Shown: positions 1 to 64,000 of the stretch, piece by piece
How positions within the stretch are numbered: the stretch's first letter is position 1
Layout: each line of letters begins with the position of its first letter
Assembly (NCBI RefSeq): GCF_001434115.1
Contig: NZ_AZDW01000021.1
Location: 1-64,000 of the forward strand
Length of the DNA: 64,000 nucleotides
From: Levilactobacillus zymae DSM 19395
GTDB lineage: Bacteria; Bacillota; Bacilli; Lactobacillales; Lactobacillaceae
Reading direction: 5' to 3'
Notes under the pieces: model-generated
Told to the model about the DNA's origin: nothing
Seen by the model: the letters and a program-made list of their open reading frames with translations, nothing else
Database searches by the model: none
Translations under genes and position numbers: made by a program

Positions 1-29
1 CCTACACATATTTGGTTTGTCGAAACAAT

Positions 30-44
30 GTTCAGTTTTCAAAG
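30..44 (-). promoter_or_regulatory. rRNA-operon leader box
   Basis: Read on the minus strand this is CTTTGAAAACTGAAC, a sequence typical of Firmicutes rRNA transcripts (leader or spacer). It lies downstream of two promoters pointing left, so a 16S rRNA gene probably begins just beyond the left edge. The rRNA itself is not in the window, so this is inferred from position and motif. Confidence 0.55.
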
Positions 45-91
45 GTCTACCAAGTTATCATAAGAAGTAATTGCTTCGTGACAACTTTTAA

Positions 92-120
92 AGTATATCA
101 TGTCGATAATATCGTGTCAA
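92..120 (-). promoter_or_regulatory. rRNA-operon promoter, proximal
   Basis: On the minus strand there is a perfect -35 TTGACA (115-120), a 17-nt spacer and a -10 TATACT (92-97). It sits in an AT-rich tract that could act as an UP element. The consensus elements and the downstream rRNA leader box suggest a strong stable-RNA promoter. Confidence 0.7.
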
Positions 121-198
121 CAACTTTTTAAACATTATTTTGAATAAATATTGAATGTTTTCGAAAAAGTTGAATAAATATTCTCAACAACGGTTACT

Positions 199-227
199 AT
201 CATAACAATTATTAATCCGACCGTCAA
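199..227 (-). promoter_or_regulatory. rRNA-operon promoter, distal
   Basis: A second minus-strand promoter lies about 107 bp upstream of the first: -35 TTGACG (222-227), 17-nt spacer, -10 TATGAT (199-204). Tandem promoters about 100 bp apart are typical of rrn operons. The stretch 1-390 otherwise holds no convincing gene. Confidence 0.65.
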
Positions 228-389
228 GCCTTTTTTTAAATTGTTAAATCGTAACGCATTGCCGTTGCCACCGCGTTTGTTTCCGTAAATGACAACAGAA
301 ATTAGTTTACCAATATCTCCGGACTTGGTCAAGCGAAAAATGAATATTTACTGAAATTAATTTCAAACCGTCTGTCAAAAACGCACAAA

Positions 390-416
390 AGCCCGTCATC
401 ATACAGATGACGGGCT
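390..416 (-). terminator. Terminator after ltaS
   Basis: A 10-bp perfect stem (391-400 with 406-415) has a 5-nt loop and is followed on the minus strand by a T-rich tract. It separates ltaS from the rRNA promoters. Confidence 0.85.
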
Positions 417-428
417 TTCTAATGACGA

Positions 429-2492
429 CTATTTCAATTCAGGAGCATCCGTCTTGTAGTCCGAAACGGTGCTCTTACCGTTATGCTTAGCCAAGACGCT
501 GGTCTTTTCTTCCTTTTGCGCCTCCGCTAGCTTCTCCATGGCTGGCTTGTACTTATAGGTAAAACTACTCTTATTGACCTTCGTAAAGCCCTTAGGCGTG
601 TAGAACCGCAGTAAATCACCGTAAATCACCCGATCAGATAATGACAGTTCCGTCGTCACGTGATTTTGCAGCTGATCGACCTGTTTCTTCTGCGCACTCG
701 TCAACGTCAGCGGCTTCCCCGTCTTGGTGTCGTACACGGTCCCGCCAATCTTGGTGTAGGTCGGTGAGACAAAGTTGCCGTTTCTGAACGCCACGGTCTG
801 GTTACGATTCTTGGCCAACAGGTCCTGACCGAACTGGATCGTATTAGTGTTCTTCACCCCTAAGAGATCCAACAGGGTCGGCAAGACATCAATTTCCCCA
901 CCATACGTGTGGTTGATGCCCCCCTTGAGTCCGGTAGCGTGAATCATCAACGGTACCTTCTGGAATTGCGCCAGGTCGAAGTTCGTGACCTTACTCTTCC
1001 CTAAGAGTTGGGCAATCGCCGGCCGGTGGTTATTAGAAATTCCGTAGTGGTCCCCGTAGGCCAAGATGACACTATTCTTATAGAGCCCCGCCTTTTTGAG
1101 GTAACTGATGAATTCCGCAAACGCCTGATCCAGGTAATGCGCCGTCTGGACGTACGGATCGACCGTCTTGTCCCCCGTCTTAGTGGCCGGGAAGTCGACG
1201 TTCTTCTTATCCAATTCGTACGGGTAATGGTTGGTCAACGTGATGATCTTCGCGTAGAACGGCTGCGGTAACTGTTCGATGTACTTCGCCGAATCCCGTA
1301 AGAAGATCTTATCCTTCAGCCCATAACCAACACTATAGTTGGCCTTCTGGGTGTAATAGCTGGAACTAAAGAAGTACTGGTAACCCCATGACTTATAGGT
1401 ATTGTCCCGGTTCCAGAAACTTGGGACATCCCCGTGAAAGGCCGCCGTGGTATAACCGCCCTCTTGACTCAGAATGGCTGGTGCGGCCTGGAACGTGTTT
1501 TGCGTCCCGTAGGTCGTCATCGCCGACCCCTGAGGTAAACCAAAGAGCGAGTTTTCCAGCATCATTTCGGCATCGGAGGTCTTCCCTTGAGCGACCTGGT
1601 TATAGAAGTTGTCAAACGACAACGTATTCTTACTATGATAGAACTTGTTTAACGTCGGGGTAACTTCCTTACCATCCACCTTATAATCTAACAGGAATTG
1701 CTGGAAACTTTCCAAGTGGATGATAAAGACGTTTTTGCCCTTTTCCTTTCCATAATAGGAAACGTTCGGACTGACCCGGTTTTGTTTCAGGTATTTCAGG
1801 ACACTCTTCATGTCACTGGCATTGGCGCTGGCCCGCGTGGCACTTTCCTTTTGCGTCTGGTAGGCGTTAAAGGCCGCGTATTCGTTTAATCCCAAATACT
1901 TCACGATGTAGTTGTTATCAAACGTCCGGGTCAATAAGCCGGAACGGTCCGCGTTGGCCATCCCAAATTCCGCAAACATCAGGCCAAACGATAAGACCGA
2001 CACGGTCAACGCGTACCGCCGTTTAAACGGCCGCGGATCAATACGAATCACGTGCGTCAACAGTAGCACGATCAGTAGAATAATATCGAGATACACAAAA
2101 AAATCATACAGGTGGGTAATTTGCGCTAAGCTCTTACCCAGGTTGTTTTGGACGTCGCTGGAACCCTTCATGATCCCAAACGACAAGAAATCCGAGAATT
2201 CCCGGTAATAGACGACGTTAGCGAAGATCCAAGTTGACTCTAAGACGTCAATGATCAACATTAGCCAATACGCCAACCGGCCCCGAAAGTACAACGCGAT
2301 CCCGAAAACCAGTAACGCGGCGGGGAGCGGGTTAATCAGCAGTAAGAACTGCTGCACGTTACCCTTCGCCCCTAACGTAAATTCAGTTTGGTAGGCCACG
2401 TACGTCTTAATCCAAAATAAAACGACGATCAAGAGGAAGAACCCCATACGGGTATTCACCCAGTTCATCCTTCGCTTAACAAAGTTTGCCAT
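429..2492 (-). CDS. ltaS: Lipoteichoic acid synthase (LtaS family)
   Basis: This 687-residue membrane enzyme polymerises glycerol phosphate from phosphatidylglycerol onto a glycolipid anchor outside the cell. About five transmembrane segments fill residues 15-175. The extracellular sulfatase-fold domain has a metal-binding Glu near residue 261 (HLESFQ), the nucleophilic Thr near 305 in QGKTSDAE, and a GDHYG metal motif. Length is in the usual range for LtaS. The ATG is preceded by GGAGG. The glycolipid-anchor glycosyltransferase genes lie just upstream on the same strand, which fits a lipoteichoic acid locus. A paralogue with a different role (for example LtaP-like) cannot be excluded. Confidence 0.93.
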   Translation of the reverse strand: MANFVKRRMNWVNTRMGFFLLIVVLFWIKTYVAYQTEFTLGAKGNVQQFLLLINPLPAALLVFGIALYFRGRLAYWLMLIIDVLESTWIFANVVYYREFSDFLSFGIMKGSSDVQNNLGKSLAQITHLYDFFVYLDIILLIVLLLTHVIRIDPRPFKRRYALTVSVLSFGLMFAEFGMANADRSGLLTRTFDNNYIVKYLGLNEYAAFNAYQTQKESATRASANASDMKSVLKYLKQNRVSPNVSYYGKEKGKNVFIIHLESFQQFLLDYKVDGKEVTPTLNKFYHSKNTLSFDNFYNQVAQGKTSDAEMMLENSLFGLPQGSAMTTYGTQNTFQAAPAILSQEGGYTTAAFHGDVPSFWNRDNTYKSWGYQYFFSSSYYTQKANYSVGYGLKDKIFLRDSAKYIEQLPQPFYAKIITLTNHYPYELDKKNVDFPATKTGDKTVDPYVQTAHYLDQAFAEFISYLKKAGLYKNSVILAYGDHYGISNNHRPAIAQLLGKSKVTNFDLAQFQKVPLMIHATGLKGGINHTYGGEIDVLPTLLDLLGVKNTNTIQFGQDLLAKNRNQTVAFRNGNFVSPTYTKIGGTVYDTKTGKPLTLTSAQKKQVDQLQNHVTTELSLSDRVIYGDLLRFYTPKGFTKVNKSSFTYKYKPAMEKLAEAQKEEKTSVLAKHNGKSTVSDYKTDAPELK

Positions 2493-2600
2493 GAGACTGC
2501 CTCCACAAAATAATTAACATTACTCCAGTATAGCTGATAGCGCTGGGTAATCAATTCTAACGGGCAACCTTTGGAAAAATTCAACTTTTCGGCCTATAAA

Positions 2601-2630
2601 AAAACAAAACTATGGCACCCATAGTTTTGT
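2601..2630 (-). terminator. Terminator after ykuJ-like gene
   Basis: A 12-bp perfect stem (2604-2615 with 2619-2630) with a 3-nt loop starts at the stop codon and is followed by seven T on the minus strand. Confidence 0.9.
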
Positions 2631-2866
2631 TAGTTATCCGTCAATAAATCAAATAATTCGATAGCCACTAAATCAATGTTATCAAACTCGAAGGTCGTTT
2701 CCGGATTGTGTTCGGTTAACGTATAAGTCTTGTTGGCCGCGTTGTAAACCACTGTGGCTTGTTCAACGCCTTCCTTTTCGAATCGACGGGGTTGTGGCTC
2801 GTCGGTGGCATCTTCTTGCATCGCCTTTAAGCGATTGATGATGCCAATCAGTTGAGATTCTTCCAT
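2630..2866 (-). CDS. YkuJ-family small protein
   Basis: This 78-residue soluble protein resembles the conserved Firmicutes YkuJ family in length and pattern. It has an N-terminal helix (SQLIGIINRLKAMQ), a middle FE..G beta region and the closing motif FDNIDLVAIELFDLL. The family's biochemical function is not established to my knowledge. The ATG follows AAAGGGGA. It lies between the glycolipid genes and ltaS on the same strand but has its own strong terminator, so co-transcription with ltaS would need read-through. Confidence 0.8.
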   Translation of the reverse strand: MEESQLIGIINRLKAMQEDATDEPQPRRFEKEGVEQATVVYNAANKTYTLTEHNPETTFEFDNIDLVAIELFDLLTDN

Positions 2867-2930
2867 GATTGGTCCCCTTTCTGAGCTTCACTATGATTTT
2901 ACCAAACTTAAGGGCAGATGACACGTTTTA

Positions 2931-2956
2931 ATCCAAAAAACTCACAGATTTGTGGG
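2931..2956 (-). terminator. Short terminator overlapping the stop codon of the flippase-like gene
   Basis: A 6-bp stem with one G-T pair (2941-2946 with 2951-2956) is followed by six T on the minus strand. The stem includes the TGA stop. The helix is short, so termination may be partial and ykuJ may be read from upstream. Confidence 0.5.
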
Positions 2957-3976
2957 CTTACCTTCCTCAACGACCTTATCTGGTTTCACCACCATGGCGA
3001 CCAGTCCGGTCAACATCCCGAAGTAATAGGTCAACAGGCGCCAGAGAATCATTGCCAGCACCAATTTACTATTCGACGCGATGTAGCTTCTAAAAATCAT
3101 TTCAAAGCTGTACTCGGCCCCACCCGAGCCCCCGGGAATCGGGAACAGGGAGATGACCATCACGATCAGCACGTGCATACTGGTGACCATGACGATGTTA
3201 GCCGTGGTGTAGCCCAACGCTAGCATGATAAAGTACGGAATCAGGTAGTAGAACAGCAGCTGAAAGAACGTGATCACGAAGACCCGTAGCATCAGCTTGC
3301 CCTTCCCACTGATCCGGACACTCTCGGCGTAAAACGAATCGATCTTACTATCGATGTTGGCCGCCATCCGGTCGTAGCGTTCCCGCTTCATGAACCAGTG
3401 CATCGGGTAAAGCACCACCGCCACGGCGCGCTTGGTAAAGGCGTGCCAGAACATGACCATCAATAAGCCGATGATAACGGCCAAGTGAATGGTGAAGCCA
3501 AACACTACCAGCCAGGCGAGGGCGTGGAGCTTATCTTGAATGTAGTTGAACCCAATCACCAGGGCAATCAGAAAGTTGACTACGATCATGGACTGAAAGA
3601 CCACGAACTTCATCAACAGAATCGAGCTGGCCTTGCCGGCGTCGACCCCCGTTTGCATCAACGCAATCAGTTGGGCCGGTTGCCCACCGGACGAAAACGG
3701 CGTGATGCCGTTGAAGAGCTGTTCCACCGCCGGAATCCGCAGGGCGTCTTTAAACGAAAACCCCTCGATTCTGTCGGAGATGAAGACCTTGACGATCACG
3801 GCCTCGAGTCCCAGGTACAACAGCATGCATAATACGGCCACGCCGAACCACCAGAAATTGATATGCACAAAGTCGTTGATCAGCACGGAGAACTTGATGT
3901 CCCGCAACGAATACGCAAAAATCGCGATTCCCAGGAGGAGCATCAACGTGAGGACCCATTTATTTCGTCGTGTCAT
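2942..3976 (-). CDS. Flippase-like integral membrane protein (UPF0104 / MprF N-terminal type)
   Basis: A 344-residue polytopic protein with about eight hydrophobic segments from residue 8 onward. It contains a PIPGGSGGAEY loop typical of the lysylphosphatidylglycerol synthase transmembrane (YbhN/UPF0104) family. There is no aminoacyl-transferase domain, so it is not a full MprF. It starts 4 nt after the stop of the preceding glycosyltransferase, so the two are translationally linked. The context suggests a role in handling or flipping glycolipid for lipoteichoic acid, as proposed for membrane proteins in similar loci of other Firmicutes; that role is inference. Confidence 0.8.
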   Translation of the reverse strand: MTRRNKWVLTLMLLLGIAIFAYSLRDIKFSVLINDFVHINFWWFGVAVLCMLLYLGLEAVIVKVFISDRIEGFSFKDALRIPAVEQLFNGITPFSSGGQPAQLIALMQTGVDAGKASSILLMKFVVFQSMIVVNFLIALVIGFNYIQDKLHALAWLVVFGFTIHLAVIIGLLMVMFWHAFTKRAVAVVLYPMHWFMKRERYDRMAANIDSKIDSFYAESVRISGKGKLMLRVFVITFFQLLFYYLIPYFIMLALGYTTANIVMVTSMHVLIVMVISLFPIPGGSGGAEYSFEMIFRSYIASNSKLVLAMILWRLLTYYFGMLTGLVAMVVKPDKVVEEGKPTNL

Positions 3977-3980
3977 CGCA

Positions 3981-5003
3981 CTACCCCTCTTTTGCCTGTT
4001 GCTGATAGAACGCCCGCCAAATCTGGGTGAGGTGCTCCTCCGAATACTGGTCGGCCGCCGCCAAACTCCGTTGGTGCCAATGTTCTAAGGCCGCCGCATC
4101 GTGGGGCAAGCTGGTCAGCAGCTGATCCATCTCGGTGTAGTCCTTAGCGGGCTGGTAATCCCCGGCGATGATGGCCTGGTACAGGTCCAACTCACGCAAT
4201 AGGACCGGCGTGCCCGTACTAAAGGCCTCTAAGACCGACATGGGAAAGAGTTCGTTAAAGGAAGGTAACAAGAACAGATCGGCCAGGTTATAATAATCGA
4301 CCAACTTATCACGGTCGACGATCCCGGGAAAACTCAGGTTGGCCGGGGGATTATCCACGACCTTCTTAAGTTCCGCGTAGCCATCGGTGATGCGGCCAAA
4401 CGAGAAGCCCCCCGCCCAGATAAACTGCAGTTCCGGGTGGTGTTCGGCTAACTTGATAAAGTCAAACAGCCCCTTGCGTTCTTGAATCTGTCCGATGCCC
4501 AGCACCGTGAATTTTTCGGTAGGATAACCGTACTGGTGCCGTAACGCCTGCTTTTGTGGGGCGTCGACCGGGTAAAACTCCTTACGGCTCACAAAGTTCG
4601 GGATATAGGTAATCCGGTCTTCCGGAATCCCGTAAGCCACCAACTTGGGAATAAACGTGGGATTGACCACCACGATATGGTCCATGCGGCGGTAGAAGGC
4701 CACCACGTATTTATAAAAAATCCCCCGGAATGGCTGGGGAATCTTCAGACTGCCCTCCAACGTTTCCGGCAAAAAATGGACGTAGCCAATCTTACGGCCC
4801 CGTCCGGGCAAAAACGTCGACAAATAATAGGAAAAGTTAATCGTATGGTAGTGCGTCAAATCGACCTTACCGTACCGATTGACCGTCACCGTAAACTCCC
4901 GTGACAAGCGGGTCTTCAGCAGGTTCATGAGCTCGTTGTACGCGCTCCCGACCCCCTGACCCTTCACGGAATCTGCGGCGGAAAACATGTTGATTTTTAA
5001 CAT
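3981..5003 (-). CDS. GT4-family glycolipid glycosyltransferase (second sugar, LafB/BgsA-like)
   Basis: This 340-residue protein has the two-domain GT-B layout. The C-terminal nucleotide-sugar half includes GIGQIQERKGLFDF and the FNELFPMSVLEAFSTGTPVL signature with the E-x7-E pattern. It has no transmembrane segment. The ATG has AGAGGAGT upstream and lies 12 nt after the preceding glycosyltransferase. In comparable loci the second enzyme adds the second hexose to monohexosyl-diacylglycerol, the anchor of lipoteichoic acid. Substrate and sugar are inferred from gene order. Confidence 0.78.
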   Translation of the reverse strand: MLKINMFSAADSVKGQGVGSAYNELMNLLKTRLSREFTVTVNRYGKVDLTHYHTINFSYYLSTFLPGRGRKIGYVHFLPETLEGSLKIPQPFRGIFYKYVVAFYRRMDHIVVVNPTFIPKLVAYGIPEDRITYIPNFVSRKEFYPVDAPQKQALRHQYGYPTEKFTVLGIGQIQERKGLFDFIKLAEHHPELQFIWAGGFSFGRITDGYAELKKVVDNPPANLSFPGIVDRDKLVDYYNLADLFLLPSFNELFPMSVLEAFSTGTPVLLRELDLYQAIIAGDYQPAKDYTEMDQLLTSLPHDAAALEHWHQRSLAAADQYSEEHLTQIWRAFYQQQAKEG

Positions 5004-5015
5004 TCAAGTACTCCT

Positions 5016-6194
5016 CTAATTGCTGAAATCCGGGGTGTCTTCGTGCGCCTGCTCGTAACTGACCTGGGCATCCCGATAAAAATTGATGATGCGTTGGCCG
5101 AAGGTATCCGCAGAGATTTCCGCTAATTTCCGCGCTAACAGGTCCGGATCTTGTTCCTCATCCCCGTGGAGCAGGTAATCGATCACGTTTTTGACCATGT
5201 CGTCCGGGTCCTTAAAGGTCACCCCGAGCGCCCGACTCGACAACAATTCGTCGGTATACGGACTGGTCATGACCACGATCTTGGTGCCCGCCGCCATGGC
5301 CTCGATGTAGGTCAACCCCTGCGATTCGGAATCCGACGACGACAGGAACACGTTAGCCATGTGGTAATAACGAAAGACGTCGTCGTTGTTGACTTCTCCG
5401 GTAAAGGACACGTGGTCTTCTAACTGGGCGTCTTTGACCTGTTGTTCCAGGTCTTCACGCGCCGGACCATCCCCTACGATCAGCAGTTGTGCGTTGGGCA
5501 CCTGTGCCAAGATCTGGGGCATGGCCTGAATACTAGCCGTGATATTTTTCTCGTAGGCTAACCGGCTCAACGACAAAATTACCGGCGTGTCGGGCGCAAA
5601 GCCCAGTTTTCGCCGTAGATCCACGGTGTCCGGCTGTTCGTACTGGTGGAGGTTGACCCCCGTGGGAATCACCCGAATCGGCGCTTTGACCCCGTAGTCA
5701 CTCAGCGTGGTCAGGACCCGATCACTGGGTGCCACGACCCCGGTCAAATGATAACAAAACGCCAGCGTCCCCTGTTTCACGTGCACCGGCTTTAAGATCT
5801 TACCGTTGGCCACGTAGTGTAGATAGTCCTCGTACATCGTATGGTACGTGTGTAAGCACGGAATCTCGAGGTTCCGGGCGACAAACTTGCCGATCCACCC
5901 CATCGAAAATTCGGTCTGGGTGTGCACGATGTCGAGATTTAATTCCTTTGCAATTTGGTAGGCTTGAAACAGTCCCCGCACGGCAATCCGCCGGTCCGTA
6001 AACGACACGAAGGGAATACTCGAAAAACGAAAGACGTTTCGTTCATAGACATTCCGCTCCACGTGTGGATCGGTGGTCGTAAAGATATACACCTGATGCC
6101 CCTGCTTTTCCAACTGGTCGCGCAACGTCTTGATGGACGTTGCGACCCCACTGACTTGAGGGAAATAGGTATCCGTAAATATGCCGATGTTCAT
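5016..6194 (-). CDS. 1,2-diacylglycerol 3-glucosyltransferase (LafA/BgsB-like)
   Basis: This 392-residue GT4 enzyme begins MNIGIFTDTYFPQVSGVATSI, the hallmark N-terminus of diacylglycerol glucosyltransferases. It carries HTYHTMYEDYLHY, IPTGV and SDSESQGLTYIEAMAAGT with the donor-binding Glu pair. It would transfer glucose to diacylglycerol at the membrane surface, the first step of glycolipid anchor synthesis. An in-frame TTG at 6198 exists, but AAGGGGG is spaced 7 nt from the ATG at 6194, so I use that start. It is first in a compact three-gene unit with the next glycosyltransferase and the flippase-like protein. Confidence 0.85.
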   Translation of the reverse strand: MNIGIFTDTYFPQVSGVATSIKTLRDQLEKQGHQVYIFTTTDPHVERNVYERNVFRFSSIPFVSFTDRRIAVRGLFQAYQIAKELNLDIVHTQTEFSMGWIGKFVARNLEIPCLHTYHTMYEDYLHYVANGKILKPVHVKQGTLAFCYHLTGVVAPSDRVLTTLSDYGVKAPIRVIPTGVNLHQYEQPDTVDLRRKLGFAPDTPVILSLSRLAYEKNITASIQAMPQILAQVPNAQLLIVGDGPAREDLEQQVKDAQLEDHVSFTGEVNNDDVFRYYHMANVFLSSSDSESQGLTYIEAMAAGTKIVVMTSPYTDELLSSRALGVTFKDPDDMVKNVIDYLLHGDEEQDPDLLARKLAEISADTFGQRIINFYRDAQVSYEQAHEDTPDFSN

Positions 6195-6310
6195 TGCCAA
6201 TCCCCCTTGTATCTGGCTGTGTTTAAAGTTTTTGGCGCCATGTGTTGTACAATCATCACAATTATATGGGTTTGCCTAGATGATTGCAAACCACAACCAA
6301 CGCCCAGCCC

Positions 6311-6353
6311 AAATAAAAAGGCGTTTCCCCGGATTTCTCCGAACAAACGCCTT
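6311..6353 (-). terminator. Terminator after ptsI
   Basis: A 9-bp stem (6318-6326 with 6345-6353) encloses a smaller hairpin and is followed on the minus strand by a T-rich run. Confidence 0.85.
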
Positions 6354-6374
6354 CCTATACTCGTAATCTAAATT

Positions 6375-8105
6375 TTAGGTTAAAATTCCCGGCACCGCCG
6401 CCTGGACCATGGTAATGACCTCTTGGCTGGTGCTGGCCTGATTCAAGGTAGTTTCCACCAGGGCTTGCAGGTCGTGGGCACTGAGTTGGCCGATCAACCG
6501 CCGGGTCTTTAAGATCGACCCTGCGCCCATCGAAAACTCGTCGAGTCCCATGCCCAACAACAGCGGCACGGCGATCGGATCACCGGCCATCTCACCACAC
6601 ATGGCCACCGGGATTCCCGCCCCGTGAGCCGCCGCAATCACCCGGTTGACCAACCGCAAAATCGCGGGATGGTAGGGTTGATACAGGTAGGCCACGTCTT
6701 GGTTGGTCCGGTCGGCCGCCATGGTGTAGCCGATCAGGTCGTTGGTCCCAATGCTCATGAAGTCGACTTCTTGGGCAAACCGGTCGGCCAACAGCGCCGC
6801 CGCGGGCACCTCGACCATCATGCCAATCTTGATACTGCCCAGGGGCACCTGCGCCACGGTCAGCTTCGACCGTTCGTCGTCATAAATCGCCTTGGCTTGT
6901 CGAAATTCATCCAGCGTGGCAATCATGGGAAACATGATTCGCAGGTTACCGAAGGCCGACGCCCGCAGCAACGCGCGTAACTGGCTTCGGAAAATCTGCT
7001 GGTGCGTTAGGCTCTGGCGGATGGCCCGGGCGCCCATGAAGGGGTTGGTCTCCGGCTTTTGCTTCAGATACGGCAAGGGTTTATCCCCGCCAATATCCAG
7101 CGTGCGGATGACCACCGGTCGGGGCGCCATGGCCGTCAGGACCTGTTTATAGATGGCAAACTGCTCGTCTTCACTGGGCAGCTGGTCCGCATCCATATAG
7201 AGAAATTCCGTGCGCATCAAGCCGACCGCTTCGGCGCCGTTCTGCAGAACGCTGGGTAAATCGTTGGCCGTGCCAATGTTGGCGGCCAACGTCACCCCTA
7301 CGCCGTCCTTGCTGACCGTGCCGTGATGCCGCAGCTTGCTCAACCGTTTCAGGTTAGCCGCCCGTTCGTGCATCGCTGCTTGCGCGGAAGCCAGTTCGTC
7401 GTCATCGGGCGCGACCATCACCTGACCGCGGGTACCGTTCAAAATCACCATTTCGCCGTTGGTCAACTGATCCGTGGCGTGTTGCGTGCCCACCACGGCG
7501 GGAATGGCCATCGACCGTGCCAAAATCGACGAGTGCGACGTCCGCCCCCCCAGGTCGGTCACAAACCCCAGGATGTAGCGGGGATTGACCGAGACCGTAT
7601 CACTAGGAATCAGGTCGTGGGTCACCACGATCACCGGATGGTTGACTAACGCCAAGTCCGGTAAGGCGACCTGCAAGAGGTGCGCCGTGACCCGCTTGGT
7701 GACATCATGTAGATCCGTAATGCGTTCTTGCATGTACGGGTTATCCGTGAGGCCCTGAAACGAGGTTTCATACGTTCGCGCCACGGCGGCCAAGGCCGCT
7801 TCGGCGTTGATTTTGCGTTGGCGGATCTGGGTTTCAACCGCCGTAATCAATTCCGGGTCTTGGAGCATGGCAATGTGCGCACTAAAAACCTGGGCACTAT
7901 CAGTACCCAGGTTTTTAGTCGCACGAGTTTTAATTGTCTCAACATCGGAGACGGCTGCTTCAAGGGCCTGATGGAATCGATTTAATTCGTAATCAAGATT
8001 AGTGATTGCGCGCTGCTGAACGGTTAAGTTCGGTTCGACCAAGCGATAAACCTGGCCACACACAATTCCGTCGCTCGCGGCAATTCCCTTGAGCATCGCT
8101 CTCAT
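6375..8105 (-). CDS. ptsI: PTS enzyme I (phosphoenolpyruvate-protein phosphotransferase)
   Basis: This 576-residue cytoplasmic enzyme takes phosphate from phosphoenolpyruvate and passes it to HPr. The active-site His is near residue 191 in GGRTSHSSILARS. The PEP-binding barrel shows the second signature, IGTNDLIGYTMAADR, and the catalytic Cys near the C-terminus in VAMCGEMAGD. Length matches the family. Its ATG overlaps the ptsH stop codon by one base, so the two are translationally coupled. Confidence 0.97.
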   Translation of the reverse strand: MRAMLKGIAASDGIVCGQVYRLVEPNLTVQQRAITNLDYELNRFHQALEAAVSDVETIKTRATKNLGTDSAQVFSAHIAMLQDPELITAVETQIRQRKINAEAALAAVARTYETSFQGLTDNPYMQERITDLHDVTKRVTAHLLQVALPDLALVNHPVIVVTHDLIPSDTVSVNPRYILGFVTDLGGRTSHSSILARSMAIPAVVGTQHATDQLTNGEMVILNGTRGQVMVAPDDDELASAQAAMHERAANLKRLSKLRHHGTVSKDGVGVTLAANIGTANDLPSVLQNGAEAVGLMRTEFLYMDADQLPSEDEQFAIYKQVLTAMAPRPVVIRTLDIGGDKPLPYLKQKPETNPFMGARAIRQSLTHQQIFRSQLRALLRASAFGNLRIMFPMIATLDEFRQAKAIYDDERSKLTVAQVPLGSIKIGMMVEVPAAALLADRFAQEVDFMSIGTNDLIGYTMAADRTNQDVAYLYQPYHPAILRLVNRVIAAAHGAGIPVAMCGEMAGDPIAVPLLLGMGLDEFSMGAGSILKTRRLIGQLSAHDLQALVETTLNQASTSQEVITMVQAAVPGILT

Positions 8106-8371
8106 TAGTCAGACAAACCCTCTTTTTTCAGCGTTTCAGCAACGGCAGTCATGGCATCGGCTTCGTCGTCCCCGTCCGTCGTGATGGTGATTTCGGCATT
8201 TTGGCCGACACCTAAGGACATAACGCCCATGATGGACTTTAAGTTAACGGACTTGTCTTGGTATTGTAAGCTCACTTCAGAGTTGAACTTGCTTGCTGCT
8301 TGTACCAATAAAGTTGCGGGACGGGCGTGGATCCCCGTTTCTGCTGTAATATGAAATTCGCGTTTTTCCAT
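8105..8371 (-). CDS. ptsH: HPr phosphocarrier protein
   Basis: An 88-residue HPr. His15 (TGIHARPAT) receives phosphate from enzyme I. Ser46 ([10 protein letters not shown]) is the HPr-kinase site that makes P-Ser-HPr, the CcpA corepressor. The start at 8371 (MEKREF) is chosen because AAAGGAGAT precedes it and because HPr proteins are 87-88 residues; longer in-frame extensions are not credible. It is first in the ptsHI operon. Confidence 0.97.
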
Positions 8372-8513
8372 AATTGATCGATCTCCTTTAAGCTTAGGTT
8401 GATAATTTAGCGAACGTGGCGCCTTTTGATCTTGCGCATTGATCAAACAACCAGTCAACACCACGTCTACCTTCTTAGAATATCAATCTTGCCATTAAAT
8501 TACAAGTGATACC

Positions 8514-8526
8514 TGAACCGCTTTCA
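8514..8526 (-). promoter_or_regulatory. Probable cre (CcpA site) in the ptsHI leader
   Basis: TGAACCGCTTTCA, on the minus strand TGAAAGCGGTTCA, closely matches the catabolite-responsive element. It lies about 75 bp downstream of the -10 and upstream of ptsH, a position suited to roadblock repression. Confidence 0.5.
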
Positions 8527-8599
8527 TCGTTAGTCTCATAGGCGCTCACGCGGCCCAATCCACCACTCGGTCATCAGTCATTAACTTGTTCTAGTCCCA

Positions 8600-8608
8600 A
8601 TTATAGCA
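8600..8608 (-). promoter_or_regulatory. ptsHI promoter (extended -10)
   Basis: The minus strand reads TGCTATAAT, an extended -10, with no good -35. It leaves a leader of about 220 nt before ptsH. Confidence 0.6.
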
Positions 8609-8618
8609 TGATTCCACT

Positions 8619-8643
8619 AAAAACGGCGGTGATGGCCGTTTTT
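8619..8643. terminator. Bidirectional terminator upstream of ptsH promoter
   Basis: A 9-bp perfect stem (8619-8627 with 8635-8643) is flanked by A5 and T5. It can stop transcripts coming from the small gene at 8985-9182 before they reach ptsHI. Confidence 0.75.
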
Positions 8644-8701
8644 CCGGTGGATTAATTCGACTAGCACCTGTCTTAAAAAACTAATCTAGAAGTACCCAAC
8701 G

Positions 8702-8857
8702 CTTCCAGGCCAGTCAGAAACGGGCTGGAACGGGGTGGGCACGGCTTCAAGCCCATAACCCAGGTCTTGAAGACCGACCTTGGTCTAAGCCGGCAAAAAA
8801 CGCCAACTAAGACTGGCCCATTTCCCCCCTGAGCCCATTTCTGACTGGCCCTCCAGC
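8702..8857 (-). repeat. Structured intergenic repeat, copy A
   Basis: A roughly 150-bp palindromic element. An outer 19-bp stem with one mismatch (8708-8726 with 8832-8850) encloses two hairpins. One pairs 8743-8751 with 8766-8775 around GCTTCAAG/CTTGAAG. The other pairs 8783-8789 with 8807-8813 and has an inner GGC/GCC helix over an A6 loop. Read on the minus strand it aligns along its length with copy B at 13215-13362, including flanks such as CTGGAGG. It contains no gene. The remaining unassigned sequence of this gap (8858-8984) shows nothing clear. Confidence 0.75.
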
Positions 8858-8984
8858 TCGCACTGATTATAATGGCCACTCAAATACGTTTTTCAATTAA
8901 ATATCGGTGAATAGTCATTCTGAGCGGTCCTTGATCTTTAAGACAAACTCCAGCTAATTGTTTTACCCTATACATGGGCTGCCG

Positions 8985-9182
8985 TTAGCCCTGGTCTCCC
9001 GTATCGTGATCGTAGCGGTAAATCAACTTGCCGTCCTTGTGGGCCTGACCAATCACGCGTTTGCGCGTGTCGAAGGCCATGTACGCCTTCTGGAACGCCT
9101 GGAACTCATCCGGTCCCACTTCGAACTGGTCGATCTTCTGGTCCTTTAATTGGTTCATTAAGTCAGTAAAGTCTCGTGCCAT
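8985..9182 (-). CDS. Small conserved-looking protein of unknown function
   Basis: A 65-residue charged, soluble protein starting MARDFTDLMNQLKDQK. I do not recognise a named family. It has a helical N-terminus and a central FQAFQKAYMAFDTRKRVIG segment. The ATG at 9182 is preferred over the in-frame TTG at 9188 because AAGGGGG is spaced about 9 nt from it. It stands alone between copy A of the repeat and the divergent clpE promoter. Confidence 0.65.
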   Translation of the reverse strand: MARDFTDLMNQLKDQKIDQFEVGPDEFQAFQKAYMAFDTRKRVIGQAHKDGKLIYRYDHDTGDQG

Positions 9183-9353
9183 CGGCAACTGCCCCCTTTT
9201 CTTTCCATATTTTACGTTGAAATTCCGCCTAGGTCAAAAAAAGAATTTTCCAAATCGAACGTGACTTTTAGCATTCTAGCAAGGGGAGTGCTAAAATGAA
9301 GTCGTTCAAATTAAATGGCCGCCTTAACCGTTGAGCGTGGTGAGACAAATTAC

Positions 9354-9381
9354 TTGCACCCACCGCGTGAGGCGGTATAAT
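9354..9381 (+). promoter_or_regulatory. clpE promoter
   Basis: -35 TTGCAC (9354-9359), 16-nt spacer, -10 TATAAT (9376-9381), immediately upstream of the CtsR operator. Confidence 0.75.
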
Positions 9382-9383
9382 GT

Positions 9384-9407
9384 GGTCAATGGTCAAGAAA
9401 GGTCAAA
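9384..9407 (+). promoter_or_regulatory. CtsR operator
   Basis: GGTCAAG-AAA-GGTCAAA at 9391-9407 is an exact CtsR heptad pair, with a third heptad GGTCAAT at 9384-9390. It overlaps the expected transcription start, so CtsR would block clpE until heat or protein stress inactivates it. Confidence 0.9.
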
Positions 9408-9470
9408 CTCTTTCAACTGACCGGTGTGGGTCTACTCACACTTACTCCAGGGCAGAAAGGAGACGACAAG

Positions 9471-11687
9471 ATGCTATGTCAAAACTGTCACCGCAACGAA
9501 GCGACCATTCATTTATATATGAGTGTGAACGGACAACGGCAACAAGTTGACCTATGCCAAAATTGCTATCAACTACTCAAGGAGCAGCAAAACAACTCTG
9601 GAAATGGAGGTGGCCGTATGGCACAAGATCCATTCGGCTTTGGCAACCTGGATGATATTTTCCGGGCCATGCAAGGCGGCACCCCGAACCAAAGCGGCGA
9701 TTACCGGCAAGCGGCTGGTCAAGGACGACCAACCCAACCTGCAGGCAATCAAGGCAATGGTCAGGGCGGCCTGCTGAACCAATATGGCCTGAACCTCACC
9801 CAGCTGGCTAAAGACGGCAAGATTGATCCCGTAATCGGACGGGACAAAGAAACGGCGCAAGTCATCGAAATCCTGAACCGGCGGACGAAGAACAACCCCG
9901 TGTTAATCGGGGAAGCCGGTGTCGGGAAGACGGCGGTCGTCGAAGGGTTAGCCGAACGGATTGTGGAAGGTAACGTTCCACAAAAGCTGATGAACAAGCA
10001 GATTATCCGTTTGGATGTCGTTTCACTGGTCCAAGGAACGGGTATCCGGGGCCAATTCGAACAACGCATGCAACAATTGATGAAGGAAGTTCAAGCCAAC
10101 CCCGACATCATCCTCTTCATTGACGAAATCCACGAAATCATGGGTGCCGGCAATGCTGAAGGCGGGATGGATGCCGGTAACGTCTTGAAGCCCGCCTTAG
10201 CACGGGGTGACTTCCAATTAATTGGGGCCACGACGTTGAACGAATACCGGGATATCGAAAAGGACCAAGCCTTAGCACGGCGGTTCCAACCGGTCACGGT
10301 CAACGAACCAACACCGGACGAAGCCGTGGAAATTCTCAAGGGGATTCAAAAGAAATACGAAGATTACCACCACGTTCACTACACGGACGCGGCCATCGAT
10401 GCGGCGGTCCGGTTATCCGACCGGTACATCCAAGACCGGTTCTTGCCGGACAAGGCGATCGACCTTCTCGATGAATCCGGCTCACGGAAAAACTTAACCA
10501 TCAACGTTGCCGATCCACACGCTATCGACGAAAAGATCGCCAACGCGGAGAAGCAAAAGCAAGCCGCTTTGAAGCAGGAAGACTACGAAAAAGCCGCTTA
10601 CTACCGTGATCAAGTCACGAAATTAAACAAGTCCAAGGAATCCGCTACTAACGCGGACCAAACGGCTTCTACGGAAGTCACCGAAAAGGACATGCAACAA
10701 ATCGTCGAAGAAAAGACCAACATTCCAGTCGGTGAACTTCAAGCCAAGGAACAACACCAACTGCAGAGTTTGTCCAGTGATCTGGAACAACACATCATTG
10801 GGCAAAACGAAGCCGTGGATAAGGTTGCCCGGGCTATTCGCCGGAACCGGATTGGGTTAAACGGGACGGGTCGGCCAATTGGGTCCTTCCTCTTTGTCGG
10901 TCCGACCGGGGTCGGCAAGACGGAATTAGCCAAGCAATTAGCCAACGAACTCTTCGGCTCGGAGGACGCCATGATTCGGTTCGATATGTCCGAATACATG
11001 GAGCCACATTCCATTTCTAAGCTGATCGGGTCTCCTCCTGGCTACGTCGGGTACGAAGAAGCCGGTCAACTGACCGAACAAGTTCGGCGTCACCCGTACA
11101 CGTTGATCCTCTTGGATGAAATCGAAAAGGCCCACCCCGACGTCATGAATATGTTCTTACAGATTCTCGACGACGGGCGCCTGACCGACTCACAAGGCCG
11201 GACGGTTTCCTTCAAGGATACGCTGATCATCATGACCAGTAACGCCGGGACCGGGGACGTTGAAGCTAGCGTTGGGTTCGGTGCCGAGGCGGCGGGCAAG
11301 ACCCACTCCGTCTTGGGCAGCTTGACCAACTACTTCAAGCCCGAATTTCTCAACCGGTTCGACGACATCATCGAATTCAACTCCTTGACTAAGGAAAACT
11401 TGATGAAGATCGTTGACCTGATGATCGATGACGTGAACACCATGCTGGCCGGTCAAGGTTTGCACATCCACGTCACGGAGCCGGTCGAAGAAAAGTTAGT
11501 CACGGAAGGCTACAATCCCGCCATGGGGGCACGGCCACTGCGGCGCGTCATTCAAGAAGAGATTGAAGACCGGATTGCGGACTTCTACCTCGACCACGCC
11601 GACGTGAAGAATCTGGTAGCGAAGATCGAAGACGGCAAGATTACCTTAGCCGCCGACGAAGACGCCGCCACGGATCCTGCTAAATAA
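9471..11687 (+). CDS. clpE: ATP-dependent unfoldase ClpE
   Basis: A 738-residue Clp/Hsp100 protein that unfolds substrates for ClpP. The N-terminal zinc finger uses C3, C6, C29 and C32 (CQNC twice). A Gly/Gln-rich linker is followed by AAA module 1 (Walker A GEAGVGKT near 147-154), a UVR-type coiled segment ([15 protein letters not shown]) and AAA module 2 (GPTGVGKT). The start at 9471 follows AAAGGAG and places the zinc finger at the extreme N-terminus as in other ClpE; the longer GTG reading is unlikely. A CtsR box controls it. Confidence 0.96.
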
Positions 11688-11695
11688 TGTCATTG

Positions 11696-11735
11696 AAACG
11701 GTAACGCTGCCAATCGCGGCGTTACCGTTTTTATT
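11696..11735 (+). terminator. Terminator after clpE
   Basis: A 12-bp perfect stem (11696-11707 with 11719-11730) is followed by a T-rich tract. Confidence 0.92.
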
Positions 11736-11773
11736 TAGTCTGAAAATCCCCTGCAGGTCCCGAACAGATGCGG

Positions 11774-11821
11774 TATACTGTACCTTAAAGGCAATTATCG
11801 ACTAGCGACCAACCGTCGCTA
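11774..11821 (+). promoter_or_regulatory. Promoter -10 and leader hairpin of the MucBP gene
   Basis: TATACT (11774-11779) is a plausible -10 without a clear -35. A perfect 7-bp hairpin follows in the leader (11803-11809 with 11815-11821). It has no T-run on this strand, so it is not a terminator for the gene. Confidence 0.4.
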
Positions 11822-11847
11822 AAAAATTCTGGTGGAGGTGCACAACT

Positions 11848-12972
11848 ATGGCGTTAATGGACTGGGTGAAGCGATTCGTCACCCCACGGGCAACGGTTAA
11901 ACGCTCGCCGCGGCCCCACCAAGCACCAAGAGCCACCCCGGCGCACCAAGCGGCCACGCAAGATCAACCCCCTATGATGGATGCCCACCCCACCCGACCA
12001 ACGCCCCAGCCGCCAGTCGTTCAGTCACCGGCCGACGCCCAACCGGCAGTGGTAACGGCTCCGCGGGTGACCAAGACCACGGCCAAACCCGCAGCCACCC
12101 TGGTCGTGCGGTTGGTCGATACGGCTAATCACCCGTTGCAGCCCGCCCTGGTCTTGACCGGTAAAATCGGCGAGCCCGTTCACGCGGCCTTCCCCGTCAT
12201 CCCCGGCTACGTGCTGTTACGCATGGACGGGATGACCCAGACTTTCCTCAGCGAATACGGGTTGACCACGCTAGTCTACCAGCGGCAATGGGGCCAACCG
12301 GTCATCACCTACCTGATCGATTACGACTCCGGCCAACTCCTTGACCTGCCCCAACTCCAACGAGCCAGCCTGGGCGCGGCGTTTCAACTGACGCCCCCGA
12401 CCATCGACGGCTACCACATCTTCCGGGCCCAGGGCAACCAACACGGCACCTATACGGATCACGCCCAACGCATGCTGTACTTCTACCGGCGCGATGCCTG
12501 GCAGACCGTTCAACGCGTCCAGCAATACGTCACGTTGACCGCCGACCATTCGGTTTACGATCTGCCGGCGGGTCAGGCTTACGGTTATCAGTTCCCCGCA
12601 CAATCGCTCTGGCGGTTGTTCGCCATCATCACGCTGACCGACCAGTCCGTGTGGTATAACCTGGGCGGTAATCAATGGCTTAGCGCCGAGGACACGCAAC
12701 GGCACGAACACTGGGAACGCCACCTTGAGATTCCCCGGGTCACGCAACTGACCGGCCACGATGTCCAGTTGACCGGGACCGTCGATTACGTCCCCCAGGG
12801 CGCCGTGATGATCTACCGCGAACCCTACGGTGAAATCGCCGGGCAGCTGGCGAACGGTGAATTGCTCGAGATTCGGCGCCGGGTGGTGGACGACCAACAA
12901 CTGGTCTGGTATCAGATTGGACCGGCCGCCTACATCAACGCCCGTTACGTCCGTCTCGCCCGTCAACTTTAA
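11848..12972 (+). CDS. MucBP-repeat protein with C-terminal SH3-like domain
   Basis: A 374-residue protein. Residues 15-85 are a Pro/Ala/Gln-rich linker. Two MucBP-like units follow (about 88-150, VVRLVDTANHPL to VYQRQWG; about 153-217, YLIDYDSGQLL to YFYRRD). The C-terminal half resembles bacterial SH3/GW-type cell-wall modules, with an SVYDLPAG segment and YREPYGEIAGQL. MucBP domains normally sit on secreted adhesins, yet the N-terminus (MALMDWVKRFVTPRA) is not a signal peptide and no LPXTG or membrane anchor is visible. The ATG is well supported by GGTGGAGGT. Function is unknown; a surface role would need non-classical export. Confidence 0.65.
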   Translation: MALMDWVKRFVTPRATVKRSPRPHQAPRATPAHQAATQDQPPMMDAHPTRPTPQPPVVQSPADAQPAVVTAPRVTKTTAKPAATLVVRLVDTANHPLQPALVLTGKIGEPVHAAFPVIPGYVLLRMDGMTQTFLSEYGLTTLVYQRQWGQPVITYLIDYDSGQLLDLPQLQRASLGAAFQLTPPTIDGYHIFRAQGNQHGTYTDHAQRMLYFYRRDAWQTVQRVQQYVTLTADHSVYDLPAGQAYGYQFPAQSLWRLFAIITLTDQSVWYNLGGNQWLSAEDTQRHEHWERHLEIPRVTQLTGHDVQLTGTVDYVPQGAVMIYREPYGEIAGQLANGELLEIRRRVVDDQQLVWYQIGPAAYINARYVRLARQL

Positions 12973-12983
12973 GTTAAAACGCA

Positions 12984-13022
12984 AAATCCGCCCCACCGGT
13001 GCATCCGGTGAGGCGGATTTTT
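12984..13022 (+). terminator. Terminator after MucBP gene
   Basis: A 9-bp stem (12984-12992 with 13012-13020) is continued by a 6-bp inner helix (12994-12999 with 13005-13010) and followed by T5. Confidence 0.92.
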
Positions 13023-13214
13023 GGTCGTCATGCAATTTATAGATAGTGCCAAAGTCTAATTTAAAAACCCAATCTAGCGAATTCAGATCACACTCGTTAT
13101 GATGGCAACTTGACTCCGAATCAAATGAAAATGAACAGTCATTTGATCAACAATCGGATTTTAAAACCAGCTTTAGTTAATTTTTACTCAACTGAATCGA
13201 GACCACCAATGTAC

Positions 13215-13362
13215 AGCCTGGAGGCGAGCAGGGGCTCAGCCAGCGAAATTATGGTTAGTCAGCGTTTCTTGCTGGCTTACCATAAGGCCGAGTTTGAAGA
13301 CCCGCGATTTTTGCGGGGCTTCAAATCGTGCCCGCAGGCGTTCCAGCCCCTGAGCGCCGGAA
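13215..13362 (+). repeat. Structured intergenic repeat, copy B (inverted relative to copy A)
   Basis: An outer stem pairs 13223-13236 with 13345-13358 (12 of 14). Hairpin 2 pairs 13252-13258 with 13276-13282 and has an inner CAGC/GCTG helix. Hairpin 3 pairs 13293-13299 with 13319-13325 and CCCGC with GCGGG (13301-13305 with 13313-13317). The order of helices and the loop sequences match copy A read in reverse, but many arm bases differ with pairing preserved. It lies between two converging genes. No gene is seen in 13023-13404. Confidence 0.75.
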
Positions 13363-13404
13363 GGCGACCAGTTTTATCTCAACTAGCACCACACGTAATG
13401 CGAC

Positions 13405-14841
13405 TTATAAATTCTTATCCATGTTGAAGGTCAGGCCCGATAACGTCAGCCCCTTTTCAATCAGGTCGTTGGTAAACTGCGTGGTGGTCTGCCGCATTGC
13501 CGCCGTGACCGCGTGGTTCTGGTCCGTCAGGTAGGCGGTCAAATCCGCTCCACTGAGCTGACTTTGGTCGGCGTGCGCCAGCGTCTGGGCCACGTGGGTC
13601 CGCAGGTTTTGCTTAGCCGCCGTGACGTAATCGACGTCCTGTTCGATGAAGTCGCGGTAGTGTGACTCCACGATCATCGATAACTTCCGGTACATCCAGT
13701 AGGCACTTTGGTCATCCAACCGTCGTGGCGTCTGGCTGTACGACGGGTCGGTATCCGTGACGTTGGCGAAGAACGGCACGTAAGGACTGAAAGCCGGCAC
13801 CCCGAAGCACAACCACATGATGGCCGACCGGTCGGCGGGCACGTCGTTACGAATTTGCAGGACGTGGGAGTTTTGTGTCCGGTTCATCGAGATGGGCCGG
13901 AACTTGGTCCGCAACGCTTCGGGACCGTGGCCCAACGGATCGTACGGCGTTTCGTTGTAGTGGGAGCTCAAAATATATTCGACGTCTTCCACACTGATCT
14001 TATGGCTGGTCCGGCAAATGAACGGCAACTCGCTGGATTGTGGATCCTGTTCAATTTCCGGATTCAACACGCGTTGGCCGAACCAGACCCGCGGCGTGTT
14101 GTAGTGCCGGTCCTTTTCGGTACTGGTCCCAAAGATATGCCGGAAGTTCCACCCGTCCTGGTCGGGGTTCAAGTGATGGTCGGCCACGAAGGCCTGAATG
14201 CCCTCGGAGAACATGAAGTTGTCGGGATCATCGAAGGTCACCTGCTGGATGGCCACTTGGTTAGCGGTCACCGCGTAGGCGTCATCCGGGATTCGTTGGG
14301 CGACCCAGTGGTGGCCGGTCACGATTTCCATGTACCAGACTTCCTGATTGTCGGAAAACAGCACCCCGTTACCCTCGGGAGACCCGTATTGCTTGATCAT
14401 TTTCCCCAGGTAGCGTACCCCGTCACGCGCCGACGTGATGTAGGGCAAGACCATGGTCTGGAGCGAGTCTTCGGCCAAGCCGTTTTCCACCAAGGGGTCG
14501 TAGGCCAAGGCGTCCGGGTTACCGTACACACTTTCGGTGGCACTCATCGCCACGTTCTGGTCGTTGATCCCACTTTCGGCGTATTCCCCGGTCTTATCGA
14601 TCTCCACGTTAGGCGTCGCCAAATAGCGGTGACCATCACTAGGAATCGGTGCCGTGAAGCCGTTTTGGTTCGACGTCCAGGTCCGGGCCGGTTGGTCATG
14701 TTCGGCGGGATGCACGTAAAACCGTTGGGGGGTCAACGGCAAGAAGGTGTCGTCGTTACGCGCGATCAACGTCGAGCCGTCCACGGTCGCGGCCTTCCCG
14801 ACCAAGACCGAGGTACAAGCGGTTAAATGTTTTCCAATCAT
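13405..14841 (-). CDS. C69-family dipeptidase (PepD type)
   Basis: A 478-residue N-terminal-nucleophile hydrolase that cleaves dipeptides in the cytoplasm. The catalytic Cys is expected to be Cys9 in LTACTSVLVGK, exposed after removal of the short N-terminus, and IARNDD follows as in other PepD enzymes. Length matches the family (about 470-480). The ATG is preceded by AAAGGAG. It is monocistronic, between repeat copy B and the divergent nox gene. Confidence 0.9.
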   Translation of the reverse strand: MIGKHLTACTSVLVGKAATVDGSTLIARNDDTFLPLTPQRFYVHPAEHDQPARTWTSNQNGFTAPIPSDGHRYLATPNVEIDKTGEYAESGINDQNVAMSATESVYGNPDALAYDPLVENGLAEDSLQTMVLPYITSARDGVRYLGKMIKQYGSPEGNGVLFSDNQEVWYMEIVTGHHWVAQRIPDDAYAVTANQVAIQQVTFDDPDNFMFSEGIQAFVADHHLNPDQDGWNFRHIFGTSTEKDRHYNTPRVWFGQRVLNPEIEQDPQSSELPFICRTSHKISVEDVEYILSSHYNETPYDPLGHGPEALRTKFRPISMNRTQNSHVLQIRNDVPADRSAIMWLCFGVPAFSPYVPFFANVTDTDPSYSQTPRRLDDQSAYWMYRKLSMIVESHYRDFIEQDVDYVTAAKQNLRTHVAQTLAHADQSQLSGADLTAYLTDQNHAVTAAMRQTTTQFTNDLIEKGLTLSGLTFNMDKNL

Positions 14842-14959
14842 GAATAAAGCACTCCTTTTCTCACTAATGTTAGGTCTAAGTGTACCGCTTTTCCCCCGAG
14901 AACACTAGGCTGAGCCCATGGCACCCCGCCGAGCAAAATGTGACACATTCGAAAAAGTG

Positions 14960-14987
14960 TTGACATTCGCTATAGATTGTTTAAAAT
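14960..14987 (+). promoter_or_regulatory. nox promoter
   Basis: -35 TTGACA (14960-14965), 16-nt spacer, -10 TAAAAT (14982-14987). A near-consensus promoter for the NADH oxidase gene. Confidence 0.75.
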
Positions 14988-15000
14988 AAAGTTGTAATCA

Positions 15001-15047
15001 ATTGAATTGATTTTTTATTTACTTTCGCTTGTGAAAATTAATTCAAT
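15001..15047 (+). promoter_or_regulatory. Long AT-rich hairpin in the nox leader
   Basis: A 14-bp inverted repeat with one G-T pair (15001-15014 with 15034-15047) and a 19-nt loop lies between the nox promoter and its ribosome binding site. It could be an operator or an mRNA-stabilising stem; no T-run follows, so it is not an obvious terminator. Confidence 0.45.
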
Positions 15048-15079
15048 CAAAAATCACTTATTTTGGGAGGCACCATCTT

Positions 15080-16426
15080 ATGAAAGTCACAGTTATTGGT
15101 TGTACTCATGCGGGCACCTTTGCCATTAAACAAATCCTGGCTGATCATCCCGATGCCGAAGTCACGGTCTACGAACGCAACGACAACATTTCCTTCCTGT
15201 CTTGTGGAATCGCTTTATATTTAGGCGGGCAAGTCGCCGATCCGCAAGGCCTCTTCTACTCGAATCCCGAAGAACTCCACGAATTGGGCGCCGATGTCCA
15301 AATGAATCACAATGTCTTAGCCGTCGATGCGGCCCACAAGACCGTGACGGTGGAAGACTTGACCACCCACGAACAAACCACCACGGCCTACGACAAGTTG
15401 GTCATGACCAGTGGCTCCTGGCCCATTGTCCCTAAGATTCCGGGGATCGACAACGCCAAGGTCAAGCTCTGCAAGAACTGGAACCACGCCCAAGCCCTGT
15501 TTGAAGACGCCAAGGACGCTAAGCGGATCACCGTGATCGGCGCTGGCTACATCGGGGCCGAATTAGCGGAAGCTTACTCCACGACCGGCCACGACGTCAC
15601 GTTGATCGACGCCCAAGATCGTGTCATGCCGAAGTATTTTGACGCCCAGTTCACCGACACCATCGAACAGGACTACCGCGACCACGGCGTTCAACTGGCT
15701 CTAGGTGAGACCGTGGCCAACTTCGAAGACGCCGCCGACGGTAGCCTGACCATCAACACCGATAAAGGCAGCTACCAGACCGACTTAGCCATCCTGTGCA
15801 TTGGGTTCCGGCCCAACACCGGTCTCCTCAAGGGACAGGTCGACATGGCCCCTAACGGCGCAATCCTGACCGACGACTACATGCGTTCCTCCAACCCCGA
15901 CATTTTTGCCGCCGGCGATAGTGCCGCCGTTCACTACAACCCGACCCATCAAAGTGCCTACATCCCACTGGCCACCAACGCCGTGCGCCAAGGCATCCTG
16001 GTAGGAAAGAACCTGACACAACCAACTGTAAAGTACTTGGGGACGCAATCTTCCTCCGGCCTGGCGTTGTACGGGCGGACCATCGTATCGACCGGACTGA
16101 CTCTGGCTGCCGCTAATCAACAGGGCATTAAGGCCGACCAGGTCATCATTACCGACAACTACCGGCCGGAATTCATGCCGACCACGGAACCCGTTTTGAT
16201 GTCGCTGGTCTTTGACCCGGACACCAAACGCATCTTAGGGGGCGCACTGATGAGTCAATACGACGTCTCCCAGTCGGCGAACACCCTGTCCGTCTGCATC
16301 CAAAACAACAACACCATCGACGACTTGGCCATGGTTGACATGCTCTTCCAGCCCAACTTCGACCGGCCGTTCAACTACCTGAACATCCTGGCCCAAGCGG
16401 CGCAAGCCAAGGTCGCCCAGGCCTAA
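15080..16426 (+). CDS. nox: NADH oxidase (water-forming type)
   Basis: A 448-residue flavoprotein disulfide reductase that regenerates NAD+ by reducing oxygen. The redox-active Cys42 lies in SFLSCGIALYLGG. The N-terminal Rossmann motif is VIGCTHAGTFA, and the NADH-binding motif is VIGAGYIGAELAEAYSTTGHDVTLID near residues 152-178. A single active-site Cys and the length indicate an NADH oxidase or peroxidase; the water-forming oxidase is the usual lactobacillar form. The ATG follows GGGAGG. Confidence 0.9.
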   Translation: MKVTVIGCTHAGTFAIKQILADHPDAEVTVYERNDNISFLSCGIALYLGGQVADPQGLFYSNPEELHELGADVQMNHNVLAVDAAHKTVTVEDLTTHEQTTTAYDKLVMTSGSWPIVPKIPGIDNAKVKLCKNWNHAQALFEDAKDAKRITVIGAGYIGAELAEAYSTTGHDVTLIDAQDRVMPKYFDAQFTDTIEQDYRDHGVQLALGETVANFEDAADGSLTINTDKGSYQTDLAILCIGFRPNTGLLKGQVDMAPNGAILTDDYMRSSNPDIFAAGDSAAVHYNPTHQSAYIPLATNAVRQGILVGKNLTQPTVKYLGTQSSSGLALYGRTIVSTGLTLAAANQQGIKADQVIITDNYRPEFMPTTEPVLMSLVFDPDTKRILGGALMSQYDVSQSANTLSVCIQNNNTIDDLAMVDMLFQPNFDRPFNYLNILAQAAQAKVAQA

Positions 16427-16445
16427 CCTTTAATTGCAGCATCCC

Positions 16446-16483
16446 AAAAACGGTGTTTCCCTGACGGGGAGACACCGTTTTTT
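16446..16483. terminator. Bidirectional terminator between nox and WxL gene
   Basis: AAAAACGGTGT pairs with ACACCGTTTTT, with an inner CCC/GGG helix. T-runs exist on both strands and the flanking genes converge. Confidence 0.88.
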
Positions 16484-16504
16484 AGGCGCTAGTTGAAGTG
16501 GCGC

Positions 16505-18637
16505 TTAGGCGGGGGCGTCCGTGAGCGTCCAATCAATCTGCCCACTGTAGTCCCCACTCACCGCGTGACCGGCCACCGTTAGCTGGATACCGGTGTCGTC
16601 GGTCCAATCATCCACCACGTCGGTCACGTCTTGATTAGCGCTGGACTGGCCCTGATGAATGGTCGTGGGCGTGCCGTTCAGTTGGATCTGGCTTTGCCCG
16701 TCCGAATAGGTCAACCCGCCGGCTAGTTTCTGACCGTCGCTGGTGGTAAAGTCCCCCACGGCGGCTTGGAGGTGCCACTTCGCCCCGGCCGCACGGCTAT
16801 CCACGACCCGCACGGACCAGTCGTTAGTCCGTTTGACCCGTTGAGTGCTACCCGTGAGCGTCGTTTGCTGGAAGGAACTTTGCTTGGCGACCTGGTCGAA
16901 GGTCAGGCCCCCGGTCACGTTAACGGTCGCCGTGATGGTGTTCGACCGGTTCCCATAATTATCTTCGACGTACAGGTCGATCGTGTTTTTCCCCACCGTT
17001 AAATCCTCGACGGCGGGCGTGTAACGGACCTTCCCACTCAGATTGTCGTCGGGATCGTCAATGGGTTCACCGGGCAGCGCCTTGCCGTTTAAGGTCGGGT
17101 GCACCGTCAAGTCAGCGTTGGTGATGGTGATGCCCTCGGGGACAAAGACCTGGGCCTTAATGGTGGTCGTCTCCCCCGCCGGAATCGTCACCGTGGCTAC
17201 CGACGTCAACAGGAGATCAATATCGAGTTTCGGTTCAATGGTGAAGTGGACGGTATCGGTCGTGGTGACCCCGTTGACCGCGGTAAAGGTACTGGTCTTG
17301 GCCGCCACCTCGCTGGCCTGTTTCTGGTCGGCCACGGTTCCGGTCAACCGAATCTTCGCCGTCTGGTTCGTCGCCGAGAGCGCCGAGTCTAGTTTAAACG
17401 TGAGTTGGTTATCGGCCACCTTATCCGGGTCGACCGTCTGCCGGTCCCCGTTGGCGTAAGTCACGTTGATCTTCTCAAATTCTAAGTTGTCCGGTAAGTT
17501 AAGCTTAGCCGTCACGTCCTTCCAGTCCTGCTTGCCCCCCTCGTAGGTCAGGTCGTAGTCCAGTTGCACCTCGTGGGTTCCCCGGGTACTGGCGCCATCG
17601 GTCAACACCTTCCCCGTATTCAGGTCCGTAAGCGTTGCCGTGGCGTCGGTCTCGACTAGTCCGGGAACGTTTTCAAAAATCACCAAATTATTCGCGTAGC
17701 TACTCCCGGTCGCCCCGGTGAAGCCCCAGCGGACCTTCCCCGTCTGGTCGGGATCGACTACGGCCGGGTCGACCGTCACGGTCCGTGCCGTTCCCGTCTG
17801 CTCGTTGCCGGTCGTGGGGTCCTTGTCATCGAAGCGGTAGGTCATCTGCCGGGCCTGAGCGTCCCAATCCAGGGTCACGTGATGCCAGCTGCCGTTCGAC
17901 AGGAGGTCGTTGCCCCCCGCGATTACGCCCTGGTGCGCTAACGTTGCGTAGTAGGCCGTCTGGGTAATAATCAGCCCACTGGTGGTTTTCACCAGCCGGT
18001 AGCTCTCGCCTTCGCCCGGATAGGCCGAGGCCAGGTGCGGCCCGGTCAACCCCACGTCAAACGAATCGGCCCCACCGGCCTTGCTATAGGTGTCCGACTT
18101 ATTGAGATGCGTATCAAATTCCAACGCCCAACTGTTTTGAATCGCCAACTGGGCTAAGGCCGCGGGATCGGTCTGTTTGGTGTTTGTATCGACCGCCCAG
18201 ACGCCCAGGGTCTCCCCGGAAATCTTCTTCCCGAAGCTGGGGGTCGCGGCCAACCCGCGGGAATCGTTTTGGAGCACAAACGCCATGCCATCCGCGGCGT
18301 TACCGGCCTTATTACCAAAGTACATCCACATGGACACGCTCTCGTCACGGTTCAGGTCAAAGGCGTTTTCGTCCGTGGACCAAATCGTCCCAAACTGATC
18401 CTTCGCATTAGTCACCATCACGGCCTGAGTCCCGGTCGTTTGGCCGTTGGTAGTGGTCACCACCTGGGCCTTGTTGTTGGCGGTCTCTCCCGGGGTAAAG
18501 ATCTGATCCAACGCAATCCCCTGGGGAGCGGTCGCCAATGCATTGTCGTAATCCGCATCGGCACGAGCGAGCGTCAGGCCCACCCCTAACGTCAACAGCA
18601 CGCTAACCACCGCCAATAATCCTGCTCGTAAGTTCAT
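16505..18637 (-). CDS. Secreted L-type-lectin-like WxL-domain protein (paralogue 1)
   Basis: A 710-residue surface protein. The signal peptide ends near residue 26 (LTLARADA). Residues about 35-265 form a legume-lectin-like sandwich (VSMWMYFGNKAGNAADGMAFVLQ, NSWALEFDTHLN, GSWHHVTLDWD). Immunoglobulin-like segments follow. The last 110 residues are a WxL cell-wall-binding domain with WHL and the closing IDWTLTDAP. WxL domains bind peptidoglycan non-covalently; the lectin part suggests carbohydrate binding, ligand unknown. The ATG follows AAAGGGG. It is paralogous to the next gene upstream (18814-20961). No DUF916 or LPXTG partner of the usual WxL clusters is adjacent. Confidence 0.87.
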   Translation of the reverse strand: MNLRAGLLAVVSVLLTLGVGLTLARADADYDNALATAPQGIALDQIFTPGETANNKAQVVTTTNGQTTGTQAVMVTNAKDQFGTIWSTDENAFDLNRDESVSMWMYFGNKAGNAADGMAFVLQNDSRGLAATPSFGKKISGETLGVWAVDTNTKQTDPAALAQLAIQNSWALEFDTHLNKSDTYSKAGGADSFDVGLTGPHLASAYPGEGESYRLVKTTSGLIITQTAYYATLAHQGVIAGGNDLLSNGSWHHVTLDWDAQARQMTYRFDDKDPTTGNEQTGTARTVTVDPAVVDPDQTGKVRWGFTGATGSSYANNLVIFENVPGLVETDATATLTDLNTGKVLTDGASTRGTHEVQLDYDLTYEGGKQDWKDVTAKLNLPDNLEFEKINVTYANGDRQTVDPDKVADNQLTFKLDSALSATNQTAKIRLTGTVADQKQASEVAAKTSTFTAVNGVTTTDTVHFTIEPKLDIDLLLTSVATVTIPAGETTTIKAQVFVPEGITITNADLTVHPTLNGKALPGEPIDDPDDNLSGKVRYTPAVEDLTVGKNTIDLYVEDNYGNRSNTITATVNVTGGLTFDQVAKQSSFQQTTLTGSTQRVKRTNDWSVRVVDSRAAGAKWHLQAAVGDFTTSDGQKLAGGLTYSDGQSQIQLNGTPTTIHQGQSSANQDVTDVVDDWTDDTGIQLTVAGHAVSGDYSGQIDWTLTDAPA

Positions 18638-18724
18638 CGCCGACGCCCCTTTCTTATACTATAACCATTTTATACGATGAAATAGGTCAATTGTATTAGA
18701 AGGGTTCGCCGCCGCGGGGGCTGG

Positions 18725-18756
18725 TCAAAAATCATCAGCTCCGCTTCGATTTTTGA
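18725..18756. repeat. Hairpin between the WxL genes
   Basis: TCAAAAATC pairs with GATTTTTGA (9 bp, 14-nt loop). It may be a second terminator or a leader element of the downstream WxL gene. Confidence 0.4.
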
Positions 18757-18773
18757 TTAGCGCGGGTATTCAA

Positions 18774-18801
18774 AAAGGCCAAGGGGGGGCCCTTGGCCTT
18801 T
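18774..18801 (-). terminator. Terminator after WxL paralogue 2
   Basis: A 12-bp perfect stem (18774-18785 with 18790-18801) with a G4 loop (plus strand) is followed by T5 on the minus strand. It implies that the two WxL genes are separate units. Confidence 0.9.
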
Positions 18802-18813
18802 CAGTGTCTGCTT

Positions 18814-20961
18814 CTAATGGGGCGCATCGTTTAACGACCAGTGCAGATTAGCCTGGTACTCCCCCGCCAGGGCCTGCGTCCCCAGGTGGAGGCTCAATCC
18901 GCGTTGCTGATTCCAGGTCGCGGCCACGTCAAACACCGGCTGGTCGTCCATCGCCGTGCCCCGGTGAATGGGGATGGGGTCAGCCGTGATGGCCGTGCGG
19001 TGTTGCCCGTCAACGTACATCAATTGCCCGTCCAACGGGTGATCATCGGCCGTGCGACGAAAGGGTGTCGCGGCGATCTGTAACTGCCACTTGGCCCCCG
19101 CCGCCCGAGTGTCGCGGACCAGGACCCGCCAGTCGCCCGCACGGCCCACACTGGCCGGGGCTTGCCCCGTTAGTTGGGTGGTTTGAAAGGCCTCACTATG
19201 AACCAGGTCTAACGATAAAGTCCCCACCACGTTCACGTCCACCTTAATGGTCGGAGAGGTGTTGCCGTAGTTGTCCCGGACCTTGAGTTGGACGTCGTTG
19301 TGGCCCCCCTTGAGCAATTTAGCCGCCGGCGTATACCGGACCGCCCCCGCAACCGGCTCGTCTAGCGGTTGGTCGGCCTGCTTGCGTCCGTTGACCGTGG
19401 CCTGGAGCCGTAACTCCCGGTTGGTCAGCTGAACGCTACTGGGCCAGGTGACCTGCCCCCTAATGGTCGGCGCGTCACCGTACTTGACCGTGGTTTTCGC
19501 GGGACTCTCCCGGGCTAAGTCCAACTGGTAATTCGGTACCAGGGTCAGCTTGGGCACCGCCGTGGTCGCAATCCCGTTGACCGCCGAAAAACTGGCGCGC
19601 GTGGCCGCGATTGGCTGAGGGCGCACGTCATTTTGGGTGACGCCGGTCAGGCGAATCGTGGCCTGATGATTCCGCATATTAAGGTTCTGGTCAAGGGTGG
19701 CCACCAAATGGCCGTCCTTCAATTGGGCCGCCGTCAGCGTCTGCCGGCGCTGGTTGGCGTACGTTACCTCGCCCTGCGTAAACTGGATGCGCTGGGGCAA
19801 GGCCACGTCTAACTGAACCCCCGCCCAATCCTGCTTCCCATCGTGGTAGTTAACCCGATACGTCAGCTCAACGGGCGTATCGCCGCGGACCTGCCCACCG
19901 GCCGTCACCGGTTGGTGCGTTGTCAGATCCGTCAAGGTCGCCTTAGCCGAGGCGTTCACCAGGCCGGGAACGCCCTCGAAGATGACCAGGTTATTGGCGG
20001 CCTCCATCCCGTTCGACCCGGTAAAGCCCCAGGTCGCCTTCCCCGTCTTCTCGGGATCGATCTTTTGCAGGTCGAGCTTGACCGCCTGCTGCTTTCCCGG
20101 CAAAGGTTCGCCGGTCTGGGGATCCTTATCATCGAACGTGTAGGTCATGGTCTGAGTGTGGCTCTGCCAGTCGAGGGTGATGTGGTGCCACTGGCCGTTT
20201 GCCAAGAGGTTTTTATCCCCCTGGATGGGCTGGACGTGATTCAAATTAAAGTAATACCGGGGCGTTTTGTCCCAGGCCAGTATTCCCGGTGTCACCCGGT
20301 TCACCTGATAACTCGCGGCATCCCCCGGGTAGTTCGACGCGATGTGGGGACCCTTCAACTTAGTGTCAAAGGACGTGCCCAGACCAGCGCCCGCATAGTC
20401 CGCGGTCTTATTCAAGAACGTGTCAAATTCCAACGCCCAACTATTCTGGATCGCCGTTGCGGCAATCGCCTGCGGGTCGGTCCGCGTATTCTGGTTGTCC
20501 ACGCCCCAAACGCCCAGCGTTTCCCCGAAGATTTTATCCGTAAACTGCGGCATGGCTTTGAGCCCCCGCGGATCGTTATGGATCACCAGGGCCATCCCAT
20601 CCGCTGCCTTTTCGCGCTTATCGCCAAAGTACATCCACATCGACGTGGTCACGTCGTGGGTCAAATCAAATTCGTTACCCGGTTGCGACCAAATCGTGCC
20701 CACCTGTTGCGGCGCACTGGTCACCAGCACGGCCTGGGTCTGGGACGCCGAACCTTTAGCGGTGATCACCTTCGCACTATTCTGCTGCTGACTGTCCGTC
20801 ACTGACTCGCCCGTAACGAATGCGTTGGTCAGTGCGATTCCCTGTGGCGCCTTGGCGATAAACTCTTGGGCCGTCTCGGCGTGCACGCTGGTCACCGGTC
20901 CCCAGAAGCACACTAATCCCAATAACGCCAAGCAGATTCTCCCCGCATCCCGTAATTCCAT
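18814..20961 (-). CDS. Secreted L-type-lectin-like WxL-domain protein (paralogue 2)
   Basis: A 715-residue protein with the same architecture as its neighbour: signal peptide to about residue 28 (VTSVHAE), the KAPQGIALTNAFV start of the mature chain, lectin-like domain with TSMWMYFGDKREKAADGMALVIHN and NSWALEFDTFLN, Ig-like middle, and a C-terminal WxL domain (KWQLQ and LHWSLNDAP). The two are clearly related across the full length yet diverged, consistent with an older tandem duplication. The ATG follows AAGGGG. Ligand unknown. Confidence 0.87.
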   Translation of the reverse strand: MELRDAGRICLALLGLVCFWGPVTSVHAETAQEFIAKAPQGIALTNAFVTGESVTDSQQQNSAKVITAKGSASQTQAVLVTSAPQQVGTIWSQPGNEFDLTHDVTTSMWMYFGDKREKAADGMALVIHNDPRGLKAMPQFTDKIFGETLGVWGVDNQNTRTDPQAIAATAIQNSWALEFDTFLNKTADYAGAGLGTSFDTKLKGPHIASNYPGDAASYQVNRVTPGILAWDKTPRYYFNLNHVQPIQGDKNLLANGQWHHITLDWQSHTQTMTYTFDDKDPQTGEPLPGKQQAVKLDLQKIDPEKTGKATWGFTGSNGMEAANNLVIFEGVPGLVNASAKATLTDLTTHQPVTAGGQVRGDTPVELTYRVNYHDGKQDWAGVQLDVALPQRIQFTQGEVTYANQRRQTLTAAQLKDGHLVATLDQNLNMRNHQATIRLTGVTQNDVRPQPIAATRASFSAVNGIATTAVPKLTLVPNYQLDLARESPAKTTVKYGDAPTIRGQVTWPSSVQLTNRELRLQATVNGRKQADQPLDEPVAGAVRYTPAAKLLKGGHNDVQLKVRDNYGNTSPTIKVDVNVVGTLSLDLVHSEAFQTTQLTGQAPASVGRAGDWRVLVRDTRAAGAKWQLQIAATPFRRTADDHPLDGQLMYVDGQHRTAITADPIPIHRGTAMDDQPVFDVAATWNQQRGLSLHLGTQALAGEYQANLHWSLNDAPH

Positions 20962-21101
20962 GTTTCTTAACCCCTTTTCACTAACGTTACTTCAACGATA
21001 GCACGGGCTAAATTCCCATAAATTCACAAGGCTAAAACGGTTGGCTCTGCGGTTATTTTTGCGTTGACTTGTCAACTAACCCGGTGCCGCTACCATCAAA
21101 A

Positions 21102-21139
21102 TAGCCCCCGTCAACGCGTTAATGCGTTGCCAGGGGCTA
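21102..21139 (-). terminator. Terminator after prfC
   Basis: TAGCCCC (21102-21108) pairs with GGGGCTA (21133-21139) and encloses CAACGC/GCGTTG. T4 follows on the minus strand. Confidence 0.8.
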
Positions 21140-21150
21140 CTCGTTTTAGT

Positions 21151-22728
21151 CTAAAGTTTTGACGTGAGGGTCACGTCCGGATACTTATCCTTGAACCAGC
21201 GTTCCGCAAATTGGTTTTCGAATAAGAACAGCGGTTGGCCTTGCCGGTCCTTGACCAGCAGGTTCCGGGAGGACGACATCCGTTCGTCCAATTGGTCGGG
21301 GTCGATCCACCGCGCCGTCTTCTTGCCCATCGGTTCCATGATGACGTCGGAGTTGTACTCGTTTTTCATCCGGAATTGGAAGACTTCGAACTGCAGCTGC
21401 CCAACGGCACCCAAGATGTAGTCGCCGGTCGAGTAGGCCGTGTAGAGTTGCACGGCCCCTTCTTGGACCAGTTGGTCGATTCCCTTATGGAAGGACTTCT
21501 GCTTCATCACGTTCTTCGCGGAGACCCGCACGAACAGTTCCGGCGTAAATTGTGGCAACTTCTCGAACCTAATATCCTTTTTACCGGTATAAATAGCATC
21601 CCCGATTTGGAAGTTCCCGGTATCGTACAAGCCGATAATGTCCCCGGCCACGGCCGTTTCCACGTTTTCACGCGTGTCGGCCATGAATTCCGTAACGTTG
21701 GAGAGCCGCAGCTTCTTGCCGGTCCGTTCCTGGATCACGTCCATCCCCCGGTCAAATTCACCCGAGCAGATCCGCACAAAGGCGATGCGGTCCCGGTGAT
21801 GTGGGTTCATGTTGGCCTGAATCTTGAACACGAACCCGGAGAATTCCGGATCGGTCGGGGCCACGTCGCCGTCGGTTTCCGTCTGGTGGACCGCCGGCTG
21901 GGGCGCGTATTCCAGATAGGTGTCCAGGAAGGTCTGGACACCGAAGTTCGCTAACGCGGACCCAAAGAAGACCGGTGTCTGGTCCCCACTGGCAATTTTC
22001 GCCGCGTCAAACGGGTTCCCCGCCTCTTCGATCATTTGCATGTTTTCGCGGGCTTCGGTGTACCAGTCGTCTTCCTCTAAGGCGTTAGGCGTGACCAGGT
22101 CCCCGTCGTCGTTTAACGGCAGGTACTGGTTGCCCTGGGCGTCCTGGTGGAACAGGGCCACCCGGTGATGGTAGCGGTCGTACAGGCCCTTAAGTTCCTT
22201 CCCCATCCCGATCGGCCAGTTCATGGGGTACCCTTCGATGCCCAACACGTCTTCAAGTTCGGCGATCAGGTCCAACGGGTCACGCCCATCACGGTCCAAC
22301 TTGTTCATGAAGGTAAAGATCGGAATGCCCCGCATCTTACAAATCTTGAACAGTTTCTTGGTCTGCGGTTCGATCCCCTTGGCGGAGTCGATGACCATGA
22401 CGGCCGAGTCAACGGCCATCAACGTCCGGTAGGTATCTTCGGAGAAATCTTCGTGCCCCGGGGTATCCAAAATGTTGATGCGTTTGCCCTGGTAGTCGAA
22501 TTGCATCACGGAACTCGTGACCGAAATCCCCCGCTTTTGTTCAATTTCCATCCAGTCGGACTTGGCAAAGTTACCACTCTTACGGGCCTTGACCGTTCCG
22601 GCTTCCCGCACGACGCCCCCGAACAGCAGGAGTTGTTCGGTAATCGTGGTTTTCCCGGCATCGGGGTGGGAGATAATGGCGAAGGTCCGCCGCTTATCCA
22701 CCGCCGCTGCTAAATTTTTTTCACTCAT
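21151..22728 (-). CDS. prfC: Peptide chain release factor 3
   Basis: A 525-residue translational GTPase that recycles RF1/RF2. The P-loop is SHPDAGKTT (about residues 20-28), then DTPGHEDF and [10 protein letters not shown]. The sequence [13 protein letters not shown] and length of about 525 residues separate it from EF-G. The ATG has GAGGA upstream. It is monocistronic. Confidence 0.95.
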
Positions 22729-22896
22729 AGTTCGTTCCTCACAGATTTTTAAGGTTTAAAAACACGTTAATAGACACAATGCTTTGATTTTAACACATAA
22801 CCCCGGACAATTCACGAATTGCTCGGCGGCGTTTCCGCCATCCCCGGTTTAGTGGTATCATTATAAATTGAATTCTATCGGAAAACAGGTGAACTT

Positions 22897-23457
22897 ATGT
22901 CGGCGAGTACCGAAATCATCCTAATTGAAATCGTCTTTAGTCTCGGCGCCCTGATCGCCCTCGGGGGACTGGTCGGGTTGATCTGGACCAAGCGCCACCA
23001 CCAAGCGCTCCGGCCGGCAATGACCGTGATTGTTTGCGGGGTGGGCATTGTGATTATCGCCAGCCTCTTGAACGTCCTGCTGTTCAAGTCCTACGCCGGG
23101 GTGCGGGTCAAGAAAAATCAATACTACGAAATCACCAGTCTGACCACCAACATGCACGCTTCCCTGGCCAGCAGTCAGGCGCCTAACCAGCCAGTCACGC
23201 CCCAGGCCAAGAAGGCCAGCCGCAACGTGACCTACCTAATCGATCACACGGGTCAACCCGCGCGGTCCAAGCGTTGGGCCCAAGCCGCCCAGACGCAACT
23301 GACCCGGCGCAAGGCCCCCAACGTCGCGCTGGTCAAACGCAACTACCAAAAGATTCTGCATCAGTATTTCCAAGGCATCACCTCATCGGCCAAAACGGTG
23401 ACCAAACTGGAAACCCACGCCGTTGACCGCGTGAACCAGGCCCCCAAAACAAAATAG
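22897..23457 (+). CDS. Two-helix membrane protein of unknown function
   Basis: A 186-residue protein. Two transmembrane helices (about 5-28 and 41-63) are followed by a basic, Ala/Gln/Lys-rich tail of about 120 residues that is probably extracellular or at the membrane face. I recognise no family. The ATG at 22897 has only a weak CAGGTGA ribosome site. It is transcribed alone, between prfC (divergent) and the teichoic acid genes (convergent). Confidence 0.6.
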   Translation: MSASTEIILIEIVFSLGALIALGGLVGLIWTKRHHQALRPAMTVIVCGVGIVIIASLLNVLLFKSYAGVRVKKNQYYEITSLTTNMHASLASSQAPNQPVTPQAKKASRNVTYLIDHTGQPARSKRWAQAAQTQLTRRKAPNVALVKRNYQKILHQYFQGITSSAKTVTKLETHAVDRVNQAPKTK

Positions 23458-23465
23458 GCGTCACT

Positions 23466-23505
23466 AAAACCCCGTCATTGCGCTCGATGCAATGACGGGG
23501 TTTTT
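23466..23505. terminator. Bidirectional terminator before tagF
   Basis: A 16-bp perfect stem (23466-23481 with 23489-23504) carries A4/T5 on its flanks and lies between converging genes. Confidence 0.93.
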
Positions 23506-23560
23506 AAGTGGTAATTAGCCATAAGATTGATTCACGCTTAAAGCCAACCGTGACACCGGG

Positions 23561-25585
23561 TTAGCCCTGGTTTTCGATCTGTTGGACCACGTAGTTCACG
23601 ACCTTTAACGAACTCAGCCCGTCGTCGATCGCACAGAACCGGCGGTAGAAGTCCATGAACTTCGGATCGTCGCTCATGTCCGGCGTCTGTAACTTGTCAC
23701 CGATCATGGTCAACAATTCCTTTTCGTTGTGGGCGATTTCCCCCGGCAAGTCCCGTTCGTAATCCAGGTAGAAGCCCCGCAGTTCGTCCTTGTACATGTG
23801 GTAATCGTACGGGTAGAACAGGATGGGCCGCTTGAGGTAGGCGTAATCGAAGAACACGGACGAGTAGTCGGTGATCAACATGTCACTGATCAAGTAGAGG
23901 TCCGAAATGCTGGGGTGGTTCGACATGTCGTACACGAAGTCCTCGTACCCGCTGATGTCTAAAGCGTTAGAGATCAGGTAGTGCATCCGCAGGACCAACA
24001 CGGCGTCGTCGCCAAACTTTTGTTTGAAGTCGTCTAACGAGAACGGCAATTCAAAGGTGTACTTCCCCTTCTCGGCGAACTGGTTGTCCCGGTAAGTCGG
24101 CGCGTACAAGACGACCTTCTTATCCAACGGAATCCCCATCTGGGTCTTTAAGGCCACGATGTCCTCGGCACTGCTGTTGATCAGTTCGTCGTTCCGGGGA
24201 TAGCCGACCTTTAAAATCTGGTTGTTGAACCCGAAGGCCGACCGGAAGATCTGCGTGGAGTAGTCGTTAGGCGAGACCAACGCGTCCCACCGGTTGGCTT
24301 CGCGCACGAAATTAGCGTGGTACTTGGTGGTCGTGGTGCCAGGCATCGACACGTTTTCGATGTCGAGGCCCAACTTCTTCAGCGGCGTTCCGTGCCAGGT
24401 CTGGATGTAGGTCACGTAGTTGGGTTTCTTGACCCAGGCCGGGAAACGCGCGTTACTGATCCAGAACGTGGCCTTTTCCAACGTCCGGACCCACTTGGCC
24501 GTGCGCCGCACCACGAACGGAATCCCGTTTTGCTTACAAAACTTCTTCTGGGTCCGGTCGATCGACCAGACGAAGCGGAAGCCGGGATAAAGTTGCGTGA
24601 ACAACTGGTAGATGGCGTACGGCGAATCACTGACCTGCCGACCCCCGAAACTTTCGAAGATCAGGGTCGGTTGGTCGTAAGCCCGGTGGCCGCGCTTAAA
24701 CAACCGCCGCATGTACATCAAGTTGACCTTTTCCATCAGGACGCTCAACAGATGCGTCGCGCCGCCGACCTTGTTGGGCAGGTGTCCCAGCCGTTCGGGT
24801 AACGACGGGGCCGCCATTTCGCGGATCTGAATGCCGTTGTTGAACCGCTTTTCGATCACGACCAAGCGGTGATGCCCGGTGATGGCTTGGGTGACCTGTC
24901 CGGCCAACGACTTGCCCAGGATCACCCGTTGTTCGAGGTCCTGACCGTCCACCGTCGACCGGATGAACAGTTCCTGCTTACTGTTAGACGCCAGGTCGCT
25001 TAACGGGATTATCCCGCTAAACAGCCCGTGCAAGCCCATCTTGGTGATGGGCCATTCGGCGGTCCCCTGATCTTGACCGTTCTTTAGGACCAGCCGTTGA
25101 TTTTCAATCTTACGGTTGTTGATCCGGTTAGGCCCCGTGATTTGGAGCTGGTCGTTCTGTAAGTTAATCGCACTGATGGCAAATTCATCATCGGGTTGAT
25201 TGGTGTGGAGGTTAAATAACGCCATGCCGTTAGCGTCACTGTTTAATTGATAAAAGCTGGTCAACGACAACTGATGGCGGTCGCTGAGGTATTCACTTTC
25301 GACCTGAATCAGGCCCCGGGTATCCTGTTGCTGGAGGTTCAAGTACAGCTCCCAACTAAAGTCCCCCTGGGTACTGCCCGGCACCTTTAAGTCGTTGGCG
25401 TTAAGCCGTACCCGCACCACGCCGGCACTAATGACCTTGGTGATGGGTAAGGTCAACGACACTTGGGTCTGCTTCTCCAGAAAGGTGACCACTAAGTCGT
25501 CAAACGGTTCCGGCACGTCGATCAATTCGAGTTCGAGTTCCTGTAATTTCTTTTTATGATGTAATCCAGATAAAATCGCACGCAC
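23561..25585 (-). CDS. CDP-glycerol glycerophosphotransferase (TagF/TarF family)
   Basis: A 674-residue wall teichoic acid enzyme. The catalytic domain spans about residues 300-670, with TWHGTPLKKLGLD, APTYRDNQF and TDYSSVFFDYAYLKRPILFYPYD, the standard signatures for transfer of glycerol phosphate from CDP-glycerol. The first 290 residues are a beta-rich region without recognised motifs, perhaps for acceptor or membrane binding. Start GTG at 25585 with AAGGAG 10 nt upstream. It follows the TagE-N-like gene by 14 nt. Whether it acts as primase or polymerase is not decided by sequence. Confidence 0.85.
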   Translation of the reverse strand: MRAILSGLHHKKKLQELELELIDVPEPFDDLVVTFLEKQTQVSLTLPITKVISAGVVRVRLNANDLKVPGSTQGDFSWELYLNLQQQDTRGLIQVESEYLSDRHQLSLTSFYQLNSDANGMALFNLHTNQPDDEFAISAINLQNDQLQITGPNRINNRKIENQRLVLKNGQDQGTAEWPITKMGLHGLFSGIIPLSDLASNSKQELFIRSTVDGQDLEQRVILGKSLAGQVTQAITGHHRLVVIEKRFNNGIQIREMAAPSLPERLGHLPNKVGGATHLLSVLMEKVNLMYMRRLFKRGHRAYDQPTLIFESFGGRQVSDSPYAIYQLFTQLYPGFRFVWSIDRTQKKFCKQNGIPFVVRRTAKWVRTLEKATFWISNARFPAWVKKPNYVTYIQTWHGTPLKKLGLDIENVSMPGTTTTKYHANFVREANRWDALVSPNDYSTQIFRSAFGFNNQILKVGYPRNDELINSSAEDIVALKTQMGIPLDKKVVLYAPTYRDNQFAEKGKYTFELPFSLDDFKQKFGDDAVLVLRMHYLISNALDISGYEDFVYDMSNHPSISDLYLISDMLITDYSSVFFDYAYLKRPILFYPYDYHMYKDELRGFYLDYERDLPGEIAHNEKELLTMIGDKLQTPDMSDDPKFMDFYRRFCAIDDGLSSLKVVNYVVQQIENQG

Positions 25586-25599
25586 GATGGAATAACTCC

Positions 25600-26484
25600 T
25601 TAGTAATTAAAGATTAACTGGTGAGGCATTTGCGGGGACAACACGGCGTTGACCGCCAGATCCACGTAAAGTTGGGTCTGCGGCGTCATGAAGTGGTCCA
25701 GCACCGTCTGGTAGAAGGCATAGACGTCGTTGAACCGGTGGTAGGTGGCGTAGACCAACACGCTGTGGTAGGTCTCCGTGGCCGTGATCATCTCGGTATG
25801 GTCCACGCTCTTAGCCAGCGTCCGGTCGCGCTTACGCTTCGACATGTTATTGAGTGCCGCGACTTCCTTGGCGCTGCTAAATTCCGTGGCAATCATCGCC
25901 GAATCCGCCCCTAAGTTGTAGACGTGTTCGACCTGGCGCTGATGACGCGTCAAGCGAAGCGTGGCTTCCCCCTGCGCGTTTAGCAGGTAGCTGGTCTGCG
26001 CGACGCCATCTTGAAACTTCGCGACTCCCACGACCTGCCCGTGTAAATCGTAAGTATCGACCTGCGTCAATTGATCGTCGTGGTATTGGCGTAACACCAT
26101 CGGCGTGTGGTCGTCTAATTGTTGCAATTCGGCGATCAGGTGCCCATGGTCTAAGTACCGGCGTAACTGTCCCTGTTGGTCGGCAAAGACCCGTTCTTCA
26201 TACGCCGTTAAATCCAGGGCGTGGCGGTCCTCAGCACTGAGGGCCAAGCCGGCCTCCTGTGCGTAAAGTTCCGCAATCGTGATAATGCGCACGTGACTGA
26301 AGCGTTCGTCGTCACGCGCCAACCGTTCGATGAACTGCCGCACTTCCCAGGCGGCGTCAAAGTCCACCAGGGCGACGAGTAATTTAATGGTGACGTTTTG
26401 TTGAAGGGCCGCCTTCAATTGCTTGGTAAAATTGGGCTTATGAAGGCCGTCCAACGACGTCACGAGAAATATAATTTGCTGCAC
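25600..26484 (-). CDS. Unknown protein resembling the N-terminal half of TagE/GtfA-type glycosyltransferases
   Basis: A 294-residue soluble protein. The middle (about 110-190) has repeated beta strands of the kind QVDTYDLHGQVVGVAKFQDG and YLLNAQGEATL, which recall the beta-meander in front of the GT4 domain of teichoic acid glucosyltransferases. The GT4 catalytic half is absent: there is no E-x7-E motif and no donor-site Rossmann half. Start is GTG at 26484 after GGAGGG. It sits directly before tagF, so a teichoic acid role, possibly as a partner subunit, is likely by context only. Confidence 0.5.
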   Translation of the reverse strand: MQQIIFLVTSLDGLHKPNFTKQLKAALQQNVTIKLLVALVDFDAAWEVRQFIERLARDDERFSHVRIITIAELYAQEAGLALSAEDRHALDLTAYEERVFADQQGQLRRYLDHGHLIAELQQLDDHTPMVLRQYHDDQLTQVDTYDLHGQVVGVAKFQDGVAQTSYLLNAQGEATLRLTRHQRQVEHVYNLGADSAMIATEFSSAKEVAALNNMSKRKRDRTLAKSVDHTEMITATETYHSVLVYATYHRFNDVYAFYQTVLDHFMTPQTQLYVDLAVNAVLSPQMPHQLIFNY

Positions 26485-26515
26485 TGCTGTTCCCTCCGTT
26501 TGCGCTGGTCACTAT

Positions 26516-26546
26516 GAAAAAATCCCTAGTCAGCGACTAAGGATTT
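26516..26546 (-). terminator. Terminator after tagD
   Basis: A 12-bp stem with one G-T pair (26520-26531 with 26535-26546) is followed by T6 on the minus strand. Confidence 0.85.
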
Positions 26547-26558
26547 TAGGACCATCGA

Positions 26559-26975
26559 CTAATCTTCTTCCTTCCAGGCTTCGTCGTCCGCTAAGCCCAA
26601 GTCGTGCTTGATCTTAGTGGTCGAAATACCTTCGGTCCGGGGCAGGTAGATGACTTCACAGTAGTCCTTCAAGAAGTCGAACTTCCCTTTCCAGTCGTCA
26701 CCCATCACAAAAATATCGATGTCGTTGTCTTGAACGTCACGAATCTTCTGGTCCCAACCCTTTTCAGGGATGACCCGGTCAACGTAACGGATAGCTTCGA
26801 GAATGTATTTCCGGTCTTCATAGGACGTGTAAGCCCGCTTACCCTTTTCGGCATTGAATTCGTCGGAAGATAAGCACACGGTCAAATCATCGCCCAAGGC
26901 CTTGGCGCGCTTCAATAACCGGATGTGCCCCTTGTGGAGCAAGTCAAACGTTCCGTACGTAATTACTTTTTTCAT
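26559..26975 (-). CDS. tagD: Glycerol-3-phosphate cytidylyltransferase
   Basis: A 138-residue nucleotidyltransferase that makes CDP-glycerol from CTP and glycerol 3-phosphate, the donor for teichoic acid synthesis. The HxGH motif is in TYGTFDLLHKGH (residues 5-16) and the RTEGISTT motif follows near residue 115. The ATG at 26975 has AGGAGAT upstream and gives the family's length; the longer frame would add a non-homologous N-terminus. It supplies substrate for the adjacent TagF-type enzyme. Confidence 0.95.
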   Translation of the reverse strand: MKKVITYGTFDLLHKGHIRLLKRAKALGDDLTVCLSSDEFNAEKGKRAYTSYEDRKYILEAIRYVDRVIPEKGWDQKIRDVQDNDIDIFVMGDDWKGKFDFLKDYCEVIYLPRTEGISTTKIKHDLGLADDEAWKEED

Positions 26976-27003
26976 GTAGAATCTCCTACTTATCTGGTAA
27001 TTT

Positions 27004-27019
27004 CCCGACAGCCGTCGGG
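27004..27019 (-). repeat. Leader hairpin of tagD
   Basis: CCCGAC-AGCC-GTCGGG is a perfect 6-bp GC hairpin between the tagD promoter and its ribosome binding site. No T-run follows. Confidence 0.5.
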
Positions 27020-27048
27020 GGCATAATAAAAATCCAATAACAAAGTAA

Positions 27049-27076
27049 ATAGTAGCATATTCAGCGGTGACGTCAA
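27049..27076 (-). promoter_or_regulatory. tagD promoter
   Basis: Minus strand -35 TTGACG (27071-27076), 16-nt spacer, -10 TACTAT (27049-27054). Confidence 0.65.
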
Positions 27077-27096
27077 CTTCTAACCGCAAACGTTAG

Positions 27097-28221
27097 TTAT
27101 TTCTTGAGATTTTCCCGACCGGTCGCCGGGTGTTCAAGCTGCCAAATGCTGTAAAGATACTGCACCACGGTCTTGACCACCGCGTACAACGGAATGGCCA
27201 GAATCATGCCCAACAACCCGGCAATGTTGCCCGCCGCCAGTAAAATAATGATAATGGTCAGCGGGTGAATCCGTAACGTCCGGCCAATGATGTTGGGGTA
27301 AACCAGGTTGCCGTCGATCTGCTGCACGACCACCACCACGATGATCACGTAGAGCACCATGTTGGTGCTGATGGTAAAGGCCACGATCAACGCCGGCAAG
27401 ATGCCCAAGTAGGGCCCGACGTAGGGAATCAGGTTGCACAACCCGGCGAACACGCCCAGTAACAACGCGTATTTTTCCCCAATCAGCATGTAGCCCAGGG
27501 CCGTAAACGTCCCGACAAACAGGCATTCCAGGATCTGACCGCCGATGTAGCGGGCAATCGTGGCGTTCATCCGGCTCAACAGTTCCAGGGTCTGGTCGGC
27601 GTGCTTAGCCGGCAAGAGTTTGCGGATGGCCGGCATCAATTTCTCGCCGTCCTTTAACATGTAAAACAGCATCACCGGGACGGTCACGGCGGTCACCGTC
27701 ACCGACGTCACGGTCCCCACCACGGTGCCGATTCCCGAGGTGATGCCACTCATGACGCTCTCCGCGTACTTGGCCAGTGAATCCTGGAGCTGGGTCAGAT
27801 ATTTGGAGAAGTCAATCTGCTGGAGCCACGGATGATTGGCAGCCTGCTTTAGGACCGCCTCACTGGACCGCGCAAAGTCGGGGATGTTGCCCACCAGATT
27901 GGTAATTTGAGAAACTAACTTCGGCACCACCCAGGCCGCCCCGTACCCAATCACGGCAATTAACCCGATAAAGACCACCGCCACCGCAGCGGTCCGGTTA
28001 AAGTGTAGCCGTTTCCAGTGCACCCGTTCCAGCAGTTTGACCAGCGGATTTAGCAGGTAAAACAGGATGCCGGAGAGCAGCAACGGCGTAAAGATCACCG
28101 ACAGGAAGATGCCAATCGGTGAGAAGAGAAAGCTAATCTGGGTGCACACCCAGATCAACGTGGCCACGATCAAGAGTTCGACGGACCAAAAGAGTAGTCG
28201 CGAATTTGCTAACCATTTCAT
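27097..28221 (-). CDS. AI-2E family transporter (UPF0118)
   Basis: A 374-residue polytopic membrane protein with about eight transmembrane segments. The C-terminal region has the family signatures ILECLFVGTFTALGYMLIG, LIPYVGPYLGILPALIVA and NIIGRTLRIHPLTII. The family contains autoinducer-2 exporters and Na+/H+ antiporters, so the substrate cannot be told from sequence. The start at 28221 is chosen for AAGGAGGT at 8 nt. Confidence 0.85.
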   Translation of the reverse strand: MKWLANSRLLFWSVELLIVATLIWVCTQISFLFSPIGIFLSVIFTPLLLSGILFYLLNPLVKLLERVHWKRLHFNRTAAVAVVFIGLIAVIGYGAAWVVPKLVSQITNLVGNIPDFARSSEAVLKQAANHPWLQQIDFSKYLTQLQDSLAKYAESVMSGITSGIGTVVGTVTSVTVTAVTVPVMLFYMLKDGEKLMPAIRKLLPAKHADQTLELLSRMNATIARYIGGQILECLFVGTFTALGYMLIGEKYALLLGVFAGLCNLIPYVGPYLGILPALIVAFTISTNMVLYVIIVVVVVQQIDGNLVYPNIIGRTLRIHPLTIIIILLAAGNIAGLLGMILAIPLYAVVKTVVQYLYSIWQLEHPATGRENLKK

Positions 28222-28336
28222 CGGCAAACCTCCTTGTTTTAACTGGGGCGCTAACCTGACGCCCACGTTAGGTCCATTCTACCAAGTTTAGGCTTTAAAA
28301 ACCGCTAATCCGGCTGCCTTTACTGACGCAACGCCA

Positions 28337-28371
28337 TAAAAAAGGAGCGCTCCCGCTTACGGAAGCGCCCC
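28337..28371 (-). terminator. Terminator after ntdp/ygaC
   Basis: GGGGCGCT pairs with AGCGCTCC on the minus strand, with an inner CCG/CGG helix, followed by T6 or more. Confidence 0.88.
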
Positions 28372-28430
28372 GGTGGTCCGGAAGACAACTCATAACGATC
28401 CGTCGCTTGTGATCTCCAGGTCTTAGCGGC

Positions 28431-28982
28431 CTAGTGGGACCGGCGCAACAGCTCTTGATAACGTTGATACCATAAATCAACGTAGGCCTGAGAAAACGGC
28501 CCCTTATGGTGATTGATCCAATCGACCAACGTCAACACGTTGGCCTTCAAGATCCGATCAGTCTCCTCACCGTAATGCCAGCGTTGACTGAAGTCCTCGT
28601 ATTCGTCGACGTCGAGCAATCGTTTCTCGCCGTCGGGAAAGACCTTCACATCCAAGTCATAATCGATGTATTTCAACGCTTCTTTATCCAAAACATAGGG
28701 GGAAGCCAGATTACAATAATACGACACCCCGTTGTCCCGAATCATCGCGACGATATTGAACCAGTAATGCTTGTGAAAATAAACGATGGCGGGTTCTCGC
28801 GTCACCCACCGCCGCCCGTCGTCCTCAGTGACCAGGGTGTGGTCATTGACGCCGATCAGGGCATTTTCGCTTGTTTTGAGTACCATGGTATCGCGCCAAG
28901 TTCGATGCAAACTTCCATCATGCTTGTAGCTTTTGATCGTAATGAAGTCGCCTTCCTTAGGTCCTCTAGCTTCGCGCGTCAT
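28431..28982 (-). CDS. Nucleoside tri-/diphosphatase, DUF402 (Ntdp/YgaC)
   Basis: A 183-residue protein with the DUF402 barrel: [19 protein letters not shown] at the start, [17 protein letters not shown] in the middle, and the metal-site cluster [14 protein letters not shown] with VDEYED. Characterised members hydrolyse nucleoside tri- and diphosphates. Start ATG at 28982 gives the family length of about 180; the site AGTAGGG is moderate. Longer in-frame starts lack a ribosome site and add unrelated residues. Confidence 0.82.
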
Positions 28983-29186
28983 GTCTATAACCCTACTTTC
29001 TAAGTAACGGGTAATCATAAAAAATTCACTCAATATTATACCAGATTCGCCATTATTAATGAATACCTTTAGCCGATTGGCGTTTGAAAGTTCTTGGGTT
29101 TTCGCCGGCGACGGGGTAAACTGAAGAAAAAATGGGTCGCCGACCGCCTCATCCCTGGTGGGCGGACCCCAGAAAAGAGTGATTCC

Positions 29187-29432
29187 ATGCCCCAACTTCC
29201 ATTGAGCGCTTATGAACCCATGATTCCCCAAGTCGCCGATCTCTTAGCCGACGACTTATCCCTTCAAACCTTCTTTAACGACCTCACGCCCGGCTACCAA
29301 CGGGAGTGGGCGCGCTTCATCTTCGGGGCCAAGGCTACAGCCACCCAGCAACGCCACATCGCCGTGATGCGCACGGTCTTTCGGGCCGGTTACAAGTCCA
29401 AACGGGCTTACGACAGCCGCCCCAAGGACTAA
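29187..29432 (+). CDS. Small YdeI/OmdA-like protein
   Basis: An 81-residue protein. The [29 protein letters not shown] segment matches the C-terminal part of YdeI/OmdA ('bacteriocin-protection') proteins, where a helical bundle with AK and TR positions is conserved. The usual N-terminal DUF1801-like part is missing, so this is a short family member. The ATG at 29187 has AAAAGAG upstream. Function not known. It is divergent from ntdp. Confidence 0.6.
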
Positions 29433-29448
29433 TTGCCCCGTTTACGGC

Positions 29449-29485
29449 AAATGCGTCACCGTCCAACCGACGGTGACGCATTTTT
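29449..29485. terminator. Terminator between YdeI-like gene and serine hydrolase
   Basis: A 15-bp perfect stem (29449-29463 with 29469-29483) is followed by T5 on the plus strand and lies between converging genes. Confidence 0.92.
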
Positions 29486-29496
29486 GGATAACAGCC

Positions 29497-30684
29497 TTAT
29501 TTGCCTAATTGACCGGCTTCGAGTAGGTTCCAGATCTGGATGGCCGGCGTTTGTGCCAATTGGTTGACCCGGTAGTAGTTGGTCAACAGGACCACCCCGT
29601 CTTGACCGTCCTTACTCAACAGGGCCGTGGCTTCGTGTCCGTAGGCTAACCCGTGGACCCGGATGTAGCCCGGTTGGATGTAGTCGCCACCGCCGTAAGT
29701 CGATGCCGAGCCCGGCGTCAACAACGTGTTCACGTCGGCTTGAGGATACAACTTGCCCTGGAGCATGTCGCGTTCCCCCACGTAGAGGTCGCGCGCCGAC
29801 ATGTAGACTTGACCGGTCCCGTACTGGTAATACATAGAGGCCCGGGATTCGGGGAACTTATTCCGATAGTTGGGCACCACATCGTTCGGATCTTCATTCT
29901 CATACCCCTGAGCGTAGTCGCGTTGCCGGTTCATGTTAAAGACAAAACCGGTGTGCTTCAACCCAAAGGCCTGCGTAATATTTTGGGTGAAGTATTGCTG
30001 GTAGCTTTGCCCGCTGACCTTGCGGATGATGCCGGCTAACAACATGTAGTTAACCGGCGCGTAATTCCACTGGCCAATCTTTGCCGGGTCACTGTTCACG
30101 TTCTTCAAAATAAACTTGATCATGCCCGTTTCCGAGTGCAGGTCATCCGGGAAAGGCACCAGCGTCAAGCCACTCTTCATGTCCAGCATATCACGTAAGG
30201 TGATCTGCTGGGCCCCGTTGATCTGCGGATAGTACTTCGCCAGGTTATCGGTCAACGCCAGCTTCTTTGCCGCCGCCAACTTCATGATCAATCCCGCGGT
30301 AAAGGACTTCTGCACGGAGGCTAACTGATACTCCGTGTTGATGCCGTTCTTCCGTTGCAGCGCGTAATTGGCGTACCCAAAGCCCTTTTCGTAAACCGTT
30401 TTGCCGTTTCGTACCACTAACGCCGTGCCCACGAACCGGTTAGCCCGTAACACCGCGTCGATCTTGCGGGTCGCCGCGGTATTCTTCGGGGCGACCGGTC
30501 GCTTTTTCTTCGGCACGACCTTTTTCGGTTTTGGTTTCACCGGTTTCACGGAACTACTGCTGACGGCCGCCGGTTTCGTCTCGGCCTGTGACTGGTTCTG
30601 GTTATTAAACCAGAAGACCAGACCAGCCCCTAACCCAATCACCAATGCCGTTAGTAACGCAAAAACCCCCATTTTTGCTTTCAT
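29497..30684 (-). CDS. Membrane-anchored serine hydrolase (beta-lactamase/PBP family)
   Basis: A 395-residue extracellular protein. An N-terminal transmembrane helix (about 6-26) is followed by a Lys/Pro-rich linker (about 45-68). The class C beta-lactamase-like domain has the catalytic Ser123-x-x-Lys126 (LASVQKSF), a YAPVN element in place of Y-x-N, and HGLAYG as the third motif. Members include D,D-peptidases and esterases, so a cell-wall hydrolase role is likely but unproven. It lies 28 nt downstream of recX in the same direction. Confidence 0.82.
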   Translation of the reverse strand: MKAKMGVFALLTALVIGLGAGLVFWFNNQNQSQAETKPAAVSSSSVKPVKPKPKKVVPKKKRPVAPKNTAATRKIDAVLRANRFVGTALVVRNGKTVYEKGFGYANYALQRKNGINTEYQLASVQKSFTAGLIMKLAAAKKLALTDNLAKYYPQINGAQQITLRDMLDMKSGLTLVPFPDDLHSETGMIKFILKNVNSDPAKIGQWNYAPVNYMLLAGIIRKVSGQSYQQYFTQNITQAFGLKHTGFVFNMNRQRDYAQGYENEDPNDVVPNYRNKFPESRASMYYQYGTGQVYMSARDLYVGERDMLQGKLYPQADVNTLLTPGSASTYGGGDYIQPGYIRVHGLAYGHEATALLSKDGQDGVVLLTNYYRVNQLAQTPAIQIWNLLEAGQLGK

Positions 30685-30712
30685 TTCAGACTCCCCCTGT
30701 CTTACAAGTTAC

Positions 30713-31516
30713 CTATTCCCCATCGGTCGTGGCAACCCCCACTAACCAATGGTCGATGTCATCTAAGCCAAACCCCTTGCGATACAGGGCCTGCTTAGTC
30801 TTATACTTTCGTTCACTAGCCGCTAAGGTGCGGTACTTATGCCACAGCTTTTCCCCCTGCTTAGCCAGTAGCGCCGCCTGTTCATCGACGTCGGGCTGGA
30901 GATCCAGGGTCGCGAGCATCGTGCCGACCTCGTCGCTAGCAAAGCCGCGCGTCATCAACCCCTGCCGGATCTTTTGTTCCTGCGTGTGAAAGGCCTGGTG
31001 CCGGTAACGCTTCGCCAGTTTCTGAGCCACGGCCGTCCCCACGGTCTGGCGCTCCTCCGGCGTGTACAGCTTTAACGCGTCATCGATTGGCTGTTCTAGT
31101 ACCCCTTTTTGCCGGAGATGCTGACGAATCACCCGCGGCCCCTTATCGCTGGTCCGCATCATGGTCCGCACGTAACTGGCGGCGTAGTGGGCGTCGTCGA
31201 CCAGGTTAAGGTCGGCCAACCGCCCCAACGTCTCGTCGATCACTTCCGGTGGGATTTCTAACCCCGCCAATTTATCCCGGACTTCCTTTTCGGTCCGCAG
31301 CTGCTGGGACAGGTAGTCCAACGCACGGTTATACGCCTTGGCCACGTCATCGGCCGCGCTTAGTTGGGCTTCGAGTTGTTGGTCAACTTCCATGCCCTTG
31401 AACAACCGAAAATCAATCAGGACGCTTTCACTGACCGGAAACGCGTAGTGACCATCCACGTACACGTTGAACCGACCGGCCCGTTTCTGGGCTTCAATCA
31501 TGGTAATTACGGCCAA
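30713..31516 (-). CDS. recX: RecX family regulatory protein
   Basis: A 267-residue protein of three-helix RecX repeats (ALDYLSQQLRTEKEVRDKL, then DDAHYAASYVRTM and GPRVIRQHLRQKGV). RecX binds RecA filaments and modulates recombination. The start is TTG at 31516: AAGGAG is spaced 9 nt from it, and the resulting N-terminus MAVITMIEAQKRAGRFNVYVD aligns with known RecX starts, while the ATG at 31501 has no ribosome site. Confidence 0.9.
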   Translation of the reverse strand: MAVITMIEAQKRAGRFNVYVDGHYAFPVSESVLIDFRLFKGMEVDQQLEAQLSAADDVAKAYNRALDYLSQQLRTEKEVRDKLAGLEIPPEVIDETLGRLADLNLVDDAHYAASYVRTMMRTSDKGPRVIRQHLRQKGVLEQPIDDALKLYTPEERQTVGTAVAQKLAKRYRHQAFHTQEQKIRQGLMTRGFASDEVGTMLATLDLQPDVDEQAALLAKQGEKLWHKYRTLAASERKYKTKQALYRKGFGLDDIDHWLVGVATTDGE

Positions 31517-31540
31517 AATAAGTCACTCCTTGTTCGACTG

Positions 31541-31573
31541 ACTTAGAACCCCTGGTCTGGAATGGTTCTAAGT
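31541..31573. repeat. Perfect 10-bp inverted repeat upstream of recX
   Basis: ACTTAGAACC and GGTTCTAAGT are separated by 13 nt, in the gap between the divergent recX and flavodoxin genes. It could be an operator or a terminator of plus-strand transcripts (GTTATTTT follows). It does not match a LexA box. Confidence 0.5.
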
Positions 31574-31694
31574 GTTATTTTAACAGGTCCGCGCCCAACC
31601 CAGGCGGCGGAACCCGACATTAGTTAATCGATTAGCTTTTCATCACAAACACATTGACTGGCCTTAACCCTGCCTAGTCGCCTCCCCTGAGACC

Positions 31695-31703
31695 TGCTAT
31701 AAT
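31695..31703 (+). promoter_or_regulatory. Flavodoxin gene promoter (extended -10)
   Basis: TGCTATAAT is an extended -10; the -35 is poor. Confidence 0.6.
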
Positions 31704-31767
31704 TAAGGGTAAATAACGCTCCGTGTGGCTCAAACCGCCGACACGTGTCCGGAGGAGGAGAATGGTT

Positions 31768-32223
31768 ATGCTTACAGCACAAGTGGTTTTTGCCACCATC
31801 ACCGGCAACAACGAAGACATTGCCGACATCATTACCGAGAAATTAGAGGATTTAGGCTGTCAGGTCACCGAAAGTGAAATCTCACAGGCCGACGCCACCG
31901 ACTTTCAAACCGCCGATATCTGCGTGGTCTGCCCCTACACTTACGACGAAGGGGCCTTACCCGACGAAGGGTTGGACTTCTACGAAGATCTCCAGGCCCT
32001 GGACCTATCGGGTAAATTCTACGGCGTCGCCGGTTCCGGGGACACCTTCTACGGGGAATACTACAACATCTCGGTCGATAAATTCGCCGCGGCCTTTCAA
32101 CAGGCCCACGCCACGGCCGGCGCCCCGGACATCAAGATCAACCTGTCCCCCGACCAAGACGACATCCAACAGTTGGACGCCTTTGCCCAACAATTGGTCA
32201 CGAGTTGTCAGGATCACCATTAA
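31768..32223 (+). CDS. Flavodoxin
   Basis: A 151-residue FMN electron carrier. The phosphate-binding loop is FATITGNNEDIA (residues 8-19). YTYDEGALPDEGLDFYEDL and GVAGSGDTFYGEYYN are the two flavin-edge loops of short-chain flavodoxins. The ATG at 31768 is 9 nt from GGAGG and gives the usual N-terminus; the ATG at 31762 is too close to the ribosome site. It is monocistronic. Confidence 0.9.
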   Translation: MLTAQVVFATITGNNEDIADIITEKLEDLGCQVTESEISQADATDFQTADICVVCPYTYDEGALPDEGLDFYEDLQALDLSGKFYGVAGSGDTFYGEYYNISVDKFAAAFQQAHATAGAPDIKINLSPDQDDIQQLDAFAQQLVTSCQDHH

Positions 32224-32239
32224 ATTCGAGAATAGCCCC

Positions 32240-32290
32240 GACTTAAAATAGAGAAGCTGCCCGTGCTGGTCAGCTTCTCTATTTTAAGTC
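32240..32290. terminator. Bidirectional terminator, perfect 20-bp stem
   Basis: Arms 32240-32259 and 32271-32290 are perfectly complementary with an 11-nt loop. The AAAATAGAGAAGCTG core gives a T-rich 3' arm on both strands. It lies between converging flavodoxin and BrkB genes. Confidence 0.88.
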
Positions 32291-32345
32291 ACAACCGCTA
32301 AACGCGTCACGTCAAACGACCGCGCTAACGCAAAATTAACAAACG

Positions 32346-33245
32346 CTACTCTTTCTTAGCTTTTCGCCGCCGCAATAACCGCCGCAGCTGCGCCTGTTCC
32401 TCGACCGGCCCGGCGACCAATTCCTGAATCGAGGCATTGACCACCGCGCCGAACATCAGGATCATCCCGGTAAAGTCCAGCCAGAACATCAACACGATGA
32501 AGGTCCCAATCGTTTTATAACTATCAATGTTATGCATGAAGTATTTCAGATATAACGAGAAGGCTTGCGAGAGCAATAACCAACCCATCGCCGCGATCAA
32601 CGCTCCCGGCCACACGAACCGCCATTTCAAGCGGGCGTTGGGAACGAAGAAAAACAGGATCAAGAGGATGAAGAACGTGACCACGAAGGTGACCGGCCAC
32701 CGCACCGCGTTGACGTAGGTCAGAATCTGCGTCGGCAGGTGCAACAGGGGCGTCAGCTGTTCGAGAATGATCTGGCTAAAACTAAAGACCAGCATCAACC
32801 CAAACATCAACGCGATCAACACGACCATCCAGAAGAAGGCCCCCACCCGGTTAACGAACGCGTTCTGGTGCTCCGCGACCCCGTAAGCCCGGTTCACGGT
32901 CCGTTGAAAGGCCGCGACCGCTCGGGACGACGACCACAGGGCCACGACGACCCCGATGGACAGGACCCCACCGCTGCGCCGATTCAGAAAGGAATGGATG
33001 ATGGGCCCCAACATGTCGTAGATGCTTTCGGGCACGATGGGCTCGATGCCGTTCAGTACCGTTTGCGTGTCAATGTGTAAGTACGGCAAGAGGCTGGCCA
33101 AGACCAGCAACGCCGGAAATAACGATAATAAGATATAGTAGGCCAACACTACCGCCGAGTCGGAGACGTTGGCCATTTGGTAGTGGCGCGCAATGGTCGT
33201 AATCACCGTGCGGGCCCCCGTATAAACTTTTCGCCAGCGACTCAC
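32346..33245 (-). CDS. YihY/BrkB family membrane protein
   Basis: A 299-residue integral membrane protein with about six transmembrane helices. Family motifs are VLAYYILLSLFPALLVLASLLPY near residue 34, WSSSRAVAAFQRTVNRAYGV near 105, and the C-terminal LMFWLDFTGMILMFGAVVNA. The family's function is poorly defined. Start is GTG at 33245 with AAAGGGGGT upstream, 16 nt after the NERD gene, as last gene of a wecB-NERD-brkB unit. Confidence 0.85.
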   Translation of the reverse strand: MSRWRKVYTGARTVITTIARHYQMANVSDSAVVLAYYILLSLFPALLVLASLLPYLHIDTQTVLNGIEPIVPESIYDMLGPIIHSFLNRRSGGVLSIGVVVALWSSSRAVAAFQRTVNRAYGVAEHQNAFVNRVGAFFWMVVLIALMFGLMLVFSFSQIILEQLTPLLHLPTQILTYVNAVRWPVTFVVTFFILLILFFFVPNARLKWRFVWPGALIAAMGWLLLSQAFSLYLKYFMHNIDSYKTIGTFIVLMFWLDFTGMILMFGAVVNASIQELVAGPVEEQAQLRRLLRRRKAKKE

Positions 33246-33261
33246 GGGCGGTCGACCCCCT

Positions 33262-34113
33262 TTAAAATGACCCGTAATCCTCGGCGAACTTCAGGGTCCC
33301 AATCATTTTTTCGAGTGTCCGGCGACTAAAGCGCACCCGCTTGGCCTGGCGGAAGGTCTCGATAAAGGTCGCCAGGTCGTGATAGTTGGCCACCGCCGTG
33401 CAATTATAGGCGTCGCGGGGGTTCAACTTGGTCTTGTTGCCGACCACCAGCGAATTGCTGTGGTCGTACCGGTCATAATAGTTGTAGTAGACCAAAGGCT
33501 TCACAAAGTCGATGATCCGGTCACTCTTGTTTTCTAATTGCTTGTGCATGGTAATTTCACTGTTGATGTAGCGCACTAGTAATTTCGACGAGAGTTCGGC
33601 CTGCGTCGCCGGATTACCGATCCCGGTATGCAGGGTCACCGTGCGTTTCTCCCGCCCGTCTTGTTCCAGGCTCAACGTGTAGCCCTGGGTCAACGACTCG
33701 TTTTCTTCGGAGAGGTTCGGCAAGAAGAACCGGTCCAACTGGTTGGTTAGCGCCTTGGTGGTGTCCTTTTCCTTGTGCCGCAAGTTGACCGCGGAAAATT
33801 CGTTCAGGCTCGACGAGAAGATTTCGTCGGACAAGTCGTGAAAGATCATCCCCCGCCAATACTTGCTCTCAACGTTGATGACCCCAAACGAGGTCACCAG
33901 TAAATTATCGATCTGCATCACCCGCCAAGAATCCCCGTCGTTCATTTCCTGAGTGACCGGGTTCTTGACCTTGTTGGCGAAGTGAACGTTCCGTAAGATC
34001 TTATAATCAAACCGTTCGTGGTGCTTCCCCGCTTCGTGATGAATATGCCGCATGATTTCGGACAACTGTTCGGTCGTCTTGATTTCCGCGCGATCATACG
34101 CTGTTTCAGCCAT
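33262..34113 (-). CDS. NERD-domain protein
   Basis: A 283-residue soluble protein. Residues about 28-125 carry a NERD (nuclease-related) core: KILRNVHF, then QIDNLLVTSFGVINVESKYWRG with Asp69 and the E82-x-K84 pair of a PD-(D/E)xK-like site. The C-terminal 150 residues have no recognised domain; no helicase or kinase domain is fused. The start codon overlaps the wecB stop by one base, so it is co-translated with a nucleotide-sugar epimerase, an unusual partner. DNA-processing activity is predicted only from the domain. Confidence 0.75.
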   Translation of the reverse strand: MAETAYDRAEIKTTEQLSEIMRHIHHEAGKHHERFDYKILRNVHFANKVKNPVTQEMNDGDSWRVMQIDNLLVTSFGVINVESKYWRGMIFHDLSDEIFSSSLNEFSAVNLRHKEKDTTKALTNQLDRFFLPNLSEENESLTQGYTLSLEQDGREKRTVTLHTGIGNPATQAELSSKLLVRYINSEITMHKQLENKSDRIIDFVKPLVYYNYYDRYDHSNSLVVGNKTKLNPRDAYNCTAVANYHDLATFIETFRQAKRVRFSRRTLEKMIGTLKFAEDYGSF

Positions 34114-35240
34114 TACGCTTTGCCTCCATTGATTTTTTCTTCAATCGCGGCCAAAATTCGTTCCGAGGCGTGACCGTCACCGTAAGGATTCTGGGCTTGG
34201 GCCATGGTCTGGTAGGCCGTGGTGTCGTTTAAGAGCGTTTCCATGGCCGTGGTGACCTTTTGCGGGTCGGTGCCAACCAACTTCAAGGTCCCACTGGTTA
34301 CGCCCTCAGGCCGCTCCGTGGTGTCTCTTAGGACCAACACGGGTTTGTTCAGGGACGGCGCTTCTTCCTGGACCCCACCCGAATCGGTCATGATAAAGTA
34401 ACTTCTGGCCGCTAAGTTGTGGAAGTCGACCACGTCTAGCGGGTCGATTAGGTGAATCCGGTCCATGCCGTCTAATTCGGCGTGGGCCACTTTTTGTACG
34501 GCCGGGCTTAAATGGACCGGGTAGATGACCTCCACGTCGGGATGGGCCGCGACCACCTGCCGGATGGCGTGCAGGACTACGTGCATGGGTTGCCCCTGAT
34601 TCTCCCGTCGGTGCATGGTCAACAGGATCAAGCGGTGTCCGGCTTGGACCTGGTCTAAGACGGCGTGGTGGTAGTTGGCATCGACGGTCTGCTTGAGCGC
34701 GTCGATGGCGGTGTTACCCGTCACGTAGATGTGACTATCCGGGTGGGCCTGCTTAAGAAGGTTCTGCCGCGACAGGTCGGTCGGCGCAAAGTACAGGTCG
34801 CTTAGAATGTCGGTCAGTTGCCGGTTCATCTCTTCGGGATACGGTGAATACTTATCCCAGGTCCGTAAGCCGGCTTCCACGTGGCCCAACAGGGTCTTGT
34901 GGTAAAAGGCACTCACGCTAGCCGCAAAGGTCGTGGTGGTATCCCCGTGAACCAACACGATGTCGGGTTGCGCTTCGGTCAAGACCTGATCCAAGTGGTC
35001 CAACACGCGGGTGGTGATGCCACTCAGTGTCTGATTAGGACGCATAATATTTAAATCATAATCCGGGTGAATGTGAAAAATTTCGAGCACCTGGTCCAAC
35101 ATCTCTCTGTGTTGGGCCGTAACCACGGTGATCGGCGTAAATTCTGCCGGTCGCTGTTGCATCGCTAAAATGATCGGTGCCATTTTGATGGCTTCCGGTC
35201 GGGTGCCAAAGACGGTCATTACTTTAATCGGTTTCGTCAT
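34113..35240 (-). CDS. wecB: UDP-N-acetylglucosamine 2-epimerase (non-hydrolysing)
   Basis: A 375-residue GT-B-fold enzyme that interconverts UDP-GlcNAc and UDP-ManNAc, the precursor for teichoic acid linkage units and some polysaccharides. Motifs are VFGTRPEAIKMAPII at the N-terminus, VHGDTTTTFA, GHVEAGLRTWDKYSPYPEEMNRQ, TMHRREN and DSGGVQEEAPSLNKPVLVLRDTTERPE. Also called mnaA. First gene of a three-gene unit. Confidence 0.95.
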   Translation of the reverse strand: MTKPIKVMTVFGTRPEAIKMAPIILAMQQRPAEFTPITVVTAQHREMLDQVLEIFHIHPDYDLNIMRPNQTLSGITTRVLDHLDQVLTEAQPDIVLVHGDTTTTFAASVSAFYHKTLLGHVEAGLRTWDKYSPYPEEMNRQLTDILSDLYFAPTDLSRQNLLKQAHPDSHIYVTGNTAIDALKQTVDANYHHAVLDQVQAGHRLILLTMHRRENQGQPMHVVLHAIRQVVAAHPDVEVIYPVHLSPAVQKVAHAELDGMDRIHLIDPLDVVDFHNLAARSYFIMTDSGGVQEEAPSLNKPVLVLRDTTERPEGVTSGTLKLVGTDPQKVTTAMETLLNDTTAYQTMAQAQNPYGDGHASERILAAIEEKINGGKA

Positions 35241-35606
35241 AATTTCCCTCTACTTTCCGAAGTCTTACGCCTAATTATAGCAGATAACCCCACCGGTCGG
35301 GACCAGTAGCGGGGCAATTCCTGGATTAACTCATTTTCCGCAACGTCAGAGTTTGTGTCAGCCAGATGACACGTGGATGACGGCGGACCGGGAGAAACCT
35401 AATTAGCTGGTTTGGTTCGTCACGCCGGAGCCGTCACGAGTTGGCCGCGTTTTCCCACCCCAGCTTACCGGTGATGCCCCTTAACGACCAGCGTGGTTAG
35501 TCATGATAGTTAAGTTTAAAGACACCCAAACATAAAGGAAACGTAATAGCCATTCCTAGTGGTTTGCTGTAGAATTAAGCATGTTGTGTGAAAGGAATGT
35601 CTATCA
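35241..35606. other. 366-bp gap between divergent wecB and glycosyltransferase gene
   Basis: It holds the wecB promoter, a small hairpin (GTGTCA 35355-35360 with TGACAC 35367-35372) and a direct repeat of CGTCACG (35418 and 35432). TAGAAT at 35570-35575 is a possible -10 for the rightward gene. No reading frame or copy of the structured repeat is evident. Confidence 0.5.
35274..35282 (-). promoter_or_regulatory. wecB promoter (extended -10)
   Basis: The minus strand reads TGCTATAAT, about 25 nt before the expected leader of wecB; -35 not evident. Confidence 0.55.
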
Positions 35607-36548
35607 ATGAAAACATTAAGTCTAGTCGTTCCTTGCTATAACGAGGAGGAGTCAATCCCACTATTTTACCAAACCGTTAGCAAGGTGATCGACAAAATGA
35701 ACACTCCGACCCCCACGGTCACGCCCGAATACATCTTCGTGGACGATGGGTCGGCGGACAACACCTTAGCGGAAATGAAGACGTTGCACCAGGCTAATCC
35801 GGAGACGGTCCATTACCGATCGTTTTCACGTAATTTTGGCAAAGAATCTGCCTTAGCCGCCGGACTGCAAGCCACTACCGGGGAATTAGTGGCCGTCATG
35901 GACGTCGATCTCCAGGACCCACCCGAATTATTACCCAAAATGTTTGCCCTGATTGAAAATGAGGGCTACGACTGTGTCGGCACCATTCAGAAGGAACGCA
36001 AAGGGCAAAGCAAGCTCCGGGCCTTCCTGTCGAGTAGCTTCTACCGGGTCATCAACTGGATCTCCGACGTGCGCATCGAACCTAACGCGCGCGACTACCG
36101 GTTAATGACGCGTCAGTTCGTCAACACGGTCCTCGACCTGCCCGAGTTCAACCGGTTCTCTAAGGGCATCTTCAGCTGGGTCGGTTACAAGACCACCTAT
36201 TTAACTTACGAAAGTCAGCCCCGCGCCGCCGGTAAGACCCACTGGAGTCTGGGCCAACTGTTCTCGTACTCCATCGAGGGCATCATCGACTTTTCCAACG
36301 CGCCGTTGCGCCTCGCGACCTGGGTCGGTAGCATTTCGTTTTTCCTATCGATCATCGGGTTGATTTTCGTCATCGTCCGGGCCCTCACCGTGGGCGGTTC
36401 GGTGGCCGGTTGGCCGTCACTGGTAGTCATCATGCTCCTGATTGGCGGGATTCAGTTGTTCTGTCTGGGAATCCTGGGTCAGTACATCAATAAGATTTAT
36501 CTGGAAACCAAGCACCGGCCGAAATACATCGTCCGGGAAGAAAAATAA
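35607..36548 (+). CDS. GT2 membrane glycosyltransferase (GtrB/CsbB type)
   Basis: A 313-residue enzyme. The N-terminal GT2 domain starts LSLVVPCYNEEESIP, with FVDDGSADNT and the VDLQDPPELLPKM metal motif. Two C-terminal transmembrane helices occupy about residues 232-258 and 267-293. Such enzymes transfer a sugar from a UDP-sugar to undecaprenyl phosphate on the cytoplasmic face, for later decoration of teichoic acid or polysaccharide. No GtrA flippase or GT-C ligase is adjacent. The ATG follows GAAAGGAA. Confidence 0.88.
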   Translation: MKTLSLVVPCYNEEESIPLFYQTVSKVIDKMNTPTPTVTPEYIFVDDGSADNTLAEMKTLHQANPETVHYRSFSRNFGKESALAAGLQATTGELVAVMDVDLQDPPELLPKMFALIENEGYDCVGTIQKERKGQSKLRAFLSSSFYRVINWISDVRIEPNARDYRLMTRQFVNTVLDLPEFNRFSKGIFSWVGYKTTYLTYESQPRAAGKTHWSLGQLFSYSIEGIIDFSNAPLRLATWVGSISFFLSIIGLIFVIVRALTVGGSVAGWPSLVVIMLLIGGIQLFCLGILGQYINKIYLETKHRPKYIVREEK

Positions 36549-36558
36549 GTGAGTTGTC

Positions 36559-36592
36559 AACGCCGTTACCCTCGCTGGGAACGGCGTTTTTT
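36559..36592 (+). terminator. Terminator after GT2 gene
   Basis: AACGCCGTTACCC pairs with GGGAACGGCGTT with a one-base bulge, followed by T6. Confidence 0.88.
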
Positions 36593-36595
36593 GGT

Positions 36596-36629
36596 CGCAA
36601 AAAAGCGGTCGACTAGGCGCCGACCGCTT
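36596..36629 (-). terminator. Terminator after first gntP
   Basis: A 9-bp stem (36603-36611 with 36621-36629) is followed on the minus strand by T6 or more. Confidence 0.88.
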
Positions 36630-36642
36630 GCTAAAACTTAAA

Positions 36643-37998
36643 TTAATGGAAAATGGCGTTCATGATCATGACCATGATGACCCCCACAATGGAGATGACC
36701 GTTTCCAGCGTGGTCCAAACTTTGAAGGTGTCCTTGACACTCAAGTCAAAGTATTCGGAGAACATCCAGAACCCGGCATCGTTCACGTGAGAAGCCGCCA
36801 GTGACCCGGCCCCAATGGCTAAGGCAATCATGACGGGATCGGCACCCAGTGAGTGCATCAACGGCATGATCAGCCCGGAAGCCGTCATCCCGGCAACCGT
36901 TGCGGACCCCAAAGAAATCCGCAAGATAACCGTGATGAACCAAGCCAAGATGATTGGGGAGAACGAGGAGTTGACCATCAGTTGTTGCACGGCCTTCCCG
37001 ACCCCACCATCAATCAGAACTTGCTTGAAGGCAGAACCCCCGGCGATAACCATCAGTAACATGGCGATCGACTTCACGGCACTTTCGATGGTCCCACTGA
37101 TTTCCTTCATGGTCCGTTGGCGGTGTAAGCCCATGGACCAGATGGCAAAGAGTAAGGCAATTACCATGGCGATGACGGGGTTCCCCAACATCGTCACGAC
37201 GGCATCGAAGCCGTGCGGATTCTTCGGCGCTTGACCGCCGTTGACCGCCATTTGGTAAATCGTGGCCAGTGCCATGAAGATCACTGGGAACAAAGAAGTC
37301 AACACGGAAATCCCAAAGCCAGGGGTTTCCTTCAAGTCGAATTCCTTCACTTCACCAAAGGCTGGTAAGGACTTCTTGACCACGAACAATTCGGGGCTGA
37401 ACCGCCGAATGACCCGCGTCCAAAGTGGCCCCGCGACGATCACACAAGGAATCGCCACGATGATCCCGATTAACAGGACTTCCCCAATGTTGGCACCCAA
37501 GGCCGTGGCAACGGCCGTTGGTGCGGGTTGTGGGGGTAAGAAGCCTTGCGTGGCGGATAAGGCGGCGGCCATGGAAATCCCCAGGTACAGGAATGGCACG
37601 TCGGCTTCCAACGCCACGGCGAACACGATTGGCGTAACCAGGACTAACCCCACTTCGAACAGTAAGGAAATCCCAATCAGGAAGGACGCGATCACGATGG
37701 CAACCTGCAACCGCTTCTTCCCGAAGACGTTGATCAACGTCCGAGCGATCCGGTAAGATCCCCCGGCATCTGATACCAGTCGTCCAATCATGGCCCCAAA
37801 CCCAAAGACGATAATCAGCTCGCCCATTGAGCTCCCAATCCCATTTTTAATGGAATCGGCAATGTCTGCAGGATTCATCCCCAGACCTAATGCGACCAAG
37901 ATCGAAGTGGCAATCAGTGAAACGAAGGTATTCAGCTTGACCTTGATGATCAAGAACAGTAAGAGCAAAATACCCAATAATAAAATCACGAACTGCAT
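36643..37998 (-). CDS. gntP: Gluconate permease (GntP family), copy 1
   Basis: A 451-residue symporter with 12 or more hydrophobic segments. GntP signatures are FGFGAMIGRLVSDAGG, LLFEVGLVLVTPIVFA, QGFLPPQPAPTAVA and GAGSLAASHVNDAGFWMFSEYFDLSVKDT. It brings gluconate or a related sugar acid into the cell. A second copy at 54186 lies next to gntK and is closely similar, so the two may differ in affinity or substrate. A cre-like site overlaps its promoter. Confidence 0.92.
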   Translation of the reverse strand: MQFVILLLGILLLLFLIIKVKLNTFVSLIATSILVALGLGMNPADIADSIKNGIGSSMGELIIVFGFGAMIGRLVSDAGGSYRIARTLINVFGKKRLQVAIVIASFLIGISLLFEVGLVLVTPIVFAVALEADVPFLYLGISMAAALSATQGFLPPQPAPTAVATALGANIGEVLLIGIIVAIPCVIVAGPLWTRVIRRFSPELFVVKKSLPAFGEVKEFDLKETPGFGISVLTSLFPVIFMALATIYQMAVNGGQAPKNPHGFDAVVTMLGNPVIAMVIALLFAIWSMGLHRQRTMKEISGTIESAVKSIAMLLMVIAGGSAFKQVLIDGGVGKAVQQLMVNSSFSPIILAWFITVILRISLGSATVAGMTASGLIMPLMHSLGADPVMIALAIGAGSLAASHVNDAGFWMFSEYFDLSVKDTFKVWTTLETVISIVGVIMVMIMNAIFH

Positions 37999-38012
37999 GT
38001 TTTTCTCTCTTT

Positions 38013-38071
38013 TCCTATGCCCGATTCTGACGAATTAAGTAAAAGTGCTAATTCAATCACTACGCATAGGA
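38013..38071 (-). promoter_or_regulatory. Nested stems in the gntP leader
   Basis: TCCTATGC (38013-38020) pairs with GCATAGGA (38064-38071), and inside it GAATTA (38032-38037) pairs with TAATTC (38049-38054). The elements occupy most of the transcribed leader of gntP copy 1 and could be an operator or an RNA stem. Confidence 0.45.
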
Positions 38072-38074
38072 ACC

Positions 38075-38112
38075 ATTGTATGAAACTTTTTTTCGACTTG
38101 CAAGCGTTTAAC
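38075..38112 (-). promoter_or_regulatory. gntP copy 1 promoter with overlapping cre
   Basis: Minus strand -35 TTGCAA (38098-38103), 17-nt spacer, -10 TACAAT (38075-38080). TTGCAAGCGTTTAAC (38098-38112) is a one-mismatch cre across the -35, and a second cre-like TGAAAACGTTACC lies at 38148-38160. The layout predicts CcpA repression. Confidence 0.6.
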
Positions 38113-38155
38113 TGAATATAATTTTCAATTTTATTATGAAAAGTCTCTGAAAACG

Positions 38156-38608
38156 TTACCGCACAATCATTACAGAAACTGGAGAATATTTTGCCATGTA
38201 GGCCGCCTGACTCCCGAAATATTTCCGGACACCGCTCTTGGATAACGAGCCAATCACCAAGATATCGGGCTTGACCTCGGGAATAATGGTCTTGACCATG
38301 GTTTCGCCGGGATCCCCTTCACCGATAATTAACTTAACCTTCTTGATGCCAACCCGTTCAGCCAATTTCTGATATTGTTCCAGGTGCTTGACCAGTTCGG
38401 CGCGTTGCCCGTGCACGTAATCTTTGCTGAGCGCCTGGTAAATGTTCATGCTCTCGGATTCCATGATCGAGCAAATCACCAATTCGGCCTCGTCATACTT
38501 GGCCCGGTTCATTGCGTAACGAAAGGCCAGTTGGGCGTCGGGTGAATCGTCGACCCCCACTAAAATGCGTTTAAACTTCTTCGGATTCATTGATTCCATC
38601 TGATCCAT
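38156..38608 (-). CDS. Universal stress protein (UspA family)
   Basis: A 150-residue protein: KRILVGVDDSPDAQLAFRYAMNRA at the start, and the ATP-binding GSLSKSGVRKYFGSQAAYMAKYSPVSVMIVR at the end (G-2x-G-9x-G(S)-type). Regulatory role in stress is general for the family. The first ATG is 8 nt from GGAGGT. No terminator is seen before the gntP promoter, so read-through into gntP is possible. Confidence 0.9.
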   Translation of the reverse strand: MDQMESMNPKKFKRILVGVDDSPDAQLAFRYAMNRAKYDEAELVICSIMESESMNIYQALSKDYVHGQRAELVKHLEQYQKLAERVGIKKVKLIIGEGDPGETMVKTIIPEVKPDILVIGSLSKSGVRKYFGSQAAYMAKYSPVSVMIVR

Positions 38609-38644
38609 CTGTCACAACCTCCTCAGGACTCTGTAACCATCTTT

Positions 38645-38650
38645 ATTATA
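38645..38650 (-). promoter_or_regulatory. usp -10 element
   Basis: TATAAT on the minus strand about 37 nt upstream of usp; a weak -35-like GCTTTC is at suitable distance. Confidence 0.5.
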
Positions 38651-38844
38651 CTAGGAAATTTCTGAGAAAGCGCCCACAATTTCAGATTAGCCATGATGGA
38701 ATAATTGGTTAATCGGGTTAAAAACGCAACCTATCGCCTTTGACACCGGTTTCAGGAAAGTTTGGCTTATTGAAAAAATATTTTATTTGCTCATTAACTT
38801 AACCGCTATTTCCCAATAAGTTAATTCCGCGGCATTTTTCGCTG

Positions 38845-38853
38845 TGCTAAACT
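38845..38853 (+). promoter_or_regulatory. Promoter of the leader peptide / EamA unit (extended -10)
   Basis: TGCTAAACT is an extended -10. Transcription would start near 38860, just upstream of the leader peptide. Confidence 0.5.
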
Positions 38854-38869
38854 AGATGAGCTAAGTTAC

Positions 38870-38887
38870 CGATAAGGGAGGTTATCG
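38870..38887 (+). promoter_or_regulatory. Hairpin presenting the leader-peptide Shine-Dalgarno
   Basis: CGATAA and TTATCG form a 6-bp stem whose entire loop is GGGAGG, the ribosome binding site of the leader peptide. This may keep the site accessible. Confidence 0.6.
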
Positions 38888-38889
38888 CC

Positions 38890-38937
38890 ATGTTCTTCGC
38901 CCCATTATTCGAATGTGATGTTCCTGCGACCCGCTAA
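38890..38937 (+). CDS. Leader peptide upstream of EamA transporter
   Basis: A 15-codon frame, MFFAPLFECDVPATR, has a strong ribosome site (AAGGGAGG, 8 nt from ATG) and stops inside the first segment of an attenuator. It is too short to be a structural protein. It is not rich in one amino acid, so stalling caused by a drug or metabolite is more likely than simple amino acid starvation. It is supported by the ribosome site and by the fit with the downstream stems. Confidence 0.7.
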   Translation: MFFAPLFECDVPATR

Positions 38938-38991
38938 TCAGCGGTGTCTTACCCACCGCTGAGTTTAGACGTCTAAAAAATTTAGCGGAGG
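38931..38991 (+). promoter_or_regulatory. Translational attenuator of the EamA transporter
   Basis: There are four segments: 1 CCGCT (38931-38935, at the leader stop), 2 TCAGCGGTG (38938-38946), 3 CACCGCTGA (38954-38962), and 4 AGCGG (38984-38988), which runs into the GGAGG site of the transporter. Segments 2 and 3 form a perfect 9-bp hairpin. Alternatively 1 pairs with 2 (5 bp), and 3 with 4 as part of an 11-bp stem (38956-38966 with 38978-38988, two G-T pairs) that hides the Shine-Dalgarno. A ribosome paused at the end of the leader would cover segment 1, favour 2:3 and free the site. This is the classical ermC/cat-type layout. Confidence 0.65.
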
Positions 38992-38999
38992 ATCATCTT

Positions 39000-39878
39000 A
39001 TGAAGACAAAATCAATTTTTGGTGCGTTGTGTTTAAGTTTGGCGGCCTGCATCTGGGGCGGCATGTTCGTGGTGGTCAAAACCATCGTCGGGGAAATCCC
39101 CCCGATTCAACTGGTCTGGCTACGGTACCTGATTGCAACCGTGGTCTTAGGCCTCATCGCCTGGGGCCAACACATCCCTTGGCACTGGGATTGGCCCAAC
39201 CTGCGGCTCATCATCCTCGCGGGGCTCATCGGCGACACGCTATCCATCGTCCTACAAGAAACGGGAACCTGGCTGGCCTCGGCACAACTGGGGGCGGTGA
39301 TCACCACCGCTACGCCGACCGCCATGGTACTCTTCAGTTGGCCCCTGTTACATCGCCGGCCCCAACGGCGGGACTGGCTCAGCCTCACCCTAGCGACGGC
39401 CGGCGTGATCGCCATCGTGGGGGTGCAGGTCACCGGCCGTCATGTGGGTCTCGGCGCGTTGTGCCTGTTACTGGCGGGACTGACCTGGGCCCTGATGTCC
39501 GTCCTGATTCAACTGATCGACGCCCGCTACTCGCTCCTGCAGGTGACCTTACTGGCCACGCTGGTCGCGGTCATCTGCCTGACGCCCATCGTCTGGTGGC
39601 AGGCCCCCGTTTTGGCCCACATCGCGTGGACCAGCCCCCACGTCTGGGGCAGTCTGCTGTACCTGGGCGCCGTGTCGACCGCGCTGGCGTTTCTGCTTTG
39701 GAACCTGGGACTGCGGCTCCTACAAAGTCGCCTCTCCGGCCTGTTCTTCCTGTGGCAACCCGTCACCGGAGCACTCTTGGGCTGGTGGCTGTTAGCCGAA
39801 CCGCTCTCGTGGGGCTTCGTCCTGGGGCTAGGTCTGATTCTCGCCAGCACCTGGGTCGCCATTCGGTTTGACCATTAA
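39000..39878 (+). CDS. EamA/DMT-superfamily transporter
   Basis: A 292-residue protein with ten predicted transmembrane helices in two EamA repeats. The first begins LCLSLAACIWGGMFVVVK (LAA..WG motif) and the second GALCLLLAGLTWALMSVLIQ. It ends near VAIRFDH. The family exports amino acids, nucleosides, drugs and other metabolites; the substrate is unknown here. The ATG is 8 nt after GGAGG. Expression is probably controlled by the upstream leader peptide and attenuator, which suggests that the substrate or a related inhibitor is sensed by the ribosome. Confidence 0.88.
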   Translation: MKTKSIFGALCLSLAACIWGGMFVVVKTIVGEIPPIQLVWLRYLIATVVLGLIAWGQHIPWHWDWPNLRLIILAGLIGDTLSIVLQETGTWLASAQLGAVITTATPTAMVLFSWPLLHRRPQRRDWLSLTLATAGVIAIVGVQVTGRHVGLGALCLLLAGLTWALMSVLIQLIDARYSLLQVTLLATLVAVICLTPIVWWQAPVLAHIAWTSPHVWGSLLYLGAVSTALAFLLWNLGLRLLQSRLSGLFFLWQPVTGALLGWWLLAEPLSWGFVLGLGLILASTWVAIRFDH

Positions 39879-39890
39879 CTGATGAATTCA

Positions 39891-39925
39891 AAAAGAACGC
39901 TTCCTATTAGGAGACGTTCTTTTTT
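39891..39925. terminator. Terminator after EamA gene
   Basis: AAAAGAACG pairs with CGTTCTTTT and has an inner TCCT/AGGA helix, followed by further T. It also serves the converging gene. Confidence 0.88.
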
Positions 39926-39931
39926 GTGAAA

Positions 39932-40768
39932 TTATTTACTTAAGCGGGCCACCAGGTGCTTGCCCAGCTGGGCCATGGCGGGATACTGCCGGGCCGCTTG
40001 GCTGTGTTGGCTCAGCACCACCACGGTCAGCCGTTGACCGTGCACCTTGAAGTAAGCCGCGTCGTTCTGCACCCCTAGGTCGGGATACTCGCCGGTCTTG
40101 TTGAAGACCGTGGCGTGGGTCACCAGCTTAGGGAGCTTGCTATGATTTCGGCAGTGGCGCATCAGCGTCAACATGCGTTTATCCTGGGTGGCCCCGAGCA
40201 ACCGGTGCTGCGCCAGTAACGTCAAGAAGCGGGTCAGGTCGTGGACCGACGTCCAGTTATCGTGCCCCCGCCGTAACGCTTGCGTGTCCATCAAGTGCCG
40301 TCCCAGCGTGGTTTGGGTGAAGTGATGTTGCCGAATCACCCGGTTGACGGCTTTGAGGCCTCCCGCCGTGGTAATCAATTGGTTAGCCGCCACGTTATCC
40401 GAATTGTAGATCATTCGTTTCAAGCGCGTTTTGGTCGTTGCCGTGAGGGTCAGCCGGTGCTGCCGGACCCGCTGAAAAATACTGAGCATGATGTACAGCT
40501 TAATGGTACTGGCCGCGCGTTGACGCTTGACGGTCCGGTTACCCACGGTCACGTTGACCGGCCGAGCTCCCAACCGGGTCACCTGTACGGACCAGCGCCC
40601 CCCGACGTGGCGCATGTCGTGCTTAATCTGCCGCTGAATCGTCGCCGGGCGCACGGTGGTCTGGGCGTGGCCGACCGTGGCCTGCTTGGCGTTCAGACCT
40701 ACAGCCACAACCAAGCCCAAAATTGTGCCGCCCAAGAGCCGCCACCCCAACTTTGTTAACTCACTCAT
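39932..40768 (-). CDS. Exported beta-lactamase-fold serine hydrolase
   Basis: A 278-residue protein. A signal peptide or anchor helix spans about residues 8-26. The class A-like fold has Ser87-x-x-Lys90 (ASTIK), SDN at 123-125 and KTG at 224-226. The Glu166 region (ExxLN) of true class A enzymes is not visible, so it is more likely a cell-wall hydrolase or PBP-like protein than a resistance enzyme. Start at 40768 follows AGGAGGGG. It is unrelated in class to the serine hydrolase at 29497. Confidence 0.8.
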   Translation of the reverse strand: MSELTKLGWRLLGGTILGLVVAVGLNAKQATVGHAQTTVRPATIQRQIKHDMRHVGGRWSVQVTRLGARPVNVTVGNRTVKRQRAASTIKLYIMLSIFQRVRQHRLTLTATTKTRLKRMIYNSDNVAANQLITTAGGLKAVNRVIRQHHFTQTTLGRHLMDTQALRRGHDNWTSVHDLTRFLTLLAQHRLLGATQDKRMLTLMRHCRNHSKLPKLVTHATVFNKTGEYPDLGVQNDAAYFKVHGQRLTVVVLSQHSQAARQYPAMAQLGKHLVARLSK

Positions 40769-40930
40769 TTGTTCCCCTCCTACCCCGTGGTTTACCGTTT
40801 CGGCCACGGCTATTTTGGGATTAGTTAGAAAACCTTCCTATTAAATAAGTAATTTTAAGTCCCCCATCGTTTGACCAATCCATCACCATCAACTTTATTT
40901 AGAGATTCGTTGACTAAACGGCCAAAAGAA

Positions 40931-40965
40931 AAATCGGGTCAACCACCTGGGGGTCAACGCCGATT
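40931..40965 (-). terminator. Terminator after small membrane protein
   Basis: AATCGG (40932-40937) pairs with CCGATT (40960-40965) around an inner GACC/GGT helix, and T5 follows on the minus strand. Confidence 0.65.
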
Positions 40966-40974
40966 CACGATACG

Positions 40975-41184
40975 CTATTTCGTCCGGTGCCGCATGATTT
41001 GGAAGAAGTCCACCACCAGCGTGACGTAGTAGAACAGTGCAGCGATCACACATAAAATCACAAAGATGTCCTGGATGATGCCGACGATCCCGGCGGCGTG
41101 GTTTTGGGCGTTGGTGTACCAGAAGTATCCTGCCAAGACGGTCCAAAAAATCCCCCGAATAAAGCGCTTTAATTGCGTTCCCAC
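40975..41184 (-). CDS. Small two-helix membrane protein
   Basis: A 69-residue protein with two hydrophobic segments (about 10-24 and 30-60) and a basic C-terminus (QIMRHRTK). No family recognised. The start is GTG at 41184 with GGAGGT spaced 8 nt. It stands alone between the beta-lactamase-fold gene and the aro operon. Confidence 0.65.
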   Translation of the reverse strand: MGTQLKRFIRGIFWTVLAGYFWYTNAQNHAAGIVGIIQDIFVILCVIAALFYYVTLVVDFFQIMRHRTK

Positions 41185-41300
41185 CTGAACAGACCTCCCT
41201 TCGTTAACCTGAGACGTCCCCTTTTAGGGGCTTCATTATTTTGGTTAAAATATAGTCCCATTATACGTCATTCCCGTGCAAATAGGGACCCACCTCCCAA

Positions 41301-41334
41301 AATAAAACCGTTGGGCGCGCCGTCCCAACGGTTT
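41301..41334 (-). terminator. Terminator of the tkt-aro operon
   Basis: An 11-bp perfect stem (41305-41315 with 41324-41334) is followed by TTTTATTTT on the minus strand. Confidence 0.92.
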
Positions 41335-41343
41335 AATCATGAC

Positions 41344-42432
41344 TCATGGTTGTAAAGGTCCGGTCACCGGGGCAATCCAGGTGGCTAGGTCGGTCAAGGG
41401 GACCGCGTGCATGGCGGGTTGGCCGATGGCCGTCAAGTAGACCCAGGTCAGCGCCTGGCCGTGAATCTTCTTATCGTGCTGCATGGCCGCCAGCAGCGCC
41501 GTCACCGTCAGGTCCGCCGGTAACGCCACCGGTAACCCCACGGCGGTCAGCCGGTCCCGTAATTGGTCGGCCAAGGCGGCGGGCATCATTCCCTGAGCGG
41601 CAAAGAGGCGGGCGACCTGGACCAGGCCAATCGCCACGGCCTCCCCGTGCATGTAACGCCCGTGACCCCACAGCTCCACGGCGTGACCCAGGGTGTGGCC
41701 AAAATTCAAGAGTTGACGTTGGCCGCCCTCCTTTTCGTCGGCCATTACCACCCGGGCCTTAAAGGCGATACTCTGGTGGATCAACGGGGCGGCTTGCGCG
41801 AGGATCGCTGCCGGCTGGGTCACCTGTTGGACCAACGCCCAGAAGTCACCGCCCACCAGTGCCGCGCATTTCACGATCTCGCCGTAGCCCTCCACCAGCA
41901 TCCGTGGGGGCAACGTGGTCAGCGTGTGCGGGTCGATCAGGACCACGTCGGGCTGGTAAAAACTCCCGACTAAATTTTTGCCCGTGGGTAGGTCGATGGC
42001 GGTCTTGCCGCCGACCGAACTGTCGACCTGTGCCAGTAACGACGTCGGTACCTGCGCAAAGGCGATGCCCCGCAGGTAAATGGCGGCCACAAACCCCGCC
42101 AAGTCCCCCACGACACCCCCGCCTAACGCGAGGACCCCGTCACTGCGGGTCAGGTGCGCGGCACTCAACGCGTCGATCAACCGCATCACTTGCGGCCAAC
42201 TCTTACTGCTTTCCCCGGCCGGGACCGTCAACACAGTAACGCGAAAGCCCGCCGCAATCAACCGGTCGCGGACCTGCTGCGCGTAGAGGGGCCCTACGTT
42301 CGTATCGGTGATCACGGCCACCTGGCATGGCGTCCAAACCTGAGCCAGGGCCGTCCCCACCCGTGCTAACAGCCCCGCTTCGATCGTGACCGCGTAACTT
42401 TTAGCCGCGGTCGTGACTTGAATCGTTGTCAT
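41344..42432 (-). CDS. aroB: 3-Dehydroquinate synthase
   Basis: A 362-residue NAD- and metal-dependent cyclase, second step of the shikimate pathway. Motifs are ALGGGVVGDLAGFVAA, PTSLLAQVDSSVGGKTAIDLPTGKN, EGYGEIVKCAAL and the metal His in NFGHTLGHAVE. The ATG follows GGAGGT. Last gene of the operon, 9 nt after the DAHP synthase gene. Confidence 0.95.
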   Translation of the reverse strand: MTTIQVTTAAKSYAVTIEAGLLARVGTALAQVWTPCQVAVITDTNVGPLYAQQVRDRLIAAGFRVTVLTVPAGESSKSWPQVMRLIDALSAAHLTRSDGVLALGGGVVGDLAGFVAAIYLRGIAFAQVPTSLLAQVDSSVGGKTAIDLPTGKNLVGSFYQPDVVLIDPHTLTTLPPRMLVEGYGEIVKCAALVGGDFWALVQQVTQPAAILAQAAPLIHQSIAFKARVVMADEKEGGQRQLLNFGHTLGHAVELWGHGRYMHGEAVAIGLVQVARLFAAQGMMPAALADQLRDRLTAVGLPVALPADLTVTALLAAMQHDKKIHGQALTWVYLTAIGQPAMHAVPLTDLATWIAPVTGPLQP

Positions 42433-42441
42433 GTCTACCTC

Positions 42442-43437
42442 CTACGCCCAACTCTGGACTAAATCGTGTAATTGAAATGCCTGCTTGGCCATCTTGAGGT
42501 AGGTCTTGGGCTTTAACGCCTGCGGCCCGTCGGATAACGCGTGGGTCGGGTCGTCGTGGATTTCGACGATCATCCCACTGGCGCCCGCCGCCACGCCGGC
42601 CATGGCCATCGGCGTGACCAGTTCCCAGGTACCGACCGCATGGCTAGGGTCGACGATGACCGGGTAGTGGGTCAGCTCCTGTAAGACCGGCACGGCCCCC
42701 AGGTCAAAGGTGTTGCGGGTGTACTTGTTGTCAAACGTCCGAATGCCACGTTCCAGCAACATGATCTGGTGATTGCCTCCGGCGGCGATGTATTCGGCGG
42801 CGTTGAGCACGTCGTCAATCGTGGCCGACATTCCCCGTTTCAAGGCCACCGGAATCTGGGTGCGCCCCACGGCCTTTAACAGCGAGAAGTTTTGCATGTT
42901 CCGCGCCCCAATCTGAAAAATATCGGTGTATTGCGCGACCATCGCCACGTGTTCGTCGTCCATGACCTCGGTGATCATGTCTAGGTCGTTCTGATCGGCC
43001 GCGGCGCGTAAGTCCCGCAGGCCCTCTTCACCTAACCCCTGGAAGGAGTACGGCGAGGTCCGGGGCTTGAAGGCGCCGCCGCGGACCACGGTCGCCCCGC
43101 CCTGTTTAGCGACCTCGGCCATCCGTTCGACGTGCCCGGCACTCTCCACGGAGCACGGTCCGGCCATCATCACGAAATGGTTTCCGCCAATCACACTGTG
43201 CGGTGTGCGGATGATGGTGTCTTCGGGATGGAACAAGCGACTGCTTTGAACGGCCGCGGGCACGTCGGTCAACACATCGGTACTGGCCGCTCGGACGTCG
43301 GTCGGCAGTTGTGCGGGCGTCAAGCCCTGAATGGCGATGCGGTTAGCGTGGGTGAAAATCTCGTGGCTGGTCCCGAATTCTGCGATTAATTTAGCTTGCA
43401 TGGCGGCCGCAGTCGCTGGTTTTAAAATAATAATCAT
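42442..43437 (-). CDS. aroF: 3-Deoxy-7-phosphoheptulonate (DAHP) synthase, type I-beta
   Basis: A 331-residue enzyme joining PEP and erythrose 4-phosphate, the first committed step. The N-terminal 70 residues form a small ferredoxin-like regulatory domain. The barrel has MMAGPCSVES, VVRGGAFKPRTSPYSFQG, QIGARNMQNF, VALKRGMSA and VDPSHAVG. No chorismate mutase domain is fused. Start ATG with GGAGG. The symbol follows common usage for this family; aroG or aroA(f) would be equally acceptable. Confidence 0.93.
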   Translation of the reverse strand: MIIILKPATAAAMQAKLIAEFGTSHEIFTHANRIAIQGLTPAQLPTDVRAASTDVLTDVPAAVQSSRLFHPEDTIIRTPHSVIGGNHFVMMAGPCSVESAGHVERMAEVAKQGGATVVRGGAFKPRTSPYSFQGLGEEGLRDLRAAADQNDLDMITEVMDDEHVAMVAQYTDIFQIGARNMQNFSLLKAVGRTQIPVALKRGMSATIDDVLNAAEYIAAGGNHQIMLLERGIRTFDNKYTRNTFDLGAVPVLQELTHYPVIVDPSHAVGTWELVTPMAMAGVAAGASGMIVEIHDDPTHALSDGPQALKPKTYLKMAKQAFQLHDLVQSWA

Positions 43438-43455
43438 TTAAAAGTCCTCCTTAAT

Positions 43456-44358
43456 TTACATGGCGTGGCGTTGGGTCGTCGGGACATCCTCAGTGGTCAA
43501 ACTAGCTAACAGGTCAGCTTCCACGGCGGGCACCGGCATCGGTTTGCCCGTCCAGAATTGAAAAGCTAACGCGCCCTGCCAGATCAACATGCCCAGACCG
43601 TTATGGGTCTCACACCCCTTTTGCCGGGCTCGCGCCAGAAATTCGGTCTCCAGGGGTTGGTAGATCACATCGTAGACCACTTGACCGGGATGGAGTACCG
43701 CTAACACGCTGGCCGGCACCGGAATCCCCGCCGTAGTCATCCCCACGCTGGTGGCGTTAATCACTAAATCGGCCTGGGCCACTAGGTCGCACATAGTTTG
43801 GACGGCCTCGTAGGGGTGCAGGCGCAACGGCGTGGTCGCATTTTGGCTCACCCCTGCCACCCAAGTCGCCACGGCCGGGTAACTGGCCGTCTGGCGTTTG
43901 AACACGTCGACTTGGGCTAACCGGTAATCCAGTGCTGCGGCGATGATGGCCTTCCCCGCCCCACCGGCGCCTAAGATCACCACCCGTTTTCCCTGCAGGT
44001 TCAGGCCCCGGGACTGGAGATTCTGAAATAACCCGGCGCCGTCGGTACTGTCACCAATCAGGCGGCCGTGGTCGTTCTTAATCGTGTTCACGGCGTTGAT
44101 ACGTTGCGCTCTGGGCGTCAACTCATCGAGAAGCGGGATCACGGTCTGCTTGAACGGCATCGAGAGGTTGACTCCGGCGATGCCCATGCTGCGAATACCG
44201 GCCACCGCGGCGGGAAGATTCCCCGGGGCGACGTCGAACGCGAGGTACCGGGCGTTGATCCCCCAGTGCCGAAAACTAAGATTGTGCATGCGCGGCGAGC
44301 GGCTATGGTGGGCCGGGTGCGCGATAAAGCCAAATAATTGAGTTTTGCCGTTAATCAT
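43456..44358 (-). CDS. aroE: Shikimate dehydrogenase
   Basis: A 300-residue NADP enzyme. The substrate pocket has HHSRSPRMHN and NLSMPFKQTVIP (catalytic Lys), the cofactor loop is ILGAGGAGKAII, and GLGMLIWQGALAF lies near the end. Start at 44358 (MINGKTQ) is 9 nt from GGAGG; the longer frame starting at 44394 overlaps this ribosome site and is unlikely. Second in the operon, 25 nt after tkt. Confidence 0.93.
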   Translation of the reverse strand: MINGKTQLFGFIAHPAHHSRSPRMHNLSFRHWGINARYLAFDVAPGNLPAAVAGIRSMGIAGVNLSMPFKQTVIPLLDELTPRAQRINAVNTIKNDHGRLIGDSTDGAGLFQNLQSRGLNLQGKRVVILGAGGAGKAIIAAALDYRLAQVDVFKRQTASYPAVATWVAGVSQNATTPLRLHPYEAVQTMCDLVAQADLVINATSVGMTTAGIPVPASVLAVLHPGQVVYDVIYQPLETEFLARARQKGCETHNGLGMLIWQGALAFQFWTGKPMPVPAVEADLLASLTTEDVPTTQRHAM

Positions 44359-44383
44359 AAAAATCATCCTCCTATAAAATCGG

Positions 44384-46396
44384 TTAAATCGCATTCAGTT
44401 GTAAGGGTGTGACCTGCCCCGTGCGGAGGTAAGCCGTGACCAGGTGGTCCACCGTAAAGCCGTTAGCCGCTAGGACGGCGGCCGCGGCCCCGCTAGCGCC
44501 AAAGTGATCGATCCCCACAACGGCACCGTCTAACCCGACGTAACGTTCCCAGCCTTGCGTGGCGCCCATTTCAATCGCCACGCGCCGGCGAACTTGTGGG
44601 GGTAAGACCTGTGCCTGATAGGCCGCCGACTGACGGTGAAACTGCTCTAGTGAGGGTAAGGACACGACACTAACATCCTGACCCAGGGCGGCTAACCGGC
44701 GCTGAGCCTGCAGGGCCAACGCCACCTCCGACCCGCTAGCCATTAGGATGCCGCTGGGTTGCCGGCCCCGTTGAGGGGAAAGGACGTATCCTCCACGAGC
44801 AACGCCGGTCAGCGCCAGTTGCTGAGTGTGCGGCAAAACGGCTAATTCCTGTCGGGTCAGGACCAAAACCGTGGGGTGATCGGTCGCATTGATGGCTTGC
44901 CACCACGCCGCAACGGTCTCGTTGGGGTCGGCCGGTCGAATCACGGTCACGTTGGGAATCGCCCGTAAACTCATCAGCTGTTCGATGGGTTGGTGGGTCG
45001 GCCCGTCCTCCCCCACCGCCAACGAATCATGGGTGAATATGTAAGTCACGGGGAGCCGTTGGAGCGCCGCCAATCGAATAGCGCCCCGTAGATAGTCGGA
45101 GAAGACCAGGAAGGTACTGCCGAAGACCCGCAGACCGCCGTGAAGGGCCAACCCATTGAGAATCGTCCCTTCCCCAAACTCCCGAACGCCAAAGGCTAAG
45201 TTTCGTTGTCCCGGTGTCCGTGACGTCATCAGGTCGTCCGTCTCCAACGTGGTGCGATTAGAACTGGCCAAATCCGCAGAGCCTCCCACCAATTCGGGAA
45301 GTTGTACGGCCAACCGTTGAATCACGGCGTGGCTGGTCTGGCGCGAGGCCGCGGCCCCCTGGGCGTATCGGGGCAGGGTCGCCCCTAAAGTCGTCGGTAA
45401 TTCCCCGGCCAAGACCCGAGAAAACTGCGCCCGTTGTTGCAGTGCTAAACTCGCAAGGCGGGCCTGCCAACGCCGATAAGCGCGGTGCCCCCGCAGCGTA
45501 ATGGCCTGATGGGCCCGCTTGACCACTGCCGGTAAGACGGTAAAGGCCGGGACGGTCCAATTCAAAGTCGTACAAAGCTGGCGACGACCCGCCGCACCTA
45601 AGGGTTTCCCATGCACCTGATTGGTGCCCGCCCCTGGCGCGCCAAATCCAATCACGGTCTTCACGTCGATCAATGATGGCCGGTCGCTGTGCTGGGCCCG
45701 CGTCAAAGCGGTATCAATGGCGTCGAGGTCCGTCCCGTCGGCAACGACCTGAACGTCCCAACCGTAGCTTCGAAAACGCTGCGGCACGTTGGTCGTCGTT
45801 GACCGGCTGGTGGGGCCATCCAACGAAACGGCATTGTCGTCGTACAAAACGATCAACTTATTCAAGCGCTGGTGACCCGCAAAACTAGCCGCTTCGTGGG
45901 AGACCCCCTCCATCAAATCGCCATCCCCCACCAGACAGTAGGTAAAGTGGTCACTGACGATCGACCCGTACTGGGCGGCGAGATGCCGCTCGGCTAAGGC
46001 CATCCCCGTCGCCATTCCTAGCCCCTGGCCCAACGGCCCGGTCGTGGCGTCCACTCCGGGAACCTTGCCGTATTCGGGATGACCCGGCGTTTTGCTCCCG
46101 AACTGCCGAAATTGTTTGAGATCGGCCAAGCTGAGATCAAACCCACTCAGGTGCAACAGGCTGTACAGGATAGCGGACCCATGCCCGGCGGACAAAACGA
46201 ACCGGTCGCGGTTGACCCACTGCGGGTGGCGCGGGTTCAGCCGTAAATGTCGACTCCACAACACCCATAAAAGCGGGGCCGTGCCTAACGGTAATCCGGG
46301 GTGGCCGGACTGAGCCCGTTCAATCATGTCGATGCTCAACAGGCGTAAATTATTAATTGCTAGTTGGTCGGTCTCATCAAATTCTCTTTTTTGCAT
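44384..46396 (-). CDS. tkt: Transketolase
   Basis: A 670-residue thiamine-diphosphate enzyme. The cofactor site has GDGDLMEGVSHEA with the Asn replaced by the DDNAVSLDG segment downstream, and the C-terminal half has TYIFTHDSLAVGEDGPTHQPIEQL. As first gene of the aro operon its likely job is to supply erythrose 4-phosphate for DAHP synthase. The start at 46396 (MQKREFDE) is 9 nt from AAGGAG; an in-frame GTG at 46528 would run through the attenuator terminator and is rejected. Preceded by the aromatic leader attenuator. Confidence 0.94.
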   Translation of the reverse strand: MQKREFDETDQLAINNLRLLSIDMIERAQSGHPGLPLGTAPLLWVLWSRHLRLNPRHPQWVNRDRFVLSAGHGSAILYSLLHLSGFDLSLADLKQFRQFGSKTPGHPEYGKVPGVDATTGPLGQGLGMATGMALAERHLAAQYGSIVSDHFTYCLVGDGDLMEGVSHEAASFAGHQRLNKLIVLYDDNAVSLDGPTSRSTTTNVPQRFRSYGWDVQVVADGTDLDAIDTALTRAQHSDRPSLIDVKTVIGFGAPGAGTNQVHGKPLGAAGRRQLCTTLNWTVPAFTVLPAVVKRAHQAITLRGHRAYRRWQARLASLALQQRAQFSRVLAGELPTTLGATLPRYAQGAAASRQTSHAVIQRLAVQLPELVGGSADLASSNRTTLETDDLMTSRTPGQRNLAFGVREFGEGTILNGLALHGGLRVFGSTFLVFSDYLRGAIRLAALQRLPVTYIFTHDSLAVGEDGPTHQPIEQLMSLRAIPNVTVIRPADPNETVAAWWQAINATDHPTVLVLTRQELAVLPHTQQLALTGVARGGYVLSPQRGRQPSGILMASGSEVALALQAQRRLAALGQDVSVVSLPSLEQFHRQSAAYQAQVLPPQVRRRVAIEMGATQGWERYVGLDGAVVGIDHFGASGAAAAVLAANGFTVDHLVTAYLRTGQVTPLQLNAI

Positions 46397-46419
46397 AACT
46401 GCCATCTCCTTGAAGGACG

Positions 46420-46452
46420 AAAAAAGCGCCCACAGACTAAACTGTGGACGCT
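46420..46452 (-). terminator. Attenuator terminator in front of tkt
   Basis: An 11-bp stem with one G-T pair (arms 46442-46452 and 46425-46435) is followed by TTTTTT (46420-46425). It lies between the aromatic leader peptide and the tkt ribosome site, so it must be bypassed for operon expression. Confidence 0.9.
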
Positions 46453-46500
46453 TCAGTGGTGGACCGGTACCGCAAATAAACGGCTGGTCTCCGCCACCAG

Positions 46501-46545
46501 AAAAGTCACACAGTGATTGGTAAAACACCGATGTGACTCTTCCGT
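46501..46545 (-). promoter_or_regulatory. Upstream hairpin in the tkt leader RNA
   Basis: On the minus strand AGTCACA pairs with TGTGACT, followed by TTTT. It may be a first weak terminator or part of the switching structure. Confidence 0.45.
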
Positions 46546-46565
46546 AAATGATTAATTATACGAAA

Positions 46566-46636
46566 ATTACTGGTCACCTTCGATGCGGGCGTAGTGCCCG
46601 CACCGAGGTGCCGACACTACTGCAGAAACCAGTAAT
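46566..46636 (-). promoter_or_regulatory. Stem pairing aromatic codons with downstream leader RNA
   Basis: A 9-bp perfect inverted repeat (46566-46574 with 46628-46636). The upstream arm is made of the Tyr-Tyr-Trp codons of the leader peptide. Within it, TGCGGGC and GCCCGCA form a 7-bp hairpin, and GTAGTG at the leader stop can pair with CACTAC in that hairpin's loop, giving an alternative fold. A ribosome waiting for aromatic tRNA would prevent the outer stem. Confidence 0.7.
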
Positions 46637-46676
46637 AATAAAATCGATTCTGTTTTGGTCGGGGCCAGGTTCGCAT
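46617..46676 (-). CDS. Aromatic leader peptide of the tkt-aro operon
   Basis: A 19-residue frame, MRTWPRPKQNRFYYYWFLQ, contains F-Y-Y-Y-W-F in a row plus an earlier Trp. The ribosome site is AAGGAGAT (46684-46691) at suitable distance. It begins about 40 nt after the predicted transcription start. All three aromatic amino acids are represented, matching the common-trunk shikimate genes that follow. This is the hallmark of ribosome-mediated transcription attenuation as in trpL and pheL of enterobacteria. Confidence 0.88.
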   Translation of the reverse strand: MRTWPRPKQNRFYYYWFLQ

Positions 46677-46720
46677 AATTAAAATCTCCTTAGAAAGTTA
46701 ATGATTACTTAATGACATTG

Positions 46721-46749
46721 AGTTTACGAGTCTTTCATAGATTTGTCAA
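46721..46749 (-). promoter_or_regulatory. Promoter of the tkt-aro operon
   Basis: Minus strand -35 TTGACA (46744-46749), 17-nt spacer, -10 TAAACT (46721-46726). Transcription would start near 46714, giving a leader of about 320 nt. Confidence 0.8.
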
Positions 46750-46782
46750 ATGGTTTTTTTGAATTTTTCTATGAATCGATCT

Positions 46783-46814
46783 AAAAAACGTGGCCAATCC
46801 CTGGATTAGCCACG
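46783..46814 (-). terminator. Terminator after the 113-residue unknown gene
   Basis: CGTGGC-T-AATCC pairs with GGATT-G-GCCACG (46803-46814 with 46789-46800), followed by T6 on the minus strand. Confidence 0.9.
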
Positions 46815-46822
46815 CGACCAAT

Positions 46823-47164
46823 TTACTGAAATAAAATATTAATGATGGGCCGGTTGTGGCCGTTACGGTTCCCCGTCACGATCATCACGGTGTGGGTCGC
46901 CACAAATTCGGCGGCCCCCACGGCCCCGGCACTGGTCTCCTTGTAGAGCTGCTTCAAATAAGCCTGCGTCAAGCGGTCAAAGTCCCGGATGGCAAACGCA
47001 TAAACGTTGGTCCCCGGAAACTCGGTCGCTAGCTGCGCCAACGGAGCCACTAAACTCGCCTCATCGGCGTAGGCCCAGGTCGAGTTCAAGAAACTGGCTT
47101 CCTGGTGAATCGCGTTGGACGCAAAAATCTGACTGGCACTTTTCAGCGCACTGGCTGTTGCCAT
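46823..47164 (-). CDS. Unknown 113-residue protein
   Basis: A soluble alpha/beta protein (MATASALKSASQIFA..., ending VTGNRNGHNRPIINILFQ). It has no signal peptide, Cys or known motif. I do not recognise the family. The ATG at 47164 is 8 nt from GGAGG; the frame can be extended upstream only without a ribosome site. It lies between the tRNA-Arg gene and the aro operon with its own terminators. Confidence 0.6.
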   Translation of the reverse strand: MATASALKSASQIFASNAIHQEASFLNSTWAYADEASLVAPLAQLATEFPGTNVYAFAIRDFDRLTQAYLKQLYKETSAGAVGAAEFVATHTVMIVTGNRNGHNRPIINILFQ

Positions 47165-47184
47165 GTTGCATTCCTCCCTTAATC

Positions 47185-47224
47185 TAAAAAAGCCCCCCAC
47201 CAACCCACGTCGGTTAGGAAGCTT
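47185..47224 (-). terminator. Terminator after tRNA-Arg
   Basis: The minus strand folds AAGC..CC.AACC against GGTT.GG..GGGCTT with a GACGTG loop, followed by T6. Confidence 0.75.
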
Positions 47225-47233
47225 TTACTTAAC

Positions 47234-47306
47234 TGGCCCCACCCGGACTCGAACCGGGATCATTCGCTTAGGAGGCGAGTGCCCTATCCAGTTGTGCTAT
47301 AGGGCC
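47234..47306 (-). tRNA. tRNA-Arg (anticodon CCT)
   Basis: A 73-nt cloverleaf. The acceptor GGCCCTA pairs with TGGGGCC with discriminator A. The D arm, anticodon loop CTCCTAA (CCT, reading AGG) and T arm with GGTTCGAGTCC are all in place. The CCA end is not encoded. Confidence 0.95.
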
Positions 47307-47363
47307 AAAATCACAACCCGTGAATTAATTCTGACACGGATTGCGTGAATTGTAAAGCAAACT

Positions 47364-48740
47364 TTAGGCCTGGTCGTGTTGGGCGTCGCGATCGCGCCAC
47401 TTCTTCCGCATGCCCTTGTTCTTGTTATGCCGGTTCTTGTGCTTCTTCTTAGACTTCTTCGACACGGGAGCCGCCGCCACGGCCGGGACTTGCGCCTTAG
47501 CGGTCGTCGCCGGTACCTGCTTGCCCGCCTTGACGGCCGGGGTCAGGTGTTCGTGTGCCGGTTGGGTCGCCACGGTCCCGGCTGGTCGCGTGGCCGGACG
47601 ACCTTCCGCGCGAACGGCAGGTGTGGCGGACACTGTTGGCCGTTCCGTGGTCAGTTGCTTCCCCTGGAAGTAGACCGGAACTAGCTGGTAATCCGTGTCG
47701 CGCAACAGTTTCTTCAGGTCGCGCAAATCGTGGTCGTCACCCAAACTAATGACTTGGCCGGGCTCGCCCATTCGTCCGGTCCGTCCCGCGCGGTGTACGT
47801 ATTCGTTGACCGTGCTGGGCAGATCGTAATTGATCACGGCGGGCAGCTTGGCGATGTCCAACCCCCGGGCGGCAACGTCCGTGGTCAGTAACAGGCGAAT
47901 CCGCCCCTGCCGAAAGTCTTGTAAGGCCTTTTCGCGTTGGACCTGACGGAGATCACTGGTCAGACTGGTGGCCGAGACGTGGTCGTGGTAGAACTTGGTG
48001 GCCGTGTGCTTGAGCGTATTGGTCTGCTTAAAGAAGACCAGTGCGCGGAAGTTGGGCTGCGCCAAGAGGCGTTTTAACATCTGGTCGCGCTTGCCCATAC
48101 CGACCTGTAACAGGCCGTGACGGACGACGCCTTGGGTCTGGTCCTGTTGGCGCACGTCGATGCGGGTGACTTCTTGACCGAACCACTTCGGCAGATCGCT
48201 TAAAATCGCCGTGTCCGTGGCCGAGAAGAAACTTAATTGGCCGTCGGCGGGCGCGGCTTGGGCCACCGCCCGAACCGTTTCCAAGGTATCACCGGTCAAC
48301 AAATCGTCGGCTTCGTCCACGATGATGTGGGAAATCAGGTGCATTTTTAATTTATGGTCTTGAATCAGGTTCAAAATTCTACCGGGCGTCCCCACGATGA
48401 CTTCGGGGCGCTTCTTAAGGCGTTCCGTTTGGCGTTTGACGTTGGCGCCCCCGGTCAAGGCGGCCACCTTCAAGTCCAGAAGTTTGGCCCAGTCGCGCAT
48501 CACGCGGCTGGTCTGAATCGCCAGTTCCTGAGAAGGTTCCAAGACGATCAGCTGGATGCCGTCACCCGGTAATAGGTTGGCCAGGGCCGGTAAGGTGAAG
48601 GCCACGGTCTTCCCGGAACCGGTCGGGGCGAGGCCCAACACGTTCTGGTCGCTGGTCATGGGGCCGTAAACGGCCGCCTGAATCGCGGTCGGCGCGTCGT
48701 AGCCTAAGGCGCGAAAGTGCGCTTGGTACTGTTCTAACAT
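47364..48740 (-). CDS. DEAD-box RNA helicase
   Basis: A 458-residue helicase. Motifs are APTGSGKT (I), PSQELA (Ia), TPGR (Ib), VDEADDL (II), FFSAT (III), TTDVAARGLDI (V) and YVHRAGRTGRMG (VI). The last 90 residues are an Ala/Pro-rich then very basic tail (KKSKKKHKNRHNKNKG) suited to RNA binding. Likely role is ribosome assembly or cold RNA remodelling. It follows the oxidoreductase gene by 18 nt and probably shares its transcript. Confidence 0.92.
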   Translation of the reverse strand: MLEQYQAHFRALGYDAPTAIQAAVYGPMTSDQNVLGLAPTGSGKTVAFTLPALANLLPGDGIQLIVLEPSQELAIQTSRVMRDWAKLLDLKVAALTGGANVKRQTERLKKRPEVIVGTPGRILNLIQDHKLKMHLISHIIVDEADDLLTGDTLETVRAVAQAAPADGQLSFFSATDTAILSDLPKWFGQEVTRIDVRQQDQTQGVVRHGLLQVGMGKRDQMLKRLLAQPNFRALVFFKQTNTLKHTATKFYHDHVSATSLTSDLRQVQREKALQDFRQGRIRLLLTTDVAARGLDIAKLPAVINYDLPSTVNEYVHRAGRTGRMGEPGQVISLGDDHDLRDLKKLLRDTDYQLVPVYFQGKQLTTERPTVSATPAVRAEGRPATRPAGTVATQPAHEHLTPAVKAGKQVPATTAKAQVPAVAAAPVSKKSKKKHKNRHNKNKGMRKKWRDRDAQHDQA

Positions 48741-48758
48741 AATTGGTCCTCTTCTTTA

Positions 48759-49760
48759 CTAGTTTTCGTCTGCTGGAAAGTATAAGTTGGCCGAGACCCG
48801 TAAGTCGTACAAGACTTGGTTGACCTGTTGGCTCCACCGTAACCACCGACGGTAATCGGCGGCGTTTTGGGCGTCATCCGGGTCCTGCAAGATGCGCGCA
48901 AAGTCGTTAACTTCGGGCAACATCGGGTTCGGGAGGTCGGGTTGCGTCAAGTCTTCGGCGGCCCCGTCTGCGGCGTAGGCCTTGACCTGGGTCAATTCGC
49001 CGGCACTATCTAGGGCCAACGTTTCCTTTAAGCCGTAGATTTCGGACCAGGCGTAGGCGTTACTGGTCTTCCCAAAGTTGACCGTGACGTCAAAGTCGCC
49101 GTACCGCAAGATGGCAATGCCCTTCCCATCGGCACCGGTTGCCACCAGCGTCGGGAAATAAGCCACGTTAGCCGGCTGACCGAACAGCGCCACGGCTAGA
49201 TAGATGGGATAGACCCCCAAGTCTTGGAGCGCCCCACCAGAAAATTCCTTGGTGAAGACGTTAGGCCGTTCACCCGCCAACACGTTGTCGTAGCGTGAGG
49301 AGTACTTCATGTAGGTCAACGTAGCGCCCTGAACCGTCGGTAACGCCGCCACGGCCTTTTCTAGGGCGTGGAAGTTCGGCGTGTGGACGTTACGCGCGGC
49401 CTCCAGCAACCGGACGTGCGGGTGCTTGGCCAGTTCGGCCATCAATGCCGTCATTTCACCCTGATTGCTAACGGCGGGCTTTTCGACGATCACCGAGATG
49501 TCGTGGCGAATCGCGGCTAGGGCCTGCTGAAAGTGTAAACTGTTCGGCGAGGCCAGGTACACCACGTCCAGATTCGCGTCGTTTAACATGGTGTCATAGT
49601 CCGTATAAGTGGCCTGTGCGTGATTCTTGGTCGCAAAGGCTTGGGCGGTCTCTTCGTGCCGTGAATAAACCGCGGCCAGGTCGTACTGCTGAGACAAGGC
49701 CAACGCCTCAACCAGTTGCTGCGTAATCCAATGCGTCCCCACTGTTCCAATCCGAATCAT
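48759..49760 (-). CDS. Gfo/Idh/MocA-family oxidoreductase
   Basis: A 333-residue NAD(P)-dependent enzyme. The Rossmann start is IRIGTVGTHWITQQLVEAL (a less typical G-x-x-x-x-x glycine pattern), with the family signature VIVEKPAVSNQ near residue 92 and GGALQDLGVYPIYLAVALFG in the substrate domain. Substrate unknown, probably a sugar or polyol derivative. The ATG follows GGAGG. Confidence 0.85.
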   Translation of the reverse strand: MIRIGTVGTHWITQQLVEALALSQQYDLAAVYSRHEETAQAFATKNHAQATYTDYDTMLNDANLDVVYLASPNSLHFQQALAAIRHDISVIVEKPAVSNQGEMTALMAELAKHPHVRLLEAARNVHTPNFHALEKAVAALPTVQGATLTYMKYSSRYDNVLAGERPNVFTKEFSGGALQDLGVYPIYLAVALFGQPANVAYFPTLVATGADGKGIAILRYGDFDVTVNFGKTSNAYAWSEIYGLKETLALDSAGELTQVKAYAADGAAEDLTQPDLPNPMLPEVNDFARILQDPDDAQNAADYRRWLRWSQQVNQVLYDLRVSANLYFPADEN

Positions 49761-49981
49761 GAGTCATTCCTCCAATACATTAATCCCGTGGCCGCTAGCG
49801 ATTGGCGCTCGCCACCACGACTCAGTTGTCACCTCTTATTCTAACAGTCCCCGCCGCGTAGGCATAGCAACCACTTTACATTTTTGTAAAAATGCATGGA
49901 GAATGGCGGGGTTTTGCGTGGCTTCTTTCTTAAAAAATGTTATATTGAAGACAGCGATTAAAGTCAAAGGAGGGATTACCG

Positions 49982-50362
49982 GTGAAAGGTCGAGAACTGG
50001 CGTTGTTTGGGATCTCACTACTGGCCGGACTGACTGGGGGCTTCTCACTACGTAAAAAACAACAGGGGGCAACCAGCCACGAGTCGCCCCTCTTTTACGC
50101 GGGCACTTGGCAGTTCGTGGACCCGCACAATCAACGGCACCACCGGTTAGAGATCAGCCCGAACCTGGACGTCCACATCGACGGTCGTTCGCTGGAAGTC
50201 CGCGTCCAAGAACTCAACGAACATCAGCTGACGTTCCAAGATAAATTTGGGTATCACCTGGTGATTCACGCCAACGAGCAACAGCCCATTTCGTTTTTTG
50301 ACGAGGCCGATGATTGTACGTACACGGTGCATCCCGCCGACGGACCCCACCAACCTAAGTGA
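49982..50362 (+). CDS. DUF4828-like small protein
   Basis: A 126-residue protein. A hydrophobic N-terminus (about 6-20) precedes a beta-rich domain with GTWQFVDPHNQRHHRLEIS, LDVHIDGRSLEVRVQEL and FGYHLVIHANEQQPISFFDEADDCTYTV, which I associate with the DUF4828 family of lactobacilli. Function unknown. The start is GTG at 49982 with AAAGGAGGG at 7 nt. Confidence 0.65.
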   Translation: MKGRELALFGISLLAGLTGGFSLRKKQQGATSHESPLFYAGTWQFVDPHNQRHHRLEISPNLDVHIDGRSLEVRVQELNEHQLTFQDKFGYHLVIHANEQQPISFFDEADDCTYTVHPADGPHQPK

Positions 50363-50372
50363 ATTAACGCCT

Positions 50373-50400
50373 GTCCGGAACTTAAATTCCGGACTTTTTT
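50373..50400 (+). terminator. Terminator after DUF4828-like gene
   Basis: An 8-bp perfect stem (50373-50380 with 50387-50394) is followed by T6. Confidence 0.9.
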
Positions 50401-50410
50401 GATATCTAAC

Positions 50411-50444
50411 TAAAAACGTGCCCGGACTCAGCGTCCCGACACGT
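50411..50444 (-). terminator. Terminator after GH25-like gene
   Basis: ACGTG.C.GGAC pairs with GTCC.G.CACGT around a 5-nt loop, and T5 follows on the minus strand. Confidence 0.82.
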
Positions 50445-50460
50445 GGTTTCATCATTAAAT

Positions 50461-51228
50461 TTAATCTTGCTGGCTAAACGCCTTCCATTGCCGCTGCGTG
50501 CCGTTAAAGACCGTGAAGCCGACCGCTTGCGACTGGCCGTTTTGACTGAGCTTACCGCTGGCGTTGTATTCGATCAGCTTCACCGGCGACCCGTAATGGC
50601 CCAGGTGCCCATCGGCCATCCATTCGGCCTGGTTGGGAAGGACCGGCCGCACGAACTGGGTCAGTACCGTTTTATTCGCGTAAATGACGACCCCCTGGCG
50701 ATAGGTGTCCGCTAGCGCCGTCACGATTTTCTTGAGTTTCTGCCCCTGGGCCGCCATGTCCCGGTTACTGCTGTTGTACTGGTCGTAGTAACTGACCGCA
50801 ATCATGATTGGCAACGTCCCGGTCTGTTGGCCGACCGTTTGGCCGAAATGGTGGATCTGCCGGCTAGCCGACGTGGAAAAACTGAACGTGTGCATCACGC
50901 CAACCTTGATCTCGGCCCCCTGCGCTCGCGAATAGTTGTTGCTGAAGTCGTTATCGCTGTAGGTCGCCCCCGAGGTGGCCTGAATGTACACAAATTGATT
51001 ATTTTTCGCCAATTGTTGAAAGTCCAGGTACCCGCTGTCCTGGTTGATGGTCACCCCGTGAATCGGGTACCGTGCCAACCGGGCCTGCTGGTAACTCTGC
51101 CAGGTCCGCCACCCCCAAACGCCCAGGCCGATGACCAGTAGCGTCAGGACTAAGGCCCCTAGCCGGCGCCACCGCTTGTGACGCCGGCGCCGTTTTTCAT
51201 AAATTGGTTGATAATCCTGTCGTTTCAC
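50461..51228 (-). CDS. GH25-like (lysozyme-fold) membrane-anchored protein lacking catalytic acids
   Basis: A protein of about 255 residues. A basic N-terminus and one transmembrane helix precede a GH25-like domain: HGVTINQDSGYLDFQQL, FVYIQATSGATYSDNDFSNNYSRAQGAEIKVGVMH. The GH25 acids are not where expected: the start has GVTIN instead of G-x-D-V-S, the ATEG motif is ATSG, and the D-x-E strand reads IMIAVSYYD. It may bind rather than cut peptidoglycan. The start is uncertain: GTG at 51228 fits the promoter at 51264-51269 and a GAGGG site; a GTG at 51252 would leave almost no leader. Confidence 0.7.
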   Translation of the reverse strand: MKRQDYQPIYEKRRRRHKRWRRLGALVLTLLVIGLGVWGWRTWQSYQQARLARYPIHGVTINQDSGYLDFQQLAKNNQFVYIQATSGATYSDNDFSNNYSRAQGAEIKVGVMHTFSFSTSASRQIHHFGQTVGQQTGTLPIMIAVSYYDQYNSSNRDMAAQGQKLKKIVTALADTYRQGVVIYANKTVLTQFVRPVLPNQAEWMADGHLGHYGSPVKLIEYNASGKLSQNGQSQAVGFTVFNGTQRQWKAFSQQD

Positions 51229-51263
51229 CGTTGTCACCGACCCTCGCGTCACGCTTTTGAACT

Positions 51264-51269
51264 ATTATA
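51264..51269 (-). promoter_or_regulatory. -10 of the GH25-like gene
   Basis: TATAAT on the minus strand. It lies just beyond the stop-codon region of the rpiR-type gene, giving the GH25-like gene its own transcript start near 51257. Confidence 0.5.
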
Positions 51270-51280
51270 CCATGATAACC

Positions 51281-52153
51281 TTAAGGTTCTTCACGGGTTC
51301 GTTCAATCACGTCGCGCACGTGCATCAAGACCGGTTGGGTCCGCGACGAACTGCGCAGGACCGTCATCATAAATAAGCTATCCAGGATGGCAATCTGTGA
51401 AATCAGAGAATACATTCCCTCGGAGCGGTACTTGATTTCGTCGGTCAACGATAACAGCGTCACCGTGGCCGCCCGGGCTAACGGTGACCCGCTGTAGCTG
51501 GTGATGCCGATGATGGGCACGTGATTGGCCTTTAATTCCTTGACGATTTGAATGGTTTCGTAGTTTTTCCCGGAATGTGATATCACCACGGCACAGTCGT
51601 CGGCGGTCAACTTGGCCGCTTGCATCAGCTGGATATCGTAATCGGGATGGTAGGCCACGTTCAGTGAGGTTCGCACGAACTTATGGTACCCGTCCAGCGC
51701 CGCAATCGAAGACCCGCCTAAGCCGAAAAAGTTCACGGTCCCGGCGTTGATCAGTTTCAAGACCGCCCGGGCAATGTCGTTTTCACTTAGCGCGTCGTTG
51801 GTGGCCTCTAGTGACGCCATGGACGAATGGAAAACCTTGTTGGCGATCACGCCAAGCGAGTCCCCTTCGCCCAATTCCTTAAACAATTTGGCGCCTTCCT
51901 GGGCGTCGACCACGACCACGTGCGCCAATTCCATGGTAAATTCCCGGTAGTTGGCGTACCCCAGGCGCTTGACGAACCGCGAGATCGACGCGGTCGACGC
52001 CCCAGCCGCACTCGCCAGTTCACGGATGGTCATCTCACTGACCGTCGACGGACTGTTGAGCGCCAACTGCGCGATTCTTTTTTCTGTGGTGGATAAGCTG
52101 TCATACTTACCGCGAAGCTTACCCAATGCTGAACGTGCGATAACCACCATCAC
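51281..52153 (-). CDS. RpiR/MurR-family transcription regulator (probable gluconate regulator)
   Basis: A 290-residue regulator. The N-terminal HTH (about 1-77) has LSTTEKRIAQLALNSPSTVSEMTIRELASAAGASTASISRFVKRLGYANYREF. The SIS sugar-phosphate domain (about 105-245) has FFGLGGSSIAALDGYHKFVR and VISHSGKNYETIQIVKELK. It is divergent from gntK, so control of the gluconate genes by 6-phosphogluconate or a similar ligand is likely. The ATG follows GGAGAAGGG. Confidence 0.88.
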   Translation of the reverse strand: MMVVIARSALGKLRGKYDSLSTTEKRIAQLALNSPSTVSEMTIRELASAAGASTASISRFVKRLGYANYREFTMELAHVVVVDAQEGAKLFKELGEGDSLGVIANKVFHSSMASLEATNDALSENDIARAVLKLINAGTVNFFGLGGSSIAALDGYHKFVRTSLNVAYHPDYDIQLMQAAKLTADDCAVVISHSGKNYETIQIVKELKANHVPIIGITSYSGSPLARAATVTLLSLTDEIKYRSEGMYSLISQIAILDSLFMMTVLRSSSRTQPVLMHVRDVIERTREEP

Positions 52154-52200
52154 CCTTCTCCGTTTAAAAATCTTTTTGTAAATATTTTACAACACCCTAC

Positions 52201-52229
52201 TTGAAAAGTGAAACTTTTTTACATATAAT
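52201..52229 (+). promoter_or_regulatory. gntK promoter
   Basis: -35 TTGAAA (52201-52206), 17-nt spacer, -10 TATAAT (52224-52229). It gives a leader of about 225 nt. Confidence 0.8.
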
Positions 52230-52246
52230 TAACAGCGTTGCCTTCG

Positions 52247-52368
52247 GGGGCCTCTTTGTCTAAAATGACACTTAAGCCCGATGAATTGAAGGGATAACGC
52301 TTGCTTTTCGCCAAGCGACCCAGTACGCTATCCATGATAACGTTTTCTCATCGGGTTTCGTAGGCCCC
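52247..52368 (+). promoter_or_regulatory. Nested-stem leader of gntK with cre
   Basis: Outer stem GGGGCCT/AGGCCCC (52247-52253 with 52362-52368), an 11-bp stem with one G-T pair (52274-52284 with 52348-52358), GGATA/TATCC (52292-52296 with 52329-52333) and CGCTTG/CAAGCG (52298-52303 with 52312-52317) are nested. ATGATAACGTTTTCT (52334-52348) is a one-mismatch cre, and GATAACG also occurs at 52293-52299. It is either a multi-site operator or a structured leader RNA. Confidence 0.55.
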
Positions 52369-52460
52369 ACTGGCGGATTCAGCGTTACTTATCCGGCGAA
52401 ACCGCCCCGTAAGTAGCAGCGCACGTGACTTAAACGAGTTACCACGAAAGGAAGAGTTTT

Positions 52461-54014
52461 ATGGACTACATGATTGGCGTCGACATTGGAACGACCAGTG
52501 TTAAGACGGTATTGTACGACACCGATGGTAAGATGCAGGGTTATTCCAACAACCTGTACCCCCTCTATCAAGATGTTCCCGATATGGCGGAAGAAGATCC
52601 CGAAGAAATCTTCTCCGCGATCATTGACGGGTTGACCACGGTCATTCGCAAGGCTGACTTGAAGAACGGTACCCTCCACGGGGTGTCTTTCTCCGCGGCC
52701 ATGCACAGTCTGATTTTGTTAGACGAAAACCACAAGCCGTTGACACGGGCCATCACCTGGGCCGACAACCGGGCCGTCCAATACGCCGACGAGCTACGGG
52801 AAAACGGTGTGGGGAAACAATTATACGAAAAGACGGGGACGCCAATTCACCCCATGACGCCGCTCAGCAAGTTGATTTGGTTGCGTAACGAACAACCCGA
52901 CTTGTTCAAGCAGGCGCGGTGGTTCGTCGGCATCAAGGAATACGTGATCTACAAGTTGTTCGGCGTCTTACAAGAAGACTACTCCATCGCCAACGCAACG
53001 GGGTTATTCAACATCTTCAAGATGGACTGGGACGACCAAGCCTTACAAGTGGCCGGCATTACCCGTGACCAATTACCAAAGCTGGTCGACACCACGGACC
53101 AAATCTCCGGCATGAAGGCCGATTACGCCGGTGTCATTGGCATGGACCCGAACACGCCGTTCATCATGGGCGCTTCTGACGGTCCGCTGGCCAACCTCGG
53201 GGTCGACGCCATCAACCCTGGGGTCGTTGCCGTGACTATCGGGACGTCCGGGGCTGTCCGGGTCGTCACCGACAAGCCGAAGATTGACCCTAAGGGCCGG
53301 GTCTTCTGCTACTACCTGTCCGAAGGTCGCTGGGTCGTTGGTGGACCGGTCAACAACGGGGGAATCGTCTTCCGTTGGGTCCGCGACCAACTCTTCGCGC
53401 CCGAAAAGATTACGGCCGAACAAATGAAGGTCGACTCTTACGACCTATTGACCGAAATTGCCTCCAAGATTCCGGCCGGTTCCGACGGCTTGATCTTCCA
53501 CCCCTTCTTGGGTGGCGAACGGGCCCCTATCTGGGACGCCAACGCTCGGGGTTCCTTCTTCGGTCTGACCCGGACGCACTCCCGCGCTCACATGGTCCGC
53601 GCCGCGCTGGAAGGGATCGTTTACAACCTGTACACCGTGATGCTGGCCTTAGAAGAAGTCGTCGGCAAGCCATCCAGCATTCAAGCTACCGGTGGGTTCG
53701 CCCGCTCCGCGCTGTGGCGTCAAATGTTAGCTGACATCTTCGAACAAGACGTCACGATTCCCGAAAGTCCTGAAGGCACGGCCTTAGGGGCTGCCACGTT
53801 AGGGATGTACGCGTTAGGTCTGATCGATGATTTGGCTGAGGTCAAGAACTTCATCGGGGTCGCTAACGTGCACCACCCGAACCCGGACACGTTCGAAGCT
53901 TACCGGACGCTGGTCCCAATCTACATCCGGTTGAGTCGGCAATTACAGTCCGAATACAAGAACATCGCCGAGTTCCAGCGGAAACACCCGCAACAAACCA
54001 CTGATCAAAAATAA
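52461..54014 (+). CDS. gntK: Gluconokinase (FGGY family)
   Basis: A 517-residue kinase making 6-phosphogluconate from gluconate. The N-terminal phosphate loop is IGVDIGTTSVKTVLYD, then AITWADNRA, the second domain has VTIGTSGAVRVV, and the FGGY signature region lies around QATGGFARSALWRQMLADIF. The ATG follows AAAGGAAGAG. 6-Phosphogluconate enters the oxidative pentose phosphate or phosphoketolase route. It has its own terminator before gntP. Confidence 0.93.
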   Translation: MDYMIGVDIGTTSVKTVLYDTDGKMQGYSNNLYPLYQDVPDMAEEDPEEIFSAIIDGLTTVIRKADLKNGTLHGVSFSAAMHSLILLDENHKPLTRAITWADNRAVQYADELRENGVGKQLYEKTGTPIHPMTPLSKLIWLRNEQPDLFKQARWFVGIKEYVIYKLFGVLQEDYSIANATGLFNIFKMDWDDQALQVAGITRDQLPKLVDTTDQISGMKADYAGVIGMDPNTPFIMGASDGPLANLGVDAINPGVVAVTIGTSGAVRVVTDKPKIDPKGRVFCYYLSEGRWVVGGPVNNGGIVFRWVRDQLFAPEKITAEQMKVDSYDLLTEIASKIPAGSDGLIFHPFLGGERAPIWDANARGSFFGLTRTHSRAHMVRAALEGIVYNLYTVMLALEEVVGKPSSIQATGGFARSALWRQMLADIFEQDVTIPESPEGTALGAATLGMYALGLIDDLAEVKNFIGVANVHHPNPDTFEAYRTLVPIYIRLSRQLQSEYKNIAEFQRKHPQQTTDQK

Positions 54015-54029
54015 TTTAAGCTGTTTCTG

Positions 54030-54080
54030 AAAAGAACCTTCCTCGACTTTCGTCATTTTGAAAGTTAGGAAGGTTCTTTT
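54030..54080 (+). terminator. Terminator between gntK and gntP
   Basis: A 14-bp perfect stem (54030-54043 with 54067-54080) has an inner ACTTTC/GAAAGT helix and ends in T4. Confidence 0.92.
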
Positions 54081-54104
54081 ATATACAAATTGTGTACCAT
54101 CAAG

Positions 54105-54153
54105 TATAATGTGAATTGCTCATAGGCAAGCTAGTATAGGGGTGCTAGCTTTT
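54105..54153 (+). promoter_or_regulatory. gntP copy 2 promoter and leader hairpin
   Basis: TATAAT (54105-54110) is a likely -10. AAGCTAG/CTAGCTT (54128-54134 with 54145-54151) followed by TTTT forms a weak terminator-like hairpin in the leader. Confidence 0.45.
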
Positions 54154-54185
54154 CTAAATATCTAAGATGAAAGGGCTTACTTCTT

Positions 54186-55544
54186 ATGGAATTAATTGCA
54201 CTTGTCATTGGGGTCATCTTTCTATTGGTCCTCATTATTCGTTTCAAGATCAACACGTTCGTTTCGTTGATTATGACGTCCGTGTTAACGGCGCTGTTGT
54301 TGGGGATGAACCTGACCAAGATCATGGCCACCATCGAGGCCGGAATCGGGAGTCAACTGGGCGAACTCTCCTTAGTCTTCGGGTTCGGGGCCATGCTGGG
54401 CCGGTTAGTCGCCGACGCCGGTGGGGCCAACGTGATTGCCACTACCCTGATCGATAAATTCGGTAAACAGCGGTTACAAATTGCCATTATGCTCGCCTCC
54501 TTTATTATCGGGATTGCCCTGTTCTTCGAAGTCGGGCTGGTTCTGCTGATTCCAATCGTCTTCGCGATTGCGCTAGAAGCCAACGTGCCAATCCTCTACT
54601 TAGGGATTCCGATGGCCGCCGCGCTGTCCGTGACCCACGGGTTCTTACCGCCCCACCCGGCACCGGTAGCCATCGCCGCGGTCTTAAAGGCCAACGACGG
54701 GGAAATTCTGTTGCTGGGGTTGATCGTGGCCATTCCGGCAGCCATCATCGCCGGTCCGGTCTTCACCAAGTTGGCCCGGAAGTTTGCGCCCAGTGCTTTT
54801 GAGCGTAAAGGGAACCTCTCTTCACTGGGTGAGGTCAAAACCATTAAGCCCGAAGATGCGCCTAGCTTCGGGATGTCCGTGTTAACGTCGCTCTTCCCGG
54901 TCATTTTGATGGCGATCACCACCATCTACAAAATGACCGTCAACGGCGGGGCCACGCCGACCAAGAACGCCACCATGCTCGACCAAATCGTGGCGTTGAT
55001 TGGGGACCCCGCCATGGCCATGCTAATTTCGCTACTGGTCGCCATGTTCACCATGGGCTGGCGCCGGAACCGTAAGACCGCCGACATCATGCAGACCCTA
55101 GAAGACGCCGTGAAGTCCATCGCCATGCTGCTCCTGGTCATCGGGGGTGGTGGGGCCTTCAAGCAGGTCCTGATCGACGGGGGTGTCGGTCAGGAAGTGG
55201 CGAAGATCTTCGTCAACTCCAACATGTCGCCCCTGCTGTTAGGCTGGTTGGTGGCCGTGGTCCTGCGGGTGGCCCTAGGGTCCGCGACCGTGGCTGCCCT
55301 GACCGCCGCCGGTATCGTGGCCCCGTTGATGGCTCAGGCCGGGGTCGCCCCGGCGTTAATGGTGCTGGCCATTGGGGCCGGGTCCCTGGCGGCGTCGCAC
55401 GTGAACGACGCCGGGTTCTGGATGTTTAAGGAATACTTCGACTTGTCGGTCAAGCAAACGTTGAGCATCTGGACCGTGCTGGAAACGGTCATCTCGGTGG
55501 TCGGTATCGTGATCGTCCTGCTGCTGAGTCTGGTCATCCACTAA
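54186..55544 (+). CDS. gntP: Gluconate permease (GntP family), copy 2
   Basis: A 452-residue symporter parallel in length and motifs to the protein at 36643 (FGFGAMLGRLVADAGGANVIA, FFEVGLVLLIPIVFA, HGFLPPHPAPVAIA, GAGSLAASHVNDAGFWMFKEYFDLSVKQT). Adjacent to gntK and the RpiR-type gene, so this copy is the likelier dedicated gluconate importer. The ATG at 54186 has AAAGGG about 10 nt upstream. Confidence 0.93.
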   Translation: MELIALVIGVIFLLVLIIRFKINTFVSLIMTSVLTALLLGMNLTKIMATIEAGIGSQLGELSLVFGFGAMLGRLVADAGGANVIATTLIDKFGKQRLQIAIMLASFIIGIALFFEVGLVLLIPIVFAIALEANVPILYLGIPMAAALSVTHGFLPPHPAPVAIAAVLKANDGEILLLGLIVAIPAAIIAGPVFTKLARKFAPSAFERKGNLSSLGEVKTIKPEDAPSFGMSVLTSLFPVILMAITTIYKMTVNGGATPTKNATMLDQIVALIGDPAMAMLISLLVAMFTMGWRRNRKTADIMQTLEDAVKSIAMLLLVIGGGGAFKQVLIDGGVGQEVAKIFVNSNMSPLLLGWLVAVVLRVALGSATVAALTAAGIVAPLMAQAGVAPALMVLAIGAGSLAASHVNDAGFWMFKEYFDLSVKQTLSIWTVLETVISVVGIVIVLLLSLVIH

Positions 55545-55571
55545 GCATCACTTAACTTAAAATCCTCTGTA

Positions 55572-55600
55572 GGACGCGGCTTCCCGGCCGCGTCCTTTTT
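55572..55600 (+). terminator. Terminator after gntP copy 2
   Basis: A 9-bp perfect stem (55572-55580 with 55587-55595) is followed by T5. Confidence 0.93.
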
Positions 55601-55723
55601 GGTGGCCGTCCTGATTTTCGCCCGTCACCGACTAGTCCGGAAACGTTGCCGCCGCCACAGTTGGTTTGTATCCGGTTACATTTCACCCGTTGATGATTTT
55701 GGGAGCCAACGGTCAAAATTTCG

Positions 55724-55732
55724 TGCTATAAT
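55724..55732 (+). promoter_or_regulatory. APC permease promoter (extended -10)
   Basis: TGCTATAAT; no clear -35. Confidence 0.6.
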
Positions 55733-55771
55733 AGTTGAATCAGTCATTTTAGAGAAAAGAGGCATCGTATC

Positions 55772-57094
55772 TTGGCAAAGGCGTTACGCCGCGAAATTGG
55801 AACGTTTACCGCCCTGGCGACCGTGATGGGCACGGTCATCGGGGGCGGGGTCTTCTTCAAGACCGCTAGCGTGGTGGCGGCCAACCATTCCGCCAACATG
55901 ACGTTGCTGGCCTGGGTCTTAGGCGGCCTGTTGACCATCTGTGCCGGCCTGACCAGTGCCGAATTAGCCGCCGCCATCCCCCGCACCGGTGGGGCCATGC
56001 GCTACCTAGAATACGCCTACGGCAAACCCGTGGGCTTCTTGATGGGCTGGGCCCAGATCCTGGTCTACTACCCCGCCAACATCGCCGCGCTGTCGATCGT
56101 GTTTGGGACGCAGTTCATCGCCCTCTTTCACCTAGCAGCCGGCTGGCAACTGCCCATCGCCATTCTTTGCGGGGGCAGCATTACCGCCATCAACTTTCTG
56201 GGAGCTCGGGCGGCCGGACGGCTCCAGTCCGTGGCGTTAGTGTTTAAATTGATTCCGATCGCCATCATCGTGATCTTCGGCTTGATGGCGCCGGCCACCA
56301 CCCCGATTCCCCTGTGGCCGATTGCCACCGGTGACCATCTCAACTGGGGCCAAGCCTTCGCGTCCAGCTTACTGGCCACGATGTTCGCCTACGACGGGTG
56401 GATCAACATCGGTAACATCGCCGGGGAAATGAAGAAGCCCGAACGCGACCTGCCCCGAGCCATCGTCTTGGGGCTTGCCGCCATCACCGTGGTTTACACC
56501 CTGGTCAACCTGGTGGTCTTGCGGACCCTACCGATCGACCTGATTGCCGGCAACCAGAACTCGGCCGCCGACGCCGCCATGCGGTTGTTCGGCCAGATGG
56601 GCGGTAAGCTGGTGACCATCGGCATCCTGATCTCGGTCTACGGGGCCATCAACGGCTACACCATGACCGGGATGCGCGTGCCGTTCGCCATGGCCGAAGA
56701 GGATAGTTTACCGTTTTCGACCTACTTCCGCCGGTTATCGCGGCGCACCTACGTGCCCTACTTCGCCGGGGTCGTTCAGATTGGCATCGCCCTGATCATG
56801 ATGTTTCTGGGGAGCTTCGACCTGCTGACCGACATGCTGGTCTTCGTGATGTGGGTCTTCAACTGCCTGATTTTCCTGGCGGTCTTTCGGCTACGGCACC
56901 GAGAACCCGACATGGTCCGGCCGTACCGGGTCCCCGGGTACCCCGTGATTCCGCTGATCGCCCTAGTGGGGGGCCTCTTCATCCTGGTCACCACGCTGGT
57001 CACCGAAACGGGCTTAGCCGTGACCGGTCTGGCGTTGACTCTCCTGGGACTGCCGGTCTACTTCTGGCACCAAAAGCACCGCCGCACCACCTAA
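55772..57094 (+). CDS. APC-superfamily amino acid permease (SteT/LAT-like)
   Basis: A 440-residue transporter with 12 hydrophobic segments. The first helix has TVMGTVIGGGVFFKTA (the G-[ST]-x-I-G-x-G substrate loop), followed by SAELAAAIPRTGGAMRYLEYAYGKPVGFLMGW and AYDGWINIGNIAGEMKKPERDLPRAI. Closest in pattern to Ser/Thr exchangers of the LAT group; the substrate is not certain. The start is TTG at 55772 with GAGG spaced 9 nt, since no ATG lies before the first helix. Confidence 0.85.
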   Translation: MAKALRREIGTFTALATVMGTVIGGGVFFKTASVVAANHSANMTLLAWVLGGLLTICAGLTSAELAAAIPRTGGAMRYLEYAYGKPVGFLMGWAQILVYYPANIAALSIVFGTQFIALFHLAAGWQLPIAILCGGSITAINFLGARAAGRLQSVALVFKLIPIAIIVIFGLMAPATTPIPLWPIATGDHLNWGQAFASSLLATMFAYDGWINIGNIAGEMKKPERDLPRAIVLGLAAITVVYTLVNLVVLRTLPIDLIAGNQNSAADAAMRLFGQMGGKLVTIGILISVYGAINGYTMTGMRVPFAMAEEDSLPFSTYFRRLSRRTYVPYFAGVVQIGIALIMMFLGSFDLLTDMLVFVMWVFNCLIFLAVFRLRHREPDMVRPYRVPGYPVIPLIALVGGLFILVTTLVTETGLAVTGLALTLLGLPVYFWHQKHRRTT

Positions 57095-57109
57095 ACTTAA
57101 AATCGTTAA

Positions 57110-57158
57110 AGGCGCAACGCACAATCCGTAAAGGAGATTGGCGTTGCGCCTCTTTTTT
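57110..57158 (+). terminator. Terminator after APC permease
   Basis: An 11-bp perfect stem (57110-57120 with 57141-57151) has an inner CAATC/GATTG helix and is followed by T6. Confidence 0.92.
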
Positions 57159-57166
57159 GACTAGGA

Positions 57167-58654
57167 TTAAGCGTCCACGACACACTGGCCGGCTAACCGG
57201 CCAAAGGTCACCGCGTGACTGGCGGTCAGGCCTGGCACCCGGTCGGGATAGGCGCCCCAGAAGAAGCCCCCGGCACAGTTACCGGCGGCGTACAGTCCAG
57301 CAATGGGGGCCTCGTGTTGGTCGAGAACCTGCATCTGTGAATTGACGTGCAGGCCGTCTAGGGTGGCTAGCAGAATCCCCCCCAGGGTCACTGCGTAGTA
57401 CGGCCCTTCGTCGACTGGGAACAACCGGTAGGCTTCCTTACCGAAGTCGGTGTCCTTTCCGGCGGCGCAGAGGTCGTTATAGTGGTCGACTGTCTTGGTC
57501 AGTTGGTCCACCGGCAGGTGCATCTTTTCGGCCAATTCGGCAATGCTATCGGCCTGTTGTACGTACCCCTTGTCCAGGTAGTCTTGCAGTAGCTTCTTTT
57601 CGCCATCGGTGCTGAAGATGCCCGGCCAGCCCAACCGCGAGCAGCCCAACGTATGGAACTGTTTGAGGTTGTCCATGGTCTTGGCGTTCCACACCATGAC
57701 TTCCAAGTGCCCCGGTTGGTGCATCAGCGAGTTCATGGCAAACTGGTACGGCGCGCTTTCGTTAAAGAAGCGTTCACCTTTCAAATTGACCTTGAGGAGG
57801 GGGTAGGAGCCCAACACGAACTGGTGACTTTGCCAGTCCTTGACGTAGTAGTCGTCGATGTTGGTCCCCACGGGAACCGCACCCCGGTCGAAGATGATGC
57901 TGGCCGGTTCGAGGTCTCTGGCCGCGCCGACTTCGAGGGCGGCCACCTGACCGGACCCGTCGTCGCGCGGACTCTGGGTGTAGGTATTCTTTTTCAGGAG
58001 TGTCGGCGCCCACTTTTGCATCAAGGCCTCGTTGGCCCCGTAACCTCCGGTACACAGGATGACCCCCTGCTTGGCGGTGATTTCGCGAACCGCGTGGGTT
58101 TCGGTGTCCATCACTTGCACCCCGGTGACCCGGTTTTGCGCATCGGTCAGCAGGTGTTCCAGCTTGGTGTTGTACTGGAAGGTCACCCCCAGCGCCTGGT
58201 CGGTAGCAATCACGTACTTGCCCCAACCCCAGTCCCAGGCCTTTTCGTCGGCCGTAATTTCATTACCGGACGGGAAAGCCTTGTTCATCAAGGTTTCGTA
58301 ATAGGCGTCACCCGTGGCGTAAAGGTGATCACCATTGGGCTTCAAAACCTTTTCTTCCAGCCAATCCAGGGCCTCGCCACTATGGTTGACCCAGGTCCAT
58401 AAAAGTTGTTGGTCCACGTTGTCCTGCGCGAAGGCCGAGAGAAATTCGACCAGCTCGCGTTTATCGATCTTGACGCCGGCCCGTTGTTGCGCGTGGCTGT
58501 CCACCGACGCAATCGTGTTGCGGTAGAGGTACTCGCTGTTGGCTTTCTTGTCGATCACGAGGACCTTGGCCCCCTTTTCGGCGGCGGCCCCGGCGGCAAA
58601 GCCCCCCGCATTGGCGGCTCCCACGACGATGACGTCGTATGTTTCATTCTCCAT
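57167..58654 (-). CDS. FAD-dependent oxidoreductase (fumarate/urocanate reductase-like flavoprotein)
   Basis: A 495-residue soluble flavoprotein. The FAD-binding N-terminus is YDVIVVGAANAGGFAAGAAAEKGAKVLVIDKK; ILCTGGYGANEALMQ and the C-terminal GLYAAGNCAGGFFWGAYPDRVPGLTASHAVTFGRLAG are typical of the fumarate reductase flavoprotein group. No FMN-binding or cytochrome domain is attached, so electrons must come from a separate donor. Substrate not determined. The ATG follows AGGAGT. Divergent from a LysR gene that may regulate it. Confidence 0.85.
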   Translation of the reverse strand: MENETYDVIVVGAANAGGFAAGAAAEKGAKVLVIDKKANSEYLYRNTIASVDSHAQQRAGVKIDKRELVEFLSAFAQDNVDQQLLWTWVNHSGEALDWLEEKVLKPNGDHLYATGDAYYETLMNKAFPSGNEITADEKAWDWGWGKYVIATDQALGVTFQYNTKLEHLLTDAQNRVTGVQVMDTETHAVREITAKQGVILCTGGYGANEALMQKWAPTLLKKNTYTQSPRDDGSGQVAALEVGAARDLEPASIIFDRGAVPVGTNIDDYYVKDWQSHQFVLGSYPLLKVNLKGERFFNESAPYQFAMNSLMHQPGHLEVMVWNAKTMDNLKQFHTLGCSRLGWPGIFSTDGEKKLLQDYLDKGYVQQADSIAELAEKMHLPVDQLTKTVDHYNDLCAAGKDTDFGKEAYRLFPVDEGPYYAVTLGGILLATLDGLHVNSQMQVLDQHEAPIAGLYAAGNCAGGFFWGAYPDRVPGLTASHAVTFGRLAGQCVVDA

Positions 58655-58753
58655 GACGCTTCACTCCTTTTCGTTATCGCTTACACCCTTGATATTAAGC
58701 CATTTCTTAGCGTATGATGAAGACTAAACGGCAAGTCAAGATGACGAAATGGA

Positions 58754-59671
58754 ATGTTGAACATGAATTCAATGCAGCTTAAATGCCTCATCTCATTGGG
58801 GCAGACCCACAGTATCACCCGGACCGCGGCCAAGCTTTACGTGGCGCAGTCGACGGTCTCTAAAAATCTGAAACGCTTGGAAGATGAATTGGGGTTCCCC
58901 ATCCTCACCGTCCAAGCCCACCAGACACACCTGACGCCCGAGGGCCAGTACCTCTGGACCCACGTGCAGAAACTCGATGCCCAGTTCACCGCGGTAATCG
59001 AACACATTTACGCCCAAAAGGCCTCGACCCCGATCACCGTGGCCCACTCCATTATCCCCTTTGAACGGGCCTTTCTCCCCCTGTTCATTCAGCGCTTCGC
59101 AGCCCACCACCAGCGGCCCGTGCACCTGATCAATTTCTCGCCTTCGGCATACGCCGACAGCCTCAACCTCCTTTTGCAGCAGGAGGCGACCTTTCTGTTG
59201 ATGCAAGAGGACTTCTTCCGTCACGACCCACGGATCTCCTTCACCCCGTTACTTCAGGCCCGCTACTCGGTCGTTATTCCGCGCCAGCACCCCTTAGCCG
59301 CCCACCCCCTCATCGCTTTAGATGACTTGGCCCACCAACACCTGTGGGTCTGGAACAGTGAGCCGCCGGTCCAATCCGTGGTCCAGGTCAGCCAACTCAT
59401 CCGCGACCAAGTGCCCAGTGCCACCCTCACCCCGGTCGCCAACATCGCGGAGTGTGCCATGTACGCGGCCTCGGGCGCCGGATTAGGCATCGTTCCCAGT
59501 GTGGCCTACGATACCGGCAACCCCGACGTGGTCTACAACTTCTTAGACGTCCCCATTCCCATCAACTACGGGGTCAGCTACCTGCGGACCACCAAGAAGG
59601 AAGCCTACTTTCCCGCGGTGATCCACGACCTGACCACCGCGGTCAAAACCAAGAAAGACTTATGGTCTTGA
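58754..59671 (+). CDS. LysR-family transcription regulator
   Basis: A 305-residue regulator. The HTH (about 6-65) has LKCLISLGQTHSITRTAAKLYVAQSTVSKNLKRLEDELGFPIL, and the effector domain starts near residue 95. It is divergent from the flavin reductase with a 99-bp gap, the usual arrangement for a LysR target. The ribosome site is weak; ATG at 58754 or 58763 could be used. Confidence 0.88.
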   Translation: MLNMNSMQLKCLISLGQTHSITRTAAKLYVAQSTVSKNLKRLEDELGFPILTVQAHQTHLTPEGQYLWTHVQKLDAQFTAVIEHIYAQKASTPITVAHSIIPFERAFLPLFIQRFAAHHQRPVHLINFSPSAYADSLNLLLQQEATFLLMQEDFFRHDPRISFTPLLQARYSVVIPRQHPLAAHPLIALDDLAHQHLWVWNSEPPVQSVVQVSQLIRDQVPSATLTPVANIAECAMYAASGAGLGIVPSVAYDTGNPDVVYNFLDVPIPINYGVSYLRTTKKEAYFPAVIHDLTTAVKTKKDLWS

Positions 59672-59680
59672 ACCAAAAAC

Positions 59681-59734
59681 AGCCCCCAACCTGGTGACCG
59701 ACAACGTTTGTCGGTGCTGGCTGGGGGCTATTTT
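59681..59734. terminator. Terminator between LysR and CMD genes
   Basis: AGCCCCCA (59681-59688) pairs with TGGGGGCT (59722-59729) around an inner ACCGACAA/TTGTCGGT hairpin. T-runs occur on both strands and the genes converge. Confidence 0.88.
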
Positions 59735-59745
59735 GAAGTTAGTTA

Positions 59746-60063
59746 CTAGTCCTGATAGATTTTCTTGGCTAAGCCAAACGCGGACCACGCCTTGGGCCAA
59801 CCGGTGTAAAACGCCAGGTGAGTGATCAATTCGACCATTTCGTCCTTAGTCACCCCGTGTTGTTTGGCGATCTTCATGTGGGCCTCTAATTGGGGCACGC
59901 CCTGCGTTAACAGGCTCGCCACCGTGATCAGACTCCGGTCACGGGCGGACAGCTTGTCCTCACGGGACCAAACTTCCCCAAATAAGACGTCATCGTTCAA
60001 TTCAGCGAATTTCGGGGCGAAGTCCCCCAGGTTATCGCGACCTGCAGTTTGTTTTTCGGCCAT
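59746..60063 (-). CDS. Carboxymuconolactone decarboxylase-family protein
   Basis: A 105-residue helical protein with VWSREDKLSARDRSLITVASLLTQGVPQLEAHMKIAKQHGVTKDEMVELITHLAFYTGWPKAWSAF, the full CMD signature. It lacks the CxxC of AhpD peroxidases. In lactobacilli its substrate is unknown. Start at 60063 follows GGAGAG. It lies one base after the cupin stop, last in the cluster. Confidence 0.88.
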   Translation of the reverse strand: MAEKQTAGRDNLGDFAPKFAELNDDVLFGEVWSREDKLSARDRSLITVASLLTQGVPQLEAHMKIAKQHGVTKDEMVELITHLAFYTGWPKAWSAFGLAKKIYQD

Positions 60064-60064
60064 C

Positions 60065-60481
60065 TTACTTCTCTCCTTCCACAGCAGCGTATTCTTCATC
60101 CGATACCGGTTCGAGCCATTCTGGCGTACCCGCCGTGATGGCGATGTGGGAGAACCAGCTATCCTTGGTCGCCCCGTGCCAGTGCTTGACGCCGTCGTGG
60201 GTCACGACCACGTCCCCGGCCGTCAAATGCCGGGCGGGTTGGCCGGCTTCTTGGTACCAGCCTTCCCCACCGGTCACCAGTAAAATTTGAAACCCATCGT
60301 GGTGGATGTGCCAGTTGTTCCGGCAACCAGGCTCAAAGGTCACGTTGCCGACGCCGACACTGACGTTGGGGTCGTTCACTAAACCTTGTAAGTAACTCTG
60401 ACCGGTGAAGAACTTGGCGTACGCGTCGTTCTTGGGACCCATGGAAAAAATACCGTTCTTGATGTTTTCGTTGTTAGTCAT
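60065..60481 (-). CDS. Cupin-domain protein
   Basis: A 138-residue single-domain cupin. Motif 1 is CRNNWHIHHDGFQILLVTGGEG with metal His residues, motif 2 is GDVVVTHDGVKHWHGA. It frequently accompanies CMD-family and SDR genes, probably acting on the same small molecule or quinone. The ATG follows GGAGG. Confidence 0.88.
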   Translation of the reverse strand: MTNNENIKNGIFSMGPKNDAYAKFFTGQSYLQGLVNDPNVSVGVGNVTFEPGCRNNWHIHHDGFQILLVTGGEGWYQEAGQPARHLTAGDVVVTHDGVKHWHGATKDSWFSHIAITAGTPEWLEPVSDEEYAAVEGEK

Positions 60482-60500
60482 TAGTCGTTTCCTCCTAAAA

Positions 60501-61244
60501 TTAAGCTTGCTTGGTCGGGTAAATCGTAAATTCGTTGACGTTCACGTCTGCGGGTTGGTCGACCGCGAAGTTGACCACCCGCGCCACGGCGTCCGGGGTA
60601 ATCCCCACGGCGTCGTAGAATTGTTGCATGCCTGTGGCCGTCTGTTGGTCGGTAATCGTGTGCAGTAATTCGGTGTTAATGGCCGCCGGGTAGAGTGAAG
60701 CGGTCCGAATGTTGGTGCCTTCCTGAGCACTTTCCATCCGAATGACTTCCATCAGGTTGCGAACGGCGAACTTGGTGGCGCCGTAGACCCCAGCCCCGGC
60801 AAAACTCTTCAGGCCGGCGACCGATGACGTGGTGATGATCTGCCCGTGTTTCTGGGCGGTAAAGGTCGGCATCACTGCCGCCACCCCGTTGAGGACCCCC
60901 TTCAAATTAATGTCGATCATCGCGTTCCATTCGTCGACGTGTAGCGCACTAATGGGCGAACTGGGCATGATGCCGGCGTTATTGAAGATGACGTCCAAGC
61001 CACCAAAGGTCGTTTTGGCGTGGTCGACCAGGGCTTGCACCTCGGTCGGCTTAGTCACATCGGTCACGTGGTAGCTGGCTTGACCGCCGGCATCCTGAAT
61101 GGCCTGGACAATGGCTTGGAGCCGGTCTTCTCGCCGGGCCCCCAAGACCACCTTGGCACCGTTTTGGGCTAAGAGCTTAGCGCTGGCTTCGCCGATACCG
61201 GACGAGGCACCCGTAATTACGATAACTTTATCTTTAACTGTCAT
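60501..61244 (-). CDS. Short-chain dehydrogenase/reductase
   Basis: A 247-residue classical SDR. The cofactor motif is ITGASSGIGEASA (residues 10-22), then NNAGIMPSSP, the catalytic Ser in ITTSSVAG and the YGATK pair. NADP preference is suggested by the ARRED segment after the second strand. The ATG follows AGGAGAG and the ribosome site overlaps the end of the flavodoxin-like gene, so the genes are coupled. Confidence 0.9.
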   Translation of the reverse strand: MTVKDKVIVITGASSGIGEASAKLLAQNGAKVVLGARREDRLQAIVQAIQDAGGQASYHVTDVTKPTEVQALVDHAKTTFGGLDVIFNNAGIMPSSPISALHVDEWNAMIDINLKGVLNGVAAVMPTFTAQKHGQIITTSSVAGLKSFAGAGVYGATKFAVRNLMEVIRMESAQEGTNIRTASLYPAAINTELLHTITDQQTATGMQQFYDAVGITPDAVARVVNFAVDQPADVNVNEFTIYPTKQA

Positions 61245-61247
61245 AAG

Positions 61248-61787
61248 TTAACTCTCCTTTAATTGAGTGACGTGCTGATTAAAATAGGGTTGGAGCCAAT
61301 GGTCCACGGCCGGAGCCGCCCGGGCGACCCGCGAGCCCCGAATCGGCAACCCCGGACGCACCACGGCGCGGGGACACAGCCGTTGTAGGTCGGCCACACT
61401 CTGCCCCAGGCCACTGCCCTCGTGGGTCGCAAACGGATAGATCACTCGCGGGGATGGCGCGGTTTGGGTGAGTAACGTGGCAATCACCCGCGGCACGTGG
61501 CCGAACCAGATGGGATACCCCAGAAACCAGACGGGCGCTTGTAAGGTCGCGGCGTCTAGCGGCTGAAGCGCTGGTAAGACCTGATTGGTCAATTCCACCT
61601 TGGCACGGTGGAGCACCGCCGGGTAGCTCACGGGATAGGCGACTTGCGGTTGCAGGGCCACCGCCGACACGTTCAGGCGGTCCCCCAAGAGGCGGGCGAC
61701 CTGGGCCGTTTGTCCCTCGCGAACCAGGGATGGCTGACCATGGACCAGGGTTTCGCCGGGAGCGGAAAAGAACATTAACGCGGGCAT
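61248..61787 (-). CDS. Flavodoxin-like protein
   Basis: A 179-residue flavodoxin-fold protein. VREGQTAQVARLLGDRL lies near the phosphate loop, APVWFLGYPIWFGHVPRVIATLL is the conserved middle strand and loop, and FATHEGSGLGQSV is the third flavin loop. It resembles the flavodoxin_4 group rather than the electron carrier at 31768. First gene of the SDR-cupin-CMD cluster; ATG after AGGAGGGG. Confidence 0.8.
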   Translation of the reverse strand: MPALMFFSAPGETLVHGQPSLVREGQTAQVARLLGDRLNVSAVALQPQVAYPVSYPAVLHRAKVELTNQVLPALQPLDAATLQAPVWFLGYPIWFGHVPRVIATLLTQTAPSPRVIYPFATHEGSGLGQSVADLQRLCPRAVVRPGLPIRGSRVARAAPAVDHWLQPYFNQHVTQLKES

Positions 61788-61914
61788 CGGCTCCCCTCCT
61801 TTCGGGTTGCGTCTTGATAACAGAACCTAGTGTACGGCCAAAATAGCTATAGGTCTAATGCTTTTTATAAACCGATTAATGCTTATGAGGCATATCAGCA
61901 GTGCATTCAATTCC

Positions 61915-61948
61915 ATAAAAAAACGCGCCGCCGATTAGGCGAACGCGT
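61915..61948 (-). terminator. Terminator at the end of the LysR gene
   Basis: ACGCG/CGCGT with an inner GCC/GGC helix overlaps the stop codon, followed by T7 on the minus strand. Confidence 0.78.
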
Positions 61949-62816
61949 CTTGAAAGTAATGAATAAATTCGGTCACGACCGGCGTCAACACCCGGTCCTT
62001 ACGCCAGACCAGCACACAGTTGGTCTGAATGGCCGGCTTCAACGGAATGAACCGCGTGTCGGCCGGTTGGCGGTTGGTAACGGCGCCGGCGATCATCAAC
62101 GCCGCGGCCACCTGGTGGGCCACCAGTGGTAGCACGTTAAAACTCAGGTTGTAGGTACCCACGATGTTGAGTTGCTCGTGGGTCAACCCCGACCAGTCGG
62201 TCAACAAGCACTGCACCTCCGGCCGGTTGGAAATCATCAGTGGCATCCCCGCCAAGTCACTGGGCGCCACGCTGTCCTGCTGGGCCAGGAAGGCATCGGC
62301 GGCCACTAGCAGGCCCCAGGTTTCGGTCCGCGGTAGGGTCAGCGTCGCGTATTTATCGGTATTGACCGGCTCCAGCAAAATCGCCAGGTCGATCAAACCT
62401 TTGTCCAGTTGGTCGGTGATGATGTCGCTGGCACTGCTGAAGATGTGAAAGGTCACCTGCGGGTAGTCGCTCACGAAGTCCTCCAGCATCATCGCCAGAG
62501 TATCGGAGTTATCCGCCTCGACACAGCCCACCGCCACGTGACCGCTGAAGAGTTGTTGCCGGCGGTTAGCAAATTCCTGTTCCGTTTGCTGGGTCAGCTG
62601 TAAGATTTCGGCCGCCCGGCTCTTCAAAAAGAGACCCGCCTCGGTGAGGACGAGTCCCTTATTCTGCCGCTCGAACAACGGGGTGCCGAGTTGGGTTTCT
62701 AATTCTTTTAATTGGCGACTTAGCGTCGGCTGCGTCACGTGCAACCGTGCCGCGGCCCGCGAAATATTTTCCTCTTCCGCGATCGTCCAAAAGTATCGTA
62801 ATAGCCGTAACTCCAC
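61935..62816 (-). CDS. LysR-family regulator of the adjacent redox cluster
   Basis: A 293-residue regulator. The HTH is LRLLRYFWTIAEEENISRAAARLHVTQPTLSRQLKELETQLGTPLF at the N-terminus; the effector domain begins with GHVAVGCVEADNSDT. It is in the same direction as and upstream of the flavodoxin-SDR-cupin-CMD genes but ends in its own terminator, so it probably acts on the promoter in 61788-61930 in trans. The start is GTG at 62816 with AAAGGAAG. Confidence 0.88.
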   Translation of the reverse strand: MELRLLRYFWTIAEEENISRAAARLHVTQPTLSRQLKELETQLGTPLFERQNKGLVLTEAGLFLKSRAAEILQLTQQTEQEFANRRQQLFSGHVAVGCVEADNSDTLAMMLEDFVSDYPQVTFHIFSSASDIITDQLDKGLIDLAILLEPVNTDKYATLTLPRTETWGLLVAADAFLAQQDSVAPSDLAGMPLMISNRPEVQCLLTDWSGLTHEQLNIVGTYNLSFNVLPLVAHQVAAALMIAGAVTNRQPADTRFIPLKPAIQTNCVLVWRKDRVLTPVVTEFIHYFQDAFA

Positions 62817-62834
62817 GCCGCCACTTCCTTTAAG

Positions 62835-64000
62835 TTAAAATTCCGGGAGTTCCGGGAACAGTTCTCTGAGCTGAACGCGCGGGTCTTTGGTCTGCGTGTC
62901 GCGCTCCTGTAGGACCTGCGTGACTCCCTGGTAGGTAAACATCAACAGGTCAGCGCCAAATTCGTCTTTGACCTGGTAGAACTGAATCCCCGCTTGCATC
63001 GCCATCAAGATGAAGTGTTGGCAGCGGAAATTCAGATCCTTGTAGACCGGCAACAGGGCCACGCTGTTCAGCCGTTGGTAGCGCCAAGCGTTGGCGACCC
63101 GCAACCCGTAGTCCATCAGACTGTGCTGGTCGACTCGGGTCATGATCTTGGCCGCCGGCGTCAATTCCGGATGGGTCAAAACCTCACCCAAGTCGTCGAT
63201 GGCCCCCCACTGTTCCGTGTGAGCGTGCAGGTCTTGGGCCATGGTCTTCATGGCGTGGAAAATCTCTTCGCCCGCAGTCTGAAATTGCGTGGGTTGGTCC
63301 GGCTGTTCCAGGGCCACGGCGATGTTTTGTTGCCGCGCCGCCGTCAGGACCGCCGCCAGATTAGTGGTCGGTAAAGGCGTGACCAGCAGATAGATCATGA
63401 AGGTCTTTAAGAAGTATAGCGCGTGGCGACTGACCCCGTTGGCGGTAAACGGCGTGTTGTCGAATCCGTTGAATTCCAGATAGCCAATCCCTCCGGTCAA
63501 AAAGTCTTGCGGAGTGGGTTGACCCTTCAAGGTCACGGGACCGGCCGGCGCGGAGTCACCCGCGGCAGCCAACCGTTGCAGGGCACCCAGATGGGCCCCC
63601 AACGAGGTATAGGTCACCGGCGTCCCCGCCGGTAACGCGCCGCAGTAACGCAAGCTCCGCACCGGGCGTTGGGGCAGTTCCGGTAACGTGTCCAGAAAAC
63701 CCGGTTCGGCCATCGGCGTTGCCCCGAACAGGTAAGTCAGGAGCCATTGATACCGCACGAAGTTCTGGGCGACCCGGAAGTAAAGTTCGTTCTTAAAGGC
63801 CACCACGGAATCGAAGTCGGCCGTGTAGTGGCTGTACAGGCGGTGAATCACGGGATCGGGTAAGCTGTAACTGATTTTGACCCCGGTCAGCCAGTCGGTC
63901 TGGTGCCCCGCCCCGGCGCTGGCCAGTTCGGCCGCGTCAATTTTCGGCGGCAGGGACAACGGCCAGATACGGTCGTCGCCCTCCAAAGACCGGTAGGCCA
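62835..64000 (-). CDS. Glutamate-cysteine ligase (GshA type), 5' end outside window
   Basis: A partial gene whose reading frame stays open to the right edge (AYRSLEGDDRIWPLSLPP). The visible 388 residues show WPLSLPP, VKISYSLPDPVIHRLY, NFVRYQWLLTYLFGATPM, and LEFNGFDNTPF near the substrate region, as in gamma-glutamylcysteine synthetases and the N-terminal half of GshAB fusions. The stop comes where a GshAB protein would continue into its ATP-grasp domain, so this is a ligase-only form. It ends 18 nt upstream of the LysR start. Confidence 0.75.
   Translation of the reverse strand, partial: AYRSLEGDDRIWPLSLPPKIDAAELASAGAGHQTDWLTGVKISYSLPDPVIHRLYSHYTADFDSVVAFKNELYFRVAQNFVRYQWLLTYLFGATPMAEPGFLDTLPELPQRPVRSLRYCGALPAGTPVTYTSLGAHLGALQRLAAAGDSAPAGPVTLKGQPTPQDFLTGGIGYLEFNGFDNTPFTANGVSRHALYFLKTFMIYLLVTPLPTTNLAAVLTAARQQNIAVALEQPDQPTQFQTAGEEIFHAMKTMAQDLHAHTEQWGAIDDLGEVLTHPELTPAAKIMTRVDQHSLMDYGLRVANAWRYQRLNSVALLPVYKDLNFRCQHFILMAMQAGIQFYQVKDEFGADLLMFTYQGVTQVLQERDTQTKDPRVQLRELFPELPEF

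Follow-up and report, generated by a model that had tools for sequence, protein, structure and literature searches.

Described attenuators and the window leader

In textbook accounts, the aromatic amino acid genes of Firmicutes are controlled by T-boxes and TRAP, and leaders that rely on ribosome stalling belong mainly to enterobacteria. The enterobacterial trp and pheA leaders respond to one amino acid each, have four segments and control trp or pheA. In the his attenuator of Salmonella and E. coli, as outlined in the parts of two sources used here (PMC4046918, PMC10989985), the E:F hairpin terminates transcription, the combination of B:C and D:E permits read-through, and an untranslated leader terminates by default, since A pairs with B. 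Leader-peptide attenuators are also described, in the excerpts available, for the Bacillus hisS paralogues (PMC2965389), for his genes of the B. cereus group, Peptostreptococcaceae and Erysipelotrichales (PMC9413887) and for Listeria Rli60 ilv (PMC5864092), and the his genes of Lactobacillales are assigned to T-boxes (PMC9413887).

We analysed a 64,000-nucleotide stretch of the Levilactobacillus zymae DSM 19395 genome (hereafter the window), in which a short open reading frame (ORF) precedes a tkt-aroE-DAHP synthase-aroB operon. On a computational basis, we are highly confident that this element is a ribosome-mediated transcription attenuator with an A-D-E-F-G-H relay. It shares with the his attenuator, as described in part in PMC4046918 and PMC10989985, a leader ORF with regulatory codons, a relay of segments and, as modelled, termination as the untranslated default, but its regulatory codons are a mixture of F, Y and W where the his leader has His, a further hairpin arm lies at the stop codon, and the host belongs to another phylum. 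No match to the Rfam his leaders was found in the window. With the enterobacterial trp and pheA leaders it has in common aromatic regulatory codons and, in the proposed mechanism, alternative hairpins set by the position of the ribosome, whereas it differs in involving three amino acids and in controlling the common pathway. The Firmicutes His and branched-chain attenuators, as far as the excerpts describe them, are likewise ribosome-mediated and in places replace T-boxes, but they carry other codons and precede other operons. Ribosome-mediated attenuation, including that of His and branched-chain genes in Firmicutes, is already known. Of earlier work, that of Panina et al. 2003 (FEMS Microbiol Lett) is the most likely to have dealt with the aromatic genes of low-GC Gram-positives. 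Among the literature matches listed, with most subscription journals outside their coverage, none described an aromatic leader in Lactobacillaceae, and in the main text of Ravcheev 2013 (PMC3616900) the terms leader peptide, attenuat-, T-box, aromatic and trp are all absent.

Architecture of the leader and its operon

The promoter, ribosome site, 19-codon frame and terminator put forward in an initial annotation of the window are all present on the minus strand (Table 1), and the frame (46676-46617) does contain the six consecutive aromatic codons F-Y-Y-Y-W-F (residues F12-Y13-Y14-Y15-W16-F17). With its Shine-Dalgarno (SD) site, start and stop, this ORF is rich in codons for the end products of the operon. 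The earlier Trp pointed out in the same annotation is also there (W4), but is not part of the conserved leader, since it recurs at the same place only in sister locus L033. The proposed codon pairing was found as a perfect 9-bp match between 46636-46628 (AUUACUGGU) and 46574-46566 (ACCAGUAAU), at a separation of 53 nt instead of the 55 nt first given. The terminator (46453-46420) has a 12-bp stem and an energy of -20.3 kcal/mol. The four genes lie downstream of the leader in the same direction, with Pfam matches that agree with the identities initially assigned to all of them. Transketolase supplies erythrose 4-phosphate.

Table 1 Positions of the leader parts and operon genes in the window, in order of transcription
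Feature	Positions	Strand	Evidence or remarks
Sigma-70-type promoter TTGACA-17-TAAACT (predicted)	46721..46749	(-)	Consensus-based; 10/12 consensus matches
SD AAGGAG of leader ORF	46686..46691	(-)	Sequence
Leader ORF, MRTWPRPKQNRFYYYWFLQ then stop	46617..46676	(-)	ATG 46676, TAG 46617, 19 codons
Segment A, codons F-Y-Y-Y-W-F	46626..46643	(-)	46628-46636 pairs with D
Segment B, overlaps stop codon; 5' arm of hairpin B:C	46607..46618	(-)	Covariation
Segment C, partner B or 5' part of D	46593..46604	(-)	Covariation
Segment D (relay segment), partner A, C or E	46566..46590	(-)	Covariation, swap test
13 nt complementary to leader start region 46670-46682	46552..46564	(-)	Perfect 13-bp match
Segment E, partner D or F	46526..46537	(-)	Covariation, folding, swap test
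Segment F, partner E or terminator arm G (antiterminator)	46505..46515	(-)	Folding, swap test
Spacer hairpin between F and terminator	46458..46498	(-)	Predicted fold
Segment G, 5' arm of intrinsic terminator	46442..46453	(-)	Terminator search, swap test
Segment H, terminator 3' arm with U-run	46420..46435	(-)	Terminator search, swap test
tkt SD	46411-46406	(-)	Sequence
tkt, transketolase	44384..46396	(-)	ATG 46396; PF00456 7.6e-121
aroE, shikimate dehydrogenase	43456..44394	(-)	PF08501 3.2e-27; exact start uncertain, tested stretch from 44361
DAHP synthase (aroF type)	42442..43437	(-)	PF00793 5e-74
aroB, 3-dehydroquinate synthase	41344..42432	(-)	PF01761 2.2e-46

Runs of six aromatic codons are rare by chance: the 64-kb window has one, and 200 first-order Markov simulations averaged 0.01. 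The full pattern of SD, ORF and six aromatic codons occurred in none of 200 simulations and was counted twice in the window, which we read as one leader with two overlapping starts. The 301-nt leader folds 8.8 standard deviations below 100 dinucleotide shuffles. At gathering score, Rfam gave no named family for the leader, its sole match in the window being a tRNA elsewhere; a tRNA gene lies at 47234-47306 on the strand of the leader. Directly upstream of the leader promoter, a terminator-like hairpin was seen at 46788-46815. The 13-bp match to the leader start region is partly conserved (32/78 loci beat shuffles by 4 kcal/mol), and pairing of this kind may perhaps shut off the ribosome site of the leader or re-initiation.

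Conservation of the leader across the family

A DAHP synthase of this type was matched in 159/397 genomes of the family, the window genome included. From these, 100 loci were sampled, 99 of them from 98 of the matching family genomes and one from the same-genus genome G001, by taking mainly the top of the ranking plus a sample of the remainder. To be scored as a leader, a frame ahead of the first operon gene had to encode four or more aromatic residues within six codons; the stretch scanned extended at most 750 nt from whichever of tkt, aroE and DAHP synthase came first. The comparison among relatives that the initial annotation had suggested came out strongly in favour of the leader, which was found at 77 of the 100 loci. 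Sites like the SD of the window leader precede most of the listed relatives' leaders; six of the 77 have a weak SD and were therefore included manually. The 77 loci carry 71 distinct peptides, which by eye have the aromatic C-terminal part in common and vary in their N-terminal parts. Within the last ten residues, Trp occurs in 74/77, Tyr in 77/77, Phe in 76/77 and all three in 73/77. The leaders lacking Trp (L046, L056 and L088) read SYYYYQPR or FSYYYQS(R/Y), and their codon-RNA pairing changes along with them. An intrinsic terminator lies between leader and first gene at 77/78 loci, the window included, the exception being L101, and the spacing from F to G differs among loci.

No leader was selected at the other 23 loci (L061, L063, L065, L068, L069, L071, L072, L090, L091, L100, L103, L107, L112, L116, L120, L124, L125 and L127-L132). 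Among them, L065 and L090 are cut by contig ends and L069 has a weak leader; apart from these three, 20/100 loci keep the DAHP synthase with no recognised leader in the range scanned, which at L061 and L100 was the stretch before aroE and not that before tkt. The leader is therefore not universal, and lack of the frame beside a retained operon, named in the initial annotation as evidence against attenuation, applies in part, at this minority of loci. In some leaderless loci the operon may start further up, because the scanned stretch looks coding by eye. In genome G303, two copies of the DAHP synthase lie some 11 kb from each other; L053 has a leader, and at L091 none was recognised.

Outside the family, the operon also occurs in three Sporolactobacillus species, preceded by leaders of the NRYYYFGWFR or NRYYYFDWLSFS type. 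In the genus of the window, only 2/35 genomes, the window genome included, have the DAHP synthase; that of G001 is 97% identical to the window's, and the nearest ones outside the genus are from Lactiplantibacillus (86-89%). Because of this narrow spread and the Lactiplantibacillus relationship, the window operon (41344-46396) may have been acquired by transfer together with its leader.

Covariation and complementarity of the RNA relay

Covariation was assessed in an alignment (A2) of 40 sequences, namely the window and 39 of the 77 leader loci, drawn from 50 representatives under 0.93 similarity. The divergent loci L067, L070, L101 and L110 were left out, as was a Leuconostoc-like group (L113, L114, L115, L118, L119, L123 and L126), the latter because an earlier alignment (A1) misplaced the 5' part of D there; L059, misaligned in E, was retained. 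Among the helices, A:D has the largest share of paired cells (98.0%, double changes at 8/9 pairs), followed by B:C (94.4%, 3/5 pairs), C:D (85.0%, 12/13 pairs), E:F (84.2%, 7/11 pairs) and D:E (79.9%, 7/10 pairs). Three alternative structures were compared with slides of 1-3 columns and with shuffles. For A:D+B:C+E:F, 91.3% of cells were paired against at most 45.1% when slid, with 110 double-change cells against 29.8 shuffled; the corresponding values were 84.8% against at most 44.4% and 50 against 20.7 for B:C+D:E, and 84.7% against at most 45.5% and 140 against 47.3 for C:D+E:F. The covariation score of each structure was reached by 0/500 shuffles, a control that, like the permutations below, is inflated by sequence relatedness. 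Other measures were equalled more often: further pair types by 72/500 shuffles for A:D+B:C+E:F, and double-change pairs by 11/500 and further pair types by 12/500 for B:C+D:E.

The pairing of Tyr and Trp codons with downstream RNA, as first proposed, thus covaries among relatives, and two A:D pairs (columns 21/100 and 24/97) fall on synonymous third positions of Tyr codons. Because A:D covaries at such positions, both peptide and pairing are kept, and we take this covariation to be a direct sign of double constraint.

A swap test that needs no alignment set the duplex energies within each locus (cognate) against those obtained with segments swapped in from other loci, for the 74 distinct loci among the 77. 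Both this test and the folding below cover the divergent and Leuconostoc-like loci and leave out L101, where no terminator was found. The cognate pairing was stronger for A:D (-15.2 vs -10.7 kcal/mol; better than the median swap in 73/74), D:E (-13.8 vs -10.1; 71/74), E:F (-13.2 vs -9.5; 60/74), F:G (-15.1 vs -9.6; 74/74) and G:H (-21.8 vs -9.6; 74/74), with 0/5000 permutations as good as the cognate set in each case. For A:E, A:F, D:F, D:G, E:G and A:G, a cognate advantage was absent in the same loci. The segments therefore form a chain of complementary neighbours, A:D, D:E, E:F, F:G and, with the terminator arm H, G:H. Such neighbour-only complementarity is what a his-type six-segment relay requires, and it is present here. 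The initial annotation had already recognised the A-D pairing and the terminator; it missed B, C, E and F, the segments on which the switch depends.

Predicted folding of the leader RNA

The transcript was folded as if stopped before H, with D either available or removed. With D free, F:G prevailed over E:F in 68/77 loci (0.78 vs 0.03 in the window), and with D blocked in only 28/77 (0.01 vs 0.98 in the window); F:G was higher with D than without it in 56 loci and lower in 2. For the window, F is thus predicted to hold the terminator arm when D is free and not when D is blocked. In both folding and swap tests, the antiterminator F:G uses the 5' arm of the terminator and so excludes G:H.

In a cruder approach, the 5' end was cut at the ribosome footprint and the remainder folded at equilibrium, with B:C unlocked. 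F:G then prevailed over E:F in 23/77 loci with no ribosome, in 38 with the ribosome at the first aromatic codon, in 38 at the third and in 34 at the fifth, which across loci is a trend only. At the stop codon, F:G prevailed in 42/77, where the model wants E:F, so that this state of the model was not reproduced by footprint folding. In the window the switch was absent from this folding: E:F won the ensemble in every state (F:G 0.04 when stalled and 0.09 at the stop codon), because C:D takes D, and the best single structure in the stop state combined D:E with F:G. Since C:D traps D at equilibrium, the proposed switch in the window depends on prior formation of B:C, which would have to hold C at the stall; such an order is plausible from the order of transcription.

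Proposed mechanism

The ORF, the other parts, their conservation, the covariation of the helices and the complementarity of the relay were computed, and from them we infer that the leader is translated and that stalling on it leads to read-through. The attenuator would sense how much charged Phe-, Tyr- and Trp-tRNA is available and control tkt-aroE-DAHP synthase-aroB in response. A shortage of any one of the three, which we infer to suffice alone, would stall the ribosome on FYYYWF, where it would cover A; hairpin B:C could then form ahead of it and D would be free to pair with E. Once D:E had formed, the released F would pair with G and block the G:H terminator, and the operon would be transcribed. 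When supply is good, the ribosome would reach the stop codon and cover B, leaving C to trap D, and if the ribosome had gone or never arrived, A would trap D instead; in either case E:F and G:H would form and transcription would stop. As modelled, a ribosome stalled on the aromatic leader very probably switches the operon on. The ribosome-stalling interpretation of the initial annotation is in this way supported by the leaders at 77/100 loci and by the A:D covariation, and sharpened by the relay. The part assigned to B and C in this scheme is slightly more likely than not.

A possible, though less probable, arrangement within the same attenuator class is a plain his-type A-D-E-F-G-H core, in which B:C would be a pause hairpin for RNA polymerase and C:D a by-product. 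Its six segments would correspond in order, one to one, to segments A-F of the his attenuator as partly described in PMC4046918, and the aminotransferase leaders of Agrilactobacillus (see below) by eye lack the B/C part and have the stop codon inside D. Against it, C:D covaries at 12/13 pairs, which is beyond the need of a pause hairpin alone.

Related leaders before other aromatic genes

A covariance model of segments A-F (R1) matched 105/397 family genomes, in 20/40 genera, and 2/398 class-wide genomes, these being the window genome and G535 from another family. Within the window genome, it found the window copy and no other leader up to E=10. Sixteen matches away from the loci already sampled were fetched and read. 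Nine of them (L245-L250, L252, L253 and L258) precede an aminotransferase, for which the closest NCBIfam family in the two loci tested was PRK07309, just under cut-off, the rest being assigned by likeness. At several of these loci a D-hydroxyacid dehydrogenase comes next (tested at L245, under cut-off), and the Agrilactobacillus leaders among them have a compact form with the stop codon inside the relay segment. Two further matches (L254 and L257) precede a membrane protein, which gave no NCBIfam family where tested (L254 and L245); by eye, similar ORFs stand third at L245 and second at L252 and L253. From its place after aromatic leaders or the aminotransferase, this protein is a candidate aromatic transporter. 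One match precedes a TrpX-like substrate-binding protein (NF041285, under cut-off), and another precedes a run of genes for chorismate synthase and EPSP synthase (over cut-off), for prephenate dehydrogenase and for chorismate mutase (both under cut-off) and, as judged by eye, for a kinase. Two (L255 and L260) precede tkt-led aro operons. Given the leaders before aminotransferase and transporter-like genes, the whole looks like a regulon. The remaining match, L251 (G197:C7:17702-17795), is a shortened remnant in which the leader NRFYYYWFIQ-stop is intact and the B-C-D part is missing; an unrelated gene comes next, and no aro gene was seen in the stretch read.

Enterococcus sRNA 2410 and the trpB motif

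In the part of the source used here, E. faecium sRNA_2410 is described as two transcripts seen by RNA-seq and Northern blot (PMC5593968). The Rfam family RF02863, 'Enterococcus sRNA 2410', matches 83/148 genomes of the order. Its best 20 loci (L338-L357), which are the top of the ranking and not a random draw, have a YYFSYFR-like leader in 18 cases (not L339 and L351), against 0 and 0 in controls, and by eye the downstream ORFs are AroE-like in ten and resemble substrate-binding lipoproteins in ten. RF02863 thus resembles the window element in having a Tyr/Phe leader within the RNA and an AroE-like or substrate-binding gene next to it, as judged by eye; it differs in its YYFSYFR leader type without Trp and in being described, in the same excerpt, as an sRNA (PMC5593968). 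No RF02863 match was found in the window at the gathering score of 61, nor among the matches to the leader stretch up to E=5.

That the window leader encodes a functional small peptide, or that its terminated RNA is a trans-acting sRNA, is improbable. An RNA of this kind has indeed been catalogued as sRNA_2410 in E. faecium, according to the excerpt of PMC5593968, but the RNA helices covary with the codons, and by eye only the aromatic C-terminal part of the peptide is shared while the N-terminal parts vary.

The second family, RF04312 or 'trpB motif', has over 900 members and was published as a strong riboswitch candidate, although its discoverers, in the part of the source available, could not rule out a classic attenuator (PMC11109978). 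It matches 136/246 genomes of the order (47 over cut-off) and 8/121 of the class (5 over). We read 56 loci (L262-L271 and L292-L337), of which ten came from the class search, 26 were new and top-ranked in the order search, and 20 were weaker and hand-picked, many of these from the window's family. An SD-preceded leader ORF ending at most 35 nt before the motif was found at 51/56, with Trp in the last ten residues in 47 and an aromatic cluster in 4; at five shifted places the counts were 0, 3, 4, 3 and 1, and on the reverse strand 0. Typical leader ends are WQSWRR and RWQSR. Among the misses, NNGWQSR (L326) and YYFSYFR (L268) can be read by eye but lack a recognised SD or start, and at L269 and L334 no leader was visible. 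The fifth, L267, is a weak match with a HHHHRFKGL-stop leader, whose sequence suggests a histidine version. The 32 nt before RF04312 match the P1 left arm in a locus-specific manner (cognate -15.9, swapped -10.7; 54/56). Like the window element, RF04312 as partly described in PMC11109978 has a hairpin with a 3' shoulder as antiterminator, followed by a terminator, and has a leader ORF upstream; unlike it, RF04312 has mostly Trp leaders and is compact, its leader lying immediately in front of the hairpin.

That the window element is a riboswitch sensing a ligand, or a leader bound by a protein, with the short ORF incidental, is more improbable still. RF04312 does match segments E-H, though weakly and below its gathering score (26.5 bits against 59), but the in-frame aromatic codons and the stop are conserved and change synonymously with their pairing partner, and RF04312 itself has a Trp or aromatic leader upstream in 51/56 loci.

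We consider it more likely than not that the window attenuator, the trpB motif and Enterococcus sRNA 2410 belong, as separate branches, to a single large family that has gone unrecognised: leader-peptide attenuators built on a common D-E-F-G-H relay. In Lactobacillales this family would serve Trp, Tyr and Phe as T-boxes and TRAP do elsewhere in Firmicutes. If so, the trpB motif would not be a riboswitch, and the leader family would directly explain both a riboswitch candidate and a small RNA that have so far been orphans. In many lactic acid bacteria, a three-amino-acid leader lies ahead of the genes of entry into the shikimate pathway, transketolase included.

T-boxes in the window genome and at related loci

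Control by a T-box or TRAP, the usual Firmicutes route, is scarcely credible for the window leader: the window genome has T-box matches elsewhere, but the window has none at gathering score, a T-box being rejected for the leader since RF00230 is absent from the matches to its stretch up to E=5, and no (G/U)AG repeats, of which TRAP-regulated leaders have eleven or so, were noticed in it by eye. The T-box matches of the window genome number 34 at E up to 0.001, with 5 over cut-off and none on this contig. At gathering score, no T-box was found in 31 Rfam-scanned loci (21 of the 23 unselected ones and ten with leaders). A loose text pattern of the T-box core (at most 2 mismatches) matched at L037 (-487) and L069 (-446), and at the latter Rfam finds no T-box despite this match. 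Downstream of one aminotransferase leader locus, a T-box match of 76 bits, below the cut-off of 93, was seen at L247:3761-3973, and both kinds of control therefore lie close together there.
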